From: Natrinema ejinorense
Lineage (GTDB): Archaea; Halobacteriota; Halobacteria; Halobacteriales; Natrialbaceae
Reading direction: 5' to 3'
Assembly: GCF_002494345.1 (NCBI RefSeq)
Contig: NZ_NXNI01000001.1
Span: 1,364,001-1,428,000 of the forward strand
Length of the DNA stretch: 64,000 bases
Numbering within the stretch: position 1 is the first letter of the stretch; every line of letters starts with the position of its first letter. The notes under the pieces were generated by a model. That model ran no database searches, was not told the origin of the DNA, and saw nothing but the letters and a program-made list of their open reading frames with translations. Both the position numbers and the translations under genes were made by a program. Positions 1 through 64,000 of this stretch are shown piece by piece.

Positions 1-965
1 TCGTACTCGAAGGCGAAGTCCGGGATCATCACCCGCGTTCCCGTCGCGAGCGGTTCCGGTTCGCGGACGAGCGTCCAGTCGAGATCGAGGTTCGAAAACC
101 GGGCGGCGAACTCCGCCTCGACGCCGCTGTCGAACGACACCTCCGCGACCGGCTCCGCGTCGGGGACGCGAACGGGGTCCTCGTCGGAGAGCGCGAGCGT
201 CCGTTCCGTCCCGCGGTCGTCGATCGTCGCCCCGAGTTGCCACCGGTCGGCGTTCGCGACCGTCCGCAGGAGGCGGGCGAAGCGGGTGCCGTACCGCCGG
301 GTGGCACGAAAGAGGTGTGTCGGTCCCGTGACGACGACTTCCCGTTCCGATAGGTCGCCGTCACCCGCGGCCCCTTCGTCTCGGCGGATCTCGTACATCA
401 ATCGCAGGCGCTTGATCGCCGAAATCAGCGCCTTCGGGTCGCTCGAGCGGACGCGAACCTCGGTCGCATCGAACAGCGCCGTCTGTGCGAGCGAGAGGTT
501 GTACTGGGCGATCAGCCCGTCGGGATCCCACCGTGGCTCGACCGCCGAGAGGACCTGTCGATCCTCGAGATCCGCATAGAGTGCCGTCTCGAGGTCGTCG
601 GCCGAGACGTCGAGCGATTCGCCCGCCCGGATGAGCGCCATCGTGCGCTCGTCCTCGGTGACGACGCCGACGGCTTCGGCGGCTTCGAAGGCGGCCTTGC
701 GGGCCCGTTCGGGGTCGACGGCCGCGTTCGTCTCGAAGACCGCCTCGCGCTCGAGCAGCGCCGCCAGCCCGCGCACGAGTTTGAAATCATCGGCGTCGCG
801 CTCGAGTGCGGTCAGTGCGTCCTCGAGAGCCGCACGCGGTTCGCCGACGTGGCCCTGATAGGTGCCGATGACCCTGGCGGCGAGTGGCCGGTGGCTCCGG
901 ACCGCGAACTGCGGGTGGTAGCCGCCGCCGGCCCGCGAGACGCGAAGCAGGTCCTTCGTCAGCAT
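1..965 (-). CDS. Bax1-like nuclease (DUF790), 3' end outside window
   Basis: The minus-strand frame opens with ATG at 965 (MLTKDLLRVSRAGGGYHPQF) and stays open to the left edge, so about 321 N-terminal residues are seen and the C-terminus is missing. The sequence resembles the archaeal DUF790/Bax1 family. Members of that family are structure-specific nucleases that work with the XPB helicase in DNA repair. An XPB helicase lies two genes upstream on the same strand, with a uracil-DNA glycosylase between, which supports the call. The gap to the glycosylase is 116 bases. The family assignment rests on the opening sequence and the XPB neighbourhood; the catalytic part was not examined. Confidence 0.75.
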   Translation of the reverse strand, partial: MLTKDLLRVSRAGGGYHPQFAVRSHRPLAARVIGTYQGHVGEPRAALEDALTALERDADDFKLVRGLAALLEREAVFETNAAVDPERARKAAFEAAEAVGVVTEDERTMALIRAGESLDVSADDLETALYADLEDRQVLSAVEPRWDPDGLIAQYNLSLAQTALFDATEVRVRSSDPKALISAIKRLRLMYEIRRDEGAAGDGDLSEREVVVTGPTHLFRATRRYGTRFARLLRTVANADRWQLGATIDDRGTERTLALSDEDPVRVPDAEPVAEVSFDSGVEAEFAARFSNLDLDWTLVREPEPLATGTRVMIPDFAFEY

Positions 966-1081
966 CGGGTTCGACTCGGTGTGGCGTCGCCAAAAGTCGT
1001 CCGGACGACCGGCCCCTCGCCCCCGTCCGCGGCGGCGTCGGACCGGCCGACACGAAGCCCCGATCGGTAGCTCCAGTCCCG

Positions 1082-1642
1082 TCACGTCGACTCGAGGGCC
1101 GTCTCGAGATCCGACTCGACGGCGGCGACTTTGCTGCGATCGTACAGCGCCGCGGCGGGGTGGAACGCCGGGACGACGGTCCGCCCCTCGTGTTCGAACG
1201 CCCGCCCGTGCAGGTCGGTGATCGTCTCGTCGGTATCGAGAATCTCGTCCGTCGCGACGCTCCCCAGGGGGACGAGGACGGCCGGATCGACGCGCTCGAT
1301 CTCGGCCTCGAGAACCGGCCACCAGGCATCGATCTCGGCGACGTAGGGGTCGCGGTTCTCCGGCGGGCGTCCCTTGACGAGGTTGGTGATGTACAGGTCC
1401 CGCCGGTCGAGGCCGATCGACTCGAGCGCTCGCTCCAGTTGCGTGCCGGCCTGCCCGACGAAGGGTTCGCCCTGGGCGACCTCCTGCTCGCCAGGAGCCT
1501 CGCCGACGAGCATCACGTCCGCCGACAGCGGACCGACGCCCGGAACGAACCGCTCGGGCTCGAACTGGTCGGCCGGAACCGCCTCGAGCGCGTCCGCGAA
1601 CGCGACGGCGAACTCCCAGTCGGTCGCGGGCTGGTCGGTCAT
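1082..1642 (-). CDS. uracil-DNA glycosylase, family 4/5 type, without cysteines
   Basis: This 186-residue protein should remove uracil from DNA as the first step of base excision repair. The superfamily motifs are clear: GEAPGEQE at residues 47-54, FVGQAG at 61-66, NLVKGRPPENRDP from residue 87, and HPAAAL near residue 160. Family 4 enzymes normally carry four cysteines for an iron-sulfur cluster, one of them in KCRPP. Here that position is Gly (KGRPP) and the protein contains no cysteine, so the cluster must be absent. The start is the ATG of MTDQPATDW; a longer reading would add basic, low-complexity residues. It lies between XPB and Bax1 genes on the same strand. Confidence 0.85.
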   Translation of the reverse strand: MTDQPATDWEFAVAFADALEAVPADQFEPERFVPGVGPLSADVMLVGEAPGEQEVAQGEPFVGQAGTQLERALESIGLDRRDLYITNLVKGRPPENRDPYVAEIDAWWPVLEAEIERVDPAVLVPLGSVATDEILDTDETITDLHGRAFEHEGRTVVPAFHPAAALYDRSKVAAVESDLETALEST

Positions 1643-1781
1643 GTCGTGGCGGTACGTTCGTGGCGAGGAAACGGCTTTTTGCTGCGTGTGCTGCCGGTCG
1701 AGCGATCGAGACGACGACCGCGGGCCGATGTCGGCGGTGGGCCCCGTCCGCTCGCCGTCGGAGCGGCGGCCCGAGACCGCG

Positions 1782-3212
1782 CTATCGTCTCCGGCTGGCG
1801 ACGCGCTCCTCACCGGTATCTTCGCTCACGACTTCGTAGAGCAGCGCGCGCTCCCCGTCGGCCGTCGGCCGCAAGATCCGGCCGAGTCGCTGGGTGAACT
1901 CGCGTTCGCTCCCGCTGCCCGACAGCACGACCGCGACGTTGGCATCGGGCACGTCGACGCCCTCGTCGAGGACGTTCGAGGTCGCGATTCGGGTGTAGGT
2001 CCCCTCGCGGAACCGCTCGAGGATCTCCCGTCGCTCCGTGGTACCGGTCTGATGGGTGATCGTCGGAATCAGGAACCGCTCGCTGACCTCGTACGCGAGG
2101 TCGTTGTGGGCCGTAAAAACGATCGTCCGCTCGTCGCGGTGATCGGCGAGGATTTCGGCGAGGGCCTCGAGTTTGGCCTCGCTTCCGAGCATGATCTCGC
2201 GTGCGCGCTGACGTGCGAGCAACGCCTCGCGCGCTTCGGGGTCGTTGCCGGACCGCTTGACGAGTTCCTGGTAGTCCGAGCCACGGCGCATTTCGATGCC
2301 CGACGTCGCCAGGTAATCCGTGAAGACCCCCTGATTTCGCTCGTATGCCTCGCGCTCCTCGGGGGTGAGCGAGACCTCGAGTCGCTTGAGGTCGTAGCTG
2401 GCGAGGTGGTCGCCCGCGAGTTCGTCCACGTCGACGCGGTGGACGAGTGGCCCGACGACGGCTTCGATCACCTCGTGTGCGCCGTCGGGACGCTCGAAGG
2501 TGGCGGTCAGCCCCAGTCGGGCGGGTGCGGCGAGCAGCCGAGCGATCTCGCGGTACCCCTCGCCGCCGAGGTGGTGGACCTCGTCGAAGACGACGAACCC
2601 GAACCGATCGCCGACCGAATCTGCCTTCAGATACGCCGAATCGTACGTCGAAACGGTGATCGGCTCGAGGCGCTGTTCGCCGCCGCCAAAGCGGCCGATC
2701 GGCGGGCCGAACTCCCGCTCGAGTTCGCGTTCCCACTGCTCGAGCAGGTCGATCGTCGGGACGACGACGAGCGTCGGCACCGAGAGTCGATCGATCGCCT
2801 CCAGCGCGATGACCGTCTTGCCGCTGCCGGTCGGGAGTTCGAGGACGCCGGCAGGTGCGCGAGCGATCGACTCGCGATCGAGGAGGTCGGCCCAGCGGTC
2901 GGTTTCGAGCCACGCCTCGAGCGCCGTCGCCTGGTACTCGCGGAGTTCGTACGCCGAGCGGAGGTCGGAGACGGACGCCAGATCGAGGACGTGATCGTCG
3001 ACGGCGACGTCCCGTTTCGTCAGGGCAGCCCACAGGTCGGCGTAGCTCACGGCGGGGACGCGCCAGCTGCCGGTCCGTGGATCCGCCTCGAGGTCGGGCA
3101 CCGATTCGCGGAGCGACGATGGGGACACAGTCGAGTCCTCGAGGCCGTCGATCCGGACCGTTCCGTCCGTATAACGGAGTTCGATCGCCGCGGAGTCACA
3201 GGTCCGCGTCAC
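1782..3212 (-). CDS. XPB/Rad25-type DNA repair helicase
   Basis: This 476-residue superfamily 2 helicase should open DNA at lesions together with a Bax1-type nuclease. The Walker A motif LPTGSGKT is at residues 126-133, the DEVHH box at 210-214, GLTATFERPDG follows, and QRLGRILRP (motif VI) is near residue 440. The first 85 residues match the damage-recognition-like N-terminal region expected of archaeal XPB. Length is normal for the family. It is followed on the same strand by a uracil-DNA glycosylase and a DUF790 nuclease, so these three probably form a repair cluster. Confidence 0.9.
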   Translation of the reverse strand: MTRTCDSAAIELRYTDGTVRIDGLEDSTVSPSSLRESVPDLEADPRTGSWRVPAVSYADLWAALTKRDVAVDDHVLDLASVSDLRSAYELREYQATALEAWLETDRWADLLDRESIARAPAGVLELPTGSGKTVIALEAIDRLSVPTLVVVPTIDLLEQWERELEREFGPPIGRFGGGEQRLEPITVSTYDSAYLKADSVGDRFGFVVFDEVHHLGGEGYREIARLLAAPARLGLTATFERPDGAHEVIEAVVGPLVHRVDVDELAGDHLASYDLKRLEVSLTPEEREAYERNQGVFTDYLATSGIEMRRGSDYQELVKRSGNDPEAREALLARQRAREIMLGSEAKLEALAEILADHRDERTIVFTAHNDLAYEVSERFLIPTITHQTGTTERREILERFREGTYTRIATSNVLDEGVDVPDANVAVVLSGSGSEREFTQRLGRILRPTADGERALLYEVVSEDTGEERVASRRR

Positions 3213-3320
3213 GGGTCACAGTCGGGACAGGAGCCACATATACTGTCGGTTCCGGTTCGATGGGGCGACTCGCCGCGCCGGGGTGTGGAACGCACGGCGT
3301 CGGATGGACAGGGGGCCGTC

Positions 3321-3695
3321 TCAGGCGATCGAACTGTCCTTGTCCGATGCGGCCGCCAGATGCTGTTTCCCCCACGTTTGCATCGCGTCGATAACCGGTT
3401 CGAGCGATTCGCCGAGTTCGGTCAGCGAGTACTCGACGCGAACGGGTTTCTCGTTGACGATCTCCCGATCGACTAACTGCTTCTCCTCGAGGTCGTCCAG
3501 GACGTCCGAGAGGACCTTGCTCGAGATGCCGCCGATTTCCTCCTGGAGGGCGTTGAATCCCAGCGGCCCGTTGTCGAGCAGCCGGTGGACGACGACGGTG
3601 TGCCACTTCTTCCCGATTAGCGTGGCGGTCGACGTGATCGAACACCAGTCCTCGCCCGCACACCAGACTTCCAGCTGTTGAGTCGACTCTCCCAT
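3321..3695 (-). CDS. HxlR-family winged-helix regulator
   Basis: This 124-residue protein starts at MGESTQQLEVWC; an upstream ATG would add 13 residues that overlap the promoter repeats. The body (IGKKWHTVVVHRLLDNGPLGFNALQEEI, read in two parts) is the typical HxlR winged helix, with EYSLTELGESLEPVI near the C-terminus. Two cysteines lie near the N-terminus (residues 12 and 18), as in several redox- or electrophile-sensing HxlR proteins, but sensing is inference. The gene is divergent from a thioredoxin-reductase-like gene, and both promoters carry GTAAC/GTTAC inverted repeats, so it probably controls itself and that neighbour. Confidence 0.85.
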   Translation of the reverse strand: MGESTQQLEVWCAGEDWCSITSTATLIGKKWHTVVVHRLLDNGPLGFNALQEEIGGISSKVLSDVLDDLEEKQLVDREIVNEKPVRVEYSLTELGESLEPVIDAMQTWGKQHLAAASDKDSSIA

Positions 3696-3725
3696 ATGCC
3701 GGCGTTGGCGGTGGGCGGCCTTATA

Positions 3726-3753
3726 GTTACCCACTGTAACTCACTTACGTTAT
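3726..3753. promoter_or_regulatory. inverted-repeat operator upstream of HxlR gene
   Basis: GTTAC at 3726-3730 and GTAAC at 3736-3740 form an inverted repeat, and a second GTAAC..GTTA pairing follows at once. It sits 30 to 60 bases upstream of the HxlR start. The same half-sites recur at 3944-3956 before the divergent gene. An HxlR binding site is inferred from this pairing. Confidence 0.5.
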
Positions 3754-3943
3754 GTAGTTGAGTTTCCCGTCCCCTGACGGCGCGACCCACCGCCTCGGTC
3801 GGTCGACGATACTGTCGTTCGACGCGACGTTCGTCCTCAGTAATCAAAAACGTTCGGCGATCCCGTCCAGCGATTTCGGACCACGACTTACCGATCCGTA
3901 ACCGGGTCACCGTCCCGTTAGCTGAACGTTATACCTGTGGAGT

Positions 3944-3956
3944 CGTAACTTGGTTA
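3944..3956. promoter_or_regulatory. inverted-repeat operator before thioredoxin-reductase-like gene
   Basis: GTAAC-TTG-GTTAC is a perfect 5-base inverted repeat that ends three bases before the ATG at 3959. A bound regulator here would block transcription or translation start. The match in half-site with 3726-3740 suggests one HxlR regulator for both. Confidence 0.5.
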
Positions 3957-3958
3957 CA

Positions 3959-5005
3959 ATGAGTGACCCCGAACAGCACACTCGCGATGCGACCGGAGCC
4001 GACCACCGCTACGAGGTCGTCGTCGTCGGCGGCGGCCCGGCGGGATTGACGACTGCGCTGTATGCGGCCCGACTCGGCCACGAAACCGCGGTCTTCGACC
4101 GCGGCGGTGGACGGGCAGCGATGATGCAGGACACGCACAACGTCATCGGTACCCCCGAATCGGTGTCGGGTAACGAGTTCCTCTCGACCGCCGTCGAGCA
4201 GATCGAATCCTACGGCGCGGACTACCGACGGGAGTTCGTCACGAACGTCGAGCGGACCGGCGACTCGTTTACGCTCGAGACGACGGACGGCTCGGCCGTC
4301 GCGGACAGGGTCGTCCTCGCGACCGGCTTCTCCGACGAACGACCCGACCCACCGTTGCCCCGGACCGGGCGCGGCCTCCACTACTGTCTCCACTGTGATG
4401 CGTACATGTTCGTCGACGAACCGGTGTACGTGATGGGTCACGGCGAGAGCGCGGCCCACGTCGCGATGATCATGCTCAACTTCACCGACGAGGTCGACCT
4501 GCTGCTCCGGGGTGACGAGCCGACCTGGAGCGACGAGACGGCACGGCTGCTCGAGGGTCACCCCGTCGATGTCGTCGACGAGGACGTGACCGGCGTTCGA
4601 AACGGCGACGACGGCTGGCTCGAGGCCCTGGAGTTCGCCGATGGGGCGGTCCGCGAGTACACCGGCGGCTTCGCGATGTACGGAAGCGAGTACAACAACG
4701 GCCTCGCGGTCTCCCTCGGCGCGGAGCTGACGGACGACGGAACGGTCGCCGTCGACGATCACGGCCGAACCTCAGTCGACGGGCTGTACGCCGTCGGCGA
4801 TCTGACGCCGGGACACAACCAGGTCTCCGTCGCGATGGGGCAGGGCGCGAAGGCGGGGATCGCGATCCACAAGGAACTCCGCACGTTCCCGAAATCGCTC
4901 GCCGAACTCGAGGCCGAAGGCGCCGTCTCCGCGAGCGACGTTCCCGCGATAACGGACGGGTTACGAAGCCAGGCCGCCGACCACTCGGCGGCGGACGACG
5001 ACTGA
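3959..5005 (+). CDS. thioredoxin-reductase-like FAD/NAD(P) oxidoreductase
   Basis: The 348-residue flavoprotein has the FAD-binding GGGPAGL near residue 25, a CxxC pair C143-LH-C146, a second nucleotide-binding turn GHGESAA, and the closing FAD motif YAVGDLTPGHNQ. This is the thioredoxin reductase fold, with a redox-active cysteine pair where TrxB has CATC. The acceptor may be a thioredoxin or another disulfide protein. The ATG at 3959 is chosen because the upstream in-frame TTG lies inside the operator repeat. It is divergent from an HxlR regulator and convergent with a second flavoprotein disulfide reductase. Confidence 0.85.
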   Translation: MSDPEQHTRDATGADHRYEVVVVGGGPAGLTTALYAARLGHETAVFDRGGGRAAMMQDTHNVIGTPESVSGNEFLSTAVEQIESYGADYRREFVTNVERTGDSFTLETTDGSAVADRVVLATGFSDERPDPPLPRTGRGLHYCLHCDAYMFVDEPVYVMGHGESAAHVAMIMLNFTDEVDLLLRGDEPTWSDETARLLEGHPVDVVDEDVTGVRNGDDGWLEALEFADGAVREYTGGFAMYGSEYNNGLAVSLGAELTDDGTVAVDDHGRTSVDGLYAVGDLTPGHNQVSVAMGQGAKAGIAIHKELRTFPKSLAELEAEGAVSASDVPAITDGLRSQAADHSAADDD

Positions 5006-5034
5006 TCGGAACCTGGTCGCGGATCGGCCAGCAG

Positions 5035-6450
5035 CTACTCCATTTTCCCGGACAGTACCTTCGCGGCGACCAGCACCGGATCCCACGTGGTGTTGAACGG
5101 CGGCGCGTACGCGAGGTCGTAGTTTTCGACGTCGGCGACGGTAGCCCCCTCCGAGAGCGCCGCGACGACCGCGTGACTGCGGTGGACTGCACCCTCGCCG
5201 TACTCGCTGACGAGGCTCGCGCCGAGGACGCGTTCGGAGTCGCGGTCGGCGGTCAGCGTGATCGTGACGTTCCCTCCCTCGGGGTAGTAGCCCGCGCGGG
5301 ATTTCGCGGTCACGGTCTCGCTCACCGGATCGAACCCGGCTTCGCGGGCCGCATCGTGATCCAGGATTCCGGTTCGTGCCGCTTCGACGTCGAAGGCCTT
5401 GACGGCGGCCGTCCCGGCGATACCGCCGCCTTCGGTCGGCGTGCCGGTAACCGTCTGGCCGATCGCACGTCCGTGGCGGTTGGCGGTCAGCGCAAGCGGC
5501 ACGTACGCCGGCTCGCCCGTGACGACGTGGGTCGCCTCGGCACAGTCGCCCGCCGCGTAGACGTCCGGCGCGCTCGTCTCGCGGTAGGAATCGGTGGCGA
5601 TCGCACCGGTGTCACCGAGTTCGATGCCCGCGTCCTCGGCGAGCGCCGTTCGGGGACGAACGCCGGTTCCGAGCAACACCATCTCGACGTCGATCCGGTC
5701 GTCCGCGGTGACGACGGCCTCGACGCGGTCTCCCCCTGCTAGCTCCAGGACGTCGGCATCGAGGTGGAGTGCGACGTCCTCGTCCCGAAGATGGTCGGCG
5801 ACGTACTCGCTGGTTTCGTCGCTGAACCCCTTCAGAACGCGGTCCCCGCGCTGGAAGAGATTCACTTCGAACCCGTTGGCTGCCAGCGCTTCGGCCATCT
5901 CGACGCCGATGTAGCCGCCGCCGACGACACCGACGGGACCGGTACAGTCCTCGAGATAGCGACAGGCCGGCCCTCGATCCGGTTGCTGGAACGATTCGTC
6001 GTCGCGAGCGCGCGCGACGTACTCTCGGAGTTCCTTCCCGTCGCTCATCGAACCGAGCGTGTACACTCCCTCGCGGTCCGTGCCGTCGATTGATGGCACC
6101 ACCGACTCCGCTCCCGTCGCGATCAGCAGGTGGTCGTAGGGCTGGACGACCGTCCCGGCATCGCCCTCGGCGGTGACCGTCCGATCCGCGGTGTCGACGT
6201 CGACGACTTCGTGTCCCGTTCGGAGATCGATGTCGCGTTCCTCCCGAAACTCCTCGGGCGTCACCGAAACGAGTTCCTCGAGCGATTGAATTTCGCCTTT
6301 GACGTAGTAGGGCAACCCGCACGCGCCGTAGGAAACCCACTCCCCCTTTTCGAAGACGACGATGTCGCGGTCGGGATCGTCACGTTTCGCCTTGCTCGCT
6401 GCGGACATCCCCGCTGCGTCACCGCCGACGACGACGAATGGGTCGCTCAT
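5035..6450 (-). CDS. CoA-disulfide reductase / NADH oxidase family flavoprotein
   Basis: The 471-residue protein belongs to the class of pyridine nucleotide-disulfide oxidoreductases with a single active cysteine. FAD binding is at VVVGGDAAGMSAAS (residues 6-19), the active cysteine is C44 in SYGACGLPYY, NAD(P) binding is at VGVVGGGYIGVE, and YAAGDCAEA closes the FAD site. Members reduce CoA disulfide, polysulfide or oxygen; the substrate here cannot be told. Haloarchaea use gamma-glutamylcysteine as main thiol, so a disulfide role fits. A TATA box and palindrome lie directly upstream. Confidence 0.85.
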   Translation of the reverse strand: MSDPFVVVGGDAAGMSAASKAKRDDPDRDIVVFEKGEWVSYGACGLPYYVKGEIQSLEELVSVTPEEFREERDIDLRTGHEVVDVDTADRTVTAEGDAGTVVQPYDHLLIATGAESVVPSIDGTDREGVYTLGSMSDGKELREYVARARDDESFQQPDRGPACRYLEDCTGPVGVVGGGYIGVEMAEALAANGFEVNLFQRGDRVLKGFSDETSEYVADHLRDEDVALHLDADVLELAGGDRVEAVVTADDRIDVEMVLLGTGVRPRTALAEDAGIELGDTGAIATDSYRETSAPDVYAAGDCAEATHVVTGEPAYVPLALTANRHGRAIGQTVTGTPTEGGGIAGTAAVKAFDVEAARTGILDHDAAREAGFDPVSETVTAKSRAGYYPEGGNVTITLTADRDSERVLGASLVSEYGEGAVHRSHAVVAALSEGATVADVENYDLAYAPPFNTTWDPVLVAAKVLSGKME

Positions 6451-6455
6451 ACCAC

Positions 6456-6480
6456 CACTGTGAACAGTGAGCTATATAAG
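6456..6480 (-). promoter_or_regulatory. promoter and palindrome for CoA-disulfide-reductase-like gene
   Basis: CACTGT-GA-ACAGTG is a palindrome at 6456-6469, directly upstream of the ATG at 6450. Next to it, CTTATATAGC on the minus strand (about 6471-6480) is a TATA box about 25 bases from the start, the spacing of leaderless haloarchaeal transcripts. A regulator bound to the palindrome would cover the transcription start. Confidence 0.5.
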
Positions 6481-6580
6481 AACTAACCGGGCGTGTCCGG
6501 ACGCTCCCGGAGCGCTCGTCGGCCGTAATTCGAACGCCAACGGCAAGCGCCCTGTACCCCGTCAGAAACTCGAGTCGGCG

Positions 6581-7159
6581 TTACTGTCGCCGGAGCAGGA
6601 CCGCCACACCGGTGGCGAGGAGTCCGATCGCGCCGACGACGACGGCGACCGTGGGTCCGGATCCCACGCCAGCCGCCTGGGTCCGGTTCTCGTCCGTGTC
6701 CGCGTCCGACGCTTCGTCGCCGGCAGCGCCACCGGGGTACTCGAGGTCGGTATGGTCGTGGACGGTCGTCTCGAAGTGCGTGTGCACGTCGGTTCCGTCG
6801 AGGCTCCCCTCCAGATGGACGACGTAGTCGCCGGGATCCGTGAAGACGACCGGCGCTTCGTAGACTCCCGGTTCACCGTGTTTTTCGCCGACCTCGAGGG
6901 CTCGCTTCTCGTGGTCGCCCGTCTGGACGGAGACGGTCAGGTTCGCGGCGTGGTTTTCGACCGGCTCGCCCGATTCCGCGTCGACAACCGAGAACTCGAG
7001 CCACATTCGTTCGCCGGTGACCAGCGGTTCGTCCGCGCCGCCGAACGTTATTTCGTTCCCGTCGACAGCCTGTGTTTCGTGGGCGACGGCGGGGCCGACG
7101 GCTCCAACGAGCAGTAGCGCGATCGTTCCGACGACGACCAGTCGTCTAGGAAATATCAT
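6581..7159 (-). CDS. secreted, membrane-anchored YtkA/FixH-like protein
   Basis: The 192-residue protein has an N-terminal signal peptide (RRLVVVGTIALLLVGAV, cleavage near AVAHE). A beta-sandwich region with ERMWLEFSVVDAESGEPV and GVYEAPVVFTDPGDYVVHL is typical of YtkA-like domains. A short Asp/Thr-rich linker precedes a C-terminal membrane helix (VAVVVGAIGLLATGVAVLL) ending in RRQ. Several histidines in HTHFETTVHDH could bind copper, which is inference. The product would sit outside the cell, anchored at its C-terminus. Confidence 0.7.
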   Translation of the reverse strand: MIFPRRLVVVGTIALLLVGAVGPAVAHETQAVDGNEITFGGADEPLVTGERMWLEFSVVDAESGEPVENHAANLTVSVQTGDHEKRALEVGEKHGEPGVYEAPVVFTDPGDYVVHLEGSLDGTDVHTHFETTVHDHTDLEYPGGAAGDEASDADTDENRTQAAGVGSGPTVAVVVGAIGLLATGVAVLLRRQ

Positions 7160-7370
7160 TACACGATAGCAGAGGACGCATCGAACGGAAACGATTCTGG
7201 TTCGGTTCGCGAATGCCGATCCGCCGCGAGGACATCAGGACATCGCAACGCTCGGAGTCACGTGGATGGTGCGAAGCAAACGGCCCGAGATACCGTCGAT
7301 CGCTCTCGTAACGGGATGGATGCGACCGATCGCTGGTGAGCCGAATCCGACCGACCGACGAACGCGAGTG

Positions 7371-8108
7371 CTACCACTCGAGTTCATCGGCGAGTTCGTC
7401 GAACGCGCTGGCGACGTCCTCGTACCGGTCGGTCGAATCGAACCGGAACCGAGTCGGTTTCTCGGGACCCAGTTTGCCGATGAGTCTGGAGCGGACCGTC
7501 TCCGAGCCGGTCTCCCATTCGAGGCGTATCTCGCGACGGTCGTCGTCGAGGTCGACGCCGGCTATGTTCGTCAACGCATGGCAGCCCTCGTCTTCGAGAC
7601 AGAGGTGTGGCGGTGAGAGTTCGTAGTGTTTCCCGTCGGTATACCAGTCGACGAGGGGTCCAGCCGGAAGGAGTGTTGCGGCTTCGGTTTCGATACTGCC
7701 GCGGATCGCGGCCTCGAGACCGGAACTGACGGTCGTCTCCACCTCGAACGTTCGGTGGTCCGGGACGTAGGTAAGCAGTTGCTGCCCGTCTCGAAACGCG
7801 TCCAGACGCCGTAGCGAGACGAATCGATGGAACGAATGGTTCGACAGTAACGCCGAAAGACTACTCCTGACGTCGTCGACGTCCCCCCTGAAGCGATCGT
7901 CGTCCACGCGAGCGAACGCATCGCGGAGAGACGCGACGAGGTCGGGGTGGTCGTCGCCCAACTGCGCTTCCTCGATCCAGACGTCGACGGTGTCTGCGTG
8001 ATCGAGTACTGCGTCGATCGCGGCGTTCGTCGCGCGAATTTCGGCCGCCTGGTCGTCCGTCACGATCAGGACGTGCGTCGGGTCGAATCCGGCATTTCGT
8101 CGAGTCAT
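7371..8108 (-). CDS. uncharacterised haloarchaeal protein
   Basis: This 245-residue acidic protein has no membrane segment and no motif I recognise. It opens with FDPTHVLIVTDDQ, suggestive of a Rossmann-type strand, and contains a central part with DGQQLLTYVPDHRTFE and SSGLEAAIRGSIETEAATLL. The tail is Asp/Glu-rich. Codon use matches the surrounding genes, so it is a real gene. It stands alone between the YtkA-like gene and the glycosyltransferase cluster. Confidence 0.6.
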   Translation of the reverse strand: MTRRNAGFDPTHVLIVTDDQAAEIRATNAAIDAVLDHADTVDVWIEEAQLGDDHPDLVASLRDAFARVDDDRFRGDVDDVRSSLSALLSNHSFHRFVSLRRLDAFRDGQQLLTYVPDHRTFEVETTVSSGLEAAIRGSIETEAATLLPAGPLVDWYTDGKHYELSPPHLCLEDEGCHALTNIAGVDLDDDRREIRLEWETGSETVRSRLIGKLGPEKPTRFRFDSTDRYEDVASAFDELADELEW

Positions 8109-8279
8109 CGGTTACTCGGGCCTCCTACCGAAGTACGACTCCCCTTCGTCGTCCAGCGTCCTAACGGCTGCGATGGGTGGCGCGGCTGTCGTATCGGTTC
8201 GTTCGGCCGTTCCTCCGAGCGAGAGTGACGTTCCGGTGAATATCGCCGACGGACGAGCGCGTCTGGTCAGGAACGCGAT

Positions 8280-9377
8280 TCAGCTCCGCTCTTCCTCGGA
8301 GAACCGCCACGGGCTCTCGACTTCGGTCGGGGACTCGTCTTTCGCCAGCGGTACGTTGTGATACAGTTGCTCGAGGTGGTCCATCGTGTAGCTGACCGAG
8401 TAGCGTTCGACGGCCCCTCTGGTCTCGCGGTCGGTCGACAGACAGGTCTCGATCGCGTCGACCATCGACTCGAGATCGCCGTACTCGAACCGCTCGCCGT
8501 TTTCGGAGCCGATCGTCTGGTCGAACGGCGGGACGTCGGCGGCCGCGACGGGCGTCCCGCAGGCGTTGGCCTCGAGCGTCGAGAGCCCGAGGGTGTCCGC
8601 GGTCGAGGCGGTGACGAACGTGTCGATCGAGGAGTAGAAGATCGGCAGTTCCTCGCGGGGGAGGAACTCGCGGAGCTCGACGTTTTCCGGGGCGTTGCGC
8701 TCGAGACAGTCGCGATACGGTCCCTCGCCGACGACGACGAAATCGTACTCCGGCAACGCCTCGGCGGCCCGCAGAATCTCGCTGACGTTTTTCTCCATGC
8801 TGAGTCGACCGCTGTAGCCGATGACCCGCCGGTCGGGGTACCAGTCTTCCGCGGTCGGCTGGAAGAAGTCCATGTCGATCCCGACCGGTAGCTGGACGTG
8901 TTCGACGTCGCGGTCGATTCGCTCCGTCGACGCGGTCACGACGTCGAAGCTTCCGAGGAAGCCGTTCTCGACGGGGACGTACAGCTTCGAGAGCAGTCCC
9001 GCGATCGACTCGAGTTTGATGCTCTGGTGGAAGTACTCCTCGAGGGGCGTGTGATGGGTGTAGATCGTCGGTAGGTCGTGTTTCCAGGCGTAGTAGCGGC
9101 CCAGAATGCCGATCGGGGCGGGACCGTGACAGTGGACGATATCGAGGTCGGGAAGCGTCGAGGCGCGGCGGGTCAGCGGGATCCGGTAGCCTGCATAGAA
9201 GGGATTCGGGAGCGATCTGACCGGAACCTCACGCTCGCCGGGGTCGTAGTCGCCGTCGGGGTAGACGACGTAGACCTCGTGTCCTTTGCGTTCGAGCTCC
9301 TCACGCCAGAGCTTGATCGTATACGTTACGCCGTCGATCTCCGGGAAATAACTGTCCGTAAAGAATCCGATCTTCAT
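8280..9377 (-). CDS. glycosyltransferase family 4
   Basis: The 365-residue protein opens with MKIGFFTDSYFPEIDGVTYT, the N-terminal strand and glycine-rich turn of GT4 enzymes with GT-B fold. Further marks are HCHGPAPIGILGR, the donor-binding GYSGRLSMEKNV, and the C-terminal ADTLGLSTLEANACGTPV with the retaining GT4 glutamates. It should move a sugar from a nucleotide donor to a lipid or glycan acceptor. The ATG directly abuts the stop of the upstream GT4 gene, so both are in one transcript. Confidence 0.9.
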   Translation of the reverse strand: MKIGFFTDSYFPEIDGVTYTIKLWREELERKGHEVYVVYPDGDYDPGEREVPVRSLPNPFYAGYRIPLTRRASTLPDLDIVHCHGPAPIGILGRYYAWKHDLPTIYTHHTPLEEYFHQSIKLESIAGLLSKLYVPVENGFLGSFDVVTASTERIDRDVEHVQLPVGIDMDFFQPTAEDWYPDRRVIGYSGRLSMEKNVSEILRAAEALPEYDFVVVGEGPYRDCLERNAPENVELREFLPREELPIFYSSIDTFVTASTADTLGLSTLEANACGTPVAAADVPPFDQTIGSENGERFEYGDLESMVDAIETCLSTDRETRGAVERYSVSYTMDHLEQLYHNVPLAKDESPTEVESPWRFSEEERS

Positions 9378-10361
9378 TCAGGCCACCTCCTCGTATAGCG
9401 ACTGATACTGGTTCGCAACCGTCGAGAGCGAGAACTCCTCGCTTCGCCGTGCCGCGTTCGTTCCGAGCCGATCCCGAAGCGTCGGGTCCTTGAGCCGGTC
9501 CAGCGCCGCCTCGAACCCACCGACCCCCGAATCGGCTACCTTCAGGCTATCTTCCCCGTCCTCGAGCCACGAGAACGTCTCGATGTCCCGGACGAGGACC
9601 GGTTTGCCGGCGGTCATCGCCTCCAGTAGCGCGATTCCTTCGTTTTCCTCGTGGGTGGGGAAACAGAAGACATCGCCCGCTGCGAACGCACCGCGGATGT
9701 CGTCTACGTAGCCGGTGAACGTACAGTTGTCCGGCGAGTTTTCGATCAGCCTCGTCGTTTCCGTCCCTTTCAAGGAGAGGTCCAGCGGGCCGAACCACGC
9801 GAAGTCCAGTTCGGGCATCCGGCGGGCCAACTCGACGAACGTCTTCAGCCCCTTGCGCTTGATGACGTGGCCGACGAGGAAGACGGTCGGCGGCTCGAGG
9901 TCGTACCGCTCGCGGTACTCGGCTTCCAGGGACTCGAACCCCTCGAGTTTCTCGCGGTCGACGCCGTTGGAAATGACGGTCGTCGGCGCGTCGGTGTAGG
10001 TCTCGATCAGCCGCTGATTGTACGCCGACGGACAGACCAGCGCGTCGGCCAGCCCGTAGGCCCGCTCGAGGTAAGGTTTCAGCGGTTTGGCGAGGGCGTT
10101 CGTGAACCGAAAACTGTCCCCGAAGTCCTCCGCGGTGACGTGGGTGTTGGCGACCACGGGAACCCCGCGAGCGCCCGCCCGCTTCGCGTACCAGACCGAG
10201 CGTGGCCCCATGAGATTACAGTGGAACACGTCGGCCTCGAGCGTCGGTTCGGTCGTGTACTCGATGTCCAGCCGATCCAGCATCTTCCGCTGGTGGACGA
10301 CGGACTCGTGAATGCCGCCGGTGACGCGGTCCTCGAATTCGAAGTAGTGACTGATCTTCAT
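9378..10361 (-). CDS. glycosyltransferase family 4
   Basis: The 327-residue enzyme starts at MKISHYFEFEDRVTGGIHES. It carries the GT4 signatures GHVIKRKGLKTFVELA for donor binding and ENEGIALLEAMTAGKPVL for the C-terminal catalytic region. It lies between a sulfatase-like gene and another GT4 gene on the same strand. The stop touches the start codon of the next gene, showing an operon. The acceptor is unknown; the neighbours suggest a surface glycan, glycolipid or N-glycan. Confidence 0.9.
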   Translation of the reverse strand: MKISHYFEFEDRVTGGIHESVVHQRKMLDRLDIEYTTEPTLEADVFHCNLMGPRSVWYAKRAGARGVPVVANTHVTAEDFGDSFRFTNALAKPLKPYLERAYGLADALVCPSAYNQRLIETYTDAPTTVISNGVDREKLEGFESLEAEYRERYDLEPPTVFLVGHVIKRKGLKTFVELARRMPELDFAWFGPLDLSLKGTETTRLIENSPDNCTFTGYVDDIRGAFAAGDVFCFPTHEENEGIALLEAMTAGKPVLVRDIETFSWLEDGEDSLKVADSGVGGFEAALDRLKDPTLRDRLGTNAARRSEEFSLSTVANQYQSLYEEVA

Positions 10362-10449
10362 GTCGAATCCCGGCCCCGATCGAGATGGTCGCTCACTCGA
10401 GATCACCGGCCCGAACCGGTGCTCGTCCGTCTCGGTCGAATCTCCGGCG

Positions 10450-11310
10450 TTACTCGACTTCGAGCCACGGGACCTCCATCAGCGGCGGAATGTGGGTTTC
10501 GATGTGGTGTTCCCAGACGCCCTCCTCGCCAAAGGCCTCCCCGTGGTCAGCGGTCACGACGACCCGTCCGTCCAGGTCCTCGACCAGGTCGGCGACGGAT
10601 TCGAGCGCGATCCGGAGGTTCTCCTCGTACAGCGCCAGTGCCGCCTCGCGGGTCCCGTTCTTGACGAGGTCCGCCGGGTCGAGCTCGAGCCAGAGGCCTG
10701 CCTTTTGTGCGAGTTCGCTCCCCTCGAGCGTGTTCTCGACTTTCGGCCGGATCGTGTCGCCGAGCGACGAGAGCGTACCGCCGCCCTCACCGTCCGACTG
10801 TTCGGCTTCCTCCTGCTTGCGGATCCCCTTCTGGATCTGTTTGAGCTTCTGTCCCTTCCCCCGGGAGAGATAGGGCGCGTGGGGCTGCATGTAGTGAATC
10901 ACGGTCCGTTCGGCCCGTTCGACGGCCTCGGGATTGTTTCGGAACGCATCGCCGAGACTGTCGGGCGGAACCGTTCCGAGATCGTCGTCCCAGCCGGTCT
11001 TCCAGACGTCGAAGACGTTGCTGATGTGGTCGGATGCCGACCACTCGTAGTCGCAACTCGCGCCCCACTTGAGTTCGTTGAGCGGAATGCCCAGGTCGTT
11101 GATGAAGGGGTTCCCCGAAAAGTACGCGATGTCGTGTTCGTCGGTGAACGTCCGGTATGCCCACTCCGGCGTCGACGACCCCGTGCTCCAGCGCTTTTCG
11201 AGCGTGCCGTCGAGATACTCGTCGTAGACCTCGCTGAACACGTCGTATCGACACGCATCCAGCACGAGACAGTAGTCCCACTCCGATTCGAGGAAGTGCT
11301 GGTCGTCCAT
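10450..11310 (-). CDS. sulfatase/alkaline-phosphatase-superfamily protein
   Basis: The 286-residue protein has DYCLVLDACRYDVF near the N-terminus (metal-binding Asp region) and VVVTADHGEAFGEEGVWEHH near the C-terminus (the second metal-binding DHG motif). No cysteine-type formylglycine motif CxPxR is present, so phosphoglycerol-transferase or phosphodiesterase activity is as likely as sulfatase. It is shorter than classical sulfatases. Similar proteins are common next to haloarchaeal glycosyltransferases and probably modify surface glycans. Confidence 0.75.
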   Translation of the reverse strand: MDDQHFLESEWDYCLVLDACRYDVFSEVYDEYLDGTLEKRWSTGSSTPEWAYRTFTDEHDIAYFSGNPFINDLGIPLNELKWGASCDYEWSASDHISNVFDVWKTGWDDDLGTVPPDSLGDAFRNNPEAVERAERTVIHYMQPHAPYLSRGKGQKLKQIQKGIRKQEEAEQSDGEGGGTLSSLGDTIRPKVENTLEGSELAQKAGLWLELDPADLVKNGTREAALALYEENLRIALESVADLVEDLDGRVVVTADHGEAFGEEGVWEHHIETHIPPLMEVPWLEVE

Positions 11311-11440
11311 TAGTTGGCGCTACCTTTCGATTCGACCACTGTATTCTTATTGGTTCTTGAAAGTCACCCGAACTGGCCGATACCACCGATCATTCGCCGA
11401 CTACGCGGTCGATTTCGGCGTCCGGCTCGGTCGGTGACTC

Positions 11441-11521
11441 ATACGGTCTACTGTACGTCAGTACTGGCGGGACCGGGACCGCCTTGCGGTCCCACCGGTA
11501 CATCGGTACAGCAAACCGTAT
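11441..11521. repeat. 81-base imperfect palindrome between sulfatase-like genes
   Basis: The left arm begins ATACGGTCTACTGTAC and the right arm, read on the other strand, begins ATACGGTTTGCTGTAC. Pairing continues with a few mismatches through GGGACCG to a short centre. The arms are about 35 bases. It ends on the stop codon of the downstream minus-strand sulfatase gene, so it could act as a terminator or be a short palindromic mobile repeat. Confidence 0.6.
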
Positions 11522-13098
11522 CACTCGAGATAGCCGAGTTCGCGCAGCCGTTCCTGTGTCTCCTCGTCGGCCTCGGCCAGGGCATCGGCTTCGTCCCTGT
11601 CCGTCTCGGTCGGGTCGTCCCACGCGCCGCCGACGGCGTCTTCGAAGTTCGCGAGCGCCCGTTCGGTCGCGGCGACGGTCTCGTCGTCGGACGGCTCGAT
11701 GGCCGATTCCTCGTCCGGATCCGCGTCGAGCCGATACCCTTCGTCCGGGATGCGGTCCGCCCGGACGTACTTCGCGTCGGTACTGCGGGCGGCGCGAAGC
11801 CTCGCGTACGCGCGATGATCATCCGGGAGTTCGATGCCCGCCTCGCTCGCCTTCTCCTCTAAGTGATGGAGTTCGATGACCGGCTGTGCGTACTCGACGA
11901 ACCCGTAATCGACGTCTCCGTCCCCCTCGAGGACGGCCTGCTGGCCGGGATCGGGAGCAGCCGCGCCGTCGAACGCCCGATACTCGCTCGAGAGCAGCGA
12001 TCGCGTCGGGTCGCGAGCGACGGAGTCGCCGTCTGCCGCCGCAGTGACGGCGGACTCGGGGTCGACGTCGAGCGCCTCGAGGACCGTATGATAGCAATCG
12101 AGCAACTCGACGAGGTCGTCGCGCCGGTCGGCCTCGAGATCCGGATGTTTCACCAGCAGCGGGACGTTGATCAGCTGATCGTAGAGGGCGAACTCGTGAC
12201 CGTAGAGGTCGTGCTCGCCGTGGAGTTCGCCGTGGTCGGCGCAGACGACGACGGTCGTCTCGTCCCACTGTCCGGTCTCGCGCAGCCACTCGAACAGCCG
12301 GCCGAGTTCGGCGTCCATGTGCGCGATCTCGGCGTCGTACAACCCGCGGATCGCCTCCCACTCGTCGTCGTCGATCGCCCGCGCCCCGGAGTTGTACTCT
12401 TTGGAGTTCTGACAGACGTCGTCGGGATCGACGCCGGGTGCGAACTCCTCGCGGTACTCCTCGGGCGGGTAGTAGGGGAGGTGGGCGTCCATCAGGTTGA
12501 CGAAGGCGAACCAGCCCTCGTCGCTCCCGCTGTCGTCGATGAACGACTTCGTGCGGTCGATGACCGAGGGGGTCTTCGAGTCCGCGCCCTCGCCGCTGGC
12601 GAGTTTGGCGTGGGCTTTCGCTCCGAGGTGGACGATCGTCGAGGCGAGGTCCCGGAGGTACTCGTTGTCGTTGACGGTCTGCCACGCGCTCGCCAGCGGA
12701 CCCGAGAGGACATCGCGGGGGAGGACCTCGAAGAACGAGTCGTGGTGGTCGAACCCGTCGGTGAGCCCGGTGTAGGGCGTGATCCAGGCGTTCGAGGAGT
12801 AACAAGCGGTGTCGTAGCCGGCCGTCGACAGCACTGACGCGAGGGTCGTCGCGTTCTCGAGGTAGGGACTCCCCTGGTCGGCTCCGTGCTGGCTCGGATA
12901 GCGGCCGGTAAACAGCGAGGCGTGGACGGGCAAGGTCCACGGGGCGGGGGCGACTGCTGACTCGAAGACCGTCGCCTCCTGGGCGAACCGAGAGAGTTCG
13001 GGTGTCGTCTCCCGCTCGTAGCCGTACGGACCGAGCCGATCCTTTCGGACCGTATCCAGCACGACGAAGAGGACGTTCGACTGGCGAGTCGGCTCCAT
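11521..13098 (-). CDS. sulfatase-family hydrolase/phosphotransferase
   Basis: The 525-residue protein has the sulfatase-superfamily core: NVLFVVLDTVRKDRLGPYGY (metal ligands), APAPWTLPVHASLFTGRYPS (nucleophile region) and VVVCADHGELHGEHDLYGH (second metal site). At the nucleophile, Thr or Ser stands where sulfatases have Cys, so a phosphoethanolamine- or phosphoglycerol-transferase type is possible. There is no signal peptide. The C-terminal 90 residues are acidic. It starts the minus-strand glycan block and is divergent from the flippase-like gene. Confidence 0.85.
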   Translation of the reverse strand: MEPTRQSNVLFVVLDTVRKDRLGPYGYERETTPELSRFAQEATVFESAVAPAPWTLPVHASLFTGRYPSQHGADQGSPYLENATTLASVLSTAGYDTACYSSNAWITPYTGLTDGFDHHDSFFEVLPRDVLSGPLASAWQTVNDNEYLRDLASTIVHLGAKAHAKLASGEGADSKTPSVIDRTKSFIDDSGSDEGWFAFVNLMDAHLPYYPPEEYREEFAPGVDPDDVCQNSKEYNSGARAIDDDEWEAIRGLYDAEIAHMDAELGRLFEWLRETGQWDETTVVVCADHGELHGEHDLYGHEFALYDQLINVPLLVKHPDLEADRRDDLVELLDCYHTVLEALDVDPESAVTAAADGDSVARDPTRSLLSSEYRAFDGAAAPDPGQQAVLEGDGDVDYGFVEYAQPVIELHHLEEKASEAGIELPDDHRAYARLRAARSTDAKYVRADRIPDEGYRLDADPDEESAIEPSDDETVAATERALANFEDAVGGAWDDPTETDRDEADALAEADEETQERLRELGYLE

Positions 13099-13218
13099 TA
13101 CTGGCGTTACTCACCTCCACGCAAATAAATCGATTGAACTACCCGGACGGCCGACCGTTACGCCGCGTTCGCCGACGTCGATCAGACGTTTCAAGTTCGA
13201 TGACGATTCATACCAGCC

Positions 13219-14238
13219 ATGGACGAGCGAAACCGGCGGGCATTCCTCATCGGGGCGTTCGGGGCGATTGCGGTCTTCGCCGTCCTGCTTTTCGTCGTCG
13301 GCGCACGGAGCGTCATCGATACGTTGCTCTCGGCGACTCCGTCCCTGGTCGCCGCCACGTTCGCCCTCGCACTCTGCTGGCTGGCCGCCTGGAGCCTGAT
13401 GCTTCGAACAGTGCTCGCCGCTCTCGACGTCGAGATCCCCCTCGTCAAGTCGTTTTTCGTCTACGCCGGTGCCGTCTTCGCCAACAACGTCACGCCCTTC
13501 GGGCAGGCCGGCGGCGAACCGATCGCGGCCCTGCTCGTCTCGAAGGTTTCCGACGCCCGCTACGAAACCGGACTCGTCGGGATCGCGACCGTCGACGTCC
13601 TCAACGTGATTCCGTCGATCTCGCTCGTCCTCGTGGGCGTCGGCTACTACGCGACCACCGCAGCGATCGGGGAGCGCCTCGAGACGGCCGTCGGGTCGGC
13701 GATCGCACTGGTCGGAGCTATCGTGGTCGTCATGGTGATCGTCTGGCGGTACCGGAATAGACTCATCGACCGGCTCCCAGCGATCATCGCCCCGCGTCTC
13801 GGCCGGCTCGGCCTCGATCGCTTCGATTCGGAGACGCTCGAGGAAGACCTGACGGATCGGATGGGTCGGTTCTTCGAGAACATCGAACGCGTGGCGACCG
13901 ACCGGTGGCGTCTCTCGGCGGTGATCGGGCTGTCGCTGTGTGGCTGGCTCTTCCAGACGGCTGCGCTCTTGATCGCGTTCGCCGCACTGGGACAGACCGT
14001 CCCGCCGTACGTCCTGCTGTTCGCGATCCCGCTCGCGAACCTCGCGGGTGCAGCCCCGCTTCCGGGCGGCCTCGGGGCGATCGATGCCGTGTTCGTCACG
14101 CTGCTCGTCCCGACGACCGGCGTCCCGGCGTCGACGGTTACCGCGGCCGTGCTCATCTTCCGGGGTGCGATCTACTGGATGCCGGTCCTGATCGGCGGGC
14201 TCTCGGTGTCGGGCTTTGGCGTTCGAGCACTGCGCTGA
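13219..14238 (+). CDS. LPG-synthase-type transmembrane protein (UPF0104, flippase-like)
   Basis: The 339-residue protein has about eight hydrophobic segments, first at AFLIGAFGAIAVFAVLLFVV. The family signatures VFANNVTPFGQAGGEP and LANLAGAAPLPGGLGAIDA are present. Proteins of this lysylphosphatidylglycerol-synthase membrane family, without the synthase domain, occur in glycolipid and glycan clusters and have been linked to flipping lipid-linked sugars. Its position beside GT4 and sulfatase-like genes supports such a role. TATA-like ATTCATACC lies just upstream. Confidence 0.8.
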   Translation: MDERNRRAFLIGAFGAIAVFAVLLFVVGARSVIDTLLSATPSLVAATFALALCWLAAWSLMLRTVLAALDVEIPLVKSFFVYAGAVFANNVTPFGQAGGEPIAALLVSKVSDARYETGLVGIATVDVLNVIPSISLVLVGVGYYATTAAIGERLETAVGSAIALVGAIVVVMVIVWRYRNRLIDRLPAIIAPRLGRLGLDRFDSETLEEDLTDRMGRFFENIERVATDRWRLSAVIGLSLCGWLFQTAALLIAFAALGQTVPPYVLLFAIPLANLAGAAPLPGGLGAIDAVFVTLLVPTTGVPASTVTAAVLIFRGAIYWMPVLIGGLSVSGFGVRALR

Positions 14239-14278
14239 GTCGGCTCACGTGCCCGCGTCGGACCGTCGAAGCGCCTCG

Positions 14279-14680
14279 CTACTCCTCGATGACTGCCGTG
14301 ACCTCGAGTTCCAGGAGGTAGTCGGGATCGGCGAGGCTGTCGGCTCCGATCAGTGCCGACGCCGGGAGCGCGTCGTCGCCGTAGAAGTCGACGACGTGGG
14401 GGTACGCTTCCTCGACGAAGGCGTCACAATCGAGCGCGTAGATCGTCTGTCGAACGACGTCGGCTGGACCAGCGTCGGCCGCAGCGAGCGACGCGTCGAC
14501 GTTCGCCAGCGTCCGCTCGATCTGTTCCGCGTAGGTCTCACCGACGACGAGACCATCCGAATCGCGGGCGGTGGTCCCGGCGACGTGGATCGTCTTTTCG
14601 CCCGACGAGACGACCACCTGCGAGTAGAGATCGTCTACTGGATCGGCGATACCCTCCGGGTTGATTCGATCGTGTCCCAT
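14279..14680 (-). CDS. RidA/YjgF family protein, arginine site changed
   Basis: The 133-residue protein has the RidA fold marks: VVVSSGEKTIHVAGTTA, TLANVDASLAAADAGPADVV and VVDFYGDDALPAS. RidA deaminases hydrolyse reactive enamine/imine intermediates with an arginine in the sequence PAR near the C-terminus. Here that position reads PAS, so imine deaminase activity is doubtful and this is probably one of the other Rid subgroups. It is convergent with the flippase-like gene. Confidence 0.8.
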   Translation of the reverse strand: MGHDRINPEGIADPVDDLYSQVVVSSGEKTIHVAGTTARDSDGLVVGETYAEQIERTLANVDASLAAADAGPADVVRQTIYALDCDAFVEEAYPHVVDFYGDDALPASALIGADSLADPDYLLELEVTAVIEE

Positions 14681-14842
14681 ACCGGGGCTCTCTCCCGTTC
14701 CACGTTATGTGTTACCAATCGTGTGGAAGTGGTCGCGAACGGAATCGCCGTCGGAGGGAAACGCCACGACCGGATCGTCGATGACGCCCTCCCCGAGCAG
14801 TTAACCGCTTCCGGATCCGAATGCGGCCGACGATCCGAACGC

Positions 14843-15334
14843 ATGTACCGAGACGGCCACGCCGGATTCAACGCGCTCCTGTACGCGCCGTTCGTGCCAC
14901 TGATAGCCGCCAGCCACTCGCTCGAGGCGGCTCTCTGGGGTGGAGTACTCGTCCTTGCCACGGCGACCCTCCCCGACATCGACAACGGAATCGAGCGGGT
15001 GGCTCACCGCGGTCCGACGCACACCGTCTGGTTCGCCCTCCTGATCGGGCTCGTCGCCGGGACGGGAACGGTGCTCCTCGCGCGCTCGACCGTCGGGATC
15101 GATGGCAGCTTCGAGCTCGGGTTCGTCCTCGGGTTCTGTGGCATCCTCGCCCACCTCGCGGGAGATGTCGTGACGCCGATGGGGATCTCCCCGTTCGCAC
15201 CCGTCTGGCGGGCCCACGTCACGCTGGACTGGTTCGCGTCCAAGAACGGGCGGATCAACCGCGCGTTCCTGCTCGTCGGATCGGTCGCGCTGTCCGCGTC
15301 GCTGAGTCTGGCGATCTGGCAGCCGATCGCGTAG
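14843..15334 (+). CDS. DUF457 (YdjM-type) membrane protein
   Basis: The 163-residue protein opens MYRDGHAGFNALLYAPF and has the conserved histidines and acids of DUF457: TLPDIDNGIERVAHRGPTHT and HLAGDVVTPMGISPFAP. Four hydrophobic segments indicate a membrane protein. The family is often called a membrane-bound metal-dependent hydrolase, but function is unproven. A second, diverged DUF457 gene faces it from the other side of a short inverted-repeat element, so the pair may be an old inverted duplication. Confidence 0.8.
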   Translation: MYRDGHAGFNALLYAPFVPLIAASHSLEAALWGGVLVLATATLPDIDNGIERVAHRGPTHTVWFALLIGLVAGTGTVLLARSTVGIDGSFELGFVLGFCGILAHLAGDVVTPMGISPFAPVWRAHVTLDWFASKNGRINRAFLLVGSVALSASLSLAIWQPIA

Positions 15335-15381
15335 TCGTCGCCGTGCCCGCGCCTCCATCGACCGCGCCGTCGCCACGGGCG

Positions 15382-15467
15382 CTATAGTAGCAACTGAAAC
15401 GATTTACACACTGATTGCAACGCTGTCGTGCGATCAGGTGTGCAATGACTTTCAGTTGCTACTATAG
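15382..15467. mobile_element. 86-base MITE-like element with 18-base inverted ends
   Basis: CTATAGTAGCAACTGAAA at 15382-15399 is repeated exactly, inverted, at 15450-15467. The 50-base interior has no coding capacity. Perfect ends of this kind around a short non-coding core are typical of a miniature inverted-repeat element that was moved by a transposase elsewhere. Its right end supplies the last codons and stop of the neighbouring DUF457 gene. Confidence 0.8.
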
Positions 15468-15916
15468 TCGCTCGATCGAAACGCGTCGGTTCGCCACGCG
15501 AGAAACCCGATCGACGCCGTCCAGAGGACGATCGTCGCGGTCGGTCCGTGAACCGGGAGCCCGGGACTCCAGTTCGTCTCGAGCGGGAACAGCGGGTCGA
15601 TTCCCATCGGAGAGAGCGAGTCGATAACGAGATGCGACCCCAATGCGAGGGCGACGGCGGCCGCGAACTCTCGACTGCGAGCGACCGCGTAACTGCCGGC
15701 GACGACCGCCAGTACGAACAGGGGCGTGTGAGTGATTCCGCGGTGGACGAACGGCTGCCCCCACGCCGAGAGAAAGAGGAAATCCACGTCGGGAACGAGC
15801 CCGAACACGATCCCGAGTCGCGGATCGGCCCCAGTACTCCCTCGAACGAGTGCGTAGCCGACGATCGCGTGGGTCGCGAACGCCCCAGCGAGGAACGCGA
15901 TCCGTCCCGGTCCCAT
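15452..15916 (-). CDS. DUF457 membrane protein with MITE-derived C-terminus
   Basis: From the ATG at 15916 (MGPGRIAFLAGAFATHAIVG) the protein has 154 residues and the DUF457 residues LVPDVDFLFL, VHRGITHTPLF and HLVIDSLSPMGIDPLFPL. It has four hydrophobic segments. Translation runs into the inverted-repeat element at 15467, so the final residues DYSSN and the stop come from that element; the original C-terminus is lost or displaced. A longer start at 16051 would overlap the promoter of the divergent DedA gene. Confidence 0.75.
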   Translation of the reverse strand: MGPGRIAFLAGAFATHAIVGYALVRGSTGADPRLGIVFGLVPDVDFLFLSAWGQPFVHRGITHTPLFVLAVVAGSYAVARSREFAAAVALALGSHLVIDSLSPMGIDPLFPLETNWSPGLPVHGPTATIVLWTASIGFLAWRTDAFRSSDYSSN

Positions 15917-16036
15917 CACGATTTCCTTCGGATGGCTCCCGAAGATAGCTTGCGGTTCGCGGCGGGGAGACCAGACGTATCGCACGAACTCGGAGAGACC
16001 AATAATACTTACACCACGGGAACAGTATCGACCGCT

Positions 16037-16558
16037 ATGCTCCCGCTGCAACTCGAGGACACGCCGCCCCGGCTCGAGTCGCTGTTCACGTCGGAGTTCG
16101 CGTTCGCAGTGTTGTTCGGGATCTGTGTGCTCGAGGGGGCGATGTTGCTCCGATTTATGCCGAGCGAACTCGTCGTCCCGGCCGCACTCGCCCTGATCGG
16201 CTCGTCGATGCCCGAGTCGATCACGATCGTCGCCATCGCGGTCGTCGGCACGACGATCGGTCAGTGCGGGTTGTTCTATCTCGTCCGTCGGGCGGGTCGC
16301 GAGTACGTCCTGCGGAAGCGCTGGTTTCCGATCACCGAGTCGCGACTCGAGCGCTTCGACGGCTGGTTCGACCGCTGGGGCGCACTCGCGGTTCCGGTAA
16401 GCAACACGTTGCTGTTCGTCCGCGGACTGGCCACCGTGCCCGCCGGCCTGTCCGAGATGGAGTGGCGCTCGTTTGCCGTCCTGTCAGCGGTCGGGTCGCT
16501 CTCCTTTCAGTCGATCCTCGCCGCGCTCTACCTCCTCGGGGGCCACCTGCTCGCCTAG
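16037..16558 (+). CDS. DedA-family membrane protein
   Basis: The 173-residue protein starts at MLPLQLEDTPPRLESLF. It carries the DedA (SNARE-associated) marks: an early glutamate in VLEGAMLLRFMPSELVVPAA, a basic stretch in the middle, and FVRGLATVPAGLSEMEWRSF near the end. Four or five hydrophobic segments are visible. DedA proteins move lipids, including carriers such as undecaprenyl phosphate, across membranes in bacteria; the archaeal substrate is unknown. It is divergent from the second DUF457 gene. Confidence 0.8.
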   Translation: MLPLQLEDTPPRLESLFTSEFAFAVLFGICVLEGAMLLRFMPSELVVPAALALIGSSMPESITIVAIAVVGTTIGQCGLFYLVRRAGREYVLRKRWFPITESRLERFDGWFDRWGALAVPVSNTLLFVRGLATVPAGLSEMEWRSFAVLSAVGSLSFQSILAALYLLGGHLLA

Positions 16559-16668
16559 GTGGGGTGTCGCGTGGCCCCTTCGCTCGTCTCCCAGCGACCC
16601 TCGAGGTCGCCTCGCCCGATTCGAGCGGCCCCGCGGCTACGCGAACGACCGAGAAGCGAGAGCGGGCA

Positions 16669-18081
16669 TCAGTCGCCGCCCCCTCGGTAGACCGGCAGCC
16701 GGAACCTGACGCCGGCGTCGCGGAGTTGCCACCTGATCTCCATGGTGAGCCACGTGAGTCCGCTCACGAGCGCGATCCCGATGGCGGCGAACTCCGATTG
16801 GCCCATCCAGACCGGCGTCGCAAAGAGAAGGCCGTTGTAGATCCGGTGGGGCAGAACGGATTCGATGAGATCGCCGAGGAATCCGAGCGGATCGATATCG
16901 AACCCGCCGCCACCGCCACCGCCGCCGGTGTCGGTGTCGGCTTCAGTCCGGGACTCGAGGCCCAGCGCCGCCGCGCTCTGCCCGCCCTCGCTTTCGGGAC
17001 CCGTCTCGAGGCGTTCGGCCTCGTAGGGCAGCGTCGAGCCGACCTCCCAGACGACGGCCCCGGATTCGTTGACCTCCATCACGCGATTGCCGTGGGTGTC
17101 GGTGATGAGCGTGTTGCCGTTGGGGAGTCGGTCGGCATCCCTGGGCCACTGGATCCGATCGTCTTCCCACTCCCAGGTGCGATTCCACTCCCCATCTTCG
17201 CGCTGGAACTCCTGGATACGTCCGTTCTCGGAGTCGGCGACGACGACGGCGGGACCGCCCTCGCTCTCGGGGATGTAATCGGGGTTGTGCTGTTCGTACT
17301 GCACGTCGTACTCGTTTTCCGCCCCGAGCGTCCAGTCCTCGAGCAGGCCCTCCTCTCGGTCGAGGAAGACGACCTGGTCCTGGTTCCGGAGACTGGCCAT
17401 GATCGTCCCCTCTAACTCGCCCTCATCGATGTATTCGACGTCGTTGACGTGGGCCCAGTCTTCCGGATAGGGGCCGCCTTCCTCGACGGGGAAGTCGCTC
17501 TGGGCGTCCCAGAGCCACTCGACGACCTCCGTCTCGGTGTTCACGACGAACACCTGATCCGCGACGATGTCGGCGACGACGACGTGGCTCTCGTTGATGC
17601 GATCCGCGTCGTGCCACTCGCCGGCGGTCTCCTTGTAATCGTAGCGCTCGTAGAGCACCTCGACCTCGCCGGTCTCGAGGTCGGCCCGTTCGATGACGTT
17701 TCGCGCACAGGGCGGATCGGAACAGGTCGGCCCCTCGGTGTGGATCGTGTCCGTCGCGGTGTACTCGACGGTCAGCGGGTCGTCTTCGACGGGGTCGACG
17801 TCGAAGTACTTCGTTCGCGTGTTGTTGTAGTAGAGCACGTCGCCATCGGGTTCGTAGGCCGTAATCGTTCCGGCACGGCCCGATTCGGTGACGACGGTAT
17901 GGTTGTCCGTTTCCGGTGCGTTCGGAACGGCTTCTTTCGACGCCGTCGAAATCCCGCCCGACGACGCGCTGACGACGACGGCGGCCGACACGAGGACGAT
18001 CGCTACGAACGCGATCCGGAGTCGGTTTCGCGACAGCACCGATCGGAACCGAGCGAGCGATGGACGCGATCCCTCGGTCAC
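16669..18081 (-). CDS. membrane-anchored arylsulfotransferase-like beta-propeller
   Basis: The protein, about 470 residues from the GTG at 18081 (VTEGSRPSLARF), has an N-terminal membrane helix (IAFVAIVLVSAAVVV). A beta-propeller follows with ASST-like repeats: EWHDADRINESHVVVADI, PEDWAHVNDVEYIDEG and WPRDADRLPNGNTLITDTHG. A Gly-rich linker near residue 395 leads to two further hydrophobic segments and a basic tail. The family includes arylsulfotransferases, but similar archaeal proteins may only bind. The start is uncertain; an in-frame TTG at 18153 would add 24 residues. Confidence 0.75.
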   Translation of the reverse strand: MTEGSRPSLARFRSVLSRNRLRIAFVAIVLVSAAVVVSASSGGISTASKEAVPNAPETDNHTVVTESGRAGTITAYEPDGDVLYYNNTRTKYFDVDPVEDDPLTVEYTATDTIHTEGPTCSDPPCARNVIERADLETGEVEVLYERYDYKETAGEWHDADRINESHVVVADIVADQVFVVNTETEVVEWLWDAQSDFPVEEGGPYPEDWAHVNDVEYIDEGELEGTIMASLRNQDQVVFLDREEGLLEDWTLGAENEYDVQYEQHNPDYIPESEGGPAVVVADSENGRIQEFQREDGEWNRTWEWEDDRIQWPRDADRLPNGNTLITDTHGNRVMEVNESGAVVWEVGSTLPYEAERLETGPESEGGQSAAALGLESRTEADTDTGGGGGGGGFDIDPLGFLGDLIESVLPHRIYNGLLFATPVWMGQSEFAAIGIALVSGLTWLTMEIRWQLRDAGVRFRLPVYRGGGD

Positions 18082-18297
18082 GATTCGATCACCCGCGAGC
18101 ACGTGAGCGCCGTTGTGCGGACCATTTGGTTCTGGTTCATCGATCGGACACAAGTATTTTTTCTAACCCGTTTCCGTCCCGAATCGACGGCGACGACGCG
18201 GTTCGGGGACCGCGTTCGGACGGCCGACTGGCAGTCAGTGGTGGCCCAGCCGCGATCCGCAGTGGGGTGTGCCGGGAAATCGGGACGGCAAACCGTC

Positions 18298-19176
18298 TCA
18301 GTCACGCTCGGCCGTTCGTCTCGTGGTGAGGACCGGCACCGGCGACGTCCGGATCACGCGCTCGCTAAAGCTGCCGAGCAGGTGACGATCGAGTCCGGTG
18401 TGACCGTGGGTTCCCATCACGACGAGGTCGATCCCCTCCGCGTCGGCGTAGGCGGTGATCTCTCGTGGTACTGAGCCGGTCGAGACCGTCGTTGTTACGG
18501 GATCAGCCCCCGCTCGTCTCGCGATCGCTTCGGCCTCGTCGAGGACCTCCTGGACGTTCTCCTCGAGTTGTTCGGAGAGCTGGGACGACCCCGAGGCGAT
18601 CGTTTCCGGCAGTTCGTCGACGATCGATAGCAGGTGGAGCGTCGCGCCGTGTCGGGTGGCGATCGACGCGGCCCGTTCCACTGCGGCCGTCGCGTGGTCG
18701 CTGCCGTCGGTCGGAACGAGCACGTCGGCGTAGGGGTAGCGCCGCGTCGCGTCGTCGGCCGCACGGACGGTCACCACGGGAACCTCGCTCCGGTTCACGA
18801 CGTAGTCGGTGACGCTTCCGAGGACGTACTCGCTGATCCCGCGTCGCCCGTGGGCCCCCATCACCACGAGATCGACTTCGTCGACGGTGGTGCGGTCCGC
18901 GATCGTTTTTCGCGGATCGCCCTGAACGACGGTCGTGGTAACGGAGACGCCACGATCCTCGGCGAGCGCGGCGGCATCCGAGAGGATCTCGTCGCCTTCC
19001 CGCTCGAGGACGTCTACGACGTCGCCACCGAGCTGCGTTAGACTCGGTTCGTTCGTGTCCGCAACGTAGAGCACGTGGACGGTCGCATCCTGATCGGCGG
19101 CGATATCCAGTGCGTGCTCGAGCGCCGCCCTCGCGGAATCGCTCCCGTCGGTGGGGACGAGCAGTCGAGTGGTCAT
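18298..19176 (-). CDS. UspA protein with two universal stress domains
   Basis: The 292-residue protein has two tandem Usp domains. Each opens with a strand and VPTDGSD (residues 7-13 and again near 155). Each ends with the ATP-binding turn: GAHGRRGISEYVLGSVT in the first, GTHGHTGLDRHLLGSFS in the second. Both match the G-x2-G-x9-G-S/T pattern, so both should bind ATP. Universal stress proteins act in the cytoplasm in stress survival. Confidence 0.9.
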   Translation of the reverse strand: MTTRLLVPTDGSDSARAALEHALDIAADQDATVHVLYVADTNEPSLTQLGGDVVDVLEREGDEILSDAAALAEDRGVSVTTTVVQGDPRKTIADRTTVDEVDLVVMGAHGRRGISEYVLGSVTDYVVNRSEVPVVTVRAADDATRRYPYADVLVPTDGSDHATAAVERAASIATRHGATLHLLSIVDELPETIASGSSQLSEQLEENVQEVLDEAEAIARRAGADPVTTTVSTGSVPREITAYADAEGIDLVVMGTHGHTGLDRHLLGSFSERVIRTSPVPVLTTRRTAERD

Positions 19177-19287
19177 GAAACGAGGTTCGACACCGACCCG
19201 CTTACATGTACTGGACGCTGCCCGTCGTGGCCGCTCAGCTGTCGCGGAACCGATCGGAGAAAAGGCAGAAGCGACGGAGCGGTATCG

Positions 19288-19587
19288 CTAGACCGATTCG
19301 ATACGGATCTCGCCGCCGGCAGTGACCGTTACCAGACAGTCGCTGTATTCGAACGTGACGGAGCCGCCCGAGCGGAGGCCGTTCGCACGCGGTTCGAACA
19401 GTCGCTCGAGCGCGTCGGCGTTGATCGAGTAATGCAGCGGCTCGATTTCGGTGACGGCTTCGTTTCGAAACGTTGCGACTGCCTCCGCTACGGCAACGCT
19501 GAGCGGTTCGTCATCGAGTCTATCGTATTGCACGGAATACTGATCCCCCATTTCGGTCGCCGGTGATCGTGAACTCATCTCTGTCAT
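19288..19587 (-). CDS. HalOD1 output-domain protein
   Basis: The 99-residue protein contains the haloarchaeal HalOD1 pattern: EPLSVAVAEAVATFRNEAV, IEPLHYSINADALERLFE and GSVTFEYSDCLVTVTAGG. HalOD1 is a stand-alone or attached output domain in haloarchaeal signalling. It lies just downstream of a Bat-type sensor regulator on the same strand, about 100 bases away, so the two may be functionally linked. Confidence 0.8.
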   Translation of the reverse strand: MTEMSSRSPATEMGDQYSVQYDRLDDEPLSVAVAEAVATFRNEAVTEIEPLHYSINADALERLFEPRANGLRSGGSVTFEYSDCLVTVTAGGEIRIESV

Positions 19588-19692
19588 ATATTGTACGTAC
19601 CCCCAGTACGTCCGTGGGAAGTCATTCCCTCGTTCACGAGTTGTCGTAAAGAGTCTGGTCGTTAACTGTATAACAGGTTTCGAAGGGAGTGG

Positions 19693-22600
19693 TTAATCAG
19701 TTAACTTCTCTCCGGTCGTCCCCTCGAACAGGGCCGCGAACAGCTTCCGCTCGGCCGATCGAACGTGTTTGTGAAACGCGGGCGGGGAAATATCCAGCGA
19801 GCCGGCGATTTCCTCGCCGTTTGCCTGCCGGGGCCACTCGAAAAATCCGCCGTGGTAGGCCGTTTGGACGACCTCTCGCTGCCGATCCGTAAACGTCTCG
19901 AGCAAGGTGTTCCGCGCGGGGCCGTCGAGCGTCTCGGGATCGTTCGTGCGTTGCTCGCGCCTGGCGACCATCGAGACTGACGGGCCACTTCGGGTGATAT
20001 TGGCCAATACGTCGCGGACCTCGACGGCGTCCGGGACGTCGACGATCGCGCGACCACCGGACTCGTCGGCGACGAACTCCCGTAACCGCGCGCCGTGTGA
20101 ATCGGCGATCGATCCGAGAAACGGATCGGTGAGCTGTATCTGGAGCAACGTATCGTCCTCGTGTTCGGCGATCGTCGACACGCCACTGATCCCCTCGAGT
20201 GTGGTCTCGTCGATGGCGGCCACCGATCCGTCGGCGGCTCCCGCGACAGCGGCGAAGACGAGCTGCGAGCCGTTGGCGCGGACCGTCGAACCCTCGTAGG
20301 TGACGGCTCTCTCGAGCGCGGCCGCGAGCTGACAGAGGGTCGCATCGGCCGCGACCTCGAGTTCGACCTCGGTGTAATTGTCGCCGACCAGCGCGTTCTT
20401 TCGCTTGACGGCGTCGATCGCGTACGCGATCGTTTCGCCGAGTTCGCGCAGCATCGACCGAAGCGTCTCGTCGAACCCATCCCGCTTCTCACCGTAGATC
20501 GACAGGACTCCATAGAGGAACCCATCGTACACGAGGGGCACCGCGAAGACGGACTGGAAATTTCGCGACAGGGCATCGCCCCGCCAGTCCCCGTCGTGAA
20601 CCGACTCCGCGACGTTCTCGACGTAAACCGGTGTTCGGGTGCGAGCAGCCCGCCCCGCCGGTTCGGCGGCCGAATTATCGACCGTCGTCACCGTCACGGC
20701 ATCGAGATACCCGCGCTCGAAACCGGCGTGAGAGCGTGACTGGAGCCGATTGCCACTGGGGTCCGGCTCGCCGATCCAGGCCAGCGAGCACGCCTCGAGT
20801 TCGGCGAGGCGCTCGGGGATTCCGCGTTCGATCTCGGCGCGGGACTCGGCCAGCAAGAGGAGCTGTTCGAGATCCTGGCGCACCTCGTTGGCGTCGTTGA
20901 GCCGCTCGAGATGTTGATTTTGCTGTTTGAGCTCCTGCTCGCGGTCGTGGAGTCGGCGCGTCCGGCCGATCCGATCGAGTGCGGCTTCGGCCGCCGTCGC
21001 GAACAACTGGGCGAGTTCGACGGTTTCGTCGTCGTACTCGCCGACCGTCGTCGAGAGCGCGACGAGAACACCGTGTTCACCCAGCGGGACGTAGAGGCCA
21101 CTGCGGGCGGCGGTCCCCTCGTCGTAGACCCGACTGTCGGATCTCACGTCGTCGTAGACGACGGCGTCGCCGGTCACGAACGACTCCCAGGTGATACTGT
21201 CGTTTGGCTGGAGCCGCGGCGGCGGACCGAGGGCCGATTCGAGGGCCGACGCGGCCGCCGCCGGCTCGAGCTCGTTGTTCTGCTCGTCGAACCGATAGAC
21301 GACGCTGTCGAGTTCGAGGACGTGGGTTGCGACGTTGACGATGTACTCGCAGGCCTCGTCTTTCGATTCGACGGTCAGCAGGTGACTGGTCGCCTCGTGC
21401 AACGCATTGAGCGCCTCCTGATACTGCACCCGTTCGGTCACGTCGTTCGCGATGCCGATCACGCGATCGACGGTGTCGCCATCGTCGGCAGTTATCGGCC
21501 GATACCACGTCTCTAACACGCGATCGGAGATCTGTCTGCGTGAGTGAACGGCCTCCCCTTCGAGGGCCGTCCTCGCGTCGGCACACGCCTCGTGGTAGTC
21601 CTCCAGCACGTCGAAAAACGACTTGCCGACGACGTCTTCGGAGTCGAAGCCGAGGTTTTCGAGTCCCCGTCCCTCCGAGAGCGTGAGCGTCCCGTTCTCG
21701 TCGAGAACGAACAGGATGACGGGGACGTTCTCGACCAGCGTCTGTAACCGCTCGGTCCGCTTGGTCAAGTCCTGTTCCCGCTCGACGCGCTCGGTGACGT
21801 CCCGCCAGTAGACCGAGAGTCCCGAAGGGGAGGGATAGATCCGTGCTTCGACCCAGCCGCCGTAGGGGTCGAAGTAGGTTTCGACCGTCCGGGGCTCCTG
21901 GTCGTCCATCGCCGCGATGGCTGCCGACTCGAACGCCGAGCCCTCCATTTCCGGGAACACATCGAGAACCTTCCGACCGAGCAACTCCGAGCCGTCGATA
22001 TCGAGCAACTCGAGCGTCCGATCGTTGACGTACGTAAATCGCCTGTCGGCGTCGAGGGCGTAGAAGGCGTCGGTAACACGTTCGAAGGACTTGCCGAGTT
22101 CCTGTTCGATTCGGTGATACGTCGTGATGTCCCGAATCGAGGCGACGATCCCGTCGACGGTGCCGTCGCCGAGTCGATTCGTGAGGACGGCCTTGTGAAC
22201 GTACCAGGTGTCGTCCGCGTGCCGGCACGTGTATTCGACGGTCCGCGTCGAGCCGCGCTTGGCCTCACAAACGGCCTCGAACGTGTCGGCCACCGTCTGC
22301 ATGTCGTCGGGGTGGACGTAATCGAGCATGTGTGCGCCGCGCATTCTGGCCGAATCGAACCCGCCGACGCGTTCGACCGCCGGACTGACGTACGTGACCT
22401 CACCCGCCTCGTCGAGGATGACCAACAGGTCCGAGGACTGTTCGATCAATGCCTGGTACCAGTCCACGCGACTGTCGGTCTCCCGTCGCATCGAGTCGAA
22501 CTCGAGGGCCCGCCGAAGCCGATGCGCCACCAGCGGCGGCTCCTGAATCGTGCTCGTGGCGATCACGTCGGTGGCACCGTCCGCTCGGAGTTTCGCGACC

Positions 22601-22860
22601 GATTCGTTGGCGGCCGGATCGACGGCGTACACGATCGGACACGTCCCGTCGAGCGCGGCCAGAACGTCCCGGTCGTCGGTCAAGACACAGTCGGCCGTGT
22701 CGATCCGCTCGTCCGTGAGTTCGGTCGCCGTCGACACGGACTCCGTGACGGTGACCGACTCGTCTGCCAGCCCCGCCGTGACCGTCCGGAGCCAGTCGGA
22801 CGTGCCGACTACAAGGGTGCGAACCGGAGTCGTCTCGACGCCCTCGAGACCGCGAGCCAT
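19693..22860 (-). CDS. Bat-type sensor regulator (PAS-GAF-HTH_10)
   Basis: The 1055-residue protein has, in order, a receiver-like N-terminus (residues 12-120, TDDRDVLAALDG), three PAS domains (about 130-245, 255-370, 380-495), a GAF domain (about 505-635), a Bat-type GAF region (about 650-800), a Bat linker, and a C-terminal HTH_10 helix-turn-helix (TFTDRQREVVQTAYHGGFFE, then LDISPPAFHKHVRSAERKL). This is the architecture of the bacterio-opsin activator family: one-component regulators that sense redox, light or oxygen and act directly on promoters. The ligand cannot be told from the sequence. Confidence 0.9.
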   Translation of the reverse strand: MARGLEGVETTPVRTLVVGTSDWLRTVTAGLADESVTVTESVSTATELTDERIDTADCVLTDDRDVLAALDGTCPIVYAVDPAANESVAKLRADGATDVIATSTIQEPPLVAHRLRRALEFDSMRRETDSRVDWYQALIEQSSDLLVILDEAGEVTYVSPAVERVGGFDSARMRGAHMLDYVHPDDMQTVADTFEAVCEAKRGSTRTVEYTCRHADDTWYVHKAVLTNRLGDGTVDGIVASIRDITTYHRIEQELGKSFERVTDAFYALDADRRFTYVNDRTLELLDIDGSELLGRKVLDVFPEMEGSAFESAAIAAMDDQEPRTVETYFDPYGGWVEARIYPSPSGLSVYWRDVTERVEREQDLTKRTERLQTLVENVPVILFVLDENGTLTLSEGRGLENLGFDSEDVVGKSFFDVLEDYHEACADARTALEGEAVHSRRQISDRVLETWYRPITADDGDTVDRVIGIANDVTERVQYQEALNALHEATSHLLTVESKDEACEYIVNVATHVLELDSVVYRFDEQNNELEPAAAASALESALGPPPRLQPNDSITWESFVTGDAVVYDDVRSDSRVYDEGTAARSGLYVPLGEHGVLVALSTTVGEYDDETVELAQLFATAAEAALDRIGRTRRLHDREQELKQQNQHLERLNDANEVRQDLEQLLLLAESRAEIERGIPERLAELEACSLAWIGEPDPSGNRLQSRSHAGFERGYLDAVTVTTVDNSAAEPAGRAARTRTPVYVENVAESVHDGDWRGDALSRNFQSVFAVPLVYDGFLYGVLSIYGEKRDGFDETLRSMLRELGETIAYAIDAVKRKNALVGDNYTEVELEVAADATLCQLAAALERAVTYEGSTVRANGSQLVFAAVAGAADGSVAAIDETTLEGISGVSTIAEHEDDTLLQIQLTDPFLGSIADSHGARLREFVADESGGRAIVDVPDAVEVRDVLANITRSGPSVSMVARREQRTNDPETLDGPARNTLLETFTDRQREVVQTAYHGGFFEWPRQANGEEIAGSLDISPPAFHKHVRSAERKLFAALFEGTTGEKLTD

Positions 22861-22932
22861 ACCGCTTCGTCGGCCGGGACGAATAAAAAGTTCGCGTCGA
22901 TCTCCGCTTCAGGGAACGGGTCCAATCCGATA

Positions 22933-24606
22933 CTAATAGCCGATCACGAGCCCGTCCTTGCGCGGCTCGGTCGCCCCGGCGAGGGTCGCTCCCCGTCGCC
23001 GAACGAGCTGTGCGCCGCCGAACATGACCGGGGGAAGGACCCGAACGTCGTGTCCCGTCCGTGCGAGTTCGGCCGTGTTCGGCAGTCGTTCTTCGACGCC
23101 GAGCGTTCCTTCCTCGCGGTATCGCCAGCGCGGTGCGTCGAGTGCGGCCTGTGGCGACAGCCCGTAGTCGACGACGTTCGAGAGCACCTGGACGTGACCC
23201 TGGGGCTGCATGTAGCCGCCCATGACGCCAAACGCCATCCAGTCGTCGTCGCCCAGCTTCGCGATCGCGGGGACGAGCGTGTGAAACGGGCGTTTTCCCG
23301 GCTCGAGGCTGTTTGGATGGTCTGGGTCGAGCGAGAACGACGCCCCGCGGTTCTGGAGCGCGATGCCGGTGTCGCCGGCGACCAGGCCGCTCCCGAAGCC
23401 GGCAAAGCGGGAGTTGATGTACGAGACGAGGTTGCCCTCGTCGTCGCCGACGGTCAAGAGCACGGTGTCCGAATCCTCGGCGGCCGCGTTCGGCACCCCG
23501 ATCGCGGGATCCCGTATTGGCTCCGGCCCGATCGCCCGCGCCCGCTCTCGAGCGTAGGCTTTCGAGGCGAGGGGCGGGACCGACTCGAAGGTCGGGTCCG
23601 CGACGTAGCGGTGGCCATCGACGAACGCGAGTTTCGTCGCTTCGGCGAAGGCGTGGACCCGGTCCGGCGAGTCGTAGTCGTGTTCCCCCGCGCCGATCGC
23701 CTCGGCGATGTTCAGCGCCTCGAGGGCGATCAGTCCCTGGTTGTTCGGCGGGAGTTCGTAGACCGTCGCGCCGTTGTAGCTCGTACTCACGGGGTCGACG
23801 AACTCGGGTTCGAACGCCGCGAGATCGTCTTTCGCCATGAAGCCGCCGGCCGCCCGAATCTCCGCGACGATCTCGTCGGCGATCGCTCCCTCGTAGACGA
23901 CGTCGGCCCCGCTGTCGGCGATTGTTTGTAACGATTCGCCGAGGTTCGGCAGTCGAACCGTCTGCCCCGGTTCCGGGCTCTCGCCGTCGAAGAGGTACGC
24001 CTCGCGGGCGTGATCGTCCACGAACAGCTCCTCGGCGCTCGACCAGTGGTGGGCGATCACCGGCGAGACGGGATACCCCTCGGTCGCGTATTCGATCGCG
24101 GGCTCGAGAACCGTCGCCAGCGATTTCCGCCCCAGTCGCTCGACCGTCGCCTCCCATCCCCGAGCGGTACCGGGGACCGTCACCGCGTGGGGCCCGAGGA
24201 AGGGCATCCCGAGGTCGTCCCCGCTCGCGTCGCCGTCGACGGCGTAGCCACGGGACGCGGGGTAATAGCGCTCGGGATCGTCGTCGGCCTCGAGAGCGCT
24301 CCTGACGGCGTCGATCGTCGCGTCGGCCGGGGCACCGCCACAGGAACGCATCGCACCGACCTCGCCGTCGGCGGTCCGATAGAGTGCGAAGACATCGCCC
24401 CCCAGCCCCGTCGAGGTGGGCTCGACGACGTTCAACGCGGCTGCGGTCGCGACCGCGGCGTCGAAGGCGTTACCACCGTCCCTGAGGATCGAGACGCCGG
24501 CCTGCGCCGCGAGCGGTTGGCTCGTCGCGACCATCCCGCGAGCGGCGTAGACGGTCGAGCGCCGCGAATCGAACCGATCCAGGTCCACGGAGTCGTCCAT
24601 ACCCAT
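22933..24606 (-). CDS. gamma-glutamyltransferase
   Basis: The 557-residue protein starts at MGMDDSVDLDRFDSRRSTVY and follows the Ntn-hydrolase GGT plan: GMVATSQPLAAQAGVSILRD, NVVEPTSTGLGGDVFALY, and the maturation and nucleophile region around DSDTVLLTVGDDEGN. The small-subunit motif GKRPFHTLVPAI and GGYMQPQGHVQVLSN follow. It would cleave gamma-glutamyl bonds; haloarchaea use gamma-glutamylcysteine as thiol, so that could be a substrate. No signal peptide is visible. The early reading from 24798 adds low-quality basic residues, so the ATG at 24606 is preferred. Confidence 0.85.
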   Translation of the reverse strand: MGMDDSVDLDRFDSRRSTVYAARGMVATSQPLAAQAGVSILRDGGNAFDAAVATAAALNVVEPTSTGLGGDVFALYRTADGEVGAMRSCGGAPADATIDAVRSALEADDDPERYYPASRGYAVDGDASGDDLGMPFLGPHAVTVPGTARGWEATVERLGRKSLATVLEPAIEYATEGYPVSPVIAHHWSSAEELFVDDHAREAYLFDGESPEPGQTVRLPNLGESLQTIADSGADVVYEGAIADEIVAEIRAAGGFMAKDDLAAFEPEFVDPVSTSYNGATVYELPPNNQGLIALEALNIAEAIGAGEHDYDSPDRVHAFAEATKLAFVDGHRYVADPTFESVPPLASKAYARERARAIGPEPIRDPAIGVPNAAAEDSDTVLLTVGDDEGNLVSYINSRFAGFGSGLVAGDTGIALQNRGASFSLDPDHPNSLEPGKRPFHTLVPAIAKLGDDDWMAFGVMGGYMQPQGHVQVLSNVVDYGLSPQAALDAPRWRYREEGTLGVEERLPNTAELARTGHDVRVLPPVMFGGAQLVRRRGATLAGATEPRKDGLVIGY

Positions 24607-24736
24607 AGCGAAACGCCAACACTCAAAATAGTAGCCCCGCCACACGTCGATCGTCGGGACGACCCGGACACCCACGGCGTCGGTTATGGAACGCCGGGAT
24701 GGGCGACCGTCTCCACCCTCGCGCCCTCGTACGGAC

Positions 24737-25789
24737 TTACTCGAGGACGAGGGGCGCGTGCTCGAGCCGATAGCCGTCGTCGGCCTCGTGGACCGCACTC
24801 ACTTCGCGCAGCCGAATCTCGCGCTCCATCTTCGTGACGACCGGCGTCTCGTAGTAGTCCGCGTCGTACTCGAATCCCTTGCCATCCTCGCGGCGGCGGT
24901 CGACGAACTCGCGGTGGCGCTCGAGACGCGCCCGGCCGATCGATCGCGACAGTGCCGGCACCGCCTCGACGCCCTCATCGAACACCTCGAGAAAGGCGTC
25001 CTCGAGTTCGTAGCCGACCGAATCCCGACCCGCACACATCGCCGCGAGCGTGGTCGTCCCGGTCCCCCAGAACGGATCGAGGACGGTGTCGCCGTAGGCC
25101 GAATACATGCACAGCAGGCGGTAGGGGATCTCGAGGGGATACGCGGCGGACCGCTCCCGGAGGTCGTCGTCCGTCGCGTCGATCGCCTGTAGATCGCCCC
25201 TGACGTCGGTCCAGACGTCGGTAAACCAGCGGTTGCGCTCCTCCCAGAAGTAGGCGGCCTCGTAGCGCCGGTCGGCTCCCGGTTCGAACGAGCGGCTCTC
25301 TCCGCCCTTCCGAAACACCAGGATGTACTCGTGTTCCAGGGTGACGTAGGCGTTAGGCGGGATCATCCCGCTGCCCATGAACTTGGCCGCGCTGTTGGCC
25401 GGCTTTCGCCAGAGGATATCCGGGAGCGGGTCGAAACCGCGCCGCTCGAAGGCCTCGAGCACGCGGGCGTGGTTCGGATAGACCCGGAAGCTCCCGTCGA
25501 CCGACCGGGTCGCATCGCCCACGTTGATACACGCGATCCCCCCGTCGACCAGCACCCGCTCGAGTTCGTCCCAGACGCGGTCGAGCTGGGCGTGCATCGC
25601 CTCGAACGCCTCGCGTCCGTCGCCGGCCGCCAGCGCCTCGCCGACCGCCGGATCGAGCTCCGTGAAGAGATCGTCCCACATCTCGATCATCGGATACGGC
25701 GGGGACGTGACGACGAGCTCGACGGAGTCGTCGGTCACCTGCGACAGGTCACGGGAGTCACCGACGAAAACGCGGTGGGTCGTCTCCAT
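24737..25789 (-). CDS. zim: orphan DNA methyltransferase, probably CTAG N4-cytosine (Zim-like)
   Basis: The 350-residue protein is a beta-class DNA methylase. The catalytic motif IV is TSPPYP at residues 28-33, and the SAM-binding motif I comes late, in VLDPFWGTGTTTLAAM. SPPY-type motifs occur in N4-cytosine and N6-adenine methylases. No restriction enzyme gene lies beside it. Haloarchaea share an orphan CTAG methylase (Zim in Haloferax), and the opening METTHRVFVGDSRDLS followed by TSPPYPMIEMWDDLF fits my memory of that family. The symbol is by resemblance, not by a search. Confidence 0.75.
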   Translation of the reverse strand: METTHRVFVGDSRDLSQVTDDSVELVVTSPPYPMIEMWDDLFTELDPAVGEALAAGDGREAFEAMHAQLDRVWDELERVLVDGGIACINVGDATRSVDGSFRVYPNHARVLEAFERRGFDPLPDILWRKPANSAAKFMGSGMIPPNAYVTLEHEYILVFRKGGESRSFEPGADRRYEAAYFWEERNRWFTDVWTDVRGDLQAIDATDDDLRERSAAYPLEIPYRLLCMYSAYGDTVLDPFWGTGTTTLAAMCAGRDSVGYELEDAFLEVFDEGVEAVPALSRSIGRARLERHREFVDRRREDGKGFEYDADYYETPVVTKMEREIRLREVSAVHEADDGYRLEHAPLVLE

Positions 25790-25969
25790 TACGTTACCCT
25801 GTCGGCGTCACCCCCTTAGCCTATTGTGGTTCGCTCGCTTCTCGGGTCGCGTTCCGTTCCTGTCATACGGCCGTCTCAGGCCCTCGAAGGACTCGAGTGG
25901 ACGGAAACGGCCGGGAAAAACGGGTCACGGAACCGATCGGGGACGCGAGACCACTCCGCCGCCGTCCGC

Positions 25970-26500
25970 TTACTCCTCGTCGATCTCCTCGTCCGTCTCG
26001 TCCGCCGCCGCTGTTTCGTCCGTCTCCTCCTCTTCGGTTTCGCCGCCCGTCGCCGGTTCGAACTCCTCGATCGGTTCCCACTCCTCTTCGGCGTCGGAGG
26101 AGAGACGACGGCGGAGAACCACCGCCCCCGCGACCGCGCCCAGTACGAGGAGGAGCCGCGGTAGTCGCCGCGAACCCGAGTCGCTCTCCTCGGTGTCGAT
26201 GGTCTCGGCCATCTCCTCACCGCCCTCCTCGGCCGTCTCCATCACGTCCTCGATGAGGTCCGGCTCCTCGAGGGTCGACTCCTCGAGTTCGGGCGACTGT
26301 CGGCCCGCCAGGAACCCGACGGCCGCGCCGAGACCGAACAGCACCCCTGCGAGCGGAAGCCGGCCACCGGATCCTCCCCCCTCCGATTCCTCGACCGCCT
26401 CGAGGATCGATTCGCGCATCGGGGAATCCATTCCTTTACTGATCGCTTCTTTGACGATGAGTTCGGACAGCGTTTCGTCTTGTTGTTCCATCTCCGGCAT
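25970..26500 (-). CDS. acidic haloarchaeal membrane protein
   Basis: The 176-residue protein has two hydrophobic segments, LPLAGVLFGLGAAVGFLAG near residue 50 and LLLVLGAVAGAVVLRRR near 115, between very acidic regions. The C-terminal 40 residues are almost all Glu, Asp and Thr. The N-terminal 40 residues (LSELIVKEAISKGMDSPM) resemble a small helical domain seen in haloarchaeal proteins of this type. No function is recognised. Confidence 0.6.
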   Translation of the reverse strand: MPEMEQQDETLSELIVKEAISKGMDSPMRESILEAVEESEGGGSGGRLPLAGVLFGLGAAVGFLAGRQSPELEESTLEEPDLIEDVMETAEEGGEEMAETIDTEESDSGSRRLPRLLLVLGAVAGAVVLRRRLSSDAEEEWEPIEEFEPATGGETEEEETDETAAADETDEEIDEE

Positions 26501-26935
26501 AATCCGCTACAACCACACCACCGTACATAGTTCTGTCCACCGTTTCCACAGTGGGCTACACTCGTCGTTCCCGACGAAGTGATCATTCAACCGGTCCGAC
26601 AGTATAATCAGTCATTACGGACGGTCCCACGAGCCGACACCGATCGAACGAGTCGATTACGAACGGGCGAGACCGGACTCGAGACGGCACCTCACTGTCC
26701 TTCCCCCGAAATACCGTCCCTCTCCCGTCCGATCGACGTCCGCCGAGGGCCAGTTGCGCTCCGCGAGACGGAGATCGTACTCTCGGTTTCGGTTCCGACG
26801 GGATTCGTCGCTCCGGCCATCGATCACACCGGTAACGTGGTAGTACCCTGGCCGATCGCAGACGGCCGGCGTGCTCCGAGCCAGCCGACGAAAGGCTCCC
26901 ATAACGAAAGGGACTCCCCAGAATGGGGTCATGAT

Positions 26936-27580
26936 ATGAGCGTTATCCGCCAGCCACGGGCCCTCGGTCGAACGACGCGGCGACGCGTCATGGGCACCGC
27001 TGCCGCGCTCTCGACCGCGGTCATCGAAACGATCGCAGTCGGCTGCTGGTTCGCTCTCGTCGTCGGCTCGCGGACGACGTCGACTGCACTCGCGGGACTC
27101 GGACTCCTCTTTTGTGGCGCGCTCTCCAGAGCAGGGATCTTCGGCGTCACCGTTACCCAACCCGGTGACGTGTTGCAGCCACGCCGACTCGCCGTGGCAC
27201 TCCTGTTTACGACCGGCTGGATCGTCTGGCTCTTGGTCGCCGAACTGGTCGGAGGCGTGGCCGGCGTTACACTCGCTGCCGGTCTCCTCGCCGGCATCCT
27301 CAGCGTGCAGTTCGCGCTCGAGCACCGCGTTTTCAGCCGCTCGTCGGGGCCCGGCATCGCCGAGACGCCGATCGTTTCGGGGCTGTTGCTGGCCGCCGGC
27401 GGCTCGACGCTACTCGCAACCGCCTGGTTTTTCGACTGGGGGCTCTCCTCACCGCCGCTCTCGGTCGGGGTTACGACCGTCGTCGTTCTGATCGAACCCC
27501 TGCAGATCGGGGTGGTCGTCTTCGGTCTCTTCGCGTTCCTCGCACACTACCACCGGCTCCGGCGGTTCCTCGACCACTGA
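26936..27580 (+). CDS. polytopic membrane protein
   Basis: The 214-residue protein starts at ATG 26936 (MSVIRQPRALGRTTRRRVMG). About six hydrophobic segments follow, such as AVIETIAVGCWFALVVGS, LAVALLFTTGWIVWLLVAEL and PLQIGVVVFGLFAFLAHY. It has no recognised domain. The longer frame from 26579 has a non-hydrophobic, arginine-rich beginning that does not look like protein, so the shorter form is preferred. Confidence 0.6.
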   Translation: MSVIRQPRALGRTTRRRVMGTAAALSTAVIETIAVGCWFALVVGSRTTSTALAGLGLLFCGALSRAGIFGVTVTQPGDVLQPRRLAVALLFTTGWIVWLLVAELVGGVAGVTLAAGLLAGILSVQFALEHRVFSRSSGPGIAETPIVSGLLLAAGGSTLLATAWFFDWGLSSPPLSVGVTTVVVLIEPLQIGVVVFGLFAFLAHYHRLRRFLDH

Positions 27581-27598
27581 CCGTCTCGCCCGTCCCGA

Positions 27599-28192
27599 TC
27601 ACTTCCCCGTTGCGCCCACGTTTTGATCGCTCTCGAAGGAGTCCGGATCCGGCTCGATCGCGGCGTACTGGACCGCTCGCCGCCCCAGCGTTTGGACCCG
27701 CTCCTCGAGTTTCGGATCGACGAACTCGCCGTCCTCGACGGCCGCGCTCGCGTTCGGAATCGCCGCCTCGTGGGGGATCACCCACGCGTTCAGCGCCCGA
27801 CAGACCGACCGCATGTGCTCGAGGGCCGTCACGGGGAAGGCCCCGCCCGAGACCGCCAGTAACCCGACCGTCTTGTCTTCGAACTCGTCGAAGCCACAGT
27901 AGTCTATCGCAGTCTTCAGCGGTGAGGCGTACGATCCGTGGTACATCGGCGAGCCGAGCACGATGGTGTCGGCGTCGCGGACGCGCTCGGCCAGCACCTC
28001 GGCGTCGCCCGCCGCCTCGCGGTCGCGATCCGCGTCGAACGTCGGGAGTTCGTACTCGCGGAGATCCAGCAGTTCGGTCGTCGCGCCGGCGTCCTCGGCG
28101 GCCGAGAGGACGGACTCGAGTGCGGTCCGGGTGTAACTTCCCTCGCGGAGACTGCCACAGAGTGCAGCCACGTGAACGTCGCTCTCGCTCAT
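27599..28192 (-). CDS. NAD(P)H-dependent FMN reductase family protein
   Basis: The 197-residue flavodoxin-fold protein starts at MSESDVHVAALCGSLREGSY. The FMN phosphate loop is GSLREGSYTRTALE, a second FMN contact is LGSPMYHGSYASPLKTAIDY, and VGLLAVSGGAFP follows. Members reduce FMN, quinones, azo dyes or chromate with NADPH. The gene is convergent with a polytopic membrane protein and divergent from the Gate-domain gene. Confidence 0.85.
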   Translation of the reverse strand: MSESDVHVAALCGSLREGSYTRTALESVLSAAEDAGATTELLDLREYELPTFDADRDREAAGDAEVLAERVRDADTIVLGSPMYHGSYASPLKTAIDYCGFDEFEDKTVGLLAVSGGAFPVTALEHMRSVCRALNAWVIPHEAAIPNASAAVEDGEFVDPKLEERVQTLGRRAVQYAAIEPDPDSFESDQNVGATGK

Positions 28193-28247
28193 ACCCCTCC
28201 GGACGACCGGGAGCGGGAAAAGCCACCCGAAACGATCGCGCGTTGAT

Positions 28248-29303
28248 ATGAATCGGCCCGAGGCGGTCTCCGGATTCGATACCCATTTTTCGCGGGACTG
28301 CAAACGGCTCGTCGTGCAGTCAGTCCTGTCCGTGCTCCTCGAGGAAGCGCTCCCGCGCGTGCTAACGATCGCGGTCCTGATCGGTGCGGGCGTCGGGCTG
28401 GCAAACCTCGCCGTCGAGTACGGGCTCGTCACGGTCGTCGCGCGCGTCGGACGGTACGTGACGGAGCCGGCGAACCTCCCGTCGGAAGTCGGAACCGCCG
28501 TTCTCACGAACGCGGTCTCGGTGACGGCGGGATACGGCATGCTCGCGGAGTTTCGCGAGGCCGGCCTTCTCGACGATCGCGCCACCCTGATCGCCGTCGT
28601 CATCAACACGTTCTTCGGCTTCGTTCAGCACATCTTCACCTACTACGGGCCCGTTCTCGTCCCGATTTTGGGCCTGCAGGTCGGCCTCATGTACGTCGGC
28701 GCGCGGGCCGGCATCTCGCTGGCCATCACCCTCGTCGGCCTGCTGGCCGGTGCCCTCCTGTTGCGGGGCTACGAGTACGACAGCGGCGCCCTCGAGCCGG
28801 AGTTGCCCGACGAGGAGCCACGAACGAACCGCGACAAACTCCGCGAGGCCGCCGAGAGCACCTTCGAGCGCCTGCGTTCGATCGTCCCGCGACTGGCAGT
28901 GGTCTACTCGCTCGTCTTCCTCGCGCTCGAGTACGCCGATCGGATCCTCGCGGCGTTCGCGTCGGTCGGGATCGACGATCCGGGTGCCCTCCTCGAGCCG
29001 ATCGCCGGCCTGCTCGGGTTGCCGGGAGCAGCGGTGCCTGTCATCCTCGTCTCCCTGGTCGATCCGACGACCGGCGCGATCACCGTCGCCCCCCTGATCG
29101 GTGACGTGTTGACGCCGTCGGAAGCGGTGATCACGCTGCTCGTGGGCAGCCTCGTCTCGCTGACGATCGGGACGGTCAAGCGGTCGATCCCCTTCCAGTT
29201 CGGGATCTGGGGAGCGGCGTTCGGAACGAAAGTGATCGTCGTCAACGTCTGTCTGAAAGCCGCGTTCATCCTCGTGGCGATCGCCGCCTTCTTCCTGGTC
29301 TAG
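28248..29303 (+). CDS. nucleoside-recognition (Gate) domain membrane protein
   Basis: The 351-residue protein has about eight hydrophobic segments in two homologous halves. Gate-domain features are VTEPANLPSEVGTAVLTNAV in the first half and LLGLPGAAVPVILVSLVDPT in the second. Proteins of this family resemble the core of concentrative nucleoside transporters and FeoB. The transported substrate here is unknown. A loop of charged residues (PELPDEEPRTNRDKLREAAE) separates the halves. Confidence 0.8.
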   Translation: MNRPEAVSGFDTHFSRDCKRLVVQSVLSVLLEEALPRVLTIAVLIGAGVGLANLAVEYGLVTVVARVGRYVTEPANLPSEVGTAVLTNAVSVTAGYGMLAEFREAGLLDDRATLIAVVINTFFGFVQHIFTYYGPVLVPILGLQVGLMYVGARAGISLAITLVGLLAGALLLRGYEYDSGALEPELPDEEPRTNRDKLREAAESTFERLRSIVPRLAVVYSLVFLALEYADRILAAFASVGIDDPGALLEPIAGLLGLPGAAVPVILVSLVDPTTGAITVAPLIGDVLTPSEAVITLLVGSLVSLTIGTVKRSIPFQFGIWGAAFGTKVIVVNVCLKAAFILVAIAAFFLV

Positions 29304-29331
29304 AGGGCGGACGAACCGACGGAGACCGGTG

Positions 29332-29730
29332 TCAGGCGGTCGCCGCTGTCGGCTTCGACGTTCGGAGGGTCCCGTAGACCCCGGCCAGCGAGAGGATCGC
29401 GATGAGCGCACCGGAGACGCCGTTGACGCCCAGTACCAGCTCGCGGCTCACGTCGAAGAGGACGATCGGCGCGACCGCGATCCAGACGCCAAGCACTGCG
29501 AGCAGTGCCGCGAGGACCACGTTCGGGCTGTGCGTCGTACTGACCCGATACGCCTGCACGGACGCGATGAAGGCGACGACCGCACCGACGAGGACGTTGT
29601 GGATCCCCATCGTATCGGTGATCGTGAAGACGGCCGAGGAAACCATGACGAACGCGCCCAGCGCTGCGGTCAGTCCGGCCGTTCGCTCGACTAACACGGC
29701 TGCACCGTCCGCGGATCGTGTCCGGCTCAT
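29332..29730 (-). CDS. SPW-repeat membrane protein
   Basis: The 132-residue protein has four hydrophobic segments. The second half reads LLAVLGVWIAVAPIVLFDVS, close to the SPW repeat (helix, then a Ser/Ala-Pro-Trp/Ile turn), and the first half may hold a second copy. SPW proteins are small membrane proteins of unknown role. It is convergent with the Gate-domain gene. Confidence 0.6.
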   Translation of the reverse strand: MSRTRSADGAAVLVERTAGLTAALGAFVMVSSAVFTITDTMGIHNVLVGAVVAFIASVQAYRVSTTHSPNVVLAALLAVLGVWIAVAPIVLFDVSRELVLGVNGVSGALIAILSLAGVYGTLRTSKPTAATA

Positions 29731-30008
29731 ACCTAGTTGTAATGCACTCGATATATTTCAGCGCGTCGGTCGTTTTACAAGCACGGGATTCTGTGTCCGC
29801 TCCCGCAGTAGCTGCTCGACCGACGAGTCGTCGATCAAGACGCCAAGGCGTCGATTCGTCTCCAGAACCGACTCGACGCTCGCTCGAGCACGGCTCGCTC
29901 GCACTCGAGTCCTGCCACCGTGAGCCGTCAGTACTCCTGACAGTGACCCCCGACCCGCAACACTGATTACCGATCCGATGGATACTCCCGTGCCGAGGCG
30001 GGATTTAA

Positions 30009-31052
30009 ATGAACGGCACTGTTCGAATGCAGTTATCCCTGCTCTGGCGGATGCTCGTCGCATTGACCGTGCTGACGGTCGTTTCGATACTCATCGCCGG
30101 CACGGCGATTCTCGTCGGCGGGTTCCTGTCCTGGCTCGGTCTCCTCGTGGCAACGTTCGTCCTCGGGATCCTCCTGTTGCCAGTTTCCGGGGACGCCTAC
30201 GGACTGCTCTCGGCCGTGCTCGCGAACCCGCTTCCCATCGTCGTCGCGACCGGCACGGTCTCGTTGCCGGTCCTGTACTACTGGCCCGTCCGGGAGGAAA
30301 TCCGGCAGTTCCGGGCGGAACTGGGGGAATCCGGTGCCCCCGCGTCCGAGACCGATCCCGACGTCGCCGCGATGACCCGTCGGCTCGCCCAGCAGACGGC
30401 CATCCCGGAACCGGACGTCTACGTCGCCGACCGCCGGCGTCCCGAGTCCTACGCCGTCGGCGGCCGTCTCGACGGGACGATCATCGTCACGACCGGGCTG
30501 GTCAATCGGCTCTCGGCGGCCGAACTCGAGGCCGTGATCGCCCACGAACTCAGCCACCTCGTCAACGGCGACAGTCGGATCATGGATCTCGTGCTCACGC
30601 CGCTGCTCGTCGCCGAACACATCGGATCGGACGAGCCACCGACGCGACGGCTGCTGCTCAGCCAACCCCTGGCCTACGTCGCCTACTTCGTTCTCTGGGC
30701 ACTGCTGACGGCCACCACGACCGTCCAGCAACTGTGCTGTCAGTTCGGTATCGCCGTCCTCTCGCGTGGCCGGGAGTTCGCCGCCGACAGGGCTGGCGCG
30801 GAACTGACCGGCTCCCCGAGCGACCTCGCCAGCGCCCTCGAGACGCTCGACGACGGTCGTGAACGGCCCGGCGAGGACAAACGCACCTGGGCGAAGTCGG
30901 CCAGCGCGCTCGACATCCTCCCGCGGGAGACCCCGGCCGGATCGTGGGACCTGTTCCGAACCCATCCCAGTACCGACGAGCGCATCGCCCGACTCGAGGG
31001 GCTGGTTCTCGAGCAGGTGTCCGACGGCCGGGACGGCTCTCGTCGCCACTGA
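30009..31052 (+). CDS. HtpX-like M48 membrane metalloprotease
   Basis: The 347-residue protein has two membrane segments at the N-terminus (residues 10-70) and one after residue 210. The zinc motif is HELSH in AVIAHELSHLVNGDSRI, and the third ligand glutamate is in RGREFAADRAGAELTG. This is the M48B (HtpX) arrangement, with the active site facing the cytoplasm, used to remove damaged membrane proteins. Family length is normal. The start could be the ATG of MNGTVRMQLSLL or the next Met. Confidence 0.85.
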   Translation: MNGTVRMQLSLLWRMLVALTVLTVVSILIAGTAILVGGFLSWLGLLVATFVLGILLLPVSGDAYGLLSAVLANPLPIVVATGTVSLPVLYYWPVREEIRQFRAELGESGAPASETDPDVAAMTRRLAQQTAIPEPDVYVADRRRPESYAVGGRLDGTIIVTTGLVNRLSAAELEAVIAHELSHLVNGDSRIMDLVLTPLLVAEHIGSDEPPTRRLLLSQPLAYVAYFVLWALLTATTTVQQLCCQFGIAVLSRGREFAADRAGAELTGSPSDLASALETLDDGRERPGEDKRTWAKSASALDILPRETPAGSWDLFRTHPSTDERIARLEGLVLEQVSDGRDGSRRH

Positions 31053-31146
31053 TGCGTCTGAACGTCGCTGCACATCGACTCGAACGACAGCGGTGCGAGT
31101 AGCGCGTCCACTGGCACCTCTCGTCTCGACGAAAAGCGACGAGTGG

Positions 31147-32313
31147 CTACTCGAGGATGGCGTCTAACTCCGTCACGAGCGTCTCTTTCCTGCTGGCGGG
31201 GACCGCCGTCGAGAACTCGGCGGCCGAAAGCGCCGAGCGGTCGGTCCCGGTCTCGAGCAAGCGAAGTCCCTCGGCGACGACGGCACGATCGCCGACCGTC
31301 GCGACGCGGTTGCGAGAGGTCCAGAGGTCGACGTTCTGCCGGCGTGCGTCCCGTCGGCTGACGCTGGGCAGGACGTAGCCGTCACAGCCGTCGATCGGGG
31401 CGAGGACGTCCGTCGTCCCGCCCGTGACCGTCCGTCGGAGCTTTACCACCTGGCCGTCCGTCACGAAGGTGTCCCACTCCGACCCCCCCGAAACCGTCGG
31501 TGGCTCGGCCAGCGCGCCCGGCTCGCTCACGTCGACGCTGGCGAGATCCGCGTGCCGCCAGTTGGCCACGACGGGGGCGTCGCTGTCCTGTAGCACTCGC
31601 CGTTCGAACGCCGGCGTGTGGTAGCCGATCGCGTCGTCGTCGACCGAGACGCGACCGACCCGTCGGGCCGTCTCGAGCAGGTCGGTTCGCTGGGCGAGCG
31701 CTGCAGGGCGGACGAGCGGCGGGAACAACACGAAGTAAAGCCGCGCGCCGGGGCGGACGTGTTGGCAGGCGCGATAGAGCCACGCTTCCGTGTGCTCCGG
31801 GTACCAGGGCGGATCGAAGAAGACGACCGGAAACGTCGACTCGAGGGGTAACGGTTCGTGGATGTCGGCCTGGCAAAAGCGCAGGGAGTCGAGATCGGTT
31901 TCGAACCGCGTTTCGAAGAGGTCGTTGCGATCGACGAGCGTCACGGGAACACCACGTCGGGCGAGGTGGGCGGCGACCGTCGGCGCGCCGAGACAGAGGA
32001 CGGAGTTGCCCGCATCGCGAAGCGCGGCCGCGATCTCGGCCACGGAATCGTCGGTGAAGTACCACTCGAAATCGAGCGGGTGGAGTTCGGGCGTCCGGAC
32101 GGCTTCGGCGGCGTCGACCGATGCGGGGTCGCCCTCGGGGAGGTCGTCGGCGAGACCCAGGTGTCGTAACCGCTCGTAGGCGACTGTCGGAAATGCACCA
32201 CGGGCAGCGCGCAGGACGCTCCTGACGGTCGCTCCGGAGGTCGTCGCGATAGTGGTCAGTCGATCGTCGAGCCGACGGTGGTATGCGGTGTCGCTAGTGG
32301 TGTGTTCGGTCAT
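31147..32313 (-). CDS. methyltransferase-like protein with DPPWY motif
   Basis: The 388-residue protein starts at MTEHTTSDTAYHRRLDDRL. A SAM-binding-like segment reads NSVLCLGAPTVAAHLARRGV with VTLVDRND after it. The motif VVFFDPPWYPEH has the shape of the catalytic DPPW/Y of amino-methyltransferases. The N-terminal 90 residues look like a small helical domain; the C-terminal third is unknown. A target of nucleic acid or of an amine is possible. No partner genes lie beside it. Confidence 0.6.
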   Translation of the reverse strand: MTEHTTSDTAYHRRLDDRLTTIATTSGATVRSVLRAARGAFPTVAYERLRHLGLADDLPEGDPASVDAAEAVRTPELHPLDFEWYFTDDSVAEIAAALRDAGNSVLCLGAPTVAAHLARRGVPVTLVDRNDLFETRFETDLDSLRFCQADIHEPLPLESTFPVVFFDPPWYPEHTEAWLYRACQHVRPGARLYFVLFPPLVRPAALAQRTDLLETARRVGRVSVDDDAIGYHTPAFERRVLQDSDAPVVANWRHADLASVDVSEPGALAEPPTVSGGSEWDTFVTDGQVVKLRRTVTGGTTDVLAPIDGCDGYVLPSVSRRDARRQNVDLWTSRNRVATVGDRAVVAEGLRLLETGTDRSALSAAEFSTAVPASRKETLVTELDAILE

Positions 32314-32694
32314 CGGTGATATGGAAATTTGAGCTGCGTTCGACGGAACGGTGCTACCGTGGCGGTGTGCCAGCGGACTGCTGTGGCCCGCACGGCGATC
32401 CGCCCGACGCACACGATCGAAGTTCAATTCAATTACAGTTAAAATTTTAGTTTAATAACACGAACTGGGAACCCCGTCCGCCGCGGTCCACGTTCGAGCG
32501 ACGACCTCGCTCGGTTCGTCGGGTCGTCGTGGTGTCTCGAGGGTCCGTCGTCCGCTCGGCTCTCCCCCAGGCGGCCCCGGCTCACGGTCTCGCGGGAGTG
32601 CGTTCTCCACTGCCGGCGGACGACCGGTATGGGGCGAATGGGGCTTCTTGCGGCCGTCAACAACGTTATTCGGGGTCGGTCCCTAGCCCTGTCA
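32314..32694. other. intergenic stretch without recognised gene
   Basis: An AT-rich block at about 32,430-32,460 (AAAATTTTAGTTTAATA) stands out from the GC-rich surroundings and may hold promoters for either flanking gene. I see no coding frame with convincing composition here. Confidence 0.4.
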
Positions 32695-32913
32695 ATGAAC
32701 GATATTCGTTCCCCACTCGAGGGGGTCTCGTCGCGGAAGGCGATGCTTCACTGCTTCGAGTGCGGTCACGAGAGTCCCATCGGCGGCGACTGGCTCGTCC
32801 GCGTCCACGACGACCGACTCGAGTACGAGTGCCCCGACTGTCAGACGACGATCGATTCCCGACCGACCAGCGCCGATTCGACCCCGAAGCGGACGGAGAC
32901 GCTCTGTTGCTAG
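32695..32913 (+). CDS. small zinc-finger protein
   Basis: The 72-residue protein starts at MNDIRSPLEGVSSRKAML. Two CxxC pairs, CFEC and CPDC, with an LEYE strand between, form a treble-clef-like or zinc-ribbon fold. The sequence HCFECGHESPIGGDW followed by ECPDCQTTI is typical of short haloarchaeal zinc-ribbon proteins. Role unknown, probably nucleic acid or protein binding. A further Cys pair closes the protein. Confidence 0.7.
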   Translation: MNDIRSPLEGVSSRKAMLHCFECGHESPIGGDWLVRVHDDRLEYECPDCQTTIDSRPTSADSTPKRTETLCC

Positions 32914-33156
32914 CCAGACCGTCGATTCACGCCGTCCCGTTTGCGGCCATTTCGACGGAGTACCGCCGTCGCGAGCCGCCTCGAGGAGCCGTCCCAAATC
33001 CACCGACGACCTCGAGGAATGGCCACCGCTCGCGTCGTTTCGCTCCTCGAGACTCTCCCTCGACTGGCGACGTGGTCGAGAACCTCGTCCGGGGCCGATC
33101 GGTGGCTCTCGCTCGTCGTGATCGTCACCGGAACGGGACTTTCATCCTCGCCACCC

Positions 33157-33166
33157 TTTTAAATAG
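33157..33166 (+). promoter_or_regulatory. TATA box of the 39-residue zinc protein
   Basis: TTTTAAATAG lies about 40 bases upstream of the ATG at 33200/33209, an AT-rich island in GC-rich sequence, as expected of a haloarchaeal promoter giving a very short leader. Confidence 0.55.
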
Positions 33167-33208
33167 CCGATGCGGAAGAGATATAATCGCGCTCTCGTGA
33201 TGGGTGGT

Positions 33209-33328
33209 ATGGTTCGCTATTCGGCCGAGCGCTGTTCCGACTGCGGGAGCAAACAGAAGCGCCGAGCCGACAACACCGTCTGGTGTCCCAACTGTGCCCA
33301 ATTCCTCTCACCCGGAGTGAATCCGTAA
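33209..33328 (+). CDS. 39-residue zinc-ribbon micro-protein
   Basis: The frame from the ATG at 33209 encodes 39 residues with two CxxC knuckles: CSDC at residues 9-12 and CPNC at 26-29, separated by a basic stretch (KQKRRADNTVW). An ATG three codons upstream (33200, MGGM) is equally possible. The spacing of the two pairs is that of a minimal zinc ribbon. It has its own TATA box. Such micro-proteins are abundant in haloarchaea and easily missed. Confidence 0.65.
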   Translation: MVRYSAERCSDCGSKQKRRADNTVWCPNCAQFLSPGVNP

Positions 33329-33622
33329 CGGGCGGTTTCTGACGGCATCCTCGGCCGACGTGACTCCCCGAGACGCGACCTCGAAGTCGTCTCACGGACG
33401 TCGATTCCTTCTCGAGACCCTGGCTCGTCGGTGCTACCGCGCGCGACTCGCGTGTGGTCTCCCGCCATCGGTCGCCACCCGCGACAGTCGAGCCGAGTCA
33501 GATTCGGGGGTCACATCGGTGGCATGGCCTCCGCCGCGTTCAGCCGTCGCCGTCAGGGCACGAGTGCAACCTGCTACCTCGTGTCCCAGCAGTCATATAC
33601 GTTGACATCTCCGAGGGAGTCC

Positions 33623-33787
33623 ATGAACGGCGACGACGACAACAGTTCGGAGCTCTCGATAGAGAGCCCCTATTTCCTGTTTCGCCTCTTCGAATCGGAC
33701 GTCATCGCGGCCGAAATCGACTGGGAAGACGAGAAGTTCGTCTTCTATCCGGTCAACACGCTTCCCGACGGTCACACCGGACCCTGA
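33623..33787 (+). CDS. 54-residue acidic protein
   Basis: The short protein MNGDDDNSSELSIESPYFLF continues with RLFESDVIAAEIDWEDEKFV and ends GHTGP. Composition and codon use fit the genome, and there is a clear strand-rich hydrophobic pattern. No family is recognised. Confidence 0.5.
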   Translation: MNGDDDNSSELSIESPYFLFRLFESDVIAAEIDWEDEKFVFYPVNTLPDGHTGP

Positions 33788-33988
33788 CGGGCTCGTCACC
33801 CGGAGCGGCGTCGCGGGGCGTCTCGCGATCCCACTCGTCGGCGGTACCGAGTCGGTCCCCATCCTACGTCGTTTCGCGTCGCGTTCTCGGGTCGCGAGAC
33901 GACACGGGCAGCGGCGACGCGACAGATCCGCGGACGGTCTCGAGGGACTCACGCGTTCTTTATCGTCTCGAGGAGGCTACAGAGCGGC

Positions 33989-34180
33989 GTGAGCGAAGGA
34001 GACGGTGATGAAACGGTAATGGCCGCGTGTACGGCGTGTGAGTCCGTCTTCGCGGCGAAGGAGACCGCCGACGGGACGATTCTCCCGATCGGCCGACCGC
34101 AAGGCTGCCAGTGTGGGTCGACCGATTTCGAACCAGTAACTACCCCCGACGACCGACTGTCGAAGCGTGCCTCGGACTGA
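33989..34180 (+). CDS. small zinc-ribbon protein
   Basis: From the GTG at 33989 the protein has 63 residues; an ATG at 34019 (MAACTACESVFAAKETADG) gives 53. CTAC and CQCG form the metal site, with RPQGCQCGSTDFEPV near the C-terminus as in other haloarchaeal zinc ribbons. Role unknown. Confidence 0.6.
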   Translation: MSEGDGDETVMAACTACESVFAAKETADGTILPIGRPQGCQCGSTDFEPVTTPDDRLSKRASD

Positions 34181-34463
34181 TCGATCCAGGCGGTCGCTCC
34201 GTGCGGGTTTTCGACGGTGTGCCATCTCTCGCGGGCGACAGCCACGGCTGACTCCGCGAGCGCGTTCCCGAGGGGGTCTCCCCCGTCGTCGGGATCGGCG
34301 GCCGCGAACGCCGCGATCTCGGCGGTCGTGAGCCTCGAGTCGCCACTTCCGGTGGGGAGCGAAAGCCCGTAGGTCGACGCGCCTCGAGTTCTCCCTTCTC
34401 CGAGATTCCCTCCCCCGTAGCCCCCTGCTCATCGCGACTCCCTTCCCTCGAGCGAGGGGGCAC
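34181..34463 (-). pseudogene. possible frameshifted small gene
   Basis: One minus-strand frame from about 34,370 down to 34,150 reads like protein (LTTAEIAAFAAADPDDGGDP, then ESAVAVARERWHTVENPHGA) but has no start codon. The frame before it (GTG at 34463, with GEGISEKGELEAR) joins it if one base is restored near 34,375. Without a homolog search this stays a suspicion. The 3' part would overlap the convergent zinc-ribbon gene. Confidence 0.25.
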
Positions 34464-34576
34464 CGATCCGAACTCGGCCCGCGGGCGGTGGCTGCCGATC
34501 GCGTCGCGGGCAGGTCGTGTGGGGCCGAGCGACCGCGTGGACTCCCCCCAAAGACCGTCGATCGGGAGCGGCCGTT

Positions 34577-34717
34577 TCAGGTGAGCCGCGCGCCCTCGTC
34601 GTCGAGGGCGAGCGCGCAGTCGTCACAGAGCCACCAGCCGATCAGCGGATCGCGTTCGGGAAGCACCGCGCCGCAGTCGGGGCACCGCCTGGGCTCCCCG
34701 TCTCGAGTCCCGCTCAT
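34577..34717 (-). CDS. 46-residue zinc-ribbon protein
   Basis: The product MSGTRDGEPRRCPDCGAVLP continues with ERDPLIGWWLCDDCALALDD. CPDC and CDDC pairs form a zinc ribbon. Its ATG overlaps the stop of the upstream winged-helix gene (ATGA, 34714-34717), so translation is coupled and the two proteins are probably made together. Confidence 0.65.
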   Translation of the reverse strand: MSGTRDGEPRRCPDCGAVLPERDPLIGWWLCDDCALALDDEGARLT

Positions 34718-35208
34718 TCGTCCCCCTCGGGGTCTCGAGGGGTGGCTTCGCCCGTTCGGGAGGGACCGTCGCCCGCCCGTGACGCGGGCTCGTCCGCGGC
34801 GCGGGACGTGGCCGCGCAGGCTTCGAGGAGGGCGTCGGTCCGCCGCACGAGCAGGCTCCGCCCCGCGTCGGTGGGGGTGTACTCGCTCGTGCGTTCGTCG
34901 ACCCGCCGGCTGACCAGCAGGTCGCGGCCGACCAGCGCGGCCAGGGTCGACTGGAGCTGGACGTGGTCGACGTAGGGGTAGGTGCGCTCGAGGGCGTGCG
35001 TGATCGCGCGCTGGTCGGTAGTGTCGGTCTCGCCCTCGAGGCGGGCGACCGCCGCGAGCAGGTCCCGCTGAAAGGCGGTGAGCCTGATCCAGGTGGGGCT
35101 GTCCTCGTGACTGGGGGCTGCCGTACACCGCTGGGGGTCGCGTTGGTCGGGTGGCGATGCGTCCGCTCGAGCGGGGGTTTCACAATCCCGCGAATCGTCG
35201 TCGAACAT
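34714..35208 (-). CDS. PadR-like winged-helix protein
   Basis: The 164-residue protein starts at MFDDDSRDCETPARADA; upstream in-frame starts exist up to 35259. The core from residue 45 (TWIRLTAFQRDLLAAVARLE, then LVGRDLLVSRRVDERTSEYT and PTDAGRSLLVRRT) is a winged helix of the PadR-like haloarchaeal type. The C-terminal 35 residues are low complexity. It is followed by an overlapping zinc-ribbon gene. Confidence 0.65.
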   Translation of the reverse strand: MFDDDSRDCETPARADASPPDQRDPQRCTAAPSHEDSPTWIRLTAFQRDLLAAVARLEGETDTTDQRAITHALERTYPYVDHVQLQSTLAALVGRDLLVSRRVDERTSEYTPTDAGRSLLVRRTDALLEACAATSRAADEPASRAGDGPSRTGEATPRDPEGDE

Positions 35209-35339
35209 GGCTTCCGGGGTAGTTTCGGAGGCTGCTTGCGGCCCCGGTGTCTGTAGCACCGGGTCGCGATTTCAGGACCCGTGAGAGTCGAGTCTGTCCA
35301 CAGCCTCACCTAACACTTAGTAGCTCCTACCCACTAATA

Positions 35340-35375
35340 GTTTGCTCAAACATCTGTTATAGTAGTTTGAAGCAA
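35340..35375. promoter_or_regulatory. operator-like repeats upstream of PhiH1-like repressor
   Basis: GTTTG-CT-CAAAC at 35340-35351 is a perfect inverted repeat, and GTTTGAAGCAAC follows at about 35,364. The two sites lie 55 to 90 bases before the winged-helix gene at 35429. Autoregulation is inferred. Confidence 0.4.
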
Positions 35376-35428
35376 CCAGATAGTATCTAATCGGGGGATA
35401 TAGGCGGTTTTGAGCCGTATTCAGGTTA

Positions 35429-35695
35429 ATGCGACTGGATGCGGACTGGATGGTCAGAGCTGACGATCGGATCTTGGAATTTCTCAGAGACGACGGCCCC
35501 CACCCGCCCTCGAAGATGGAAGACGACGAGCGAATCAAATTCGGTGCGGAATATCTCGGCAGACGGTGTCGGGACTATCTCGAGCCCCACGGCCTCCTGA
35601 AAAACCTCGGAAACGGCGTGTATGCGATCACCGAGGACGGAGCGGCATACCTGGATGGTGAACTGGATGTGAGTGAACTAGAACCTCGAGACTGA
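35429..35695 (+). CDS. PhiH1-repressor-like winged-helix protein
   Basis: The 88-residue protein MRLDADWMVRADDRILEFLR ... KFGAEYLGRRCRDYLEPHGL ... YAITEDGAAYLDGELD has the winged-helix pattern of the halovirus PhiH1 repressor family. A second member lies at 56585. Such proteins are common on haloarchaeal proviruses and plasmids, so this gene marks the beginning of the accessory region. Confidence 0.75.
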   Translation: MRLDADWMVRADDRILEFLRDDGPHPPSKMEDDERIKFGAEYLGRRCRDYLEPHGLLKNLGNGVYAITEDGAAYLDGELDVSELEPRD

Positions 35696-36124
35696 CAGGT
35701 TATACTCTTTGAGTGAAGGTGCTACTTGGTGACTCTTCTCGAGTAGTTATCGTCAATTCTGGTTCGCATGCTCGTACACACGAGTATTGGTATACCCGTG
35801 TGCATATTTGGGAATCGCATTCTAGCGACGTACAACTAAAGGGAGTCGTATCGAACCTGGGTTTCTCGGAGTTTTGTTCAAGCATAGATAGAACGGAACT
35901 CGCGGTCAGTACAGAGGATAAATCTCGCACAAGAGACTGGTTTGGTTGATGCTTGGAGGGCCGTCTCAGGAGGGGCTTGACGCCTGGGAAACGGGGTGGA
36001 GTCGAATGAGCCAGCGTGGCGAAGGAATCGGCGAAGAAGCTCAGGTAGACAGGTCGACAGAGCGCCCGCGAACTCGATGGAAGCCAGAAACGAGAACAAG
36101 AACGGGGACCTCGGCGGGTGATCG
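35696..36124. other. intergenic stretch without recognised gene
   Basis: The only structure seen is a short hairpin near 35,779-35,804 (CACACG ... CGTGTG). AT-content is higher at the left than at the right. No frame has protein-like composition. Confidence 0.4.
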
Positions 36125-37579
36125 CTAGATCTCCGTGAGCGTCAACTCGACCTCGAACGGGTAGATGCCGTCTGTGCGGTTGTGGTCGTCGGCGTCTTCG
36201 TGCCAGAGTGCTGCGAACGTACCAGCCAGCGTGTACGACCCTTCCGGAGCGGTCGCTGGGACGACGTACGTCGTCCTGAGTGTCTCTTCGACCGATATCT
36301 CCTGGCTAACTGCCGTCTCTTGTCGGTTCAGATCGTCGTCAGCCAGCGACCACGAAATGTCGTCGTCATCGCTCGCAACGGGCACCTCGTAGCGGTCACT
36401 GTAGAGGAGGTGGTACTCGCCGTCGGCCGCGATCCAGAGCGGAGTCGGCAGGCCGATCTGACTGTGCAGTTCCACAGGTTCACTCGGCGCAACCGTCGCA
36501 CCCGCCTTCTCCTCGGTCACCTCGACCGTCAGAGTAAACCGTGCCAGGCCGTCCTCGGTGGGTTCGGCTGTCTCCGCAGTTACGGTGACCGGCATGGTTT
36601 CGTGATCCCCCTCCGATACGTTTACGTAGTAGACTGTACCATTGCTCCGGACCAGCGGCGGTTCCCGGACGTCACTCTCGACCGCCACAGTCTCGAAATA
36701 CGACTCGGGGACATTGTCGGTCACGAACGACGGAGAATCGGCACCCGTTCCCGACTCGATCACGGCCTCGAGGAACTCCCGCAGGTCATCCTCGAGCGCC
36801 TCCGCGTCGAGGACCTCCTGCCCCCAGCGGTCCTCGTCGGTGAACGGCCGGAGTTCGATAGTAAAGGGTGGCTCCCAGTTGTGCCGCTCGACGATGATCG
36901 GTGAGACCCCGTTCTCGTCTTCGACGTAGTCGTAGCTGTCCAGGAACGCCTCTACTTCTTCCGGAACCAGTGTTCGGACATACGACGAGCGGGCCCGTTG
37001 CGGTGATCCGTCCCATCCGATCAAACCGACGAGTCGGTTGACCTCCTCGTCCTCGAACTCGTCGTCGTAGGCGACAACCCGACCGTCGTTGTACTCCTCG
37101 AGTTCCTCGTCGCCGAGTCGCACTTCGAGCTCCGGGAGCTGCAGGTCCGCGACGTACGCGGTCCCATCGATCTGAACGTCCAGCTCCGACACGCGACGGT
37201 AGGGACGCGACCGGAGCTCGTCGATCGCGGCCAGCAGTGCTTCGTCGGGCTCCTCGGTCTCGAATCCGTCCTCGTGTGCCTCCTGGATTGCGTTGGTGAC
37301 CGGCTCCGGCAGCGTTCCGAGCGGTTCGGGCTCGCGTTGACGGCGCGACAGGCCCGGATGCGTCTCCGCCGGAGCCGCGCCCGCGAGATACGACGCCCCC
37401 GAGATATTTACCGCGGCGGTCAACCCGTTCGCCGTCCCCTCGGACGCTTCACCGGATGACCCGTCAGGAGTTGCAGTTGGTGTTTCGTCGGACACGGAGT
37501 CGGAGCCACCGGAACAGCCCGCAAGGCCGGCAAACGCCGAGCCAGCCAGAGCGAGTAGCGTCCGTCTTCGTACTGTCAT
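36125..37579 (-). CDS. Tat-exported lipoprotein of unknown function
   Basis: The 484-residue protein begins MTVRRRTLLALAGSAFAGLA followed by the lipobox cysteine (LAGC, residue 22), a Tat lipoprotein signal. A Ser/Thr/Asp-rich spacer to about residue 50 is the usual haloarchaeal linker to the membrane lipid. The mature part is acidic and strand-rich, ending in a region like an immunoglobulin-type sandwich (TYVVPATAPEGSYTLAGTFA). No enzyme motif is seen. Confidence 0.75.
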   Translation of the reverse strand: MTVRRRTLLALAGSAFAGLAGCSGGSDSVSDETPTATPDGSSGEASEGTANGLTAAVNISGASYLAGAAPAETHPGLSRRQREPEPLGTLPEPVTNAIQEAHEDGFETEEPDEALLAAIDELRSRPYRRVSELDVQIDGTAYVADLQLPELEVRLGDEELEEYNDGRVVAYDDEFEDEEVNRLVGLIGWDGSPQRARSSYVRTLVPEEVEAFLDSYDYVEDENGVSPIIVERHNWEPPFTIELRPFTDEDRWGQEVLDAEALEDDLREFLEAVIESGTGADSPSFVTDNVPESYFETVAVESDVREPPLVRSNGTVYYVNVSEGDHETMPVTVTAETAEPTEDGLARFTLTVEVTEEKAGATVAPSEPVELHSQIGLPTPLWIAADGEYHLLYSDRYEVPVASDDDDISWSLADDDLNRQETAVSQEISVEETLRTTYVVPATAPEGSYTLAGTFAALWHEDADDHNRTDGIYPFEVELTLTEI

Positions 37580-38510
37580 TACACGCTGCTATGGACCTAC
37601 GAGATATAAAACGGACGTAAGTTATTATGTTAATTTTAGCACCGATATTTAACCGAATAACTACACGAGAAACTCGAACAGCGACGCGACCCACTCGAAC
37701 GGGTTACTGCCGCCCATGCCGCGAGGGATACCTCACGATCAGCGAAGTTAGACCAACTCCCTGTGCAAGATTCGCATCTGTACTTATCGCTTAGGATTAT
37801 CTCAATCTCTCCCTCCGAAGCGGATTCAACAAGGTGGGTTATCGAGGTCTCGCCCCGTCCTACTAGTGGGGAAGGGGCGCTCTACCGTCTCTAATCGGCC
37901 AACCCGTCTTTGCGCTAGCGCGGCACGCGCTCTGCGCGCCGCGCAATTGCCCTACCCCCTTAGGGGCATGGTCTAAGTCAAATCGAAACGACCCGCAAGC
38001 ATCGCGGTGGGATCACGGTGCCAAGCCCACCTCGAGCCACTGGCTACAACCAGCATCGCCTCAGCAGCGATGGTATTCGACCGAGCGTGTAGCACACGGC
38101 GAAAACGAGAGTGGTGCCACCACGTGGGGCCGGTTCCACGAGCTGCGACTGCGCCGACGAATCCGATTTCAGTCCCGCCACCGAGAGCCACGTCCGCTCG
38201 AGGCCACGGCGTTCGGTCGAATCGCTCCCCGACTTCGCCTACTTCTCGAGGCCTCACTCGCGATCATCCCGACGTTCTCGAAGCTATCCGCGTTCGGTCG
38301 ACAGCAAATCCGATCCTCGTTCCTCGAGACTCGCTGTCGCCGTCGAGCGTCGCAACAACGCCGAATCGTCTCCGGCGACGCAGCGGGCGACCGTCACGTA
38401 ACTCAGTCCCTGGTTCAGTTGCCACGTGATCGACTCGAGCGCGGTGCCGTCGCCCCTCGCGGTCGAGTGCTGCCAGAGAGCTATTTTATAGTTCCCTCGA
38501 ATGGACCGGT
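37580..38510. other. 930-base stretch without convincing gene
   Basis: Just upstream of the lipoprotein gene, 37,620-37,665 is AT-rich and probably holds its promoter. GC-rich short inverted repeats occur at about 37,910-37,945 (GCGCTAGCGC, GCGCGCCGCGC). Open frames between 37,973 and 38,429 are arginine-rich on one strand and irregular on the other; none looks like a real protein. Confidence 0.4.
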
Positions 38511-38909
38511 ATGCATCGCCGTGGCTTCATTTCGGCCACAGCCGCCGGCCTGGTGTCCAGTGCGGGCTGCGTCAGTTCCGACGAGCAGTCGGCGAGGCTG
38601 GCGTGGATCACCCTCCGAAACCACCGGGACGAGGAGTACGACGTCACGGTCGCCGTCGAAGACGATGGTGACACGGTTTTCTCCCGGACGTTTTATCTCG
38701 GCACCACCGCCGAAACGGCGACCGTCCTCGAAGAAACCCCCGTCGAGGGCGAGGGGGAATACGTCGTTCACGCCACGATGGACGGCGAAAACCGCGCAGT
38801 CGATACGACGGACTTCATCGAGGAGGACGAGCGGTGTCTCGGCGTCCGTTTCGAACTGCTGAATAACGGCAGCGTCGACTATCGGACGAAATCCATGCAG
38901 CAGTGTTGA
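38511..38909 (+). CDS. small Tat lipoprotein
   Basis: The 132-residue protein begins MHRRGFISATAAGLVSSAGC; the RR pair and lipobox SAGC (cysteine at residue 20) mark Tat export with lipid attachment. The mature part (ARLAWITLRNHRDEEYDVTV, then EGEGEYVVHATMDGENRAVD) resembles short haloarchaeal beta-sandwich lipoproteins. No function is known. Confidence 0.7.
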   Translation: MHRRGFISATAAGLVSSAGCVSSDEQSARLAWITLRNHRDEEYDVTVAVEDDGDTVFSRTFYLGTTAETATVLEETPVEGEGEYVVHATMDGENRAVDTTDFIEEDERCLGVRFELLNNGSVDYRTKSMQQC

Positions 38910-38940
38910 CCGCTCGGTATCGCTCGGTGGCCCGCGCTCG

Positions 38941-39103
38941 TCAGTCCTCGACTTCAATCGCGGCTGGCTCCCACGCTGCCGTCACGGGGCACTCCTCGAA
39001 AGCAGGCTGAAACCGAGTCGGCTCCTCGAGAGGCGCCTGTGTCCCAAGTGAAATAGCGGTAGTTGCTCGTCTGAAACTGCCGGTCGGCCTCTGTCTCAGT
39101 CAT
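38941..39103 (-). pseudogene. frameshifted 53-residue protein gene
   Basis: From the ATG at 39103 the frame reads MTETEADRQFQTSNYRYFTW. After one extra base in the CCC run at 39044-39046 the next frame continues TQAPLEEPTRFQPAFEECPV and stops at 38941. The length is 163 bases, one more than a whole number of codons, so a single-base insertion explains it. The protein family is unknown to me but both halves have good composition. Confidence 0.5.
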
Positions 39104-39323
39104 ACCCAGTTCACCGTTCCACGGTCTCGCTGCTGAGCTTCCGGGCTGAACGTTCCTCGATAGTGCTCGAGGAACTAATCGACCTCGGTCCGACTGAACC
39201 AGGCCAGCATATCGTCTCGCTTCTCGTGTTGTAGATTCATGTTCGGGGTGCGCGCTAACCGGCTAGGTTCGAGGGCGATGGTCGTTGTTTCGGTGGTTCA
39301 AAAGGGAGAGCGACGTCGATTTC

Positions 39324-39371
39324 GTCCGACTTTGTGGAGTTTCTCGGACACGATCCAAGCGATAAGTACAG
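39324..39371 (+). repeat. cassette-site repeat A
   Basis: Core 39324-39351: left arm GTCCGACTTTG, six variable bases, right arm TTCTCGGACAC. The outer right box AGCGATAAGTACAG follows, ending at 39371. It is the exact complement of the outer left box CTGTACTTATCGCT in copy I. No left outer box is visible. First copy of the array. Confidence 0.8.
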
Positions 39372-39425
39372 ACGCGAGTGTATCGGAGAACAAAGACTTA
39401 TCTCCGAGACGCCTGCAGTGACGGT

Positions 39426-39626
39426 ATGTCGGGAACGCTTACAGCCCTCTACCAGCGCAACGAAGTGTTCTGGATGGGACTGACCGCAGTCGTTCTTGGG
39501 GTATTGATTCCCGGTACCCTCGCATTCGGGGGACTCAACCTCTCACGCCTGTTTGGCGTTACTGGAGGGGGCCTCCTGATTACGAGCGTTTTCGTCGGCA
39601 TCTACAGATTCTTCACTCCGACGTAA
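39426..39626 (+). CDS. small two-helix membrane protein (cassette gene)
   Basis: The 66-residue protein MSGTLTALYQRNEVFWMGLT has two hydrophobic segments (FWMGLTAVVLGVLIPGTLAF and VTGGGLLITSVFVGIYRFF). It lies between repeat copies A and B, 63 bases ahead of B, the usual position of a cassette gene. Function unknown. Confidence 0.6.
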   Translation: MSGTLTALYQRNEVFWMGLTAVVLGVLIPGTLAFGGLNLSRLFGVTGGGLLITSVFVGIYRFFTPT

Positions 39627-39688
39627 CTGCCGGAGCAGTCGGCAACAGTGAAGGCGATACATAGATACGTCGTCTTGAATGAAGCGCC

Positions 39689-39738
39689 GTCCGATTTGTG
39701 GAGGAGATTTCGGACACGACCCACGCGCCAAGTACACA
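39689..39738 (+). repeat. cassette-site repeat B
   Basis: Core 39689-39717: GTCCGATTTGT, then a slightly longer centre, then TTTCGGACAC. It is one base longer than the others and the most diverged. The outer right box GCGCCAAGTACACACG follows. Confidence 0.65.
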
Positions 39739-39873
39739 CGCGAATCTAACGCTGGCACTTCTCTCAGCTATCGGCGATGGTGGCAGAGCCGTGCTGAATG
39801 TAGAACGCGTATCAGTCACAGGACTCCCTCAATGTCGCGTCGGAGAGAAAGCGTGTCTTCACCGGGGGACGAC

Positions 39874-40707
39874 TTACGTCGTCGGTAACGCCTCCGGGTC
39901 GAGCAATTCAGCCTCGTCTCGATAGTCTTCGTACAGCTCCTCGGCCCACGACATAATGGCAGGTGTCTCAGCGACTAACAATCCCCGAACGACGCGTTCT
40001 TCGTCTCGTTGTTCACCCAACCAAATCGTCACGGACTCATCAAAGATATGCATGTTAAGTGGGATCTCCCCATCGTAGGTCCAAATGCTCTCCCGCTCCG
40101 CTCGAAACCGCAGTAGCGGCAACTGCTCTGACTCCGCAGGGAGGGTCGCGATCCAGTCCGATTCGATTACGAGTTCGGCAGTCAACTGTCGCTCGTTGAC
40201 CTGTTCGTGAATGAGCGTCACGTATCGAGGCAGCGTAACCTCGACAAGTGAGCGGACCTCGTCCGTAGTGCGAATCTTCTCCGCCACGTGATCGTATGGC
40301 CTGGATGGTGCCGGCGTCTTCGGCGTTATGATCTCGACGGTGCGGAAGTGGCGGAAATCGAGCGATCGAACGGGTGACGGGAGCCACTCGATAGCGTTAC
40401 CGAGATGCTGGATTCCCTCGACAGTCTGCAGATAGGCGCGGAACTCGGCGATCATAATCCCGCCTTCCTCCGTTAGCTCGTACTGACTCCCCTCGGAGGA
40501 GATCCACCCGCGTGATTCGCCGGTATCGAGGATCCGTGCGACGGTAGACCGTGATGCGCCGGTTTGTTCTGCGAGTTCGCGGCTTGTCGTCGGCCCGGCG
40601 GTGAGTGCCTCGAACACGCGCACGCTGTTCGCTGAATCTGCGAAGAACTGGATCGTGTCCAGTGCCGAGTCCATGTTTGTTGGGGGCGCGTGACGATGAT
40701 TGGCCAT
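39874..40707 (-). CDS. winged-helix regulator, FilR1/HVO_A0261-like
   Basis: Starting at MANHRHAPPTNMDSALDTIQ (an inner start MDSALD at 40674 is also possible) the protein has about 277 residues. The N-terminal winged helix is clear: VRVFEALTAGPTTSRELAEQ, TGASRSTVARILDTGESRGW and YELTEEGGIM. The C-terminal 180 residues resemble the ligand-binding region of haloarchaeal FilR1-type regulators. It is divergent from the DUF1330 gene at 40996 and probably controls it; both share one cassette unit between sites B and C. Confidence 0.75.
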   Translation of the reverse strand: MANHRHAPPTNMDSALDTIQFFADSANSVRVFEALTAGPTTSRELAEQTGASRSTVARILDTGESRGWISSEGSQYELTEEGGIMIAEFRAYLQTVEGIQHLGNAIEWLPSPVRSLDFRHFRTVEIITPKTPAPSRPYDHVAEKIRTTDEVRSLVEVTLPRYVTLIHEQVNERQLTAELVIESDWIATLPAESEQLPLLRFRAERESIWTYDGEIPLNMHIFDESVTIWLGEQRDEERVVRGLLVAETPAIMSWAEELYEDYRDEAELLDPEALPTT

Positions 40708-40995
40708 GTCGTACGCTACGTCCGAGTAGTCGCAAATACCTTTGCGGGGGGTGGGAAGATTGGCAGGGTCTCGGAAACTTCCCATCGAGTAGGGCTATGA
40801 CTCACGCACTGGTATGTGTCATCAAGACACAGGAGGTGAGAACGAAGTCGAAGAGGGGAATACCGAACCGGCGGACGGTTGAGGGACAATCAACCGGGAA
40901 TACGCCACCGAAATCAGTGGATCGGTTGGAAGAATGAATCACATGAACCGACGGACGGTGTTAAGAAATATCGACGCGCGTGTGAACACGTGACA

Positions 40996-41469
40996 ATGGT
41001 CAACGAACCCAATTCAGACGGCGTCTTCCGACGAACGCTGTTGAAAGCGGGAGCGGTCATAGCGGGTGCACTCGGGATGCTCCCGTCTGCAACAGCTAGT
41101 GGTCGTGAGAGCGAGACGCAGACTGCCGAATCGACTCAAAGCGAACCTACCCAATCCCAGAACGGATACGTGATTGCTGTCGATGGGATAACCGACAGGG
41201 ACCGGTATATGAACGAATACTTCTCTGTCGCTGCAGAGACAACTGCCGCGCATGACGGAGAGGCGCTCGTTATCTCGTTCGATCCAACCGTGCTGGACGG
41301 CGAATGGGATCATGAACTGACGATCGTCCTGGAATTCCCATCCGTTCAAGCAGCGAGGGAGTGGTATGCTGATGACGCCTTGCAAAACGTCCGGCAGATT
41401 CGCCACGAGACCACCGCCTACTCCAATAAGATCGTCACCTCTCAATACTCTCCTGAAGGTCGGGCGTAA
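40996..41469 (+). CDS. Tat-exported DUF1330 protein (cassette gene)
   Basis: The 157-residue protein has a Tat signal (RRTLLKAGAVIAGALGMLPS, residues 12-31) and a Ser/Thr/Glu-rich linker. The DUF1330 domain follows from about residue 55: NGYVIAVDGITDRDRYMNEY, then VLEFPSVQAAREWYADDALQ. DUF1330 is a ferredoxin-like antibiotic-monooxygenase-type fold; cytoplasmic forms are usual, so export is notable. It is divergent from a regulator gene. Confidence 0.75.
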   Translation: MVNEPNSDGVFRRTLLKAGAVIAGALGMLPSATASGRESETQTAESTQSEPTQSQNGYVIAVDGITDRDRYMNEYFSVAAETTAAHDGEALVISFDPTVLDGEWDHELTIVLEFPSVQAAREWYADDALQNVRQIRHETTAYSNKIVTSQYSPEGRA

Positions 41470-41575
41470 GGAATGCCATCATCTTCTTTCTTCCCGGCAA
41501 ATTGGAAGTATCCTCTCGACTCGAAGCGGTAGATACATTCCCGGAGGGGCGTGAAAGTCCATCCGATACTTTCAT
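41442..41575 (-). pseudogene. frameshifted 44-residue protein gene
   Basis: An ATG at 41575 is preceded by a strong ribosome site (GGAGGAG). After MKVSD the reading must lose step by one base, then continues WTFTPLRECIYRFESRGYFQ and FAGKKEDDGIPYARPSGEY to a stop at 41442. The 134-base length is one short of whole codons. The 3' end overlaps the convergent DUF1330 gene by 28 bases. Confidence 0.4.
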
Positions 41576-41600
41576 CTCTCCTCCGGGATACCGATCTTCC

Positions 41601-41653
41601 ATCCGACTCTGGAGAGATTCTCGGACACAATACTTCTGGTAGCTACGTCTGCA
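41601..41653 (+). repeat. cassette-site repeat C
   Basis: Core 41601-41628: ATCCGACTCTG, six variable bases, TTCTCGGACAC. The outer right part (GGTAGCTACGTCTGCAC) is a weak match to AGCGATAAGTACAG. No left box is visible. Confidence 0.7.
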
Positions 41654-41726
41654 CATCAAGCAGATCGGCTCCTATGTCATGTCTAATGAATAGCATTACG
41701 TGTCTGGGTTTTGAGATTCGTGTTGC

Positions 41727-41999
41727 ATGCCCTCTAAAAAGACAGTTGGCGCTGCGCCATTGATCACGGGAATTTTGCTCGCATTCCAATCAGCCGGCAC
41801 GATAGTTCAAAGCGGACTTTCGCCGTGGTCGGTCCCCGGTCTCATTGGCGGTTGTGCTGCCATCGTTATCGGTCTCGGAATTCTGCTTGAAGGGGACACG
41901 TTCAAACGGGACGCAGTGGAGAGCAACCGGCCTTCTGTGGCTGTTCTCGGATTCGCTGCCGCCGCATTTTTGGCCGGCGCAGCAATCGCCATCGCATAG
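41727..41999 (+). CDS. small membrane protein (cassette gene)
   Basis: The 90-residue protein MPSKKTVGAAPLITGILLAF has three hydrophobic segments and a short charged loop (EGDTFKRDAVESNRPS). It lies between sites C and D, 96 bases before D. No family is recognised. Confidence 0.6.
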   Translation: MPSKKTVGAAPLITGILLAFQSAGTIVQSGLSPWSVPGLIGGCAAIVIGLGILLEGDTFKRDAVESNRPSVAVLGFAAAAFLAGAAIAIA

Positions 42000-42094
42000 A
42001 ACGACCGAGACCAACATTCGTTCCCATATTTTCGGCCCCAATGCCATGTCTCGTAGAAATCCGCGCTAAGTAGTGCAGAGAGTTACAGCGATCC

Positions 42095-42171
42095 GCTGTG
42101 CTTACCGCTGGTTCACGACCTCCTGTCCGACTCTGTGGGAGTTCTCGGACACAGTACCCACAGTAAGTACA
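42095..42171 (+). repeat. cassette-site repeat D
   Basis: Full copy. Outer left box CTGTGCTTACCGCTGG at 42095, core 42124-42151 (GTCCGACTCTG, six bases, TTCTCGGACAC), outer right box CAGTAAGTACAG ending at 42171. The outer boxes are inverted repeats of each other with a few mismatches. Confidence 0.85.
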
Positions 42172-42250
42172 GTCTGCATATTCAGTCGATAACGTGTCAA
42201 AGGTTGTGTTCTCGAACAAGACTATTTATTCGTCAGACGAACCGTGAAGT

Positions 42251-42694
42251 ATGGTCGGCGGTATAATTGAGCAATGCGAAGAACGGTTCTGGAGGCGTCA
42301 CTCGAATCCAAAGAGCGGTTGGACGCGCGTCCCGTTGGGTGCTGTCATCGTCTACGCTATCTATCGGCGCAACTGGCGGATGGTCGGTGCCGCGCTCGCG
42401 TGGACCGCGATCAATCCGTTCCTGTTCTCGCCACCCGATACCGAGGACGCGTGGATGACTCGCGCCGTGCTTGCCGAGCGGTGGTGGATCAGGGAGGAGT
42501 CAAACCGGACGGTCGGGCTCGACTACCCGAACGTCTGTAACACCGTCGGTGCGCTCGGATTCGTCTACGCGCTGTACGCCGCGTGGCGACGGTCGCCGAC
42601 GGGAGTAACGCTCGGTGTCGTGGCCAGCGTCGGTCTGAAACTTTGGTGGCTTCGGGTGTTGGTCAAACACTATGACGAACGACCGGACCGATAG
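42251..42694 (+). CDS. DUF6653 protein (cassette gene)
   Basis: The 147-residue protein has ERFWRRHSNPKSGWTRVPLG, NPFLFSPPDTEDAWMTRAVL, AERWWIREES and LDYPNVCNTVGALGFVYALY. These are the marks of the haloarchaeal DUF6653 family, small proteins with three or four membrane segments. Function unknown. It stands between sites D and E, 53 bases before E. Confidence 0.75.
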   Translation: MVGGIIEQCEERFWRRHSNPKSGWTRVPLGAVIVYAIYRRNWRMVGAALAWTAINPFLFSPPDTEDAWMTRAVLAERWWIREESNRTVGLDYPNVCNTVGALGFVYALYAAWRRSPTGVTLGVVASVGLKLWWLRVLVKHYDERPDR

Positions 42695-42746
42695 GACTCT
42701 CGTCGATTCGATGGTGAATCCACCGACTCGACGACTCACTACGCAT

Positions 42747-42822
42747 CTGTACTTACTGCTACTCGAGTTCGTCCGTCCGACTCTGGGACAATTCTCGGGC
42801 ACAGCGCTCGCCATAACTACAG
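42747..42822 (+). repeat. cassette-site repeat E
   Basis: Full copy. Outer left CTGTACTTACTGCT from 42747, core 42775-42802 (GTCCGACTCTG, six bases, TTCTCGGGCAC), outer right CATAACTACAG to 42822. The palindrome extends outward by GCAT/ATGC. Confidence 0.85.
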
Positions 42823-42826
42823 ATGC

Positions 42827-42976
42827 TTACCGAACAAACAGTCCAATAATAGTGATTGCCCCTCCCAGAACGATTATTAGGCCATCCCGGAAAATGTATC
42901 GACCAAAAATAGCTATCTGGATGCCTAATGCCATTATTTTCAGACCAGTAATCGATTTCTGAGTGGGTTTAGACAT
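42827..42976 (-). CDS. 49-residue membrane micro-protein (cassette gene)
   Basis: The minus-strand frame from ATG 42976 encodes MSKPTQKSITGLKIMALGIQ followed by IAIFGRYIFRDG and LIIVLGGAITIIGLFVR. It has two hydrophobic segments split by a charged turn. It is AT-richer than neighbours. It is the only gene between sites E and F and runs against the array direction. Confidence 0.5.
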   Translation of the reverse strand: MSKPTQKSITGLKIMALGIQIAIFGRYIFRDGLIIVLGGAITIIGLFVR

Positions 42977-43036
42977 ATACCATCCTCCTTATTGATCAGC
43001 TTAAAATAGTTCTGAATTGATCGATAGACTGCTCGT

Positions 43037-43120
43037 CTGTACTTCCGGTTGACTTGGGATCGTTTCCGACTCTACTGTAGTTCTCGGATGACGATTTCAC
43101 CAAGCCTGGTTTCGAAAGTG
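43037..43120 (+). repeat. cassette-site repeat F (variant right end)
   Basis: Outer left CTGTACTTCCGGTT at 43037, core 43064-43091 (TTCCGACTCTA, six bases, TTCTCGGATGA). The right flank is not the usual box but TTTCACCAAGCCTGGTTTCG, which is shared with copy G. Confidence 0.75.
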
Positions 43121-43196
43121 GCGTTACGTGTGCGAACTGAACGATACGAGATGTCATCGGAAACACCTATTTGGATGGAGATACCCGGTGGCAGCC

Positions 43197-43760
43197 ATGA
43201 GCGAGGAAAAAGAAAAGATGCTGAACGGGGAACTGTACGACCCGACCGACCCCGAGCTTGTGGCCGACCGGAACCGTGTGAGCGAACTGACAAGTAAATA
43301 CAATAACACTGCACCTGACGACCAGACCGAACGGCGAGACCTGATAGAAGACCTCTTTGGGTCGGTGGGCGAGGAATGTCAGATTGAGCCTCCATTTCGC
43401 TGTGACTACGGATACAATATCCACGTCGGGGAGAACTTCTACGCGAACTTCGACTGCGTCATTTTGGACGCGGGCCGAGTAGAGATCGGTCGGAATTGCA
43501 TGATCGCACCTGGCGTCCATATTTATACGGCGACCCATCCGCTCGACGCCACCGAGCGAATCAAAGGACCAGAGTACGCTGAACCGGTTACAATCGGCGA
43601 CAACGTCTGGATCGGTGGGCAAGCCGTTATCAATCCAGGTGTGACTATCGGAGACGACAGCGTCATCGCCTCCGGAGCAGTCGTGACCGAAGATGTTTCT
43701 GACGAGGTCGTCGTACAAGGAAATCCCGCGACCGTAGTAAAAGATCTGAGCAATAATTGA
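43197..43760 (+). CDS. sugar O-acetyltransferase, LacA/Maa type (cassette gene)
   Basis: The 187-residue protein starts at [20 protein letters not shown]. An N-terminal Mac-type helix region is followed by a left-handed beta helix of hexapeptide repeats: [51 protein letters not shown]. The catalytic histidine is in YTATHPLD. It would acetylate a sugar with acetyl-CoA. It lies between sites F and G, 38 bases before G, and both flanking sites share the same unusual right end. Confidence 0.9.
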
Positions 43761-43797
43761 CGCTACGAAACTTCGAACTCGGTAATAGATCTACGTT

Positions 43798-43880
43798 CTG
43801 TATTGAACGAAGTTACTGTCCGACTTTGGACGAATTCTCGGACGATGATTTCACCAAGTCTGGTTTCGAAAGTCCCGTTG
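43798..43880 (+). repeat. cassette-site repeat G (variant right end)
   Basis: Outer left CTGTATTGAACG at 43798, shortened spacer, core 43818-43845 (GTCCGACTTTG, six bases, TTCTCGGACGA). The right flank TTTCACCAAGTCTGGTTTCG matches copy F with one change. Confidence 0.8.
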
Positions 43881-44079
43881 AGTATGTATGCGTACTGAAC
43901 AGCCAATTTACTCTACGACGAGGCGAAAACATCCGCATGCCGATCAGCCTCAGCAGAGGCACTATTTCTCCATAGAAGCTATCAGGAACCTCAGACGATC
44001 TCGTTACCTCCGATGGCTTCCCTTTGATTAGGCAACTACGGAAGCCAGCCGTAGGAGTAACAGCTGACCTTCCACCTGG

Positions 44080-44190
44080 TCACCTGTCTGATCGCCATTC
44101 GGTCCCTATCATCCAGATTACGCCGACTAGTGCTATAGCGTTCAGCCCCAAGATGATCACCGCGATGATGCCTCCTGTGCTCATGGTCAT
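44080..44190 (-). CDS. 36-residue membrane micro-protein (cassette gene)
   Basis: From ATG 44190 (or the next ATG at 44184) the frame reads MTMSTGGIIAVIILGLNAIA and LVGVIWMIGTEWRSDR. One membrane helix has a charged C-terminal tail. A purine-rich ribosome site (GAAGGAAC) precedes it. It lies between sites G and H in reverse orientation, the only candidate gene there. Confidence 0.45.
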   Translation of the reverse strand: MTMSTGGIIAVIILGLNAIALVGVIWMIGTEWRSDR

Positions 44191-44316
44191 GGTTCTGTTC
44201 CTTCTGCAACTGGATAAAACGACTACTCGCTCATGCACGCCCACTACCCGTACGAAACATGGAATTCCGTCGAGTCTGAGGCGAATGAAAGGTATCCGTC
44301 ACGATACTGCCAACAC

Positions 44317-44390
44317 CTGTATCGAACGCTACTCACGATCGCCTGTCCGACTCTGGGGCAATTCTCAGACACAACACTCGCGAGAAGTGC
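44317..44390 (+). repeat. cassette-site repeat H
   Basis: Outer left CTGTATCGAACGCT at 44317, core 44345-44372 (GTCCGACTCTG, six bases, TTCTCAGACAC), outer right CGCGAGAAGTGCATG. The left box resembles those of G and J. Confidence 0.8.
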
Positions 44391-44569
44391 ATGAAAACTG
44401 CCCGCTGAGATTTCTACCCGTTTCAGATAATGTCCTACGAGTCGTGCTGGATACAGGACGCGTCTCGGTCAGCGTCATCAGCACCGTTTCACGATCAAAC
44501 CATACTCGTCTCAGCGGCGGGGACGTGAACCCCCGCAACATTTGAACGTCGCGGGAGACGACACGCTCG

Positions 44570-44866
44570 ATGCCCTCCATCATCGATAAAACCGTGTTCG
44601 GCGAACCCTCCAGAGGTCTTGCACTGGTCTACCTCTGTGGCGCACTTCTGCTGGCCGGGCAGCAAGGGTACTACGTCATTGTAGAAGGGGCGACACCGTT
44701 CTATGCTGGACTGTTTCTGATCGCCGGGATGGCCCTCTCCGGCATTGCCGAGTCCCTGCCGAAACCTCGACGACGGGCAGCCGGCGTCTTGCGACTCACG
44801 GCACTCGTCGTGCTGGTGAGCATGTTCGTAATTATGATCGTCACACCCGAACTCCTCACCAACTGA
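44570..44866 (+). CDS. small membrane protein (cassette gene)
   Basis: The 98-residue protein MPSIIDKTVFGEPSRGLALV has three hydrophobic segments and a conserved-looking central part (LFLIAGMALSGIAESLPKPR). A broken relative lies at 52625-52880, which shows that the family is spread in this genome. It follows site H. Confidence 0.6.
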   Translation: MPSIIDKTVFGEPSRGLALVYLCGALLLAGQQGYYVIVEGATPFYAGLFLIAGMALSGIAESLPKPRRRAAGVLRLTALVVLVSMFVIMIVTPELLTN

Positions 44867-45173
44867 GCGCGGTGATCGATTCGAACTCACTGCTGCCAAC
44901 CGAATGTGTTCTTGAGGAGGATCCGCTACGACTGCTGACGATTCACGGGGTGAATCTGCCGTATCAGCCACACGGTTTCTGACAGAGTTCGGCCAGTCTG
45001 TAAGCACACCGCTGCACGTACAGCGCTTATTTAGAAATTTGAGGGGGACTACATCTAACCTTTTCAGCGAACAGCCGCTTCAGTCGTACCCTGGCGAATA
45101 GAACGCGCTCGCCATGCTGCATCCATGCTCTCTATGCAGCAACGGGCAATCTGCCAGAAGGGTGGTTGGTCGG
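44867..45173. other. stretch between cassette gene and integrase
   Basis: No gene is visible. A 12-base sequence CTCTATGCAGCA at 45130-45141 is repeated inverted at 45942-45953, so the two copies bracket the integrase. A short hairpin GCTGCAT ... ATGCAGC overlaps the left copy. Near 44,983 a faint resemblance to the array core (GAGTTCGGCCAGTCTGTAAG) may be a dead copy. Confidence 0.4.
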
Positions 45174-45953
45174 TTATTTGTGGTGGACTCGACGGAGTGC
45201 GTCGGCGGTCGCGGTTCCGGAGATCCGGATGTACTTCTGGGCAGTCGCAAGGTCACTCCATCCCATCAGTGCTTGTAGCGGTACCGGAGCTACTCCCTTG
45301 TACGCATGATGGCTGGCTGCGGTTGCTCGCAGACAGTGTGGATAAGTTCGTCCAGTGAGATTCGCTTGGTTCGCGGCTTCTTCGACCCGTCGGTTGACCG
45401 TTGACCGCGACCGTGGGAAGCCACTGTAGCGGTTTGCGAATCGCTCGATACAGAGTTCGATTCGTAGTGAGAGATCGAAGGGGATTGACCGAGCTGACGC
45501 GACGGTCTTTGGGTGCCAGCGTGAAGCGATAGCGTCGGCTTTAGTCAGTTGGTCATTGTGGGCGACTTCCTGACGGGCCTGTCGCCGGCAGTAGCCACAG
45601 TCACACGGCTCGTGCTGTGGGATGCGGATGAGTTTGCGGTTCCAGTCCAGCCAGGACGTATGGAAATGGGCTATCTCCCCAGCGCGGAGCCCAAGCCGAC
45701 CGCCGAGCAGACAAATGAACCGCGCCTCGAAGCCACGTGGTGCTGGCAGATCCCTACTGCCTCTAACAGCAGTTCGAACTCTCTGTCGTTGAGTACATCT
45801 TCATGGGAATGGCGGGTGGTCAGTGCCTGTCGGTGTCGGTCGGCCCATTCGTTCTTCGACGTTCCTTGGTGAACCACCTTTGCAGGAGTGTGGTGACCGG
45901 GAATGAGTATTCCCCAGATCAACGACAACCAACAGCCTCTCTGCTGCATAGAG
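45130..45953. repeat. 12-base inverted repeats flanking the integrase
   Basis: CTCTATGCAGCA at 45130-45141 and its exact complement TGCTGCATAGAG at 45942-45953 enclose the tyrosine recombinase. The right copy overlaps the start codon. They could be ends of a small mobile unit or recombinase binding sites. Confidence 0.5.
45174..45949 (-). pseudogene. tyrosine recombinase with single frameshift
   Basis: From ATG 45949 the frame reads through VVHQGTSKNEWADRHRQALT to DREFELLLEAVG. One base is missing in the CCC run near 45,750; the next frame then continues DLPAPRGFEARFICLLGGRL to the stop at 45174. With the frame restored the protein has about 258 residues and the full catalytic set: Arg in LGLRAGEIAHF, Lys in RWHPKTVASA, HxxR in YPHCLRATAASHHA, the H/W position in LMGWSD, and the Tyr nucleophile in AQKYIRIS. 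It has no visible N-terminal SAM-like domain. It lies inside the cassette array and is the natural candidate for its recombinase. The frameshift may be a real inactivation or a sequencing error. Confidence 0.8.
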
Positions 45954-46029
45954 GGCGCGTATCGCTCACTATACGCGCTTGTTATACCTTATTCGGAGGG
46001 CCATCAGAACTAGCCACCGACGTAGGGGG

Positions 46030-46701
46030 TCAACGGGGCCGTCCGTTTCCGATAAATTGTCTGACAAGCCGTGCTTCTGCCTTCTGTAGATGGTTCGAGG
46101 CAGTGCTCGTTGCACAGTCGAGAATCTCGGCTACGTCTGCGACACTCCCGATCCGGGGATACTCATAGAACCCGACCTCAACCGCCGCTCGAAGCGCCTC
46201 ACGCTGCCGGGCCGTGAGATTGACGGCAGGGACGCCTGGGCGAGCATCGTACTCGCCGACCTCAGACACCGCTGCAGCGATTTCGTCAGGCAACCTGTCA
46301 AGAATCCCTGCTAGATCGTCAGGCTCGCCGACGACATCGAAATCTACCCTCCCGTTGGGCCGATAGGCGAGTGGTGGCACAACAACCACCGACGGTTGTT
46401 GGAATGCTGTCCGAAAGCGCTTGAAGATCTCCTGCTCACGCTCCTGAACGTATGCGTAGAAAGAGCTGTCGTCAACGGGCGTAATATTGTAGTCGACCGT
46501 CCTCTCGGCACCAGCAATATGTCGTTTGTATCGCTCCCGGTCGCCGATAAGGTAAAATAACGTATAGACGATGTCACCCTCTCCCAGCAAGTTCCACGTG
46601 ATGAGCCAACTGCGCTCGAGAGACTCAGAATCGGTCAGGAGCCGCTGCATCGGATGCTGGACTGCCCGCTCATACTGCAGCGACAGATGAAGGTATTTCA
46701 T
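46030..46701 (-). CDS. HTH_10 (Bat-type) transcription regulator
   Basis: The 223-residue protein starts at MKYLHLSLQYERAVQHPMQR. A Bat-associated N-terminal half is followed by a C-terminal HTH_10: NLTARQREALRAAVEVGFYE, then VADVAEILDCATSTASNHLQ and KAEARLVRQF. It is divergent from a hydrolase gene, with 85 bases between starts and one shared AT-rich promoter, so it probably controls that gene. Confidence 0.85.
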   Translation of the reverse strand: MKYLHLSLQYERAVQHPMQRLLTDSESLERSWLITWNLLGEGDIVYTLFYLIGDRERYKRHIAGAERTVDYNITPVDDSSFYAYVQEREQEIFKRFRTAFQQPSVVVVPPLAYRPNGRVDFDVVGEPDDLAGILDRLPDEIAAAVSEVGEYDARPGVPAVNLTARQREALRAAVEVGFYEYPRIGSVADVAEILDCATSTASNHLQKAEARLVRQFIGNGRPR

Positions 46702-46724
46702 GGTTAGTGCAGCGGCCGCCTCAC

Positions 46725-46734
46725 TTTTAAATAC
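46725..46734. promoter_or_regulatory. shared promoter region of regulator and hydrolase
   Basis: TTTTAAATAC lies midway between the two divergent starts and can serve as TATA box in either direction, about 24 bases from 46701 and about 53 from 46787. Confidence 0.5.
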
Positions 46735-46786
46735 ACTAGGACATCCGACAACGATTGAATACGATTTGAGCCCCAAACCGCTACTG

Positions 46787-47692
46787 ATGGCAGGCGCAGA
46801 AACGCTCACGGACACAGATGCATCGTTACTTGATGCGCACGGGCTCGAATCCACCTACCGCGAAATTAACGACTTGCAGTTACACGTCGTGGCCGCGGGC
46901 GATCCCGACGAACCACTGGTCGTCCTTCTGCACGGCCATCCCGATTTCTGGTACGGCTGGCGCGACCAGATCGGTCCGCTCGTTGACGCCGGCTTCCGTG
47001 TGGTCGTTCCGGATCAGCGGGGCTGTAATCTGAGCGACGCTCCTGACGGTATCGATGCCTATCGGCTCTCGACTCTCGCAGCTGACATCTGCGAGCTGAT
47101 CCATGGCGAGGGGCAAGAGTCGGCCCACGTCGTTGGGCACGACTTTGGTGGTTTTGTCGCTTGGCACCTCGCTCTCCAGCACCCATCCAGAGTCGATCGC
47201 CTCGGGATCTTGAACGTCCCTCATCCAACGGTCTATAGAAAGACCCTCCGTTCAAGTCCCCAGCAGATCATCCGGAGCTGGTACGTGTGGTTCTATCAGA
47301 TTCCGACGCTCCCCGAATGGCTTTTGCGTCGGAACGACATGGACAACATGGTCGATTCCCTCGAAATCACGTCAAATGAGGGTACGTTCGACGACGAAAC
47401 GATCAAGCGCTACAAGACGGCCTGGCAATACACCGGCATCGAACCACGGATCAACTGGTACCGTGGGTTCCGTCGGTCAGACAGCCCTCCGCGGGACACT
47501 GTCACCCAGCCGACGCTGATTTGCTGGGGCGAAGATGACATCGCTCTCCGCCCCTCGATGGCCGAAGAGAGCGCCGATTACTGCGACGACGGGCAACTCC
47601 GGATGTTCCCCGATACGTCACACTGGGTCCATCACGAGCGTGAAGAAGTGACTGAAGAACTGATCCGGCATCTCGCGCAGAACTCGCTATAG
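46787..47692 (+). CDS. alpha/beta hydrolase, epoxide-hydrolase-like (cassette gene)
   Basis: The 301-residue protein starts at MAGAETLTDTDASLLDAHGL. The oxyanion HGHPDFWYGW, the nucleophile elbow GHDFGG (Asp nucleophile) and the late acid/His pair (WGEDDIALRP and SHWVHHE) match epoxide hydrolases and haloalkane dehalogenases. An Asp nucleophile rules out ordinary esterases. The cap region carries RSWYVWFYQIPTLPEWLLRR. It is followed at 148 bases by site I and divergent from its presumed regulator. Confidence 0.9.
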   Translation: MAGAETLTDTDASLLDAHGLESTYREINDLQLHVVAAGDPDEPLVVLLHGHPDFWYGWRDQIGPLVDAGFRVVVPDQRGCNLSDAPDGIDAYRLSTLAADICELIHGEGQESAHVVGHDFGGFVAWHLALQHPSRVDRLGILNVPHPTVYRKTLRSSPQQIIRSWYVWFYQIPTLPEWLLRRNDMDNMVDSLEITSNEGTFDDETIKRYKTAWQYTGIEPRINWYRGFRRSDSPPRDTVTQPTLICWGEDDIALRPSMAEESADYCDDGQLRMFPDTSHWVHHEREEVTEELIRHLAQNSL

Positions 47693-47757
47693 ATGTCTCC
47701 GAGATTCTCAAACCTTCGTCCGAGTGCTCGAAATAACAATTTACGATCACATCTGTC

Positions 47758-47784
47758 TGCTGAAGACATCCTCTGTATTCAGCA
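47758..47784. repeat. hairpin, part of a recurring short sequence
   Basis: TGCTGAA and TTCAGCA form perfect 7-base arms. The left arm belongs to CTGCTGAAGACATCCTCTG, which recurs at about 48,819. It lies downstream of the hydrolase gene and may terminate it. Confidence 0.45.
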
Positions 47785-47839
47785 CCCCGTTTCTGACAGC
47801 CGACAGAAAGATAGATGCCCGCTCCGATCACGTCTTGGT

Positions 47840-47914
47840 CTGTACTTATCGCTGGTTCATGACCTCCTGTCCGACTCTGTCTGAGTTCTCGGACACCTAT
47901 TCGTGGCAAGTAGG
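47840..47914 (+). repeat. cassette-site repeat I
   Basis: Full copy with the reference left box CTGTACTTATCGCT at 47840, core 47869-47896 (GTCCGACTCTG, six bases, TTCTCGGACAC), and right box GTGGCAAGTAGG. The spacer between left box and core (GGTTCATGACCTCCT) is almost the same as in D. Confidence 0.85.
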
Positions 47915-47934
47915 CTCCTAGAAACGGTAGCGGG

Positions 47935-48762
47935 TTATAGCACTCCGTCTACCGATGGCGCTCTCTGCCGTAGCCTACTCGGTTTTGCGAACGAGATAGA
48001 GGTACTGAGTGAAGTTGAAGAACGTCTCCCCATTTCCTCACACTTGTGGAGGTCATCAGCCCATGCCTGCGCCTCGTCTGGCCCGATTTTATCGTGATCT
48101 GCCGCGTATTCAGTGATGAACTGCATCAGATGATAGGCGAACGCATCCTCATCTAAATTAGTATTGAGTATGGAGTTCGGTTCGACTCGTTCGATCGTCA
48201 GTCCTGTGTTGCGGAAATACGGTTCGAGTTTCGATCCCAAACGCGGTTGTGGGCAATGATCATCGAACGCATCGAGAACGCGCTCCATTCGTTCCGGATT
48301 CGGAGACCGCCAAACGAGAGATGCAAAATCGGCGTCACAGATTACCGCGCGGCCACTCGGCCGAAGGACTCGAGAAAGTTCTGTCACTGCTGTACTGACA
48401 TCGTCGAGATACTCGTAGGCCTGTACGGCGACAACCGCATCGAATGCTCTCTCCATGACCGGTAGACGTGTGGCATCCGCTTGAGTAAGAGTCACCTGCG
48501 GCAGAGTCTCACATCGGCGCTTCGCAAGCGCAAGCATAGCTCTACTCTGGTCGATGCCGTGAACGTGACCAGTGTCTCCAACGGTCCGTGCGAGTTCCAG
48601 TGGCTCGAATCCAGGCCCACAGCCGATGGATAGGACCGTTTCGCCAGATTGTAGATGGAGTAGGTCCCTGACACGCTGACGACGATCAGCTGCCGCTGAA
48701 GTCTTGTAGATAGCTGCTTCCTGTCGTGCCTCTTGCTCATCGTAGTCGAGTGGATCGCCCAT
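47935..48762 (-). CDS. class I SAM methyltransferase, frameshifted C-terminus
   Basis: The 275-residue reading starts MGDPLDYDEQEARQEAAIYK. SAM-binding motif VLSIGCGPGFEPLELA, HGIDQSRAML, the DA at TQADATRLP and DAVVAVQAYEYLDD are those of UbiE-like methyltransferases. The last 30 residues look wrong. If one base is restored in the CCCC run near 48,028 the end becomes ETFFNFTQYLYLVRKTE with a stop at 47975, the usual final strand of this fold. The core should be functional either way, or the frameshift is an error. It lies between sites I and J, against the array direction. Confidence 0.8.
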   Translation of the reverse strand: MGDPLDYDEQEARQEAAIYKTSAAADRRQRVRDLLHLQSGETVLSIGCGPGFEPLELARTVGDTGHVHGIDQSRAMLALAKRRCETLPQVTLTQADATRLPVMERAFDAVVAVQAYEYLDDVSTAVTELSRVLRPSGRAVICDADFASLVWRSPNPERMERVLDAFDDHCPQPRLGSKLEPYFRNTGLTIERVEPNSILNTNLDEDAFAYHLMQFITEYAADHDKIGPDEAQAWADDLHKCEEMGRRSSTSLSTSISFAKPSRLRQRAPSVDGVL

Positions 48763-48983
48763 CGCTCTCTACGGGTATTGCACAGGCTTTACGTTAAAAC
48801 ATTTATAGTTAGTCGAACTGCTGAAGACATCCTCTGGGCCTTGTTTAGACGCAACTGAGATCGGCGCTAACGCTTCGTTCTCAAAGTATGAAACCGTACT
48901 GTGAGGTGCTTACCACCGGATTCTGTTCAGTCAAAATGACTCCTGACCTGCTCATCCGAAAGCGTCCAAACAAGACTCTTGAT

Positions 48984-49058
48984 CTGTATTGAGCGTACTC
49001 TATGATCGTTTGTCCGACTCTGGGGGACTTCTCGGACAAGACTATACAGTAAGTTTAG
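48984..49058 (+). repeat. cassette-site repeat J (last copy)
   Basis: Outer left CTGTATTGAGCG at 48984, core 49012-49039 (GTCCGACTCTG, six bases, TTCTCGGACAA), outer right CAGTAAGTTTAG to 49058. The left spacer resembles copy H. No further copy was found to the right. Confidence 0.85.
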
Positions 49059-49204
49059 ATCACCACATACCGAGCCCTTCCCGAACTCGAGATTCTAAAC
49101 GAGAAATTCGATCCTCTAAATCAGCGTTGGTATCGACATCTTTCTCTATCTTACGGAACCGAACTCCTTGAGTGGCGGCACTAACTCTTCCCGACAGTCG
49201 TCAC

Positions 49205-49738
49205 CTACTTCTCTTCGGTCCGGTTCAAATGCACACCCAGCACAGCGGTAGTGACGGCTAACAAAACCATCCAGACGACTATTGCCGCACCGACAGCGAA
49301 TAGGAGATTGGGCCCAGCGTGGGCAACAAAGACATCCAGATACCGGACTATGTAATGGGTGACCCAGAGAAAGAGGAGCCCCGCAATGATGTAGAGTCCT
49401 GTTCCGACTGCCCTTCTCGGAGACTCCTTTCGTACAAGGAACGCGAACGTGAGCACGGTGATGACCGGGAATGGAAGTAGCGACTCCCACTGTAAGTTTA
49501 TAATTGCATAGCCCACGTATCCAGCGACCAGCGCAGTCCCGACCGCTGCGATCGTCACCCACACGTCTGTTGGCAGATACCCGTCATCGGATGGCGGTGC
49601 TCCCGCCCCCGCCTTCCCGCTCGAGCCGTCTGTCGCCACTTCCTTCGCGGCAGTTGCCTCAGACTGACCGCTGCCGCATTCAGGGCAACTGTGCCCGCTC
49701 TGGACGGTCACACCGCAAGCCTGACAATCCCATGCCAT
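49205..49738 (-). CDS. zinc-ribbon membrane protein
   Basis: The 177-residue protein starts at MAWDCQACGVTVQSGHSCPE, chosen because GGAGG lies 9 bases upstream; a GTG at 49774 would add 12 residues. CQAC and CPEC form a zinc ribbon. After a Ser/Gly linker, four membrane helices follow, such as VWVTIAAVGTALVAGYVGYA and AVGTGLYIIAGLLFLWVTHY. Zinc-ribbon plus helices is common in haloarchaea; function unknown. Confidence 0.7.
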   Translation of the reverse strand: MAWDCQACGVTVQSGHSCPECGSGQSEATAAKEVATDGSSGKAGAGAPPSDDGYLPTDVWVTIAAVGTALVAGYVGYAIINLQWESLLPFPVITVLTFAFLVRKESPRRAVGTGLYIIAGLLFLWVTHYIVRYLDVFVAHAGPNLLFAVGAAIVVWMVLLAVTTAVLGVHLNRTEEK

Positions 49739-50005
49739 CTTTGATTCCTCCGAGAGCGATTCATATTCGCTCACCTATGCCTATTGAAAAACGTCTTGTG
49801 GGGACCAGCTGGCGGTGTTGTCCCTATCTTCTTCGAAGTCGGATCCGAGAGGTCGAATGATACGATCGAACATATTCTTGATTTATTCTTCCAGGAATAA
49901 AGCCTTCCTCATATAATTTAGACGTTACGTCAGGATATGGATTTACGTTCTCGATCTCGTAGTAGCTCCCTCTGGCACAAATAGACTGTCCCCGTCCGAG
50001 TGGCG

Positions 50006-50225
50006 GTGTTCAGATAAGGACTGAAAAGTGAGGCGGAGCGTTTTCCGAGTGCTCTATGCCCGAAAACGCTCGCCTCAACGGTTGTTTAGACGAGATCAAC
50101 TTAGACTTTGTCGAACGAGAAGTGACACATGTGTTTCTCGAACTGTTTTAGCAACGCCGAAGCAGAAACCGCCGACGAGCGGATCAGATCGTTCAGCTCC
50201 GCATGGAATCAGCTTATTTGAACAC
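50006..50225. mobile_element. internally deleted IS6-type element
   Basis: Inverted ends GTGTTCAGATAAG (50006-50018) and CTTATTTGAACAC (50213-50225) match at 12 of 13 positions. Just inside, ATG begins MPENARLNGCLDEINLDFVE, the N-terminus of haloarchaeal IS6-like transposases, and another frame ends CFSNCFSNAEAETADERIRS ... WNQLI, their C-terminus. The catalytic middle is gone. The 220-base remnant could be moved only by a full copy elsewhere. No clear target duplication is seen. Confidence 0.75.
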
Positions 50226-50489
50226 TACCCCGAAAACAAGGAAAGATATTATAGTCAATGAAAGAAATATCTTGTATTTATTGGAGTATAGATTCACCAT
50301 AGCGTCACTAGAGGAATATGCGAATAATGCCATCACACCAATCAGTATATACAACATAGATAAGATTGGCTCGACTGTTATGAATGCTATTGCTAGTAAG
50401 ACCATTCCAATTGCCACTAGTGCTGAGGATAGTTTTCGCATACGATCATTCTGAGTGAATCCCATGTAGTTTTCTGTGATTTCAGACAT
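50214..50489 (-). CDS. AT-rich membrane protein
   Basis: The 91-residue protein starts at MSEITENYMGFTQNDRMRKL. Three hydrophobic segments follow (ALVAIGMVLLAIAFITV, LSMLYILIGVMALFAY and IFLSLTIISFLVFGVV). Base composition is low in GC, unlike the core genome. Its last two codons and stop lie in the end of the IS6-type remnant, so the C-terminus was set by that insertion. A role as immunity protein for the nearby bacteriocin is possible but unproven. Confidence 0.55.
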   Translation of the reverse strand: MSEITENYMGFTQNDRMRKLSSALVAIGMVLLAIAFITVEPILSMLYILIGVMALFAYSSSDAMVNLYSNKYKIFLSLTIISFLVFGVVFK

Positions 50490-50606
50490 ACTATTCTTAT
50501 TTAACACTATGGGATATAGATGTTCTGATTAGATAATGTTATTTATTTTAAATTAAATAGTATAAGAATTTTACTAATTCATTGGACTATGAATTATGGC
50601 GTAGTG

Positions 50607-50699
50607 TCAGAAACAACCTCCATAGCTATCATTAATTCCGCCCACATCATCCCAGTCATTTAAGAGAACCACCTTGTCATTTGAAGGCACATATTCAGA
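50607..50699 (-). pseudogene. small peptide frame, possible remnant
   Basis: A minus-strand frame reads SEYVPSNDKVVLLNDWDDVG then GINDSYGGCF and stops at 50607. A GTG at 50690 could start a 25-residue peptide. The composition is protein-like and AT-rich. It may be the 3' end of a broken gene or a peptide of the bacteriocin locus. Confidence 0.3.
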
Positions 50700-50714
50700 T
50701 CATGATGTATCCTG

Positions 50715-50820
50715 TTATTCATAGACGTTCTCATTTAGAGAAACTTTTGCATCTGTACAACCATGGTCTGATAAACATCCGTGATTAATTAAATAAGTGA
50801 GCCCGCCAATGCCTGCGATG
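50715..50820 (-). pseudogene. 3' remnant of a small cysteine-containing peptide gene
   Basis: Reading leftward from about 50,820, the frame gives GCIAGIGGLTYLINHGCLSD then HGCTDAKVSLNENVYE and stops at 50715. Three cysteines and glycines recall bacteriocin-like peptides. Upstream of 50,820 the frame enters the antisense of the halocin gene, so the 5' part has been lost at a junction. Confidence 0.35.
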
Positions 50821-51231
50821 CACCCAGGTGAGAATGAGTCCACGGAGTTCGATACAGCAGTCCTAGTCCGGGGCGTCGAGGAAGGTCCCCAACGGTTCGA
50901 CTTGTTTGTCCCACTCGTACGTGATGACGAGGTCGTTGATCGGGCTGTCATCCAGGGGACGGGCTCGCTCTCGAGCCCCGCCACTGTTGAGGTACTCGAC
51001 GGTGGCGGATTCTCGACACAAGGGCATATTGTATGTGGACCAACGGGAACAGTCTGTACGAACTATTGCGCCGTGCTCTGTGGGGCACTCTCTGGGGTCG
51101 CTGGCACTGCATGCTTCGCAAAGTGCAGTACAACTGTTGCTGGTATTCCCATAGCTCCGGGGTGTGCAGCTGTCTGTACTGGTGTTGTGGCTGGAACCTG
51201 CGTTCCAACCTGTACAAACCTCGCCCACTGA
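50797..51231 (+). CDS. halocin-C8-like bacteriocin precursor, perhaps 5'-truncated
   Basis: The frame from GTG 50797 (or ATG 50818, which has the TATA-like ATTAATTAAATAA about 25 bases before it) has up to 144 residues. The C-terminal 65 residues hold ten cysteines in a Gly/Ala-rich hydrophobic setting: IVCGPTGTVCTNYCAVLCGA, TACFAKCSTT, PGCAAVC, GTCVPTC. Ten cysteines in such a domain is the pattern of halocin C8. The halocin C8 precursor has a Tat signal; none is seen here, and the left boundary coincides with a change in base composition, so the gene may have lost its 5' end. Confidence 0.7.
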   Translation: MSPPMPAMHPGENESTEFDTAVLVRGVEEGPQRFDLFVPLVRDDEVVDRAVIQGTGSLSSPATVEVLDGGGFSTQGHIVCGPTGTVCTNYCAVLCGALSGVAGTACFAKCSTTVAGIPIAPGCAAVCTGVVAGTCVPTCTNLAH

Positions 51232-51303
51232 TCCCATTAGGGGGGTGATTGATGCACAGATCTGTGAATAAACTTTTTCAATTCTTAGCCAGTATTGAGA
51301 TAT

Positions 51304-51501
51304 GTGGCTAAACTGGAACCTCTCCAATCCACTGTCCAGGATGACGCGGGAGCGTTAGCCATAATCACGACTGTCGCCGTCGTTGTGATTTGGTTCACCG
51401 GAGCGACGCCTGACATGACAACGCGGATCATATCAACCGTGTTGGCAGGACTGCTTGCGTTTGCTGGGGCAGTGCTTGGACTCTGGTTAATCGAAAAATA
51501 A
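51304..51501 (+). CDS. small membrane protein next to halocin gene
   Basis: The 65-residue protein from GTG 51304 (MAKLEPLQSTVQDDAGALAI) has two hydrophobic segments (IITTVAVVVIWFTGA and IISTVLAGLLAFAGAVLGLW). It follows the halocin-like gene by 72 bases on the same strand and may be its immunity or export partner; this is inference from position. Confidence 0.5.
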   Translation: MAKLEPLQSTVQDDAGALAIITTVAVVVIWFTGATPDMTTRIISTVLAGLLAFAGAVLGLWLIEK

Positions 51502-51709
51502 GCCGTCGGCCAGCGATCGTGGCCGACCGGGGCATGGTGGTCTGCGAGGCTGCCGAAGGTGCGGGAGTGCTCAACGATAGCATGGGTATGGGTACGAGTC
51601 CGAAGACGTAGCCCTCCTCGACGATGTCTTTTATTCCGAATCTCATGTGACGCCGACTCCGTGACGATCCAGTGTACGATCCTGGCCGACGGGGACCTGA
51701 TAGTTAGTA

Positions 51710-51859
51710 ATGACTGACGATGATCCTACCCCGCCAGTGCGACTATCACTCGGATCCGTCGCCGACGCGGATGGTGACTCTAGGAAAAGGAACGACAGCG
51801 TCTCCACTAAACCATTCAGCAATGACCCAGTCGGCATTGAGCATTCACGGGGCGAATAG
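51710..51859 (+). CDS. possible 49-residue protein
   Basis: The frame MTDDDPTPPVRLSLGSVADA then DGDSRKRNDSVSTKPFSNDP ends at 51859, 36 bases before the next gene. Acidic composition fits, but the length gives weak support. Confidence 0.3.
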   Translation: MTDDDPTPPVRLSLGSVADADGDSRKRNDSVSTKPFSNDPVGIEHSRGE

Positions 51860-51895
51860 ACTTCCTTCCTCTGTATCGTCGCCGTCACACCAGCG

Positions 51896-52198
51896 ATGGC
51901 ACAGAGCAACGTCGGCGACGTCTACTGCGGGACGGGCGTCGAAACCGGGATCAACATCGTTTTCGGCGCCCTCGCGGGACTCGGGCTTCCGGCGACGGCC
52001 TTCTTCGTCGGCAGATCCGGCCTCTCGTACATGCGAGCGGGCGGTAATCCCGAGAAGAAGAACAAGGCCAAGGAGAAACTCGTCATGTCGGTGATCGGGT
52101 TCGGGATAATCGTCCTCGCACTGGTCTCGCCTGAGCTCATCGACAAGATCGGCAGCCAGATGGGATTCTCCTTCTCGAACTGTGTAAAGCCGTTATGA
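51896..52198 (+). CDS. two-helix membrane protein of virus/plasmid type
   Basis: The 100-residue protein MAQSNVGDVYCGTGVETGIN has two hydrophobic segments (NIVFGALAGLGLPATAFFVG and VMSVIGFGIIVLALVSP) split by a lysine-rich loop (GGNPEKKNKAKEKL). The plan recalls VirB2/TrbC pilin-like proteins and is found on haloarchaeal integrated elements. It probably belongs to a virus-like remnant. Confidence 0.55.
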   Translation: MAQSNVGDVYCGTGVETGINIVFGALAGLGLPATAFFVGRSGLSYMRAGGNPEKKNKAKEKLVMSVIGFGIIVLALVSPELIDKIGSQMGFSFSNCVKPL

Positions 52199-52232
52199 GG
52201 AGATTGCGAGCGCGTTCCTTCCCTCCACCACC

Positions 52233-52499
52233 ATGCCCTCATCACGAACGATCGCCGTCTTGGTTGGAGCGTTACTCGTCTGTAGTACCGCTTCGGCTGT
52301 GATGGGGACGGCCTCCGTCGCGACCGCCAACGAGAGCGAACACGCTACGACGATTCCAGACAATGGACCGGCGTACGGTGTCAACAGTAGCGACTTCTAT
52401 CGACTCTGGTCGAACGATGTCGTCCTCGCCTTCGAGCCCCGCGAACTGAACGGGCTATATTCCGGAAATAGTACCAGCATGGGTGGTTCGCTTCGGTAA
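52233..52499 (+). pseudogene. truncated secreted protein of virus-like element
   Basis: The 88-residue reading has a signal peptide (IAVLVGALLVCSTASAVMGT) and the segment DNGPAYGVNSSDFYRLWSND that opens much longer secreted proteins on haloarchaeal elements. After that, the sequence becomes unlike the family and stops. It looks like the first part of a deleted gene. Confidence 0.45.
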
Positions 52500-52624
52500 C
52501 CCACCGAAAAACCAGCAGAATCGTCGGAGAAGTCATTCAGCGAATATCGGGCTAAAACAGCCGTACAGCATAGGTCCGAACGACTGGATTTGGTTTGATG
52601 GTATCTTAGGGATCACTTACAGAG

Positions 52625-52880
52625 TCACCCTCCAAAAAGAATTTTGGGAGCGAATACGGTGAGGGCAAGTAGACCCATCAACAGGAGAATCGCGGAGACA
52701 CGCAACACACCTGCTGTTCGTCGCCGCTCCGCTGGGAGGAATTCAGCGGCCCCGGACAAAGCGAAACCAATCGCCATAATGAGGAGATTCAAAGAGGGAA
52801 CATCGAGTAGAATACCGTAGTATACGTAGAAACCCAGTAAAAAGAGTGATCAGGAGAACTGTATAATCGGATATAGTCCA
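52625..52880 (-). pseudogene. broken relative of the cassette gene at 44570
   Basis: The 3' frame reads LFLLGFYVYYGILLDVPSLN then AIGFALSGAAEFLPAERRRT and stops at 52625. It matches the 44570 protein (AGMALSGIAESLPKPRRRAA) over its C-terminal half. Upstream the coding continues in another frame (WTISDYTVLLITLF), joined by a one-base step at a run of five A near 52,840. No start codon is left. Confidence 0.5.
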
Positions 52881-53093
52881 CCATTTGGCTCACTAAAAAC
52901 AATATCTCTGATTTTGAAGGGCATAGAACGGAATGTCCTCTCGAAAGTGTAAATATCTGTGGTAAACCGAAGACCGCTACTATGTAATTTTCGAGAGGAT
53001 CGAGCGGTACATACATGATCTCTACTTATTGGTGCAGGTTACAGAAATCGGACTGCTGAAAATATCTGACGGAAAAAGCGGCGGGGGTATCGC

Positions 53094-53555
53094 CTACACG
53101 GCAGCCTTTTCGCCAGCTTCGACCACGTCTTCGCCGTCAGTGTAGCGCATCGGCGGGACGACGATCCACACGTTCTCGTGCCCTGTGGCTACCGAAATAT
53201 AGTTCATACTTTTGAGCGGCTTGATGATCTCCTCGAGAACGGCACTCTTGGGCGTACTGTTGACGTAGAGCTTGTTTTTTGCCGTCTCGAGTTTTACTCG
53301 TCGCTTGATCTTATGGGGAGCAGACGCTCTCTCGTGAAGCATCCGGTACGCTTCGGCGAGCCGCTCGTCGTCGGGACGTATCGGCTGGGGTTCGTTCAGG
53401 TCGCCCTTCGCCTCGACTTCTTTCTCGACCAGCTCGCGAAGCTTCTCGCTTCGGTTCATATCCTCGCGGTCAGCGATCTCGTCGAGCGCCTCGAGCAACT
53501 CGTCGGGACAGCCAAAGGAGACGCGACTCGAGGGATCGTAATCCATCCGGGCCAT
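53094..53555 (-). CDS. ribbon-helix-helix regulator with C-terminal domain
   Basis: The 153-residue protein starts at MARMDYDPSSRVSFGCPDEL. Residues 8-50 form a ribbon-helix-helix: a strand, then LLEALDEIADREDMNRSEKL and RELVEKEVEA. The C-terminal part (AVLEEIIKPLKSMNYISVAT, then NVWIVVPPMRY) is unknown. A regulator at the edge of the provirus-like region. Confidence 0.65.
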   Translation of the reverse strand: MARMDYDPSSRVSFGCPDELLEALDEIADREDMNRSEKLRELVEKEVEAKGDLNEPQPIRPDDERLAEAYRMLHERASAPHKIKRRVKLETAKNKLYVNSTPKSAVLEEIIKPLKSMNYISVATGHENVWIVVPPMRYTDGEDVVEAGEKAAV

Positions 53556-53674
53556 CAGTGGCTCACCCCGATTTGCATATCCCGTGAATACGGGGACGGC
53601 GTCGGGATAGGCAGTTCGTATGCAAGGGGGGAGGGGTGTCCTACGAAGACGGCTATCGCTCGGGTGTGCGCGCG

Positions 53675-54107
53675 TCATGCGCGACCCTCCGCCTCCCGCT
53701 CATGCTGGGCTGCCTGTTCGATCGCAGTGTCGTGTGGCTCCCCGTCGTGTGTCTCGCCGGTGGCCTGATGCATCTCGTGCTCGTCGTCGGGGCTCCCGTC
53801 GGTCGCTTCGACATCGATCAGTCCGAGGAAGTCGGCCTTCCGGAGCGTACAGAGATGGGCACACGGGCCGTCGTGGTACTGCCAGCCTTTGCAGTCGCAT
53901 CGGCCGACGTTACTCCTCGTCCTCGAGGCCGAGCGCGCAGTAGTGGACGTCCTCACCGTCTCTGAGCGTGACCTTGTAGCCGAACCGTCCGAACGATTCG
54001 GTCAGTGCCTCGCGTGGGTCCGCTCGTGTCCACGACTGAGTTTCGTCGTCGCGTTCCTCGAGGAAGTCGACTGGCTCCCCGTCAGTTGGTTCTGGGAAGG
54101 CGCTCAT
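53675..54107 (-). pseudogene. SWIM zinc-finger protein split by a frameshift
   Basis: The first frame, from ATG 54107, reads MSAFPEPTDGEPVDFLEERD to HYCALGLEDEE and stops at 53910. The overlapping frame continues NVGRCDCKGWQYHDGPCAHL then CTLRKADFLG to 53675; CDC plus CxH is a SWIM zinc finger. Removing one base in CTCCTCGTCC near 53,913 joins the two into one protein of about 143 residues, the form I would expect. Two separate overlapping genes are the alternative. Confidence 0.55.
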
Positions 54108-54342
54108 GGGCCTCGAGACACCTCCGGTAGATCGTTGAGCGTCGGCTGGAACGGTGTCGGCTCCCCCACAACGCCACAGGGTTGCATCAATAACTAACAC
54201 TTATTGAAAGAAACTTCTCTAGAGGGATTTGATTGCTGTACTAATGGAATAAAATTAAGGTGGAAATGGGGTCGGAGGGCGCACCTCTCCTGAACCACGC
54301 GATCCTGACAGGGCTTTACGACGCTGATTTCGGGCGGTTGAA

Positions 54343-55371
54343 TCACTCATGGGTATCCTGAATGTCAAGTTTCAGAGTTACGTCTGCTCGCAGTTCTTCG
54401 AACTCCTCGTGAAGACCGGCTTTGTAGTAGTGCCGCCGGATCGTCTCCGGACGGGCGTTCACGCGCTTCGCGACCGTCTCGATGTCGAGACCTTGGAGCA
54501 ACTGCCAGGTGATCGAACCCGTACGAACGGCGTGAAGCGCACGACTGCTCGGGCACTTACTCGCGAAGTTCCGCCGCGTGTAGTCACACGTCTCCCGTCG
54601 CTTCGAATGCGGACAGTTCGTGATTAAACACGGCTGAGTGCCCTGATAGCTCCAAGCGCGAAATGTCGAGTTCGATGGGCGGCCCTGGCGGGCACAAAAT
54701 AACGGTTCGCGTCCGTTCTTGTCGCGTTTCTCGACGCGCTCTCTGGCAATGTACGTATCCAGCGCTTCGACCACCTGCTCGGAGATTCCGACGACGCGTT
54801 CGCCCTGCTCCTTGTTTTTGAGACCGGTAAACGGTGGTCGGTGCCGGAACTCGAGCGTCTGGTCGTCTGGGTCGTAGTCGCGGAGATCCAGCGCCCGTAG
54901 CCCGCTCATTCGACATCCTACGTGCCAAGCGACCTCGAGTACAGCGTGCTCCGGTTGACCTCGCCACTTTCTCGACGACCGGTAGAAATCAATCAACTTC
55001 TCGGCATCGTCGTGGGCGAGCTGCTGGTCGCTCGATTCTTCGGACCGTGTGACCGTCGGCACGTTCACCTTGTCGGCAAACCCATCGTCGACGATCTCGA
55101 CGGACTCGCAGTAATCGAGTAGCTGTTTCAGAGCGACCATCGATCCGCGTAAGGTCGTCGGGGCAATGTCTGCGGCTTCCCGATCAGCTCGAAACTCGTC
55201 GAGGTCCCACCCAGAGAGTTCGGACATACGGCTGATGTCCCGTTCTTCACAGAACTCGACGAACCGTGTAAGACGGTTCTCGTAGGTGCGGAGGGTTCGG
55301 TCTGTGTTTTCCGTCTTCCGTCTCGAGAGGAACCGATCTCGGGCCTCCCGCGGAGAAAGTTCTCGGCTCAC
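54343..55371 (-). CDS. tyrosine integrase, SNJ2 type
   Basis: The 342-residue protein has an N-terminal SAM-like core-binding region (TDRTLRTYENRLTRFVEFCE) and a catalytic domain with Arg in WHVGCRMSGLRALDL, HAVRTGSI and the nucleophile in ETIRRHYYKAG. Four Cys/His residues between (CLITNCPHSKRRETC) may bind zinc, as in haloviral integrases. It is the last gene of a three-gene operon with two small proteins upstream, the arrangement of the pleolipovirus SNJ2 integrase. It would integrate the provirus. Confidence 0.85.
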   Translation of the reverse strand: MSRELSPREARDRFLSRRKTENTDRTLRTYENRLTRFVEFCEERDISRMSELSGWDLDEFRADREAADIAPTTLRGSMVALKQLLDYCESVEIVDDGFADKVNVPTVTRSEESSDQQLAHDDAEKLIDFYRSSRKWRGQPEHAVLEVAWHVGCRMSGLRALDLRDYDPDDQTLEFRHRPPFTGLKNKEQGERVVGISEQVVEALDTYIARERVEKRDKNGREPLFCARQGRPSNSTFRAWSYQGTQPCLITNCPHSKRRETCDYTRRNFASKCPSSRALHAVRTGSITWQLLQGLDIETVAKRVNARPETIRRHYYKAGLHEEFEELRADVTLKLDIQDTHE

Positions 55372-55634
55372 GAGCGATCACCATCCCGTTCCGAGTCCCG
55401 GTGAGTCTCGTCGAGTAGGTCGTTCATCTCAGCCATGTCGGCGTGGATTCGATCGAAAACCTCCTCTGCAGCCCGGACGAAATCGACCATCACATCGTCG
55501 GTGATCCCGACTTCGACGGTTTTGCTGTCTCCAATAAACCGGACGGCCTTGACATCCTCCGCAACGTCGTAGACTTCTATCTCTCGGACGTACGGAATCG
55601 ACTCGTCCGGTTCTGAAGCCCTATCCTCACTCAT
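55368..55634 (-). CDS. small integrase-operon protein
   Basis: The 88-residue acidic protein MSEDRASEPDESIPYVREIE has a strand-rich first half and a helical second half (VDFVRAAEEVFDRIHADMAE). Its stop overlaps the integrase ATG (ATGA), so they are translated together. In SNJ2 two small proteins assist the integrase; this is the likely counterpart of one. Confidence 0.7.
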   Translation of the reverse strand: MSEDRASEPDESIPYVREIEVYDVAEDVKAVRFIGDSKTVEVGITDDVMVDFVRAAEEVFDRIHADMAEMNDLLDETHRDSERDGDRS

Positions 55635-55962
55635 CCCGATCACCACCAGTCCAATTCTCGGGACTGCCCCAGCGGAATCGTGGGTGATTGTCCTCAACTT
55701 CGTCGCGTTCGAACAGCCGATCTCGAACCCACGTCTGCAGCGCGGGTCCGGACCGATCGTGCGGCGGGTGGTCCGGCATATGATGGTCGTCGACGCGTGC
55801 CGACAGGTCGTCGAGACACGCGATCATCTCGACCAGCGCCGCGTTCTGATAGCGCATCTCGGTCGCGATCGCCTCGAGGGCCTCGGTCTGTCGCTCCATC
55901 GCGTCGGCCTGGCGCTCAAGGATCTCGCGTTGCGCCTCGAGGGCGAGGAACTCGTCGCTCAT
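55627..55962 (-). CDS. coiled-coil integrase-operon protein
   Basis: The 111-residue protein MSDEFLALEAQREILERQAD has a long helix with heptad pattern to about residue 55 (METQTEALEAIATEM-like region) and a His/Pro-rich middle. It overlaps the next start by 8 bases and is the first clear gene of the integrase operon. It is the likely second accessory factor of the integrase. Confidence 0.7.
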   Translation of the reverse strand: MSDEFLALEAQREILERQADAMERQTEALEAIATEMRYQNAALVEMIACLDDLSARVDDHHMPDHPPHDRSGPALQTWVRDRLFERDEVEDNHPRFRWGSPENWTGGDRDE

Positions 55963-56036
55963 CGACCCACCTCGAGTAGGTTAGCGTAGTTACAGTATCC
56001 GGTACTCTTACCGTGGTAGCGTGCCAGTTTGGTCAT
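55959..56036 (-). CDS. possible 25-residue leader peptide of integrase operon
   Basis: From ATG 56036 a frame of 25 codons (MTKLARYHGKSTGYCNYANL) ends on a TGA that overlaps the ATG of the coiled-coil gene. The tight coupling suggests a real small gene, but the length is too short to be sure. Confidence 0.3.
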   Translation of the reverse strand: MTKLARYHGKSTGYCNYANLLEVGR

Positions 56037-56584
56037 GGTCTCACTGATTTGGGACCGCGGACTCACCGTGCGCGCCACTGTGTAGGACCTGGGGCGCGTG
56101 CGGGTGCTGTCCGTCGGTTGGTTGTACTGTCTCTTTCCGACTGTCTTAGTCGTCAGCGCGTAGTTTCCGATACTTCCGAAAAGAGTCAACTGTCGTGATT
56201 GACTTACTCTCGTGACTCTCAAGACGGGGTTCGGCGGCTTTCCGAAACCAGTTCCGAAATCGGTACTCGGATCGACGGTGAGCTGTGGGCCGCGGGCCGA
56301 TCGATGCGGTCTATCGGGGGCTTTATCCCCCGTAGCGTCGTGCGAATGCATGCTTCCGTAGCTGGGTTACGGAAGCCAGGCGGGCCGGTGCCCCTACACC
56401 GAGTCCGCATTTCTCTCGAAGACCCGACCGGGCAGCGGCGGGTCCGTCTGGCCTCCGTTGTCAGCCACCGAAACATCCCATCCACTTATACTTAACCGAC
56501 CGTTCGTTAATCTATGGTGAACCATATGTTGCTGTCGATAAATTCAATCAGTATTGATAAAATGCCGGTACGGGACGTGACTGT
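56037..56584. other. regulatory stretch with two hairpins
   Basis: No gene is convincing. Hairpins are CGGGGG-CTTTAT-CCCCCG at 56315-56332 and CTTCCGTA-GCTGGGT-TACGGAAG at 56353-56375. AT-rich sequence at 56,505-56,575 probably holds the promoter of the repressor-like gene at 56585. Confidence 0.45.
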
Positions 56585-56851
56585 ATGCGAAGACCGAGGG
56601 TATCGTGGATGACACAAGCAGATGATCGTATCCTCGAGACCCTCGCGGATAGTGATCTTATCCTCTCTCCTCGTATTTTATCGGCTAATACGGACTATTC
56701 ACGACACTATCTGAGTACACGACTCGGTAAGCTTCGTGATGCCGGGCTTGTCGATCGCGTCGACGAAGGACTTTATCGGATTACTGATCGTGGAACTGCG
56801 TATCTCGAGGGCAATTTAAGTGCTGATGTTCTTGAAAACGAAAATATCTAA
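56585..56851 (+). CDS. PhiH1-repressor-like winged-helix protein
   Basis: The 88-residue protein MRRPRVSWMTQADDRILETL ... TDYSRHYLSTRLGKLRDAGL ... GLYRITDRGTAYLEGNLS is a winged helix of the PhiH1 repressor family, related to the gene at 35429. Its position between the integrase operon and cargo genes fits a provirus repressor. Confidence 0.8.
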   Translation: MRRPRVSWMTQADDRILETLADSDLILSPRILSANTDYSRHYLSTRLGKLRDAGLVDRVDEGLYRITDRGTAYLEGNLSADVLENENI

Positions 56852-56917
56852 CCAATAATCGCTATTTATTCCACAATTGGAACTAAATACGCCCTGTTAT
56901 ATGAGATGGGAGATATG

Positions 56918-59761
56918 TTAGCTCAATTCATCTAATTGGTCTCTTACTCGGTTATCTTGCACTGGATATATCTTCTCATCATCAACGGAATATGATGTGG
57001 GGTCATCGTCATTCATTACCGTCTCTACAGGCAAGTAATAGTATTCGTCCCGCTCTAACTCAGCTTCTGTGTCTAAAAGTACATGTCTTATCCCCCTCCA
57101 CCAATATAATCGAATATAGTACATGCCGACCGAATTTTGATCTTGTACAGAGAATATTAGTGGTGCATCATTCACACTCTCTCTCAAAAACTTAAATACT
57201 CTGTCTTTCAATATTTCGAATTCATTCCTCTCTACCTGTCCTTCATAAGCATGGTTATACTTATTCCTCATTTCAGTCAGATTACTAAACTCCAAAATGT
57301 CGTCGAAATATATTGAGGAAAGATTGTCCTTGTTGTTAATACCCAAGTTTGCGTCTTTTGTGAGTATCCGTGACAAAATCCCAATTGTTAATTCATCTTC
57401 ACTCTCGTCGTTTTTGATTAATTCTGACTGCCATTCACTGCCCCAGTATCGTTGGGCATAGTATTCTACTATAAGCGCAAGGTGAAATTCCAAAAGTTCA
57501 GCTAAACTTAGCGTCAAACTCTTATGATTTCCGAAGGCAGTCGTTTTTTCCAACTGGATCTGCTCTACACGAGAAAGGACCGGCGATGGGAGCCTTTCTC
57601 TCCAAAGTCGGTCAATAGAGATATCGCCAAGATGTACTTCGTCTGCGAGCTCTTTATTATGTGTTGGTATGAATGCTCTGTTTATAGATACTTCTACCAT
57701 TGTCTGTAACAATTCAGTAGGTATCCCACTATTTCTTAGATGCTGTAAAGACAATATGAACACTATTGGCTCAGTGTAATCATATTCAATATCTAGCGGA
57801 TGGCTTTGAGAGGAGAGTTCATTCATCGTAGATGTCTTCTCAAGAGACTTCCTTATGTCTGCCTTCTCACCTTTTTCAAAGTGTCTAAGTAAACTTATTA
57901 ATATGGATAAATCAGACTCATTATGACGTAATTCAGATCTTTCCATTCTTAGCTTACGTATAGACTCTTGTGCCCTCTCGTAATTTCCATTGAGGCAATG
58001 ATATTTCGATTCACATATTATGTCCTTTGACTTATGTATATGTCTTTTCGTTTCTGGGAATGAGTTATCCTCTGAAAGAGCTCTGTGTTTTCTTGCTGCA
58101 TCTTCGAAATTGCCGTTCACTTCTTGAACCACTGCTCCTATCTCCCTTTTCTTCCTTATCGCTCCTTTTCTTGCACGGGATAAATCCCCTTCCGTGAATA
58201 ACCCGATTGCTTCACTGACTTTTTCTGCTGCACGTTCATATTCGCCCTCTCTTAAATGCACATCAGATAGAATTAAGAACCGTTCTCCACTTAGTGCAGT
58301 TATTATTTCCTCCTGTTGTTGGTTTGAGAGGAACTTTATCTCCTTCACCGCACTTATTCTATCTTCTAATAACTCAGCTGCTTCTTTCCGATCTCCCTCA
58401 TTTGCCTTTTGACGGGCATCTGAAAGAGATCTATAGATGATCGGGAAGGTAGTCCAGTCGGATTCTAAGGAGTCATATTCGCCATTGGCGTTAGTAGCAA
58501 TCTGAAGAGCTTTAAAAAAGTGTTCAGATGCTTCTTCCAAATCTCCATCATTGTGGAACAGATATAAACCAAAACGATAATGTGATTGGTATTTCGCTCT
58601 CCTGTGTAGAGGATGACCAATATCCTTGTACCAGATAGAAGCGGCTTCGTAAAGTCTTGGCACAATGTGGTAATAATCTTTGTCATTTTCCTTCAGTTGG
58701 GCAGTATTATAAACCAAATTGGAAATAATAAATTTGAAATTGTGAGTGTTACAAAAACCGCCAACATATTCTACTACTGATTTCCATTTTTCTACTCTTT
58801 CTGTATCATCCTCGGTATCAAGTGCTTCCTGTTTGTACTTCTCAAACTTGTCATCATCAAATTGTTCCCCTGGATCAATTGAGAAGTAGTTATTTACGAG
58901 ATTGCGAACGTTTGACTCACCTCTTCTACAAATCTCTTCAGAAATTAGTATATGAAACATACGCTCTGTTATGCAATCGGGATATAAACTTGGGATATTA
59001 AGGCTATCACTTAGGTCTACTATCGCGTCAATCTGATTTCGTTGGTCTAGTTTATTAATCGCGTGAGAAACAGCAGTTCTTGGATTAGGTTCGGAGGTAT
59101 CCTCAATTTCTGAAAGAACATCAACAACAGTTTCCATATCAGAAAGACCGGATATTTTGTGGCGGCTATCAGATAAATCCCCTATCAGTAGTCCAGTAAG
59201 GACAATATTTAGTGCCCCATCAAGGTCACTCCAAATATGCGGATACTTTTCTTTGATCTTATGAATTATGTCTGAATAGTCATCTAATTCCATACGTTTA
59301 CTCATCTCTTTAGAGAAATTAAATAAACGCCAAAAATCACTCCCTCCCTCAAATATACTATTTATATTGCGTAAAAATTCAATTTTGCTAAAATCTCCAT
59401 CATTGATTAGATTATGGCCTAGAGAGAGTAAAAACCGGTCGCCAAAGGATATTTTTTGTCCAGCAGTTCCACCAGATGAGGCCAGTTCCATTGACAATTC
59501 TATTTCTGATGTATTTTCTGGTATATATATGTCTAATTCAACATCCTCTTCTATCTCGGTATTAAATATAATTGACGGAGAGACTATAATACCATGCTTT
59601 CCAGATATTCTTATTTTATTATCTATGTCAGAATTATCACCAAGGTACTGCAGTGTTCCTTGAAGATATTGGTCTTCACCCTCCTCCCGAGTTTGATAGA
59701 ATATTGTTATTTTAAATGGATAGTCTTCAGTAGCAAATTTGCACTCTCTGGAATATTTCAT
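56918..59761 (-). CDS. large AT-rich protein with helical repeats and C-terminal HEPN-like domain
   Basis: The 947-residue protein is unlike its neighbours in base composition: clearly AT-rich, with Lys, Asn and Ile in place of Arg and Ala. Residues 1-115 are strand-rich. About 380-690 holds helical pairs resembling TPR repeats (RFGLYLFHNDGDLEEASEHF, LREGEYERAAEKVSEAIGLF, NGNYERAQESIRKLRMERSE). The C-terminal part has the look of a HEPN domain with R832-NKYN-H837, the RxxxxH motif of HEPN ribonucleases. TPR plus HEPN is a known build of defence proteins. No partner gene is adjacent. Function is inference; the frame is intact and long, so the gene is real. Confidence 0.65.
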   Translation of the reverse strand: MKYSRECKFATEDYPFKITIFYQTREEGEDQYLQGTLQYLGDNSDIDNKIRISGKHGIIVSPSIIFNTEIEEDVELDIYIPENTSEIELSMELASSGGTAGQKISFGDRFLLSLGHNLINDGDFSKIEFLRNINSIFEGGSDFWRLFNFSKEMSKRMELDDYSDIIHKIKEKYPHIWSDLDGALNIVLTGLLIGDLSDSRHKISGLSDMETVVDVLSEIEDTSEPNPRTAVSHAINKLDQRNQIDAIVDLSDSLNIPSLYPDCITERMFHILISEEICRRGESNVRNLVNNYFSIDPGEQFDDDKFEKYKQEALDTEDDTERVEKWKSVVEYVGGFCNTHNFKFIISNLVYNTAQLKENDKDYYHIVPRLYEAASIWYKDIGHPLHRRAKYQSHYRFGLYLFHNDGDLEEASEHFFKALQIATNANGEYDSLESDWTTFPIIYRSLSDARQKANEGDRKEAAELLEDRISAVKEIKFLSNQQQEEIITALSGERFLILSDVHLREGEYERAAEKVSEAIGLFTEGDLSRARKGAIRKKREIGAVVQEVNGNFEDAARKHRALSEDNSFPETKRHIHKSKDIICESKYHCLNGNYERAQESIRKLRMERSELRHNESDLSILISLLRHFEKGEKADIRKSLEKTSTMNELSSQSHPLDIEYDYTEPIVFILSLQHLRNSGIPTELLQTMVEVSINRAFIPTHNKELADEVHLGDISIDRLWRERLPSPVLSRVEQIQLEKTTAFGNHKSLTLSLAELLEFHLALIVEYYAQRYWGSEWQSELIKNDESEDELTIGILSRILTKDANLGINNKDNLSSIYFDDILEFSNLTEMRNKYNHAYEGQVERNEFEILKDRVFKFLRESVNDAPLIFSVQDQNSVGMYYIRLYWWRGIRHVLLDTEAELERDEYYYLPVETVMNDDDPTSYSVDDEKIYPVQDNRVRDQLDELS

Positions 59762-60114
59762 ATGCTAATACTGTACAGCGATCACTCTATAAAACAGTTT
59801 TTGTTATTACATATCGTGGCAGGAGACTAGAGAGGTAGTCCCATCATATATAAAAGATACTAATACCAGTGTTTTTAATTACGCTATTCTACCAAGTTCT
59901 GTCAACAGACCTCCCAGGGGTCGCACGTCGACAGAATCCAATCCCCGATTTTGCACATCGATCTCGAGCCGGGATGTGCAAGATCCACCGCGAGTTGGGA
60001 CGATCGTCGCGACGATCACGCCGGCCACCGACTCCGATCGGTCGCTCTTTATATGCGCTCGAGATTTGAGTCACCGGAAAATCCTAGGATTTCGAGGGGG
60101 TTGTGCAAATCGTA
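59762..60114. promoter_or_regulatory. intergenic region with 9-base inverted repeat
   Basis: TTGCACATC (59951-59959) and GATGTGCAA (59973-59981) are perfect inverted arms, and TTGTGCAAAT recurs at 60101-60110 just before the next start. TTTATATG near 60,047 is a possible TATA box. An operator for the small protein at 60115 is inferred. The left part is AT-rich and belongs to the large gene's promoter. Confidence 0.45.
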
Positions 60115-60387
60115 ATGCGAATCCAGACAACCGACGCTCGAGAGCGGAAGTGGAAGTACCTGAAAGAAGCGACCGGTGAGAGGACAGTTTCAGGGGCGCT
60201 CGACGCGGCTGCGGATTACTACCTCAAGATGCGCGGGGACACGACGGCGCAGCCGACCGGGTGTGTACCCGAGCTGATCCGCCGCGCCGACCAGGAGGGA
60301 TCACTCACCGCCGCGGAGATCGCGGAGATTCTCGATGTCGACGAACTGCCGGTTGAGTATAGAGCACAGTGGAGTATTGGCGAGTGA
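60115..60387 (+). CDS. small protein with ribbon-helix-helix-like N-terminus
   Basis: The 90-residue protein starts at MRIQTTDARERKWKYLKEAT. A strand followed by two helices (ERTVSGALDAAADYYLKM) suggests a ribbon-helix-helix fold. The second half has SLTAAEIAEILDVDELPVEY. Proteins like this are very common on haloarchaeal mobile elements. An upstream inverted repeat may be its own operator. Confidence 0.6.
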   Translation: MRIQTTDARERKWKYLKEATGERTVSGALDAAADYYLKMRGDTTAQPTGCVPELIRRADQEGSLTAAEIAEILDVDELPVEYRAQWSIGE

Positions 60388-60436
60388 CGAGCCATCAATT
60401 AGATGTATCACGCGCGGCGACACTATTTCGATTGGA

Positions 60437-61300
60437 ATGGAGAACGAATCTGGAACTTTAGACCAGGACTGGCTCGGGTTCAATTGGACTCCTTGGATGA
60501 GTCTGCATCCTGACGATGAAGAACTCGGTGAACTGCCGACTGATCACGGTGTCTACCGGGTTCGACACGATGCTTACGAAGGATTAGTATATATTGGTCA
60601 GACTGGTCGGAGTCTTCGTGGGCGTGTGCGAGCATTGGCACGAGGCGTGTTCGATGGCGAAATGCCATACAACGACCCACATACTGGATCTCCGGCACTT
60701 TGGGCAATCGTCGATCGACACGGAACAGGTTTTGAGGTATCGGTGACATCGCCACCTAAGACAGCTGATAGTCAACAGCGACACGCAATTGAGGACACCT
60801 TGATAGCGGTCTACCGTCGAGAGACTCGCCGGAATTTGATTGGCAATTTCGGACGGATGCCTCCTGGCTATAGTAAATCGAAAAGACGCAGCAAGGATAT
60901 TCGGGGAGGTCGGAGCGACGACGATACACTCCGTAGTTTTCGGAAAGGGATTGAACCGCTGTCCTGGGAAGACCCGGAGGATCTAACGGCTCCTGATTGG
61001 ATGGGACTGTCGTGGTCTGAGCCCGCCCCACTTTCTGAAGCGAGAAGTCAACTCCCTGAATCCGCAGGACTCTACCGGATTTGGGACCCAGAACGCTGCC
61101 CACCGTTAGAGTACATCGGCGAAACCCTGAATCTCCGTTCTCGTCTCTACCGTCATCGTCGAAACCGAGAGTCTCACCTTCTATTCTCCTACGCTGCACA
61201 GCCGGATATCGAGAGAGAGTTCAAGCTCAGTCAGTTGGAGACTGATCTACTTGGTGCACATTGGATGGCTTGCAAGCAAGCTCCGCGAGATCAATATTAG
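60437..61300 (+). CDS. protein with two GIY-YIG-like domains
   Basis: The 287-residue protein starts at MENESGTLDQDWLGFNWTPW. Two GIY-YIG-type units follow one another. The first has GVYRVRHDAYEGLVYIGQTG with Arg in SLRGRVRAL and a late Glu in RHAIEDTLIAVYRR and Asn in IGNFG. The second has GLYRIWDPERCPPLEYIGET with Arg in LRSRLYRHRR and Glu in LSQLETDLLG. Each unit is preceded by a similar Trp-rich stretch (DWLGFNWTPW and DWMGLSWSEP), so this is an internal duplication. Nuclease activity and a role in defence or recombination are likely but not shown. Confidence 0.7.
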   Translation: MENESGTLDQDWLGFNWTPWMSLHPDDEELGELPTDHGVYRVRHDAYEGLVYIGQTGRSLRGRVRALARGVFDGEMPYNDPHTGSPALWAIVDRHGTGFEVSVTSPPKTADSQQRHAIEDTLIAVYRRETRRNLIGNFGRMPPGYSKSKRRSKDIRGGRSDDDTLRSFRKGIEPLSWEDPEDLTAPDWMGLSWSEPAPLSEARSQLPESAGLYRIWDPERCPPLEYIGETLNLRSRLYRHRRNRESHLLFSYAAQPDIEREFKLSQLETDLLGAHWMACKQAPRDQY

Positions 61301-61358
61301 ACATAGCTAACTCCACTATTTCAGACGATAGTCTGGATAAAGAGTTCCTAAGCGCTTG

Positions 61359-61544
61359 TCACATGTCGATCCCCTCGACAAGCTCGAGGGTCCATTCACC
61401 GTCGTCGACGTGACGGATGTGGATGTGGTGTTCTCCCTCGAGTCGGCCCTGGTCGTCGAGTAGTCCCTCGACGCGGATGTCGTCTTTCGGGAGCGTGATG
61501 CCGACTGAGTCTTGATCCAGCTGACGGAGTTTGTTCAACGCCAT
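61359..61544 (-). CDS. AbrB-like small DNA-binding protein
   Basis: The 61-residue protein starts at MALNKLRQLDQDSVGITLPK. The swapped-hairpin AbrB pattern is visible: QLDQDSVGITLPKDDIRVEG, then HHIHIRHVDDGEWTLEL. Such small regulators lie just ahead of structural genes in pleolipovirus-like proviruses. It is divergent from the membrane protein gene. Confidence 0.65.
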   Translation of the reverse strand: MALNKLRQLDQDSVGITLPKDDIRVEGLLDDQGRLEGEHHIHIRHVDDGEWTLELVEGIDM

Positions 61545-61650
61545 ATTCGGCGGGCAACCCCCCATCTCATAAAGGTTGGTGACCATCCGGTTTCCCGAGG
61601 TTTTCCGGAGTATTTCGGACGGGGCAAGCGCACGCTCGGGCGTTGTACAC

Positions 61651-62043
61651 ATGGCAAGAGACGTTATCGATAAGATCGACTACGCGGCGTTGTGGGTCTA
61701 CCCCACGATGGCGAGTATGGTGTTCGGCGTATGGACGCTGAGCCTCAATATTCTCGGCAGCTACGACTTCAGTTCGTCCTTCTACTCGGCAGGTGGGGCG
61801 GACTTCTCGGTCCCGTTGATCCTGACGACGGCCTCGTTCCTCTGGATCCTCTGGACCAACGAGTTCGACGGCTCGAACTACTCGCAGATGGAACGGGTCA
61901 CGATCGTCGGCACGCTCCTGTTCCCCATCGCCTTCGAGTTCGTTCCCGTCTTCGGGAACCTCCTCTCGAGTAACGACTGGTTCCTGCTCGGCGCGACCGT
62001 CCTGGTGACGTTCGCAGCTGCCTGGATTTCCTACACGGAGTGA
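61651..62043 (+). CDS. four-helix membrane protein, pleolipovirus VP3-like position
   Basis: The 130-residue protein starts at MARDVIDKIDYAALWVYPTM and has four hydrophobic segments (MASMVFGVWTLSLNIL, SVPLILTTASFLWILW, VTIVGTLLFPIAFEFVP, FLLGATVLVTFAAAWIS). In pleolipoviruses an internal membrane protein of this size with four helices precedes the spike gene, as here. Assignment rests on size, topology and order. Confidence 0.65.
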   Translation: MARDVIDKIDYAALWVYPTMASMVFGVWTLSLNILGSYDFSSSFYSAGGADFSVPLILTTASFLWILWTNEFDGSNYSQMERVTIVGTLLFPIAFEFVPVFGNLLSSNDWFLLGATVLVTFAAAWISYTE

Positions 62044-62048
62044 TCACG

Positions 62049-63689
62049 ATGAAAGCCCACAGCCCACGGCCCACAGCCCACCGCGTCGGAACGATCCTCT
62101 TGGCGGTGTTCCTGGTCGGCTCGTTACTCGCACCGATCGCGGCGACCGCTCCGGTCGCGGCACAGGATGACTCGATCGAGGTCCGGGAAGACTGCGGATC
62201 GGTCGCTCGGTTCGTCGCCCCTCGAGCCTGCCAGGCAGCGGCAGAGGCTTTCGGCTCCGTTGACCAAGGGCAGGATGCGGCCGCGATCGAGAAAGATATT
62301 CACGTTGGCGCGTCCGGCGTGAAATCCTCCCAGGAGTCCACAGACCAACTCTTGCGGAACTATCTGCAGGATACCGATTCGATCGCGTCGATGGAAGCGC
62401 GACACGCGATCTCGACGGCGTATGAAAACGGCGAGAGTCCCGGAGTGGCCGATACACGCGCTCAAAACGCCATCAACGACTACTATGCGAGACTGCAAAT
62501 TCAACTGCTCGAAGAAACGTCTCTCCACAGCGATCAGTTGGCCTATTACGCGAATATCTCGCAGAACGAAAGCGGAATCTTGAACGATTTCGTGCACGTC
62601 AATGCTGGGTCCACTGAAAAGAGCTACCCGACCGGGCGGACCGTTGAAACGGATGTCGAGTTAGCAAACGGAAGTACGCATCCGGTCACACTTCCCGAGA
62701 TCCATTTCAACAAAGGAGACAACTACCAGAAAGATGCGGTGGTGAACGTCTTCTCTGACACCCTCCACAACGAGACGTATTACGAGGAGTATGTCGCGGA
62801 TTCATCGAGTACTGCCGGCTCTACTGCCGAATATTATGGAACCGTCCATCTGCTGAATACCGGCTCCCTCGAGTCGAAAACGGTCTACGACTACCGACTC
62901 GCTCGAGAGCGCTTCGATGAGATTGAGAACCAATCAGATACTGTCGTTTCGAACTACGACTCTGGGACGGCAGAGGACTTCTACACCGCGCTGGACAACG
63001 ACCAGATCGAAACGGAGGACCTGCGTGGTGCGGAAGGGATGGTCCGCTATCTGAGCGGGGACGCGAACGTAACCGATGACCGCTATCAGTACGCGCTCCG
63101 CTCCGTGCTCGATATGGATCGCTCGTCGCTCGACTCGACGATGGTCGTCCACTTCGAGGGCGCAACCGAGCGCGATCGGATCACACACGAGAACGGCTCG
63201 GTCTCCTACGAGTACAACAGTGTCAACGAGACCTACGAGGGTCTGCTCTTTAGCAGCGAAACCCCTGCAGATGGGTTCCAAACGGGCGTGTCCTATGACG
63301 TCTCGAATCTCAGCGGCAGACAAAAGATGGTCACAGGTGGTGACGATGGAGATACGTCGGATGTCGTCTTCCACAGGGGCACGTTCACGATTGAAGAGAT
63401 GACGGACGGCGATGGAAACGAGATCAACCAGACCGACCTCTCCGACAAACCCGACTACGGAACCTTCAACGCGACCGAGTATCAGAAGACGATCGACCAG
63501 GCTGACAGTGAGCGAGAGACGATCACCGACACGTACGACGGCGGCGGTGGCGGTCCACTACTTGGTGGCGGTGGCGGCTGGGTTCCCGAAAGCGGCGGTG
63601 ACAAATGGCTCGCCGCTGCCTTCCTCATCGCGATCATCGCGATCGCCGCAGCGATGGTAACCAATCTCGCCGATAGCCTGGGGCCCTAA
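62049..63689 (+). CDS. spike-like surface protein of a pleolipovirus-like provirus
   Basis: The 546-residue protein starts at MKAHSPRPTAHRVGTILLAV; GGAGTGA 7 bases upstream supports ATG 62049, though GTG 62040 overlaps the previous stop. A signal peptide ends near PVAAQDD. The body is acidic with helical and strand parts and many N-x-S/T sites. A Gly-rich linker near the end leads to one membrane helix (WLAAAFLIAIIAIAAAMVTN) and a short tail. This is the plan of the pleolipovirus spike, which is membrane-anchored and faces outward. Confidence 0.65.
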   Translation: MKAHSPRPTAHRVGTILLAVFLVGSLLAPIAATAPVAAQDDSIEVREDCGSVARFVAPRACQAAAEAFGSVDQGQDAAAIEKDIHVGASGVKSSQESTDQLLRNYLQDTDSIASMEARHAISTAYENGESPGVADTRAQNAINDYYARLQIQLLEETSLHSDQLAYYANISQNESGILNDFVHVNAGSTEKSYPTGRTVETDVELANGSTHPVTLPEIHFNKGDNYQKDAVVNVFSDTLHNETYYEEYVADSSSTAGSTAEYYGTVHLLNTGSLESKTVYDYRLARERFDEIENQSDTVVSNYDSGTAEDFYTALDNDQIETEDLRGAEGMVRYLSGDANVTDDRYQYALRSVLDMDRSSLDSTMVVHFEGATERDRITHENGSVSYEYNSVNETYEGLLFSSETPADGFQTGVSYDVSNLSGRQKMVTGGDDGDTSDVVFHRGTFTIEEMTDGDGNEINQTDLSDKPDYGTFNATEYQKTIDQADSERETITDTYDGGGGGPLLGGGGGWVPESGGDKWLAAAFLIAIIAIAAAMVTNLADSLGP

Positions 63690-63691
63690 CC

Positions 63692-64000
63692 ATGTCTCGG
63701 TGTTCAGTTCCACAGACGCGAGTCGTCGTACTGTTCGCCGTCATCGCGATCGCGGCGATGGGCATGGGCGTTGGGCCTGTCAGCGCACAAGACGGAGGCA
63801 ACCAGAGCGCCACGGCCAACCAGACCCCCGAGTACGTCGCGATCGACGACCAGACGCGCATCCTTGAGTTCGACATCGGTGACGGCGATGCCAGCATGGT
63901 CATCGAAAGCGAAGAGCCACAGCCAATGATCGTGAGCGACGCGCTCGCGGGGATCGAACAGGAAGGCGCGACGACTGTCCCAGAGAAAGAATACCAGCTC
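63692..64000 (+). CDS. secreted protein after the spike gene, cut by window end
   Basis: The frame starts ATG 63692 two bases after the spike stop. It has a signal peptide (VVVLFAVIAIAAMGMGVGPV, cleavage near SAQDG) and then EYVAIDDQTRILEFDIGDGD. About 103 residues are visible. Close spacing places it in the structural operon of the provirus. Function unknown. Confidence 0.6.
   Translation, partial: MSRCSVPQTRVVVLFAVIAIAAMGMGVGPVSAQDGGNQSATANQTPEYVAIDDQTRILEFDIGDGDASMVIESEEPQPMIVSDALAGIEQEGATTVPEKEYQL

Follow-up and report, generated by a model that had tools for sequence, protein, structure and literature searches.

The window, the whole 64,000-nucleotide stretch of Natrinema ejinorense DNA that was analysed, contains ten sites between 39,325 and 49,036, all in the same orientation, with genes between them and the relic of a divergent tyrosine recombinase gene beside the first site, at the left end of the array. 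The features are as follows (coordinates in the window).

38379..49150: segment absent as a whole from a same-species genome, which has 60 nt in its place
39100..39240, minus strand: relic of the 195-aa recombinase, recognised by translation
39238..39265: decayed second core-like palindrome, which in relatives covers the recombinase start codon (upstream regions of about 40 loci compared)
39266..39324: recombinase promoter (on the minus strand) and attI left flank, common to the first site of this genome's second array
39325..39348, plus strand: attI-equivalent core (first site), 85 nt upstream of the relic's start codon
39349..39689, plus strand: cassette 1, membrane microprotein; homology to another genome starts at 39,341, inside the core
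39690..39714, plus strand: site 2 core, one base longer (looser pattern)
39715..41601: cassette 2, FilR1-type regulator (minus) and DUF1330 protein (plus) (Pfam)
41602..41625, plus strand: site 3 core (pattern search)
41626..42125, plus strand: cassette 3, membrane microprotein
42126..42149, plus strand: site 4 core with both outer arms
42150..42775, plus strand: cassette 4, DUF6653 (Pfam); a 92% homologous cassette in another genome, with homology from 42,142, inside the core
42776..42799, plus strand: site 5 core with both outer arms
43065..43088, plus strand: site 6 core
43089..43818, plus strand: cassette 6, Mac-type sugar acetyltransferase (Pfam)
43819..43842, plus strand: site 7 core
44346..44369, plus strand: site 8 core
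44370..47869: cassette region 8, membrane microprotein (plus), HVO_0513-type regulator (minus) and alpha/beta hydrolase (plus)
47870..47893, plus strand: site 9 core; its left half matches site 4 at 91% identity over 57 nt, and its right flank differs
47894..49012, minus strand: cassette 9, SAM methyltransferase (Pfam)
49013..49036, plus strand: site 10 core, the array's last

A core of 24-26 nt, TCCGACTYT-N7-TTCTCGGA, is common to all ten sites. The pattern TCCGACTNTG-N6-TTCTCGGA, allowing up to 3 mismatches, has 9 matches in the window, all on the plus strand and within the array, against 0.32 expected (maximum 2) in the shuffled window; the tenth copy (39,690), with a core 1 nt longer, was caught by a looser pattern. 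The ten same-orientation copies reported by an earlier sequence-only reading are therefore confirmed. That reading had described them as one imperfect palindrome; the long palindrome CTGTACTTACCGC ... GCGGTAAGTACAG is full in some copies only. That reading's start coordinates mixed core starts (39324, 39689 and 41601) with outer-arm starts (the other seven), and its gene-to-site spacing of 38-148 nt is correct if measured to the outer arm. Pfam bears out the gene identities that it gave (DUF1330, FilR1-type and HVO_0513-type regulators, DUF6653, Mac-type acetyltransferase, alpha/beta hydrolase and methyltransferase). Among 62 related sites, the left outer arm is present in 13/62 and the right in 8/62, and the arms of one site pair with each other no better than swapped arms do (p = 0.59), so the sites look less like attC, with its imperfect hairpin, than like compact dif-like duplex sites. 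The cores have two inverted arms around a 6-8-nt centre, as in Xer/dif-type sites, and an Rfam search of two loci gave no match.

The tyrosine recombinase previously noted inside the array is present at about 45.1-45.96 kb, is frame-disrupted, and lies in an unrelated mobile element (about 45,116-45,958; ~845 bp with 12-bp inverted ends) that splits cassette region 8 and occurs at unrelated places in other genomes; it was ruled out as the array's driver, as it belongs to this independent element. The array's own recombinase is a 195-aa protein with a catalytic domain only and no N-terminal domain. In the relic, the N-terminal ~21 codons are fused to the C-terminal ~24 codons, and comparison of the deletion ends places the loss of the middle between the short repeats GTTCCTCGAG and GTTCCTGGAA. 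An intact 195-aa gene with its own array is found in the same genome (C1:417032-417616), and relatives are widespread in Halobacteria. The family keeps the catalytic R-K-HxxR-W-Y residues and the fold of tyrosine recombinases. The short recombinase scored 36.9 bits against TIGR02249 (IntI; cut-off 265), with only the first half aligned, and 41.6 bits against NF040815 (archaeal XerA; cut-off 220), placing it in neither family. No IntI-specific inserted motif is visible in this partial, profile-level alignment, and no tRNA was found directly at the recombinase 3' end.

Across Halobacteria, a core lies 80-128 nt (about 88 nt) upstream of the recombinase start codon in 59/73 unique loci, compared with a mean of 0.5 and a maximum of 2 in control windows, which gives these loci an attI site beside a divergent integrase gene, as in integrons. 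Of further sites matching a locus's own attI, the array strand has 26, the opposite strand 1 and the recombinase side 0, with shuffles yielding 0.06 per 100 kb. A profile search of 13 loci found 55 matches (21 of them the seeds), all oriented alike with respect to the recombinase. Core sequence varies between recombinase subfamilies and is of the same kind within each. Core-bearing genomes coincide with recombinase-bearing genomes (15/20 vs 15/101, p = 2e-7), and in 2.9 million viral contigs the core was found in one and the recombinase in one, the same contig. Many loci have attI alone or attI with one further recognisable site, and some homologues of the window cassettes elsewhere are without a recognisable core nearby.

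Cassette content differs between related loci. In nine loci, the module (98% covered) and the far flank (94%) are shared and the DNA between is only 1.7% shared (median 0). The loci of Natrialba asiatica and N. aegyptia are 95% and 90% identical outside and unrelated inside. Treatment of the nine as one chromosomal locus was rejected, since the far flank is proviral in several, and they are taken as related elements. Several of the nine are proviruses, whose accessory regions vary anyway. Cassettes found in different contexts have homology that stops inside the core, at the start in five pairs and at the end in one pair, and the arrays are, like those of integrons, same-orientation series of exchangeable cassettes. 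A general test for homology ending near cores over all loci was not significant (10 vs 6.4 expected); its design mixed in flank homologies, and aligned junctions were therefore relied on instead. No single-cassette gain or loss was seen within one species, where the sole comparison is the whole-segment loss listed above. Recombination itself we infer only from comparison of sequences.

Modules are often found inside simulovirus-like proviruses and other integrative elements, as well as in arrays without virus genes, and the module is carried by a circular virus-like episome. It is unlikely, though the strongest of the alternatives, that the core serves proviruses with the short recombinase as an ordinary attachment site, and that the arrays are tandem provirus accretions and trimmed remains rather than captured cassettes. 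A recombinase of the 195-aa family does lie 5-11 kb from 18/25 simulovirus-like capsid loci, virus genes are on the attI side in 25/101 loci, and some loci have two recombinase modules in tandem. The Haloarcula marina provirus, however, has the 3' end of a tRNA as its integration point, next to a second integrase of 342 aa, and the short recombinase's core stays unaltered, both in the circle and in either of the two integrated copies, so in this one virus the element does not integrate at the short recombinase's site. An integrase-att layout would also put the virus genes on the other side of the core, and the virus as a giant core-bounded cassette was ruled out by the lack of any core past the virus to +38 kb. 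Nor do cassettes of 0.3-0.9 kb that hold a single small gene resemble proviruses, and capsid or packaging genes (of the families listed) are absent from the twelve loci examined.

Slightly less probable again is that homologous recombination in short repeats, or a viral hypervariable region, reshuffles the genes while the recombinase and palindromes have only a regulatory or other task; the start-codon palindrome is operator-like and provirus accessory regions are highly variable, but sharing stops inside a 24-26-nt core whose halves are tied to a recombinase of matching specificity, so short a homology is a poor substrate, and site orientation is constant. A reading of the repeats as terminators, or as some other 3' signal fixed to a gene family, which their position between genes just past plus-strand stop codons would allow, is very improbable: a repeat has a fixed position upstream of the recombinase and its presence is tied to that gene, the same left flank precedes different genes and the same gene follows different left flanks, and the cassette junctions inside the core already contradict it. 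Comparison of loci thus goes against fixed gene order and terminators, the outcome that the sequence-only reading had set as its refutation.

We consider it likely that these loci are a haloarchaeal cassette-capture system, integron-like in its working and built from other parts. The integron-like interpretation first put forward gains support from a dedicated recombinase, a fixed-distance attI equivalent, cassettes wholly different between related loci and homologies ending in the core, and loses its attC-like sites and in-array recombinase; with a recombinase that is not IntI and sites without attC-like arm pairing, the system is integron-like yet not an integron. In the proposed mechanism, the catalytic-domain-only enzyme, transcribed away from the attI-equivalent core, would recombine two cores to excise as a circle a cassette that begins with a right half-core and ends with a left half-core. 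Such circles would be inserted at attI or other cores by strand exchange in the 6-8-nt centre; because centres differ between partners, the enzyme would have to accept heterologous centres, like the enzymes of the Tn916 family, or get round the mismatch in some other way. The second core-like palindrome over the start codon suggests that the enzyme probably represses its own gene. The window array's recombinase is dead in cis, and the intact C1:417032 enzyme, of the same core class, could act in trans.

Among known machines that gather single genes into arrays, integrons are the main one, and archaea may have a gene-collecting machine of their own. The fuller proposal, which we consider as likely as not, is that archaea evolved their own integron, in which a minimal catalytic-domain recombinase with its cognate attI captures and shuffles cassettes via short duplex sites whose centres do not match. 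It would come in at least three core-specificity classes, and tailless icosahedral viruses would spread the platform from host to host. If haloarchaea, which can be cultured and have standard genetic tools, do possess a separate system, the integron plan would have arisen more than once. Such a system would also account for the location and movement of many small orphan genes of these archaea, and its simple enzyme, which has no N-terminal domain, would be a means of studying how sites with different centres recombine. Carriage of the module by viruses would be a route for gene flow, and the need of folded single-stranded sites for cassette capture would become directly testable.

No earlier description of integron-like systems in haloarchaea was found in the open-access literature (subscription papers and preprints lie outside this coverage). 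Integrons with IntI and attC have been reported in archaeal metagenome-assembled genomes (PMC9668308), in a text with no match to 'halobacter'. These and bacterial integrons are alike in the divergent tyrosine recombinase, the adjoining attI equivalent, cassettes that hold one or two genes and share one orientation, cassette turnover whose junctions fall in the site, and arrays with a dead recombinase; unlike them, the system described here is found in Halobacteria, its recombinase is not IntI (36.9 bits vs 265) and has no N-terminal domain, and in its sites, compact cores of 24-26 nt, the arms show no attC-like pairing. Xer/dif and mobile pdif modules share a short bipartite site with inverted arms, a 6-8-nt centre and genes between sites, whereas the haloarchaeal recombinase is dedicated, with its own attI, and is not the host Xer (41.6 bits vs 220), and its sites are all in one orientation with variable centres. 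Tn916/Tn1549-type integrases, which recombine sites with different centres, are structural neighbours of the short recombinase's model, but the haloarchaeal system is no transposon, its cassettes are without a recombinase, and its enzyme lacks the N-terminal domains. SNJ2-type integrases of haloarchaeal viruses (PMC8371274) are likewise haloarchaeal tyrosine recombinases in the same elements, but they are longer proteins (342 aa in H. marina) that insert the element at a tRNA. The Simuloviridae (SNJ1, NVIV-1 and HJIV-1; PMC12642351), whose described members lack the short recombinase and are reported as extrachromosomal episomes, have capsid and ATPase genes like those of the module-carrying proviruses.

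The core TCCGACTNTG-N6-TTCTCGGA, allowing up to 3 mismatches, is found nine times in the window, every time on the + strand and within the array, against 0.32 matches expected, and a tenth copy has a core one base longer. These counts bear out the repeated same-orientation sites described in the sequence-only reading, and the genes it named between them agree with the gene and domain content found. Elsewhere in the genome, cores form a second array (C1:412,513-416,946) and also occur singly or in pairs near 1.469 and 1.552 Mb. Across 4.48 Mb, the outer arm CTGTACTTAYCGC is present just 6 times, 4 of them in the two arrays, and a left flank absent from the other sites is common to the first site of each array. 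Class-1 sites also lie solitary or convergent outside the arrays (L011:9110 and 9419, L012:7389), and a relic of a class-2-type attI and recombinase start (L009:4938-5120; C1 ~404,938-405,120) is followed by a class-2 site and cassette. The outer arm CTGTACTTACCGC accompanies other cores, e.g. GAGTTTCGCGGGAACTGCTGAATGAAGAAACCG, at window position 37778 and in four comparison loci (L123, L126, L127, L132), and some of these sites adjoin homologues of window cassettes; they are perhaps further core classes.

In the second array, the first site adjoins a divergent, intact gene that encodes a 195-aa protein with a tyrosine recombinase catalytic domain as its sole domain, identified as the arrays' own recombinase. 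Its counterpart in the window and two other recombinase features are as follows.

Recombinase features of the window
39,100-39,240: recombinase relic of 141 nt, both ends kept, middle lost between short repeats
45116-45958: independent mobile element of ~845 bp with 12-bp inverted ends, carrying a tyrosine recombinase (disrupted here)
54,355-55,359: relative of a 342-aa integrase of Haloarcula marina

The tyrosine recombinase noted inside the array in the sequence-only reading (~45.1-45.96 kb) belongs to the second of these, a separate element with copies elsewhere, and is ruled out as the driver. Intact copies of that element are found on other haloarchaeal plasmids at 98-68% identity. The nearest named relatives of the 195-aa recombinase are from Natrinema, and it scores far below the cut-offs of the integron-integrase (36.9 bits, cut-off 265) and archaeal XerA (41.6 bits, cut-off 220) profiles. 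A structure model of it, with a mean pLDDT of 80 and a weak C-terminus, can be aligned to the catalytic domains of archaeal Xer, IntI4, XerA and Tn1549 integrase. In those enzymes the alignments begin no earlier than residue ~96, so the modelled protein lacks the N-terminal clamp domain.

Recombinase relatives (E <= 1e-20) are present in 110 of 293 Halobacteriales genomes, with named carriers including Natrinema, Natrialba, Natronococcus, Salinarchaeum, Halorubrum, Haloarcula, Haloferax, Halolamina and Haloquadratum. Nearly all of the first 40 loci inspected carry a palindromic core, 82-98 nt upstream of the start codon; TCCG-N14-16-CGGA is found at 80-128 nt in 59 of 73 unique loci (control windows, mean 0.5), and about half of loci have another core-like palindrome that spans the start codon. 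Outer core bases are altered in Haloferax, Halolamina and Haloquadratum, as is the start-codon palindrome. In this position the core is GTCCTCGAAGACCGGCTTCGCGGAC for a recombinase subfamily ~48% identical and GCACCAGAATGCCGGGTTCTCGGGC for Haloarcula enzymes. Such matching of enzyme to site across subfamilies is as predicted for a recombinase with its own site. Core-bearing genomes are also the recombinase-bearing ones (15/20 vs 15/101, Fisher 2e-7), and among 2.9 million viral contigs one contains the class-1 core and one, the same contig, the recombinase. One contig assigned to a Thermoplasmata MAG (L150, PUNK01000029.1) encodes a 66% identical recombinase with no recognisable upstream site, and is possibly contamination from a haloarchaeon. 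The Haloquadratum walsbyi J07HQW2 locus (L159) is N-masked just past the attI start, leaving its array unreadable in the stored record.

Searching with each locus's own attI arms yielded 26 further sites on the array strand, a single one on the opposite strand and 0 on the recombinase side (shuffled sequence, 0.06 matches per 100 kb), with few detectable sites in many loci. In all-against-all comparison, homology between modules begins at the recombinase stop codon and ceases where the attI core ends. Among nine loci whose far flank is common to all, 98% of the module and 94% of the flank's first 260 nt are shared, but 1.7% (median 0) of the intervening 2.8-7.3 kb. Between Natrialba asiatica and N. 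aegyptia, identity is 95% and 90% for the two sides and 90% for the module, and the DNA in between is unrelated. Individual cassettes are found again in different surroundings, with aligned junctions within the core: homology begins at 39,341 for window cassette 1 and at 42,142, inside the core, for the DUF6653 cassette, which has a class-2 left half in the other genome. One cassette of Natrialba aegyptia matches, at 93% over 905 nt, a cassette of a class-2 array, another cassette is preceded on a Natrinema plasmid by a class-1 left half and in the genome of the window by a class-2 one, and a 3' junction is seen in one further pair. The right half TTCNCGGACA stays joined to the start of a moving cassette and the left half to its end, which places the exchange in the core centre; core centres differ between partners. 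No single-cassette polymorphism was seen within a species, the one same-species genome compared differing by the whole segment 38,379-49,150, which it lacks.

Of 101 loci, 25 (21/92 unique) have simulovirus-like capsid and ATPase genes on their attI side, and across 121 genomes 18 of 25 capsid loci of this type lie 5-11 kb from a member of this recombinase family. The short recombinase could be read as a provirus integrase, which is contradicted in one virus, that of Haloarcula marina. Its plasmid NZ_CP100406.1 (L264; circular, 18,001 bp) is a simulovirus-like genome that carries the short recombinase, and the chromosome has two further copies in tandem, at 99.9% identity (G247:C1:2843903-2879625). 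The provirus joins the chromosome at a tRNA 3' end, next to another integrase, of 342 aa, and the short-recombinase core is the same in the circle and both chromosomal copies, so the module is internal cargo in this virus. The attachment site in this record has a 157-bp tandem duplication, which may be an assembly artefact, and two identical virus and recombinase copies near 895,000 and 917,500 of G117:C1, spaced exactly 22,283 bp apart, are probably another tandem provirus. For 12 loci without those virus genes, including the window and second array, none of the families listed is a capsid or packaging family; some of these loci have housekeeping genes nearby, e.g. EF-1A or FtsZ. Relatives of the 342-aa integrase occur near 27 of 92 unique loci; given the one at 54,355-55,359, the window array probably adjoins, or sits in, remains of an element with this type of integrase. 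Window 53094-55359 holds a CopG-type gene, a SWIM-type region and an SNJ2-type integrase, ordered as in the circular form of simulovirus-like elements, suggesting that adjacent or tandem proviruses left remains here.

We infer all enzymatic steps of the cassette mechanism from sequence: most likely, the recombinase would cut at the edges of the core centre, and cassettes would be excised as circles between cores and inserted at attI or other cores. Bound to the start-codon palindrome, the enzyme would shut off its own promoter. No earlier description of such a system was found in the open literature searched, and the word 'cassette' is absent from a 2021 review of archaeal tyrosine recombinases.

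Comparison with integrons gives a divided result: cassette turnover, junctions in the core and an attI equivalent are shared, and the enzyme falls below the IntI cut-off. Action on a folded strand, as at attC, would predict paired arms, whereas the haloarchaeal sites' own arms pair no better than swapped ones (p = 0.59, 62 sites) and outer arms are present in a minority (left in 13/62, right in 8/62), so attC-like folding finds no support. With these two defining features (IntI, attC) failing, the system is not a member of the integron family; that it works like an integron is well supported by the sequence comparisons. Tolerance of different centres is the unusual demand of the proposed mechanism, one with which Tn916-type enzymes cope on duplex DNA.
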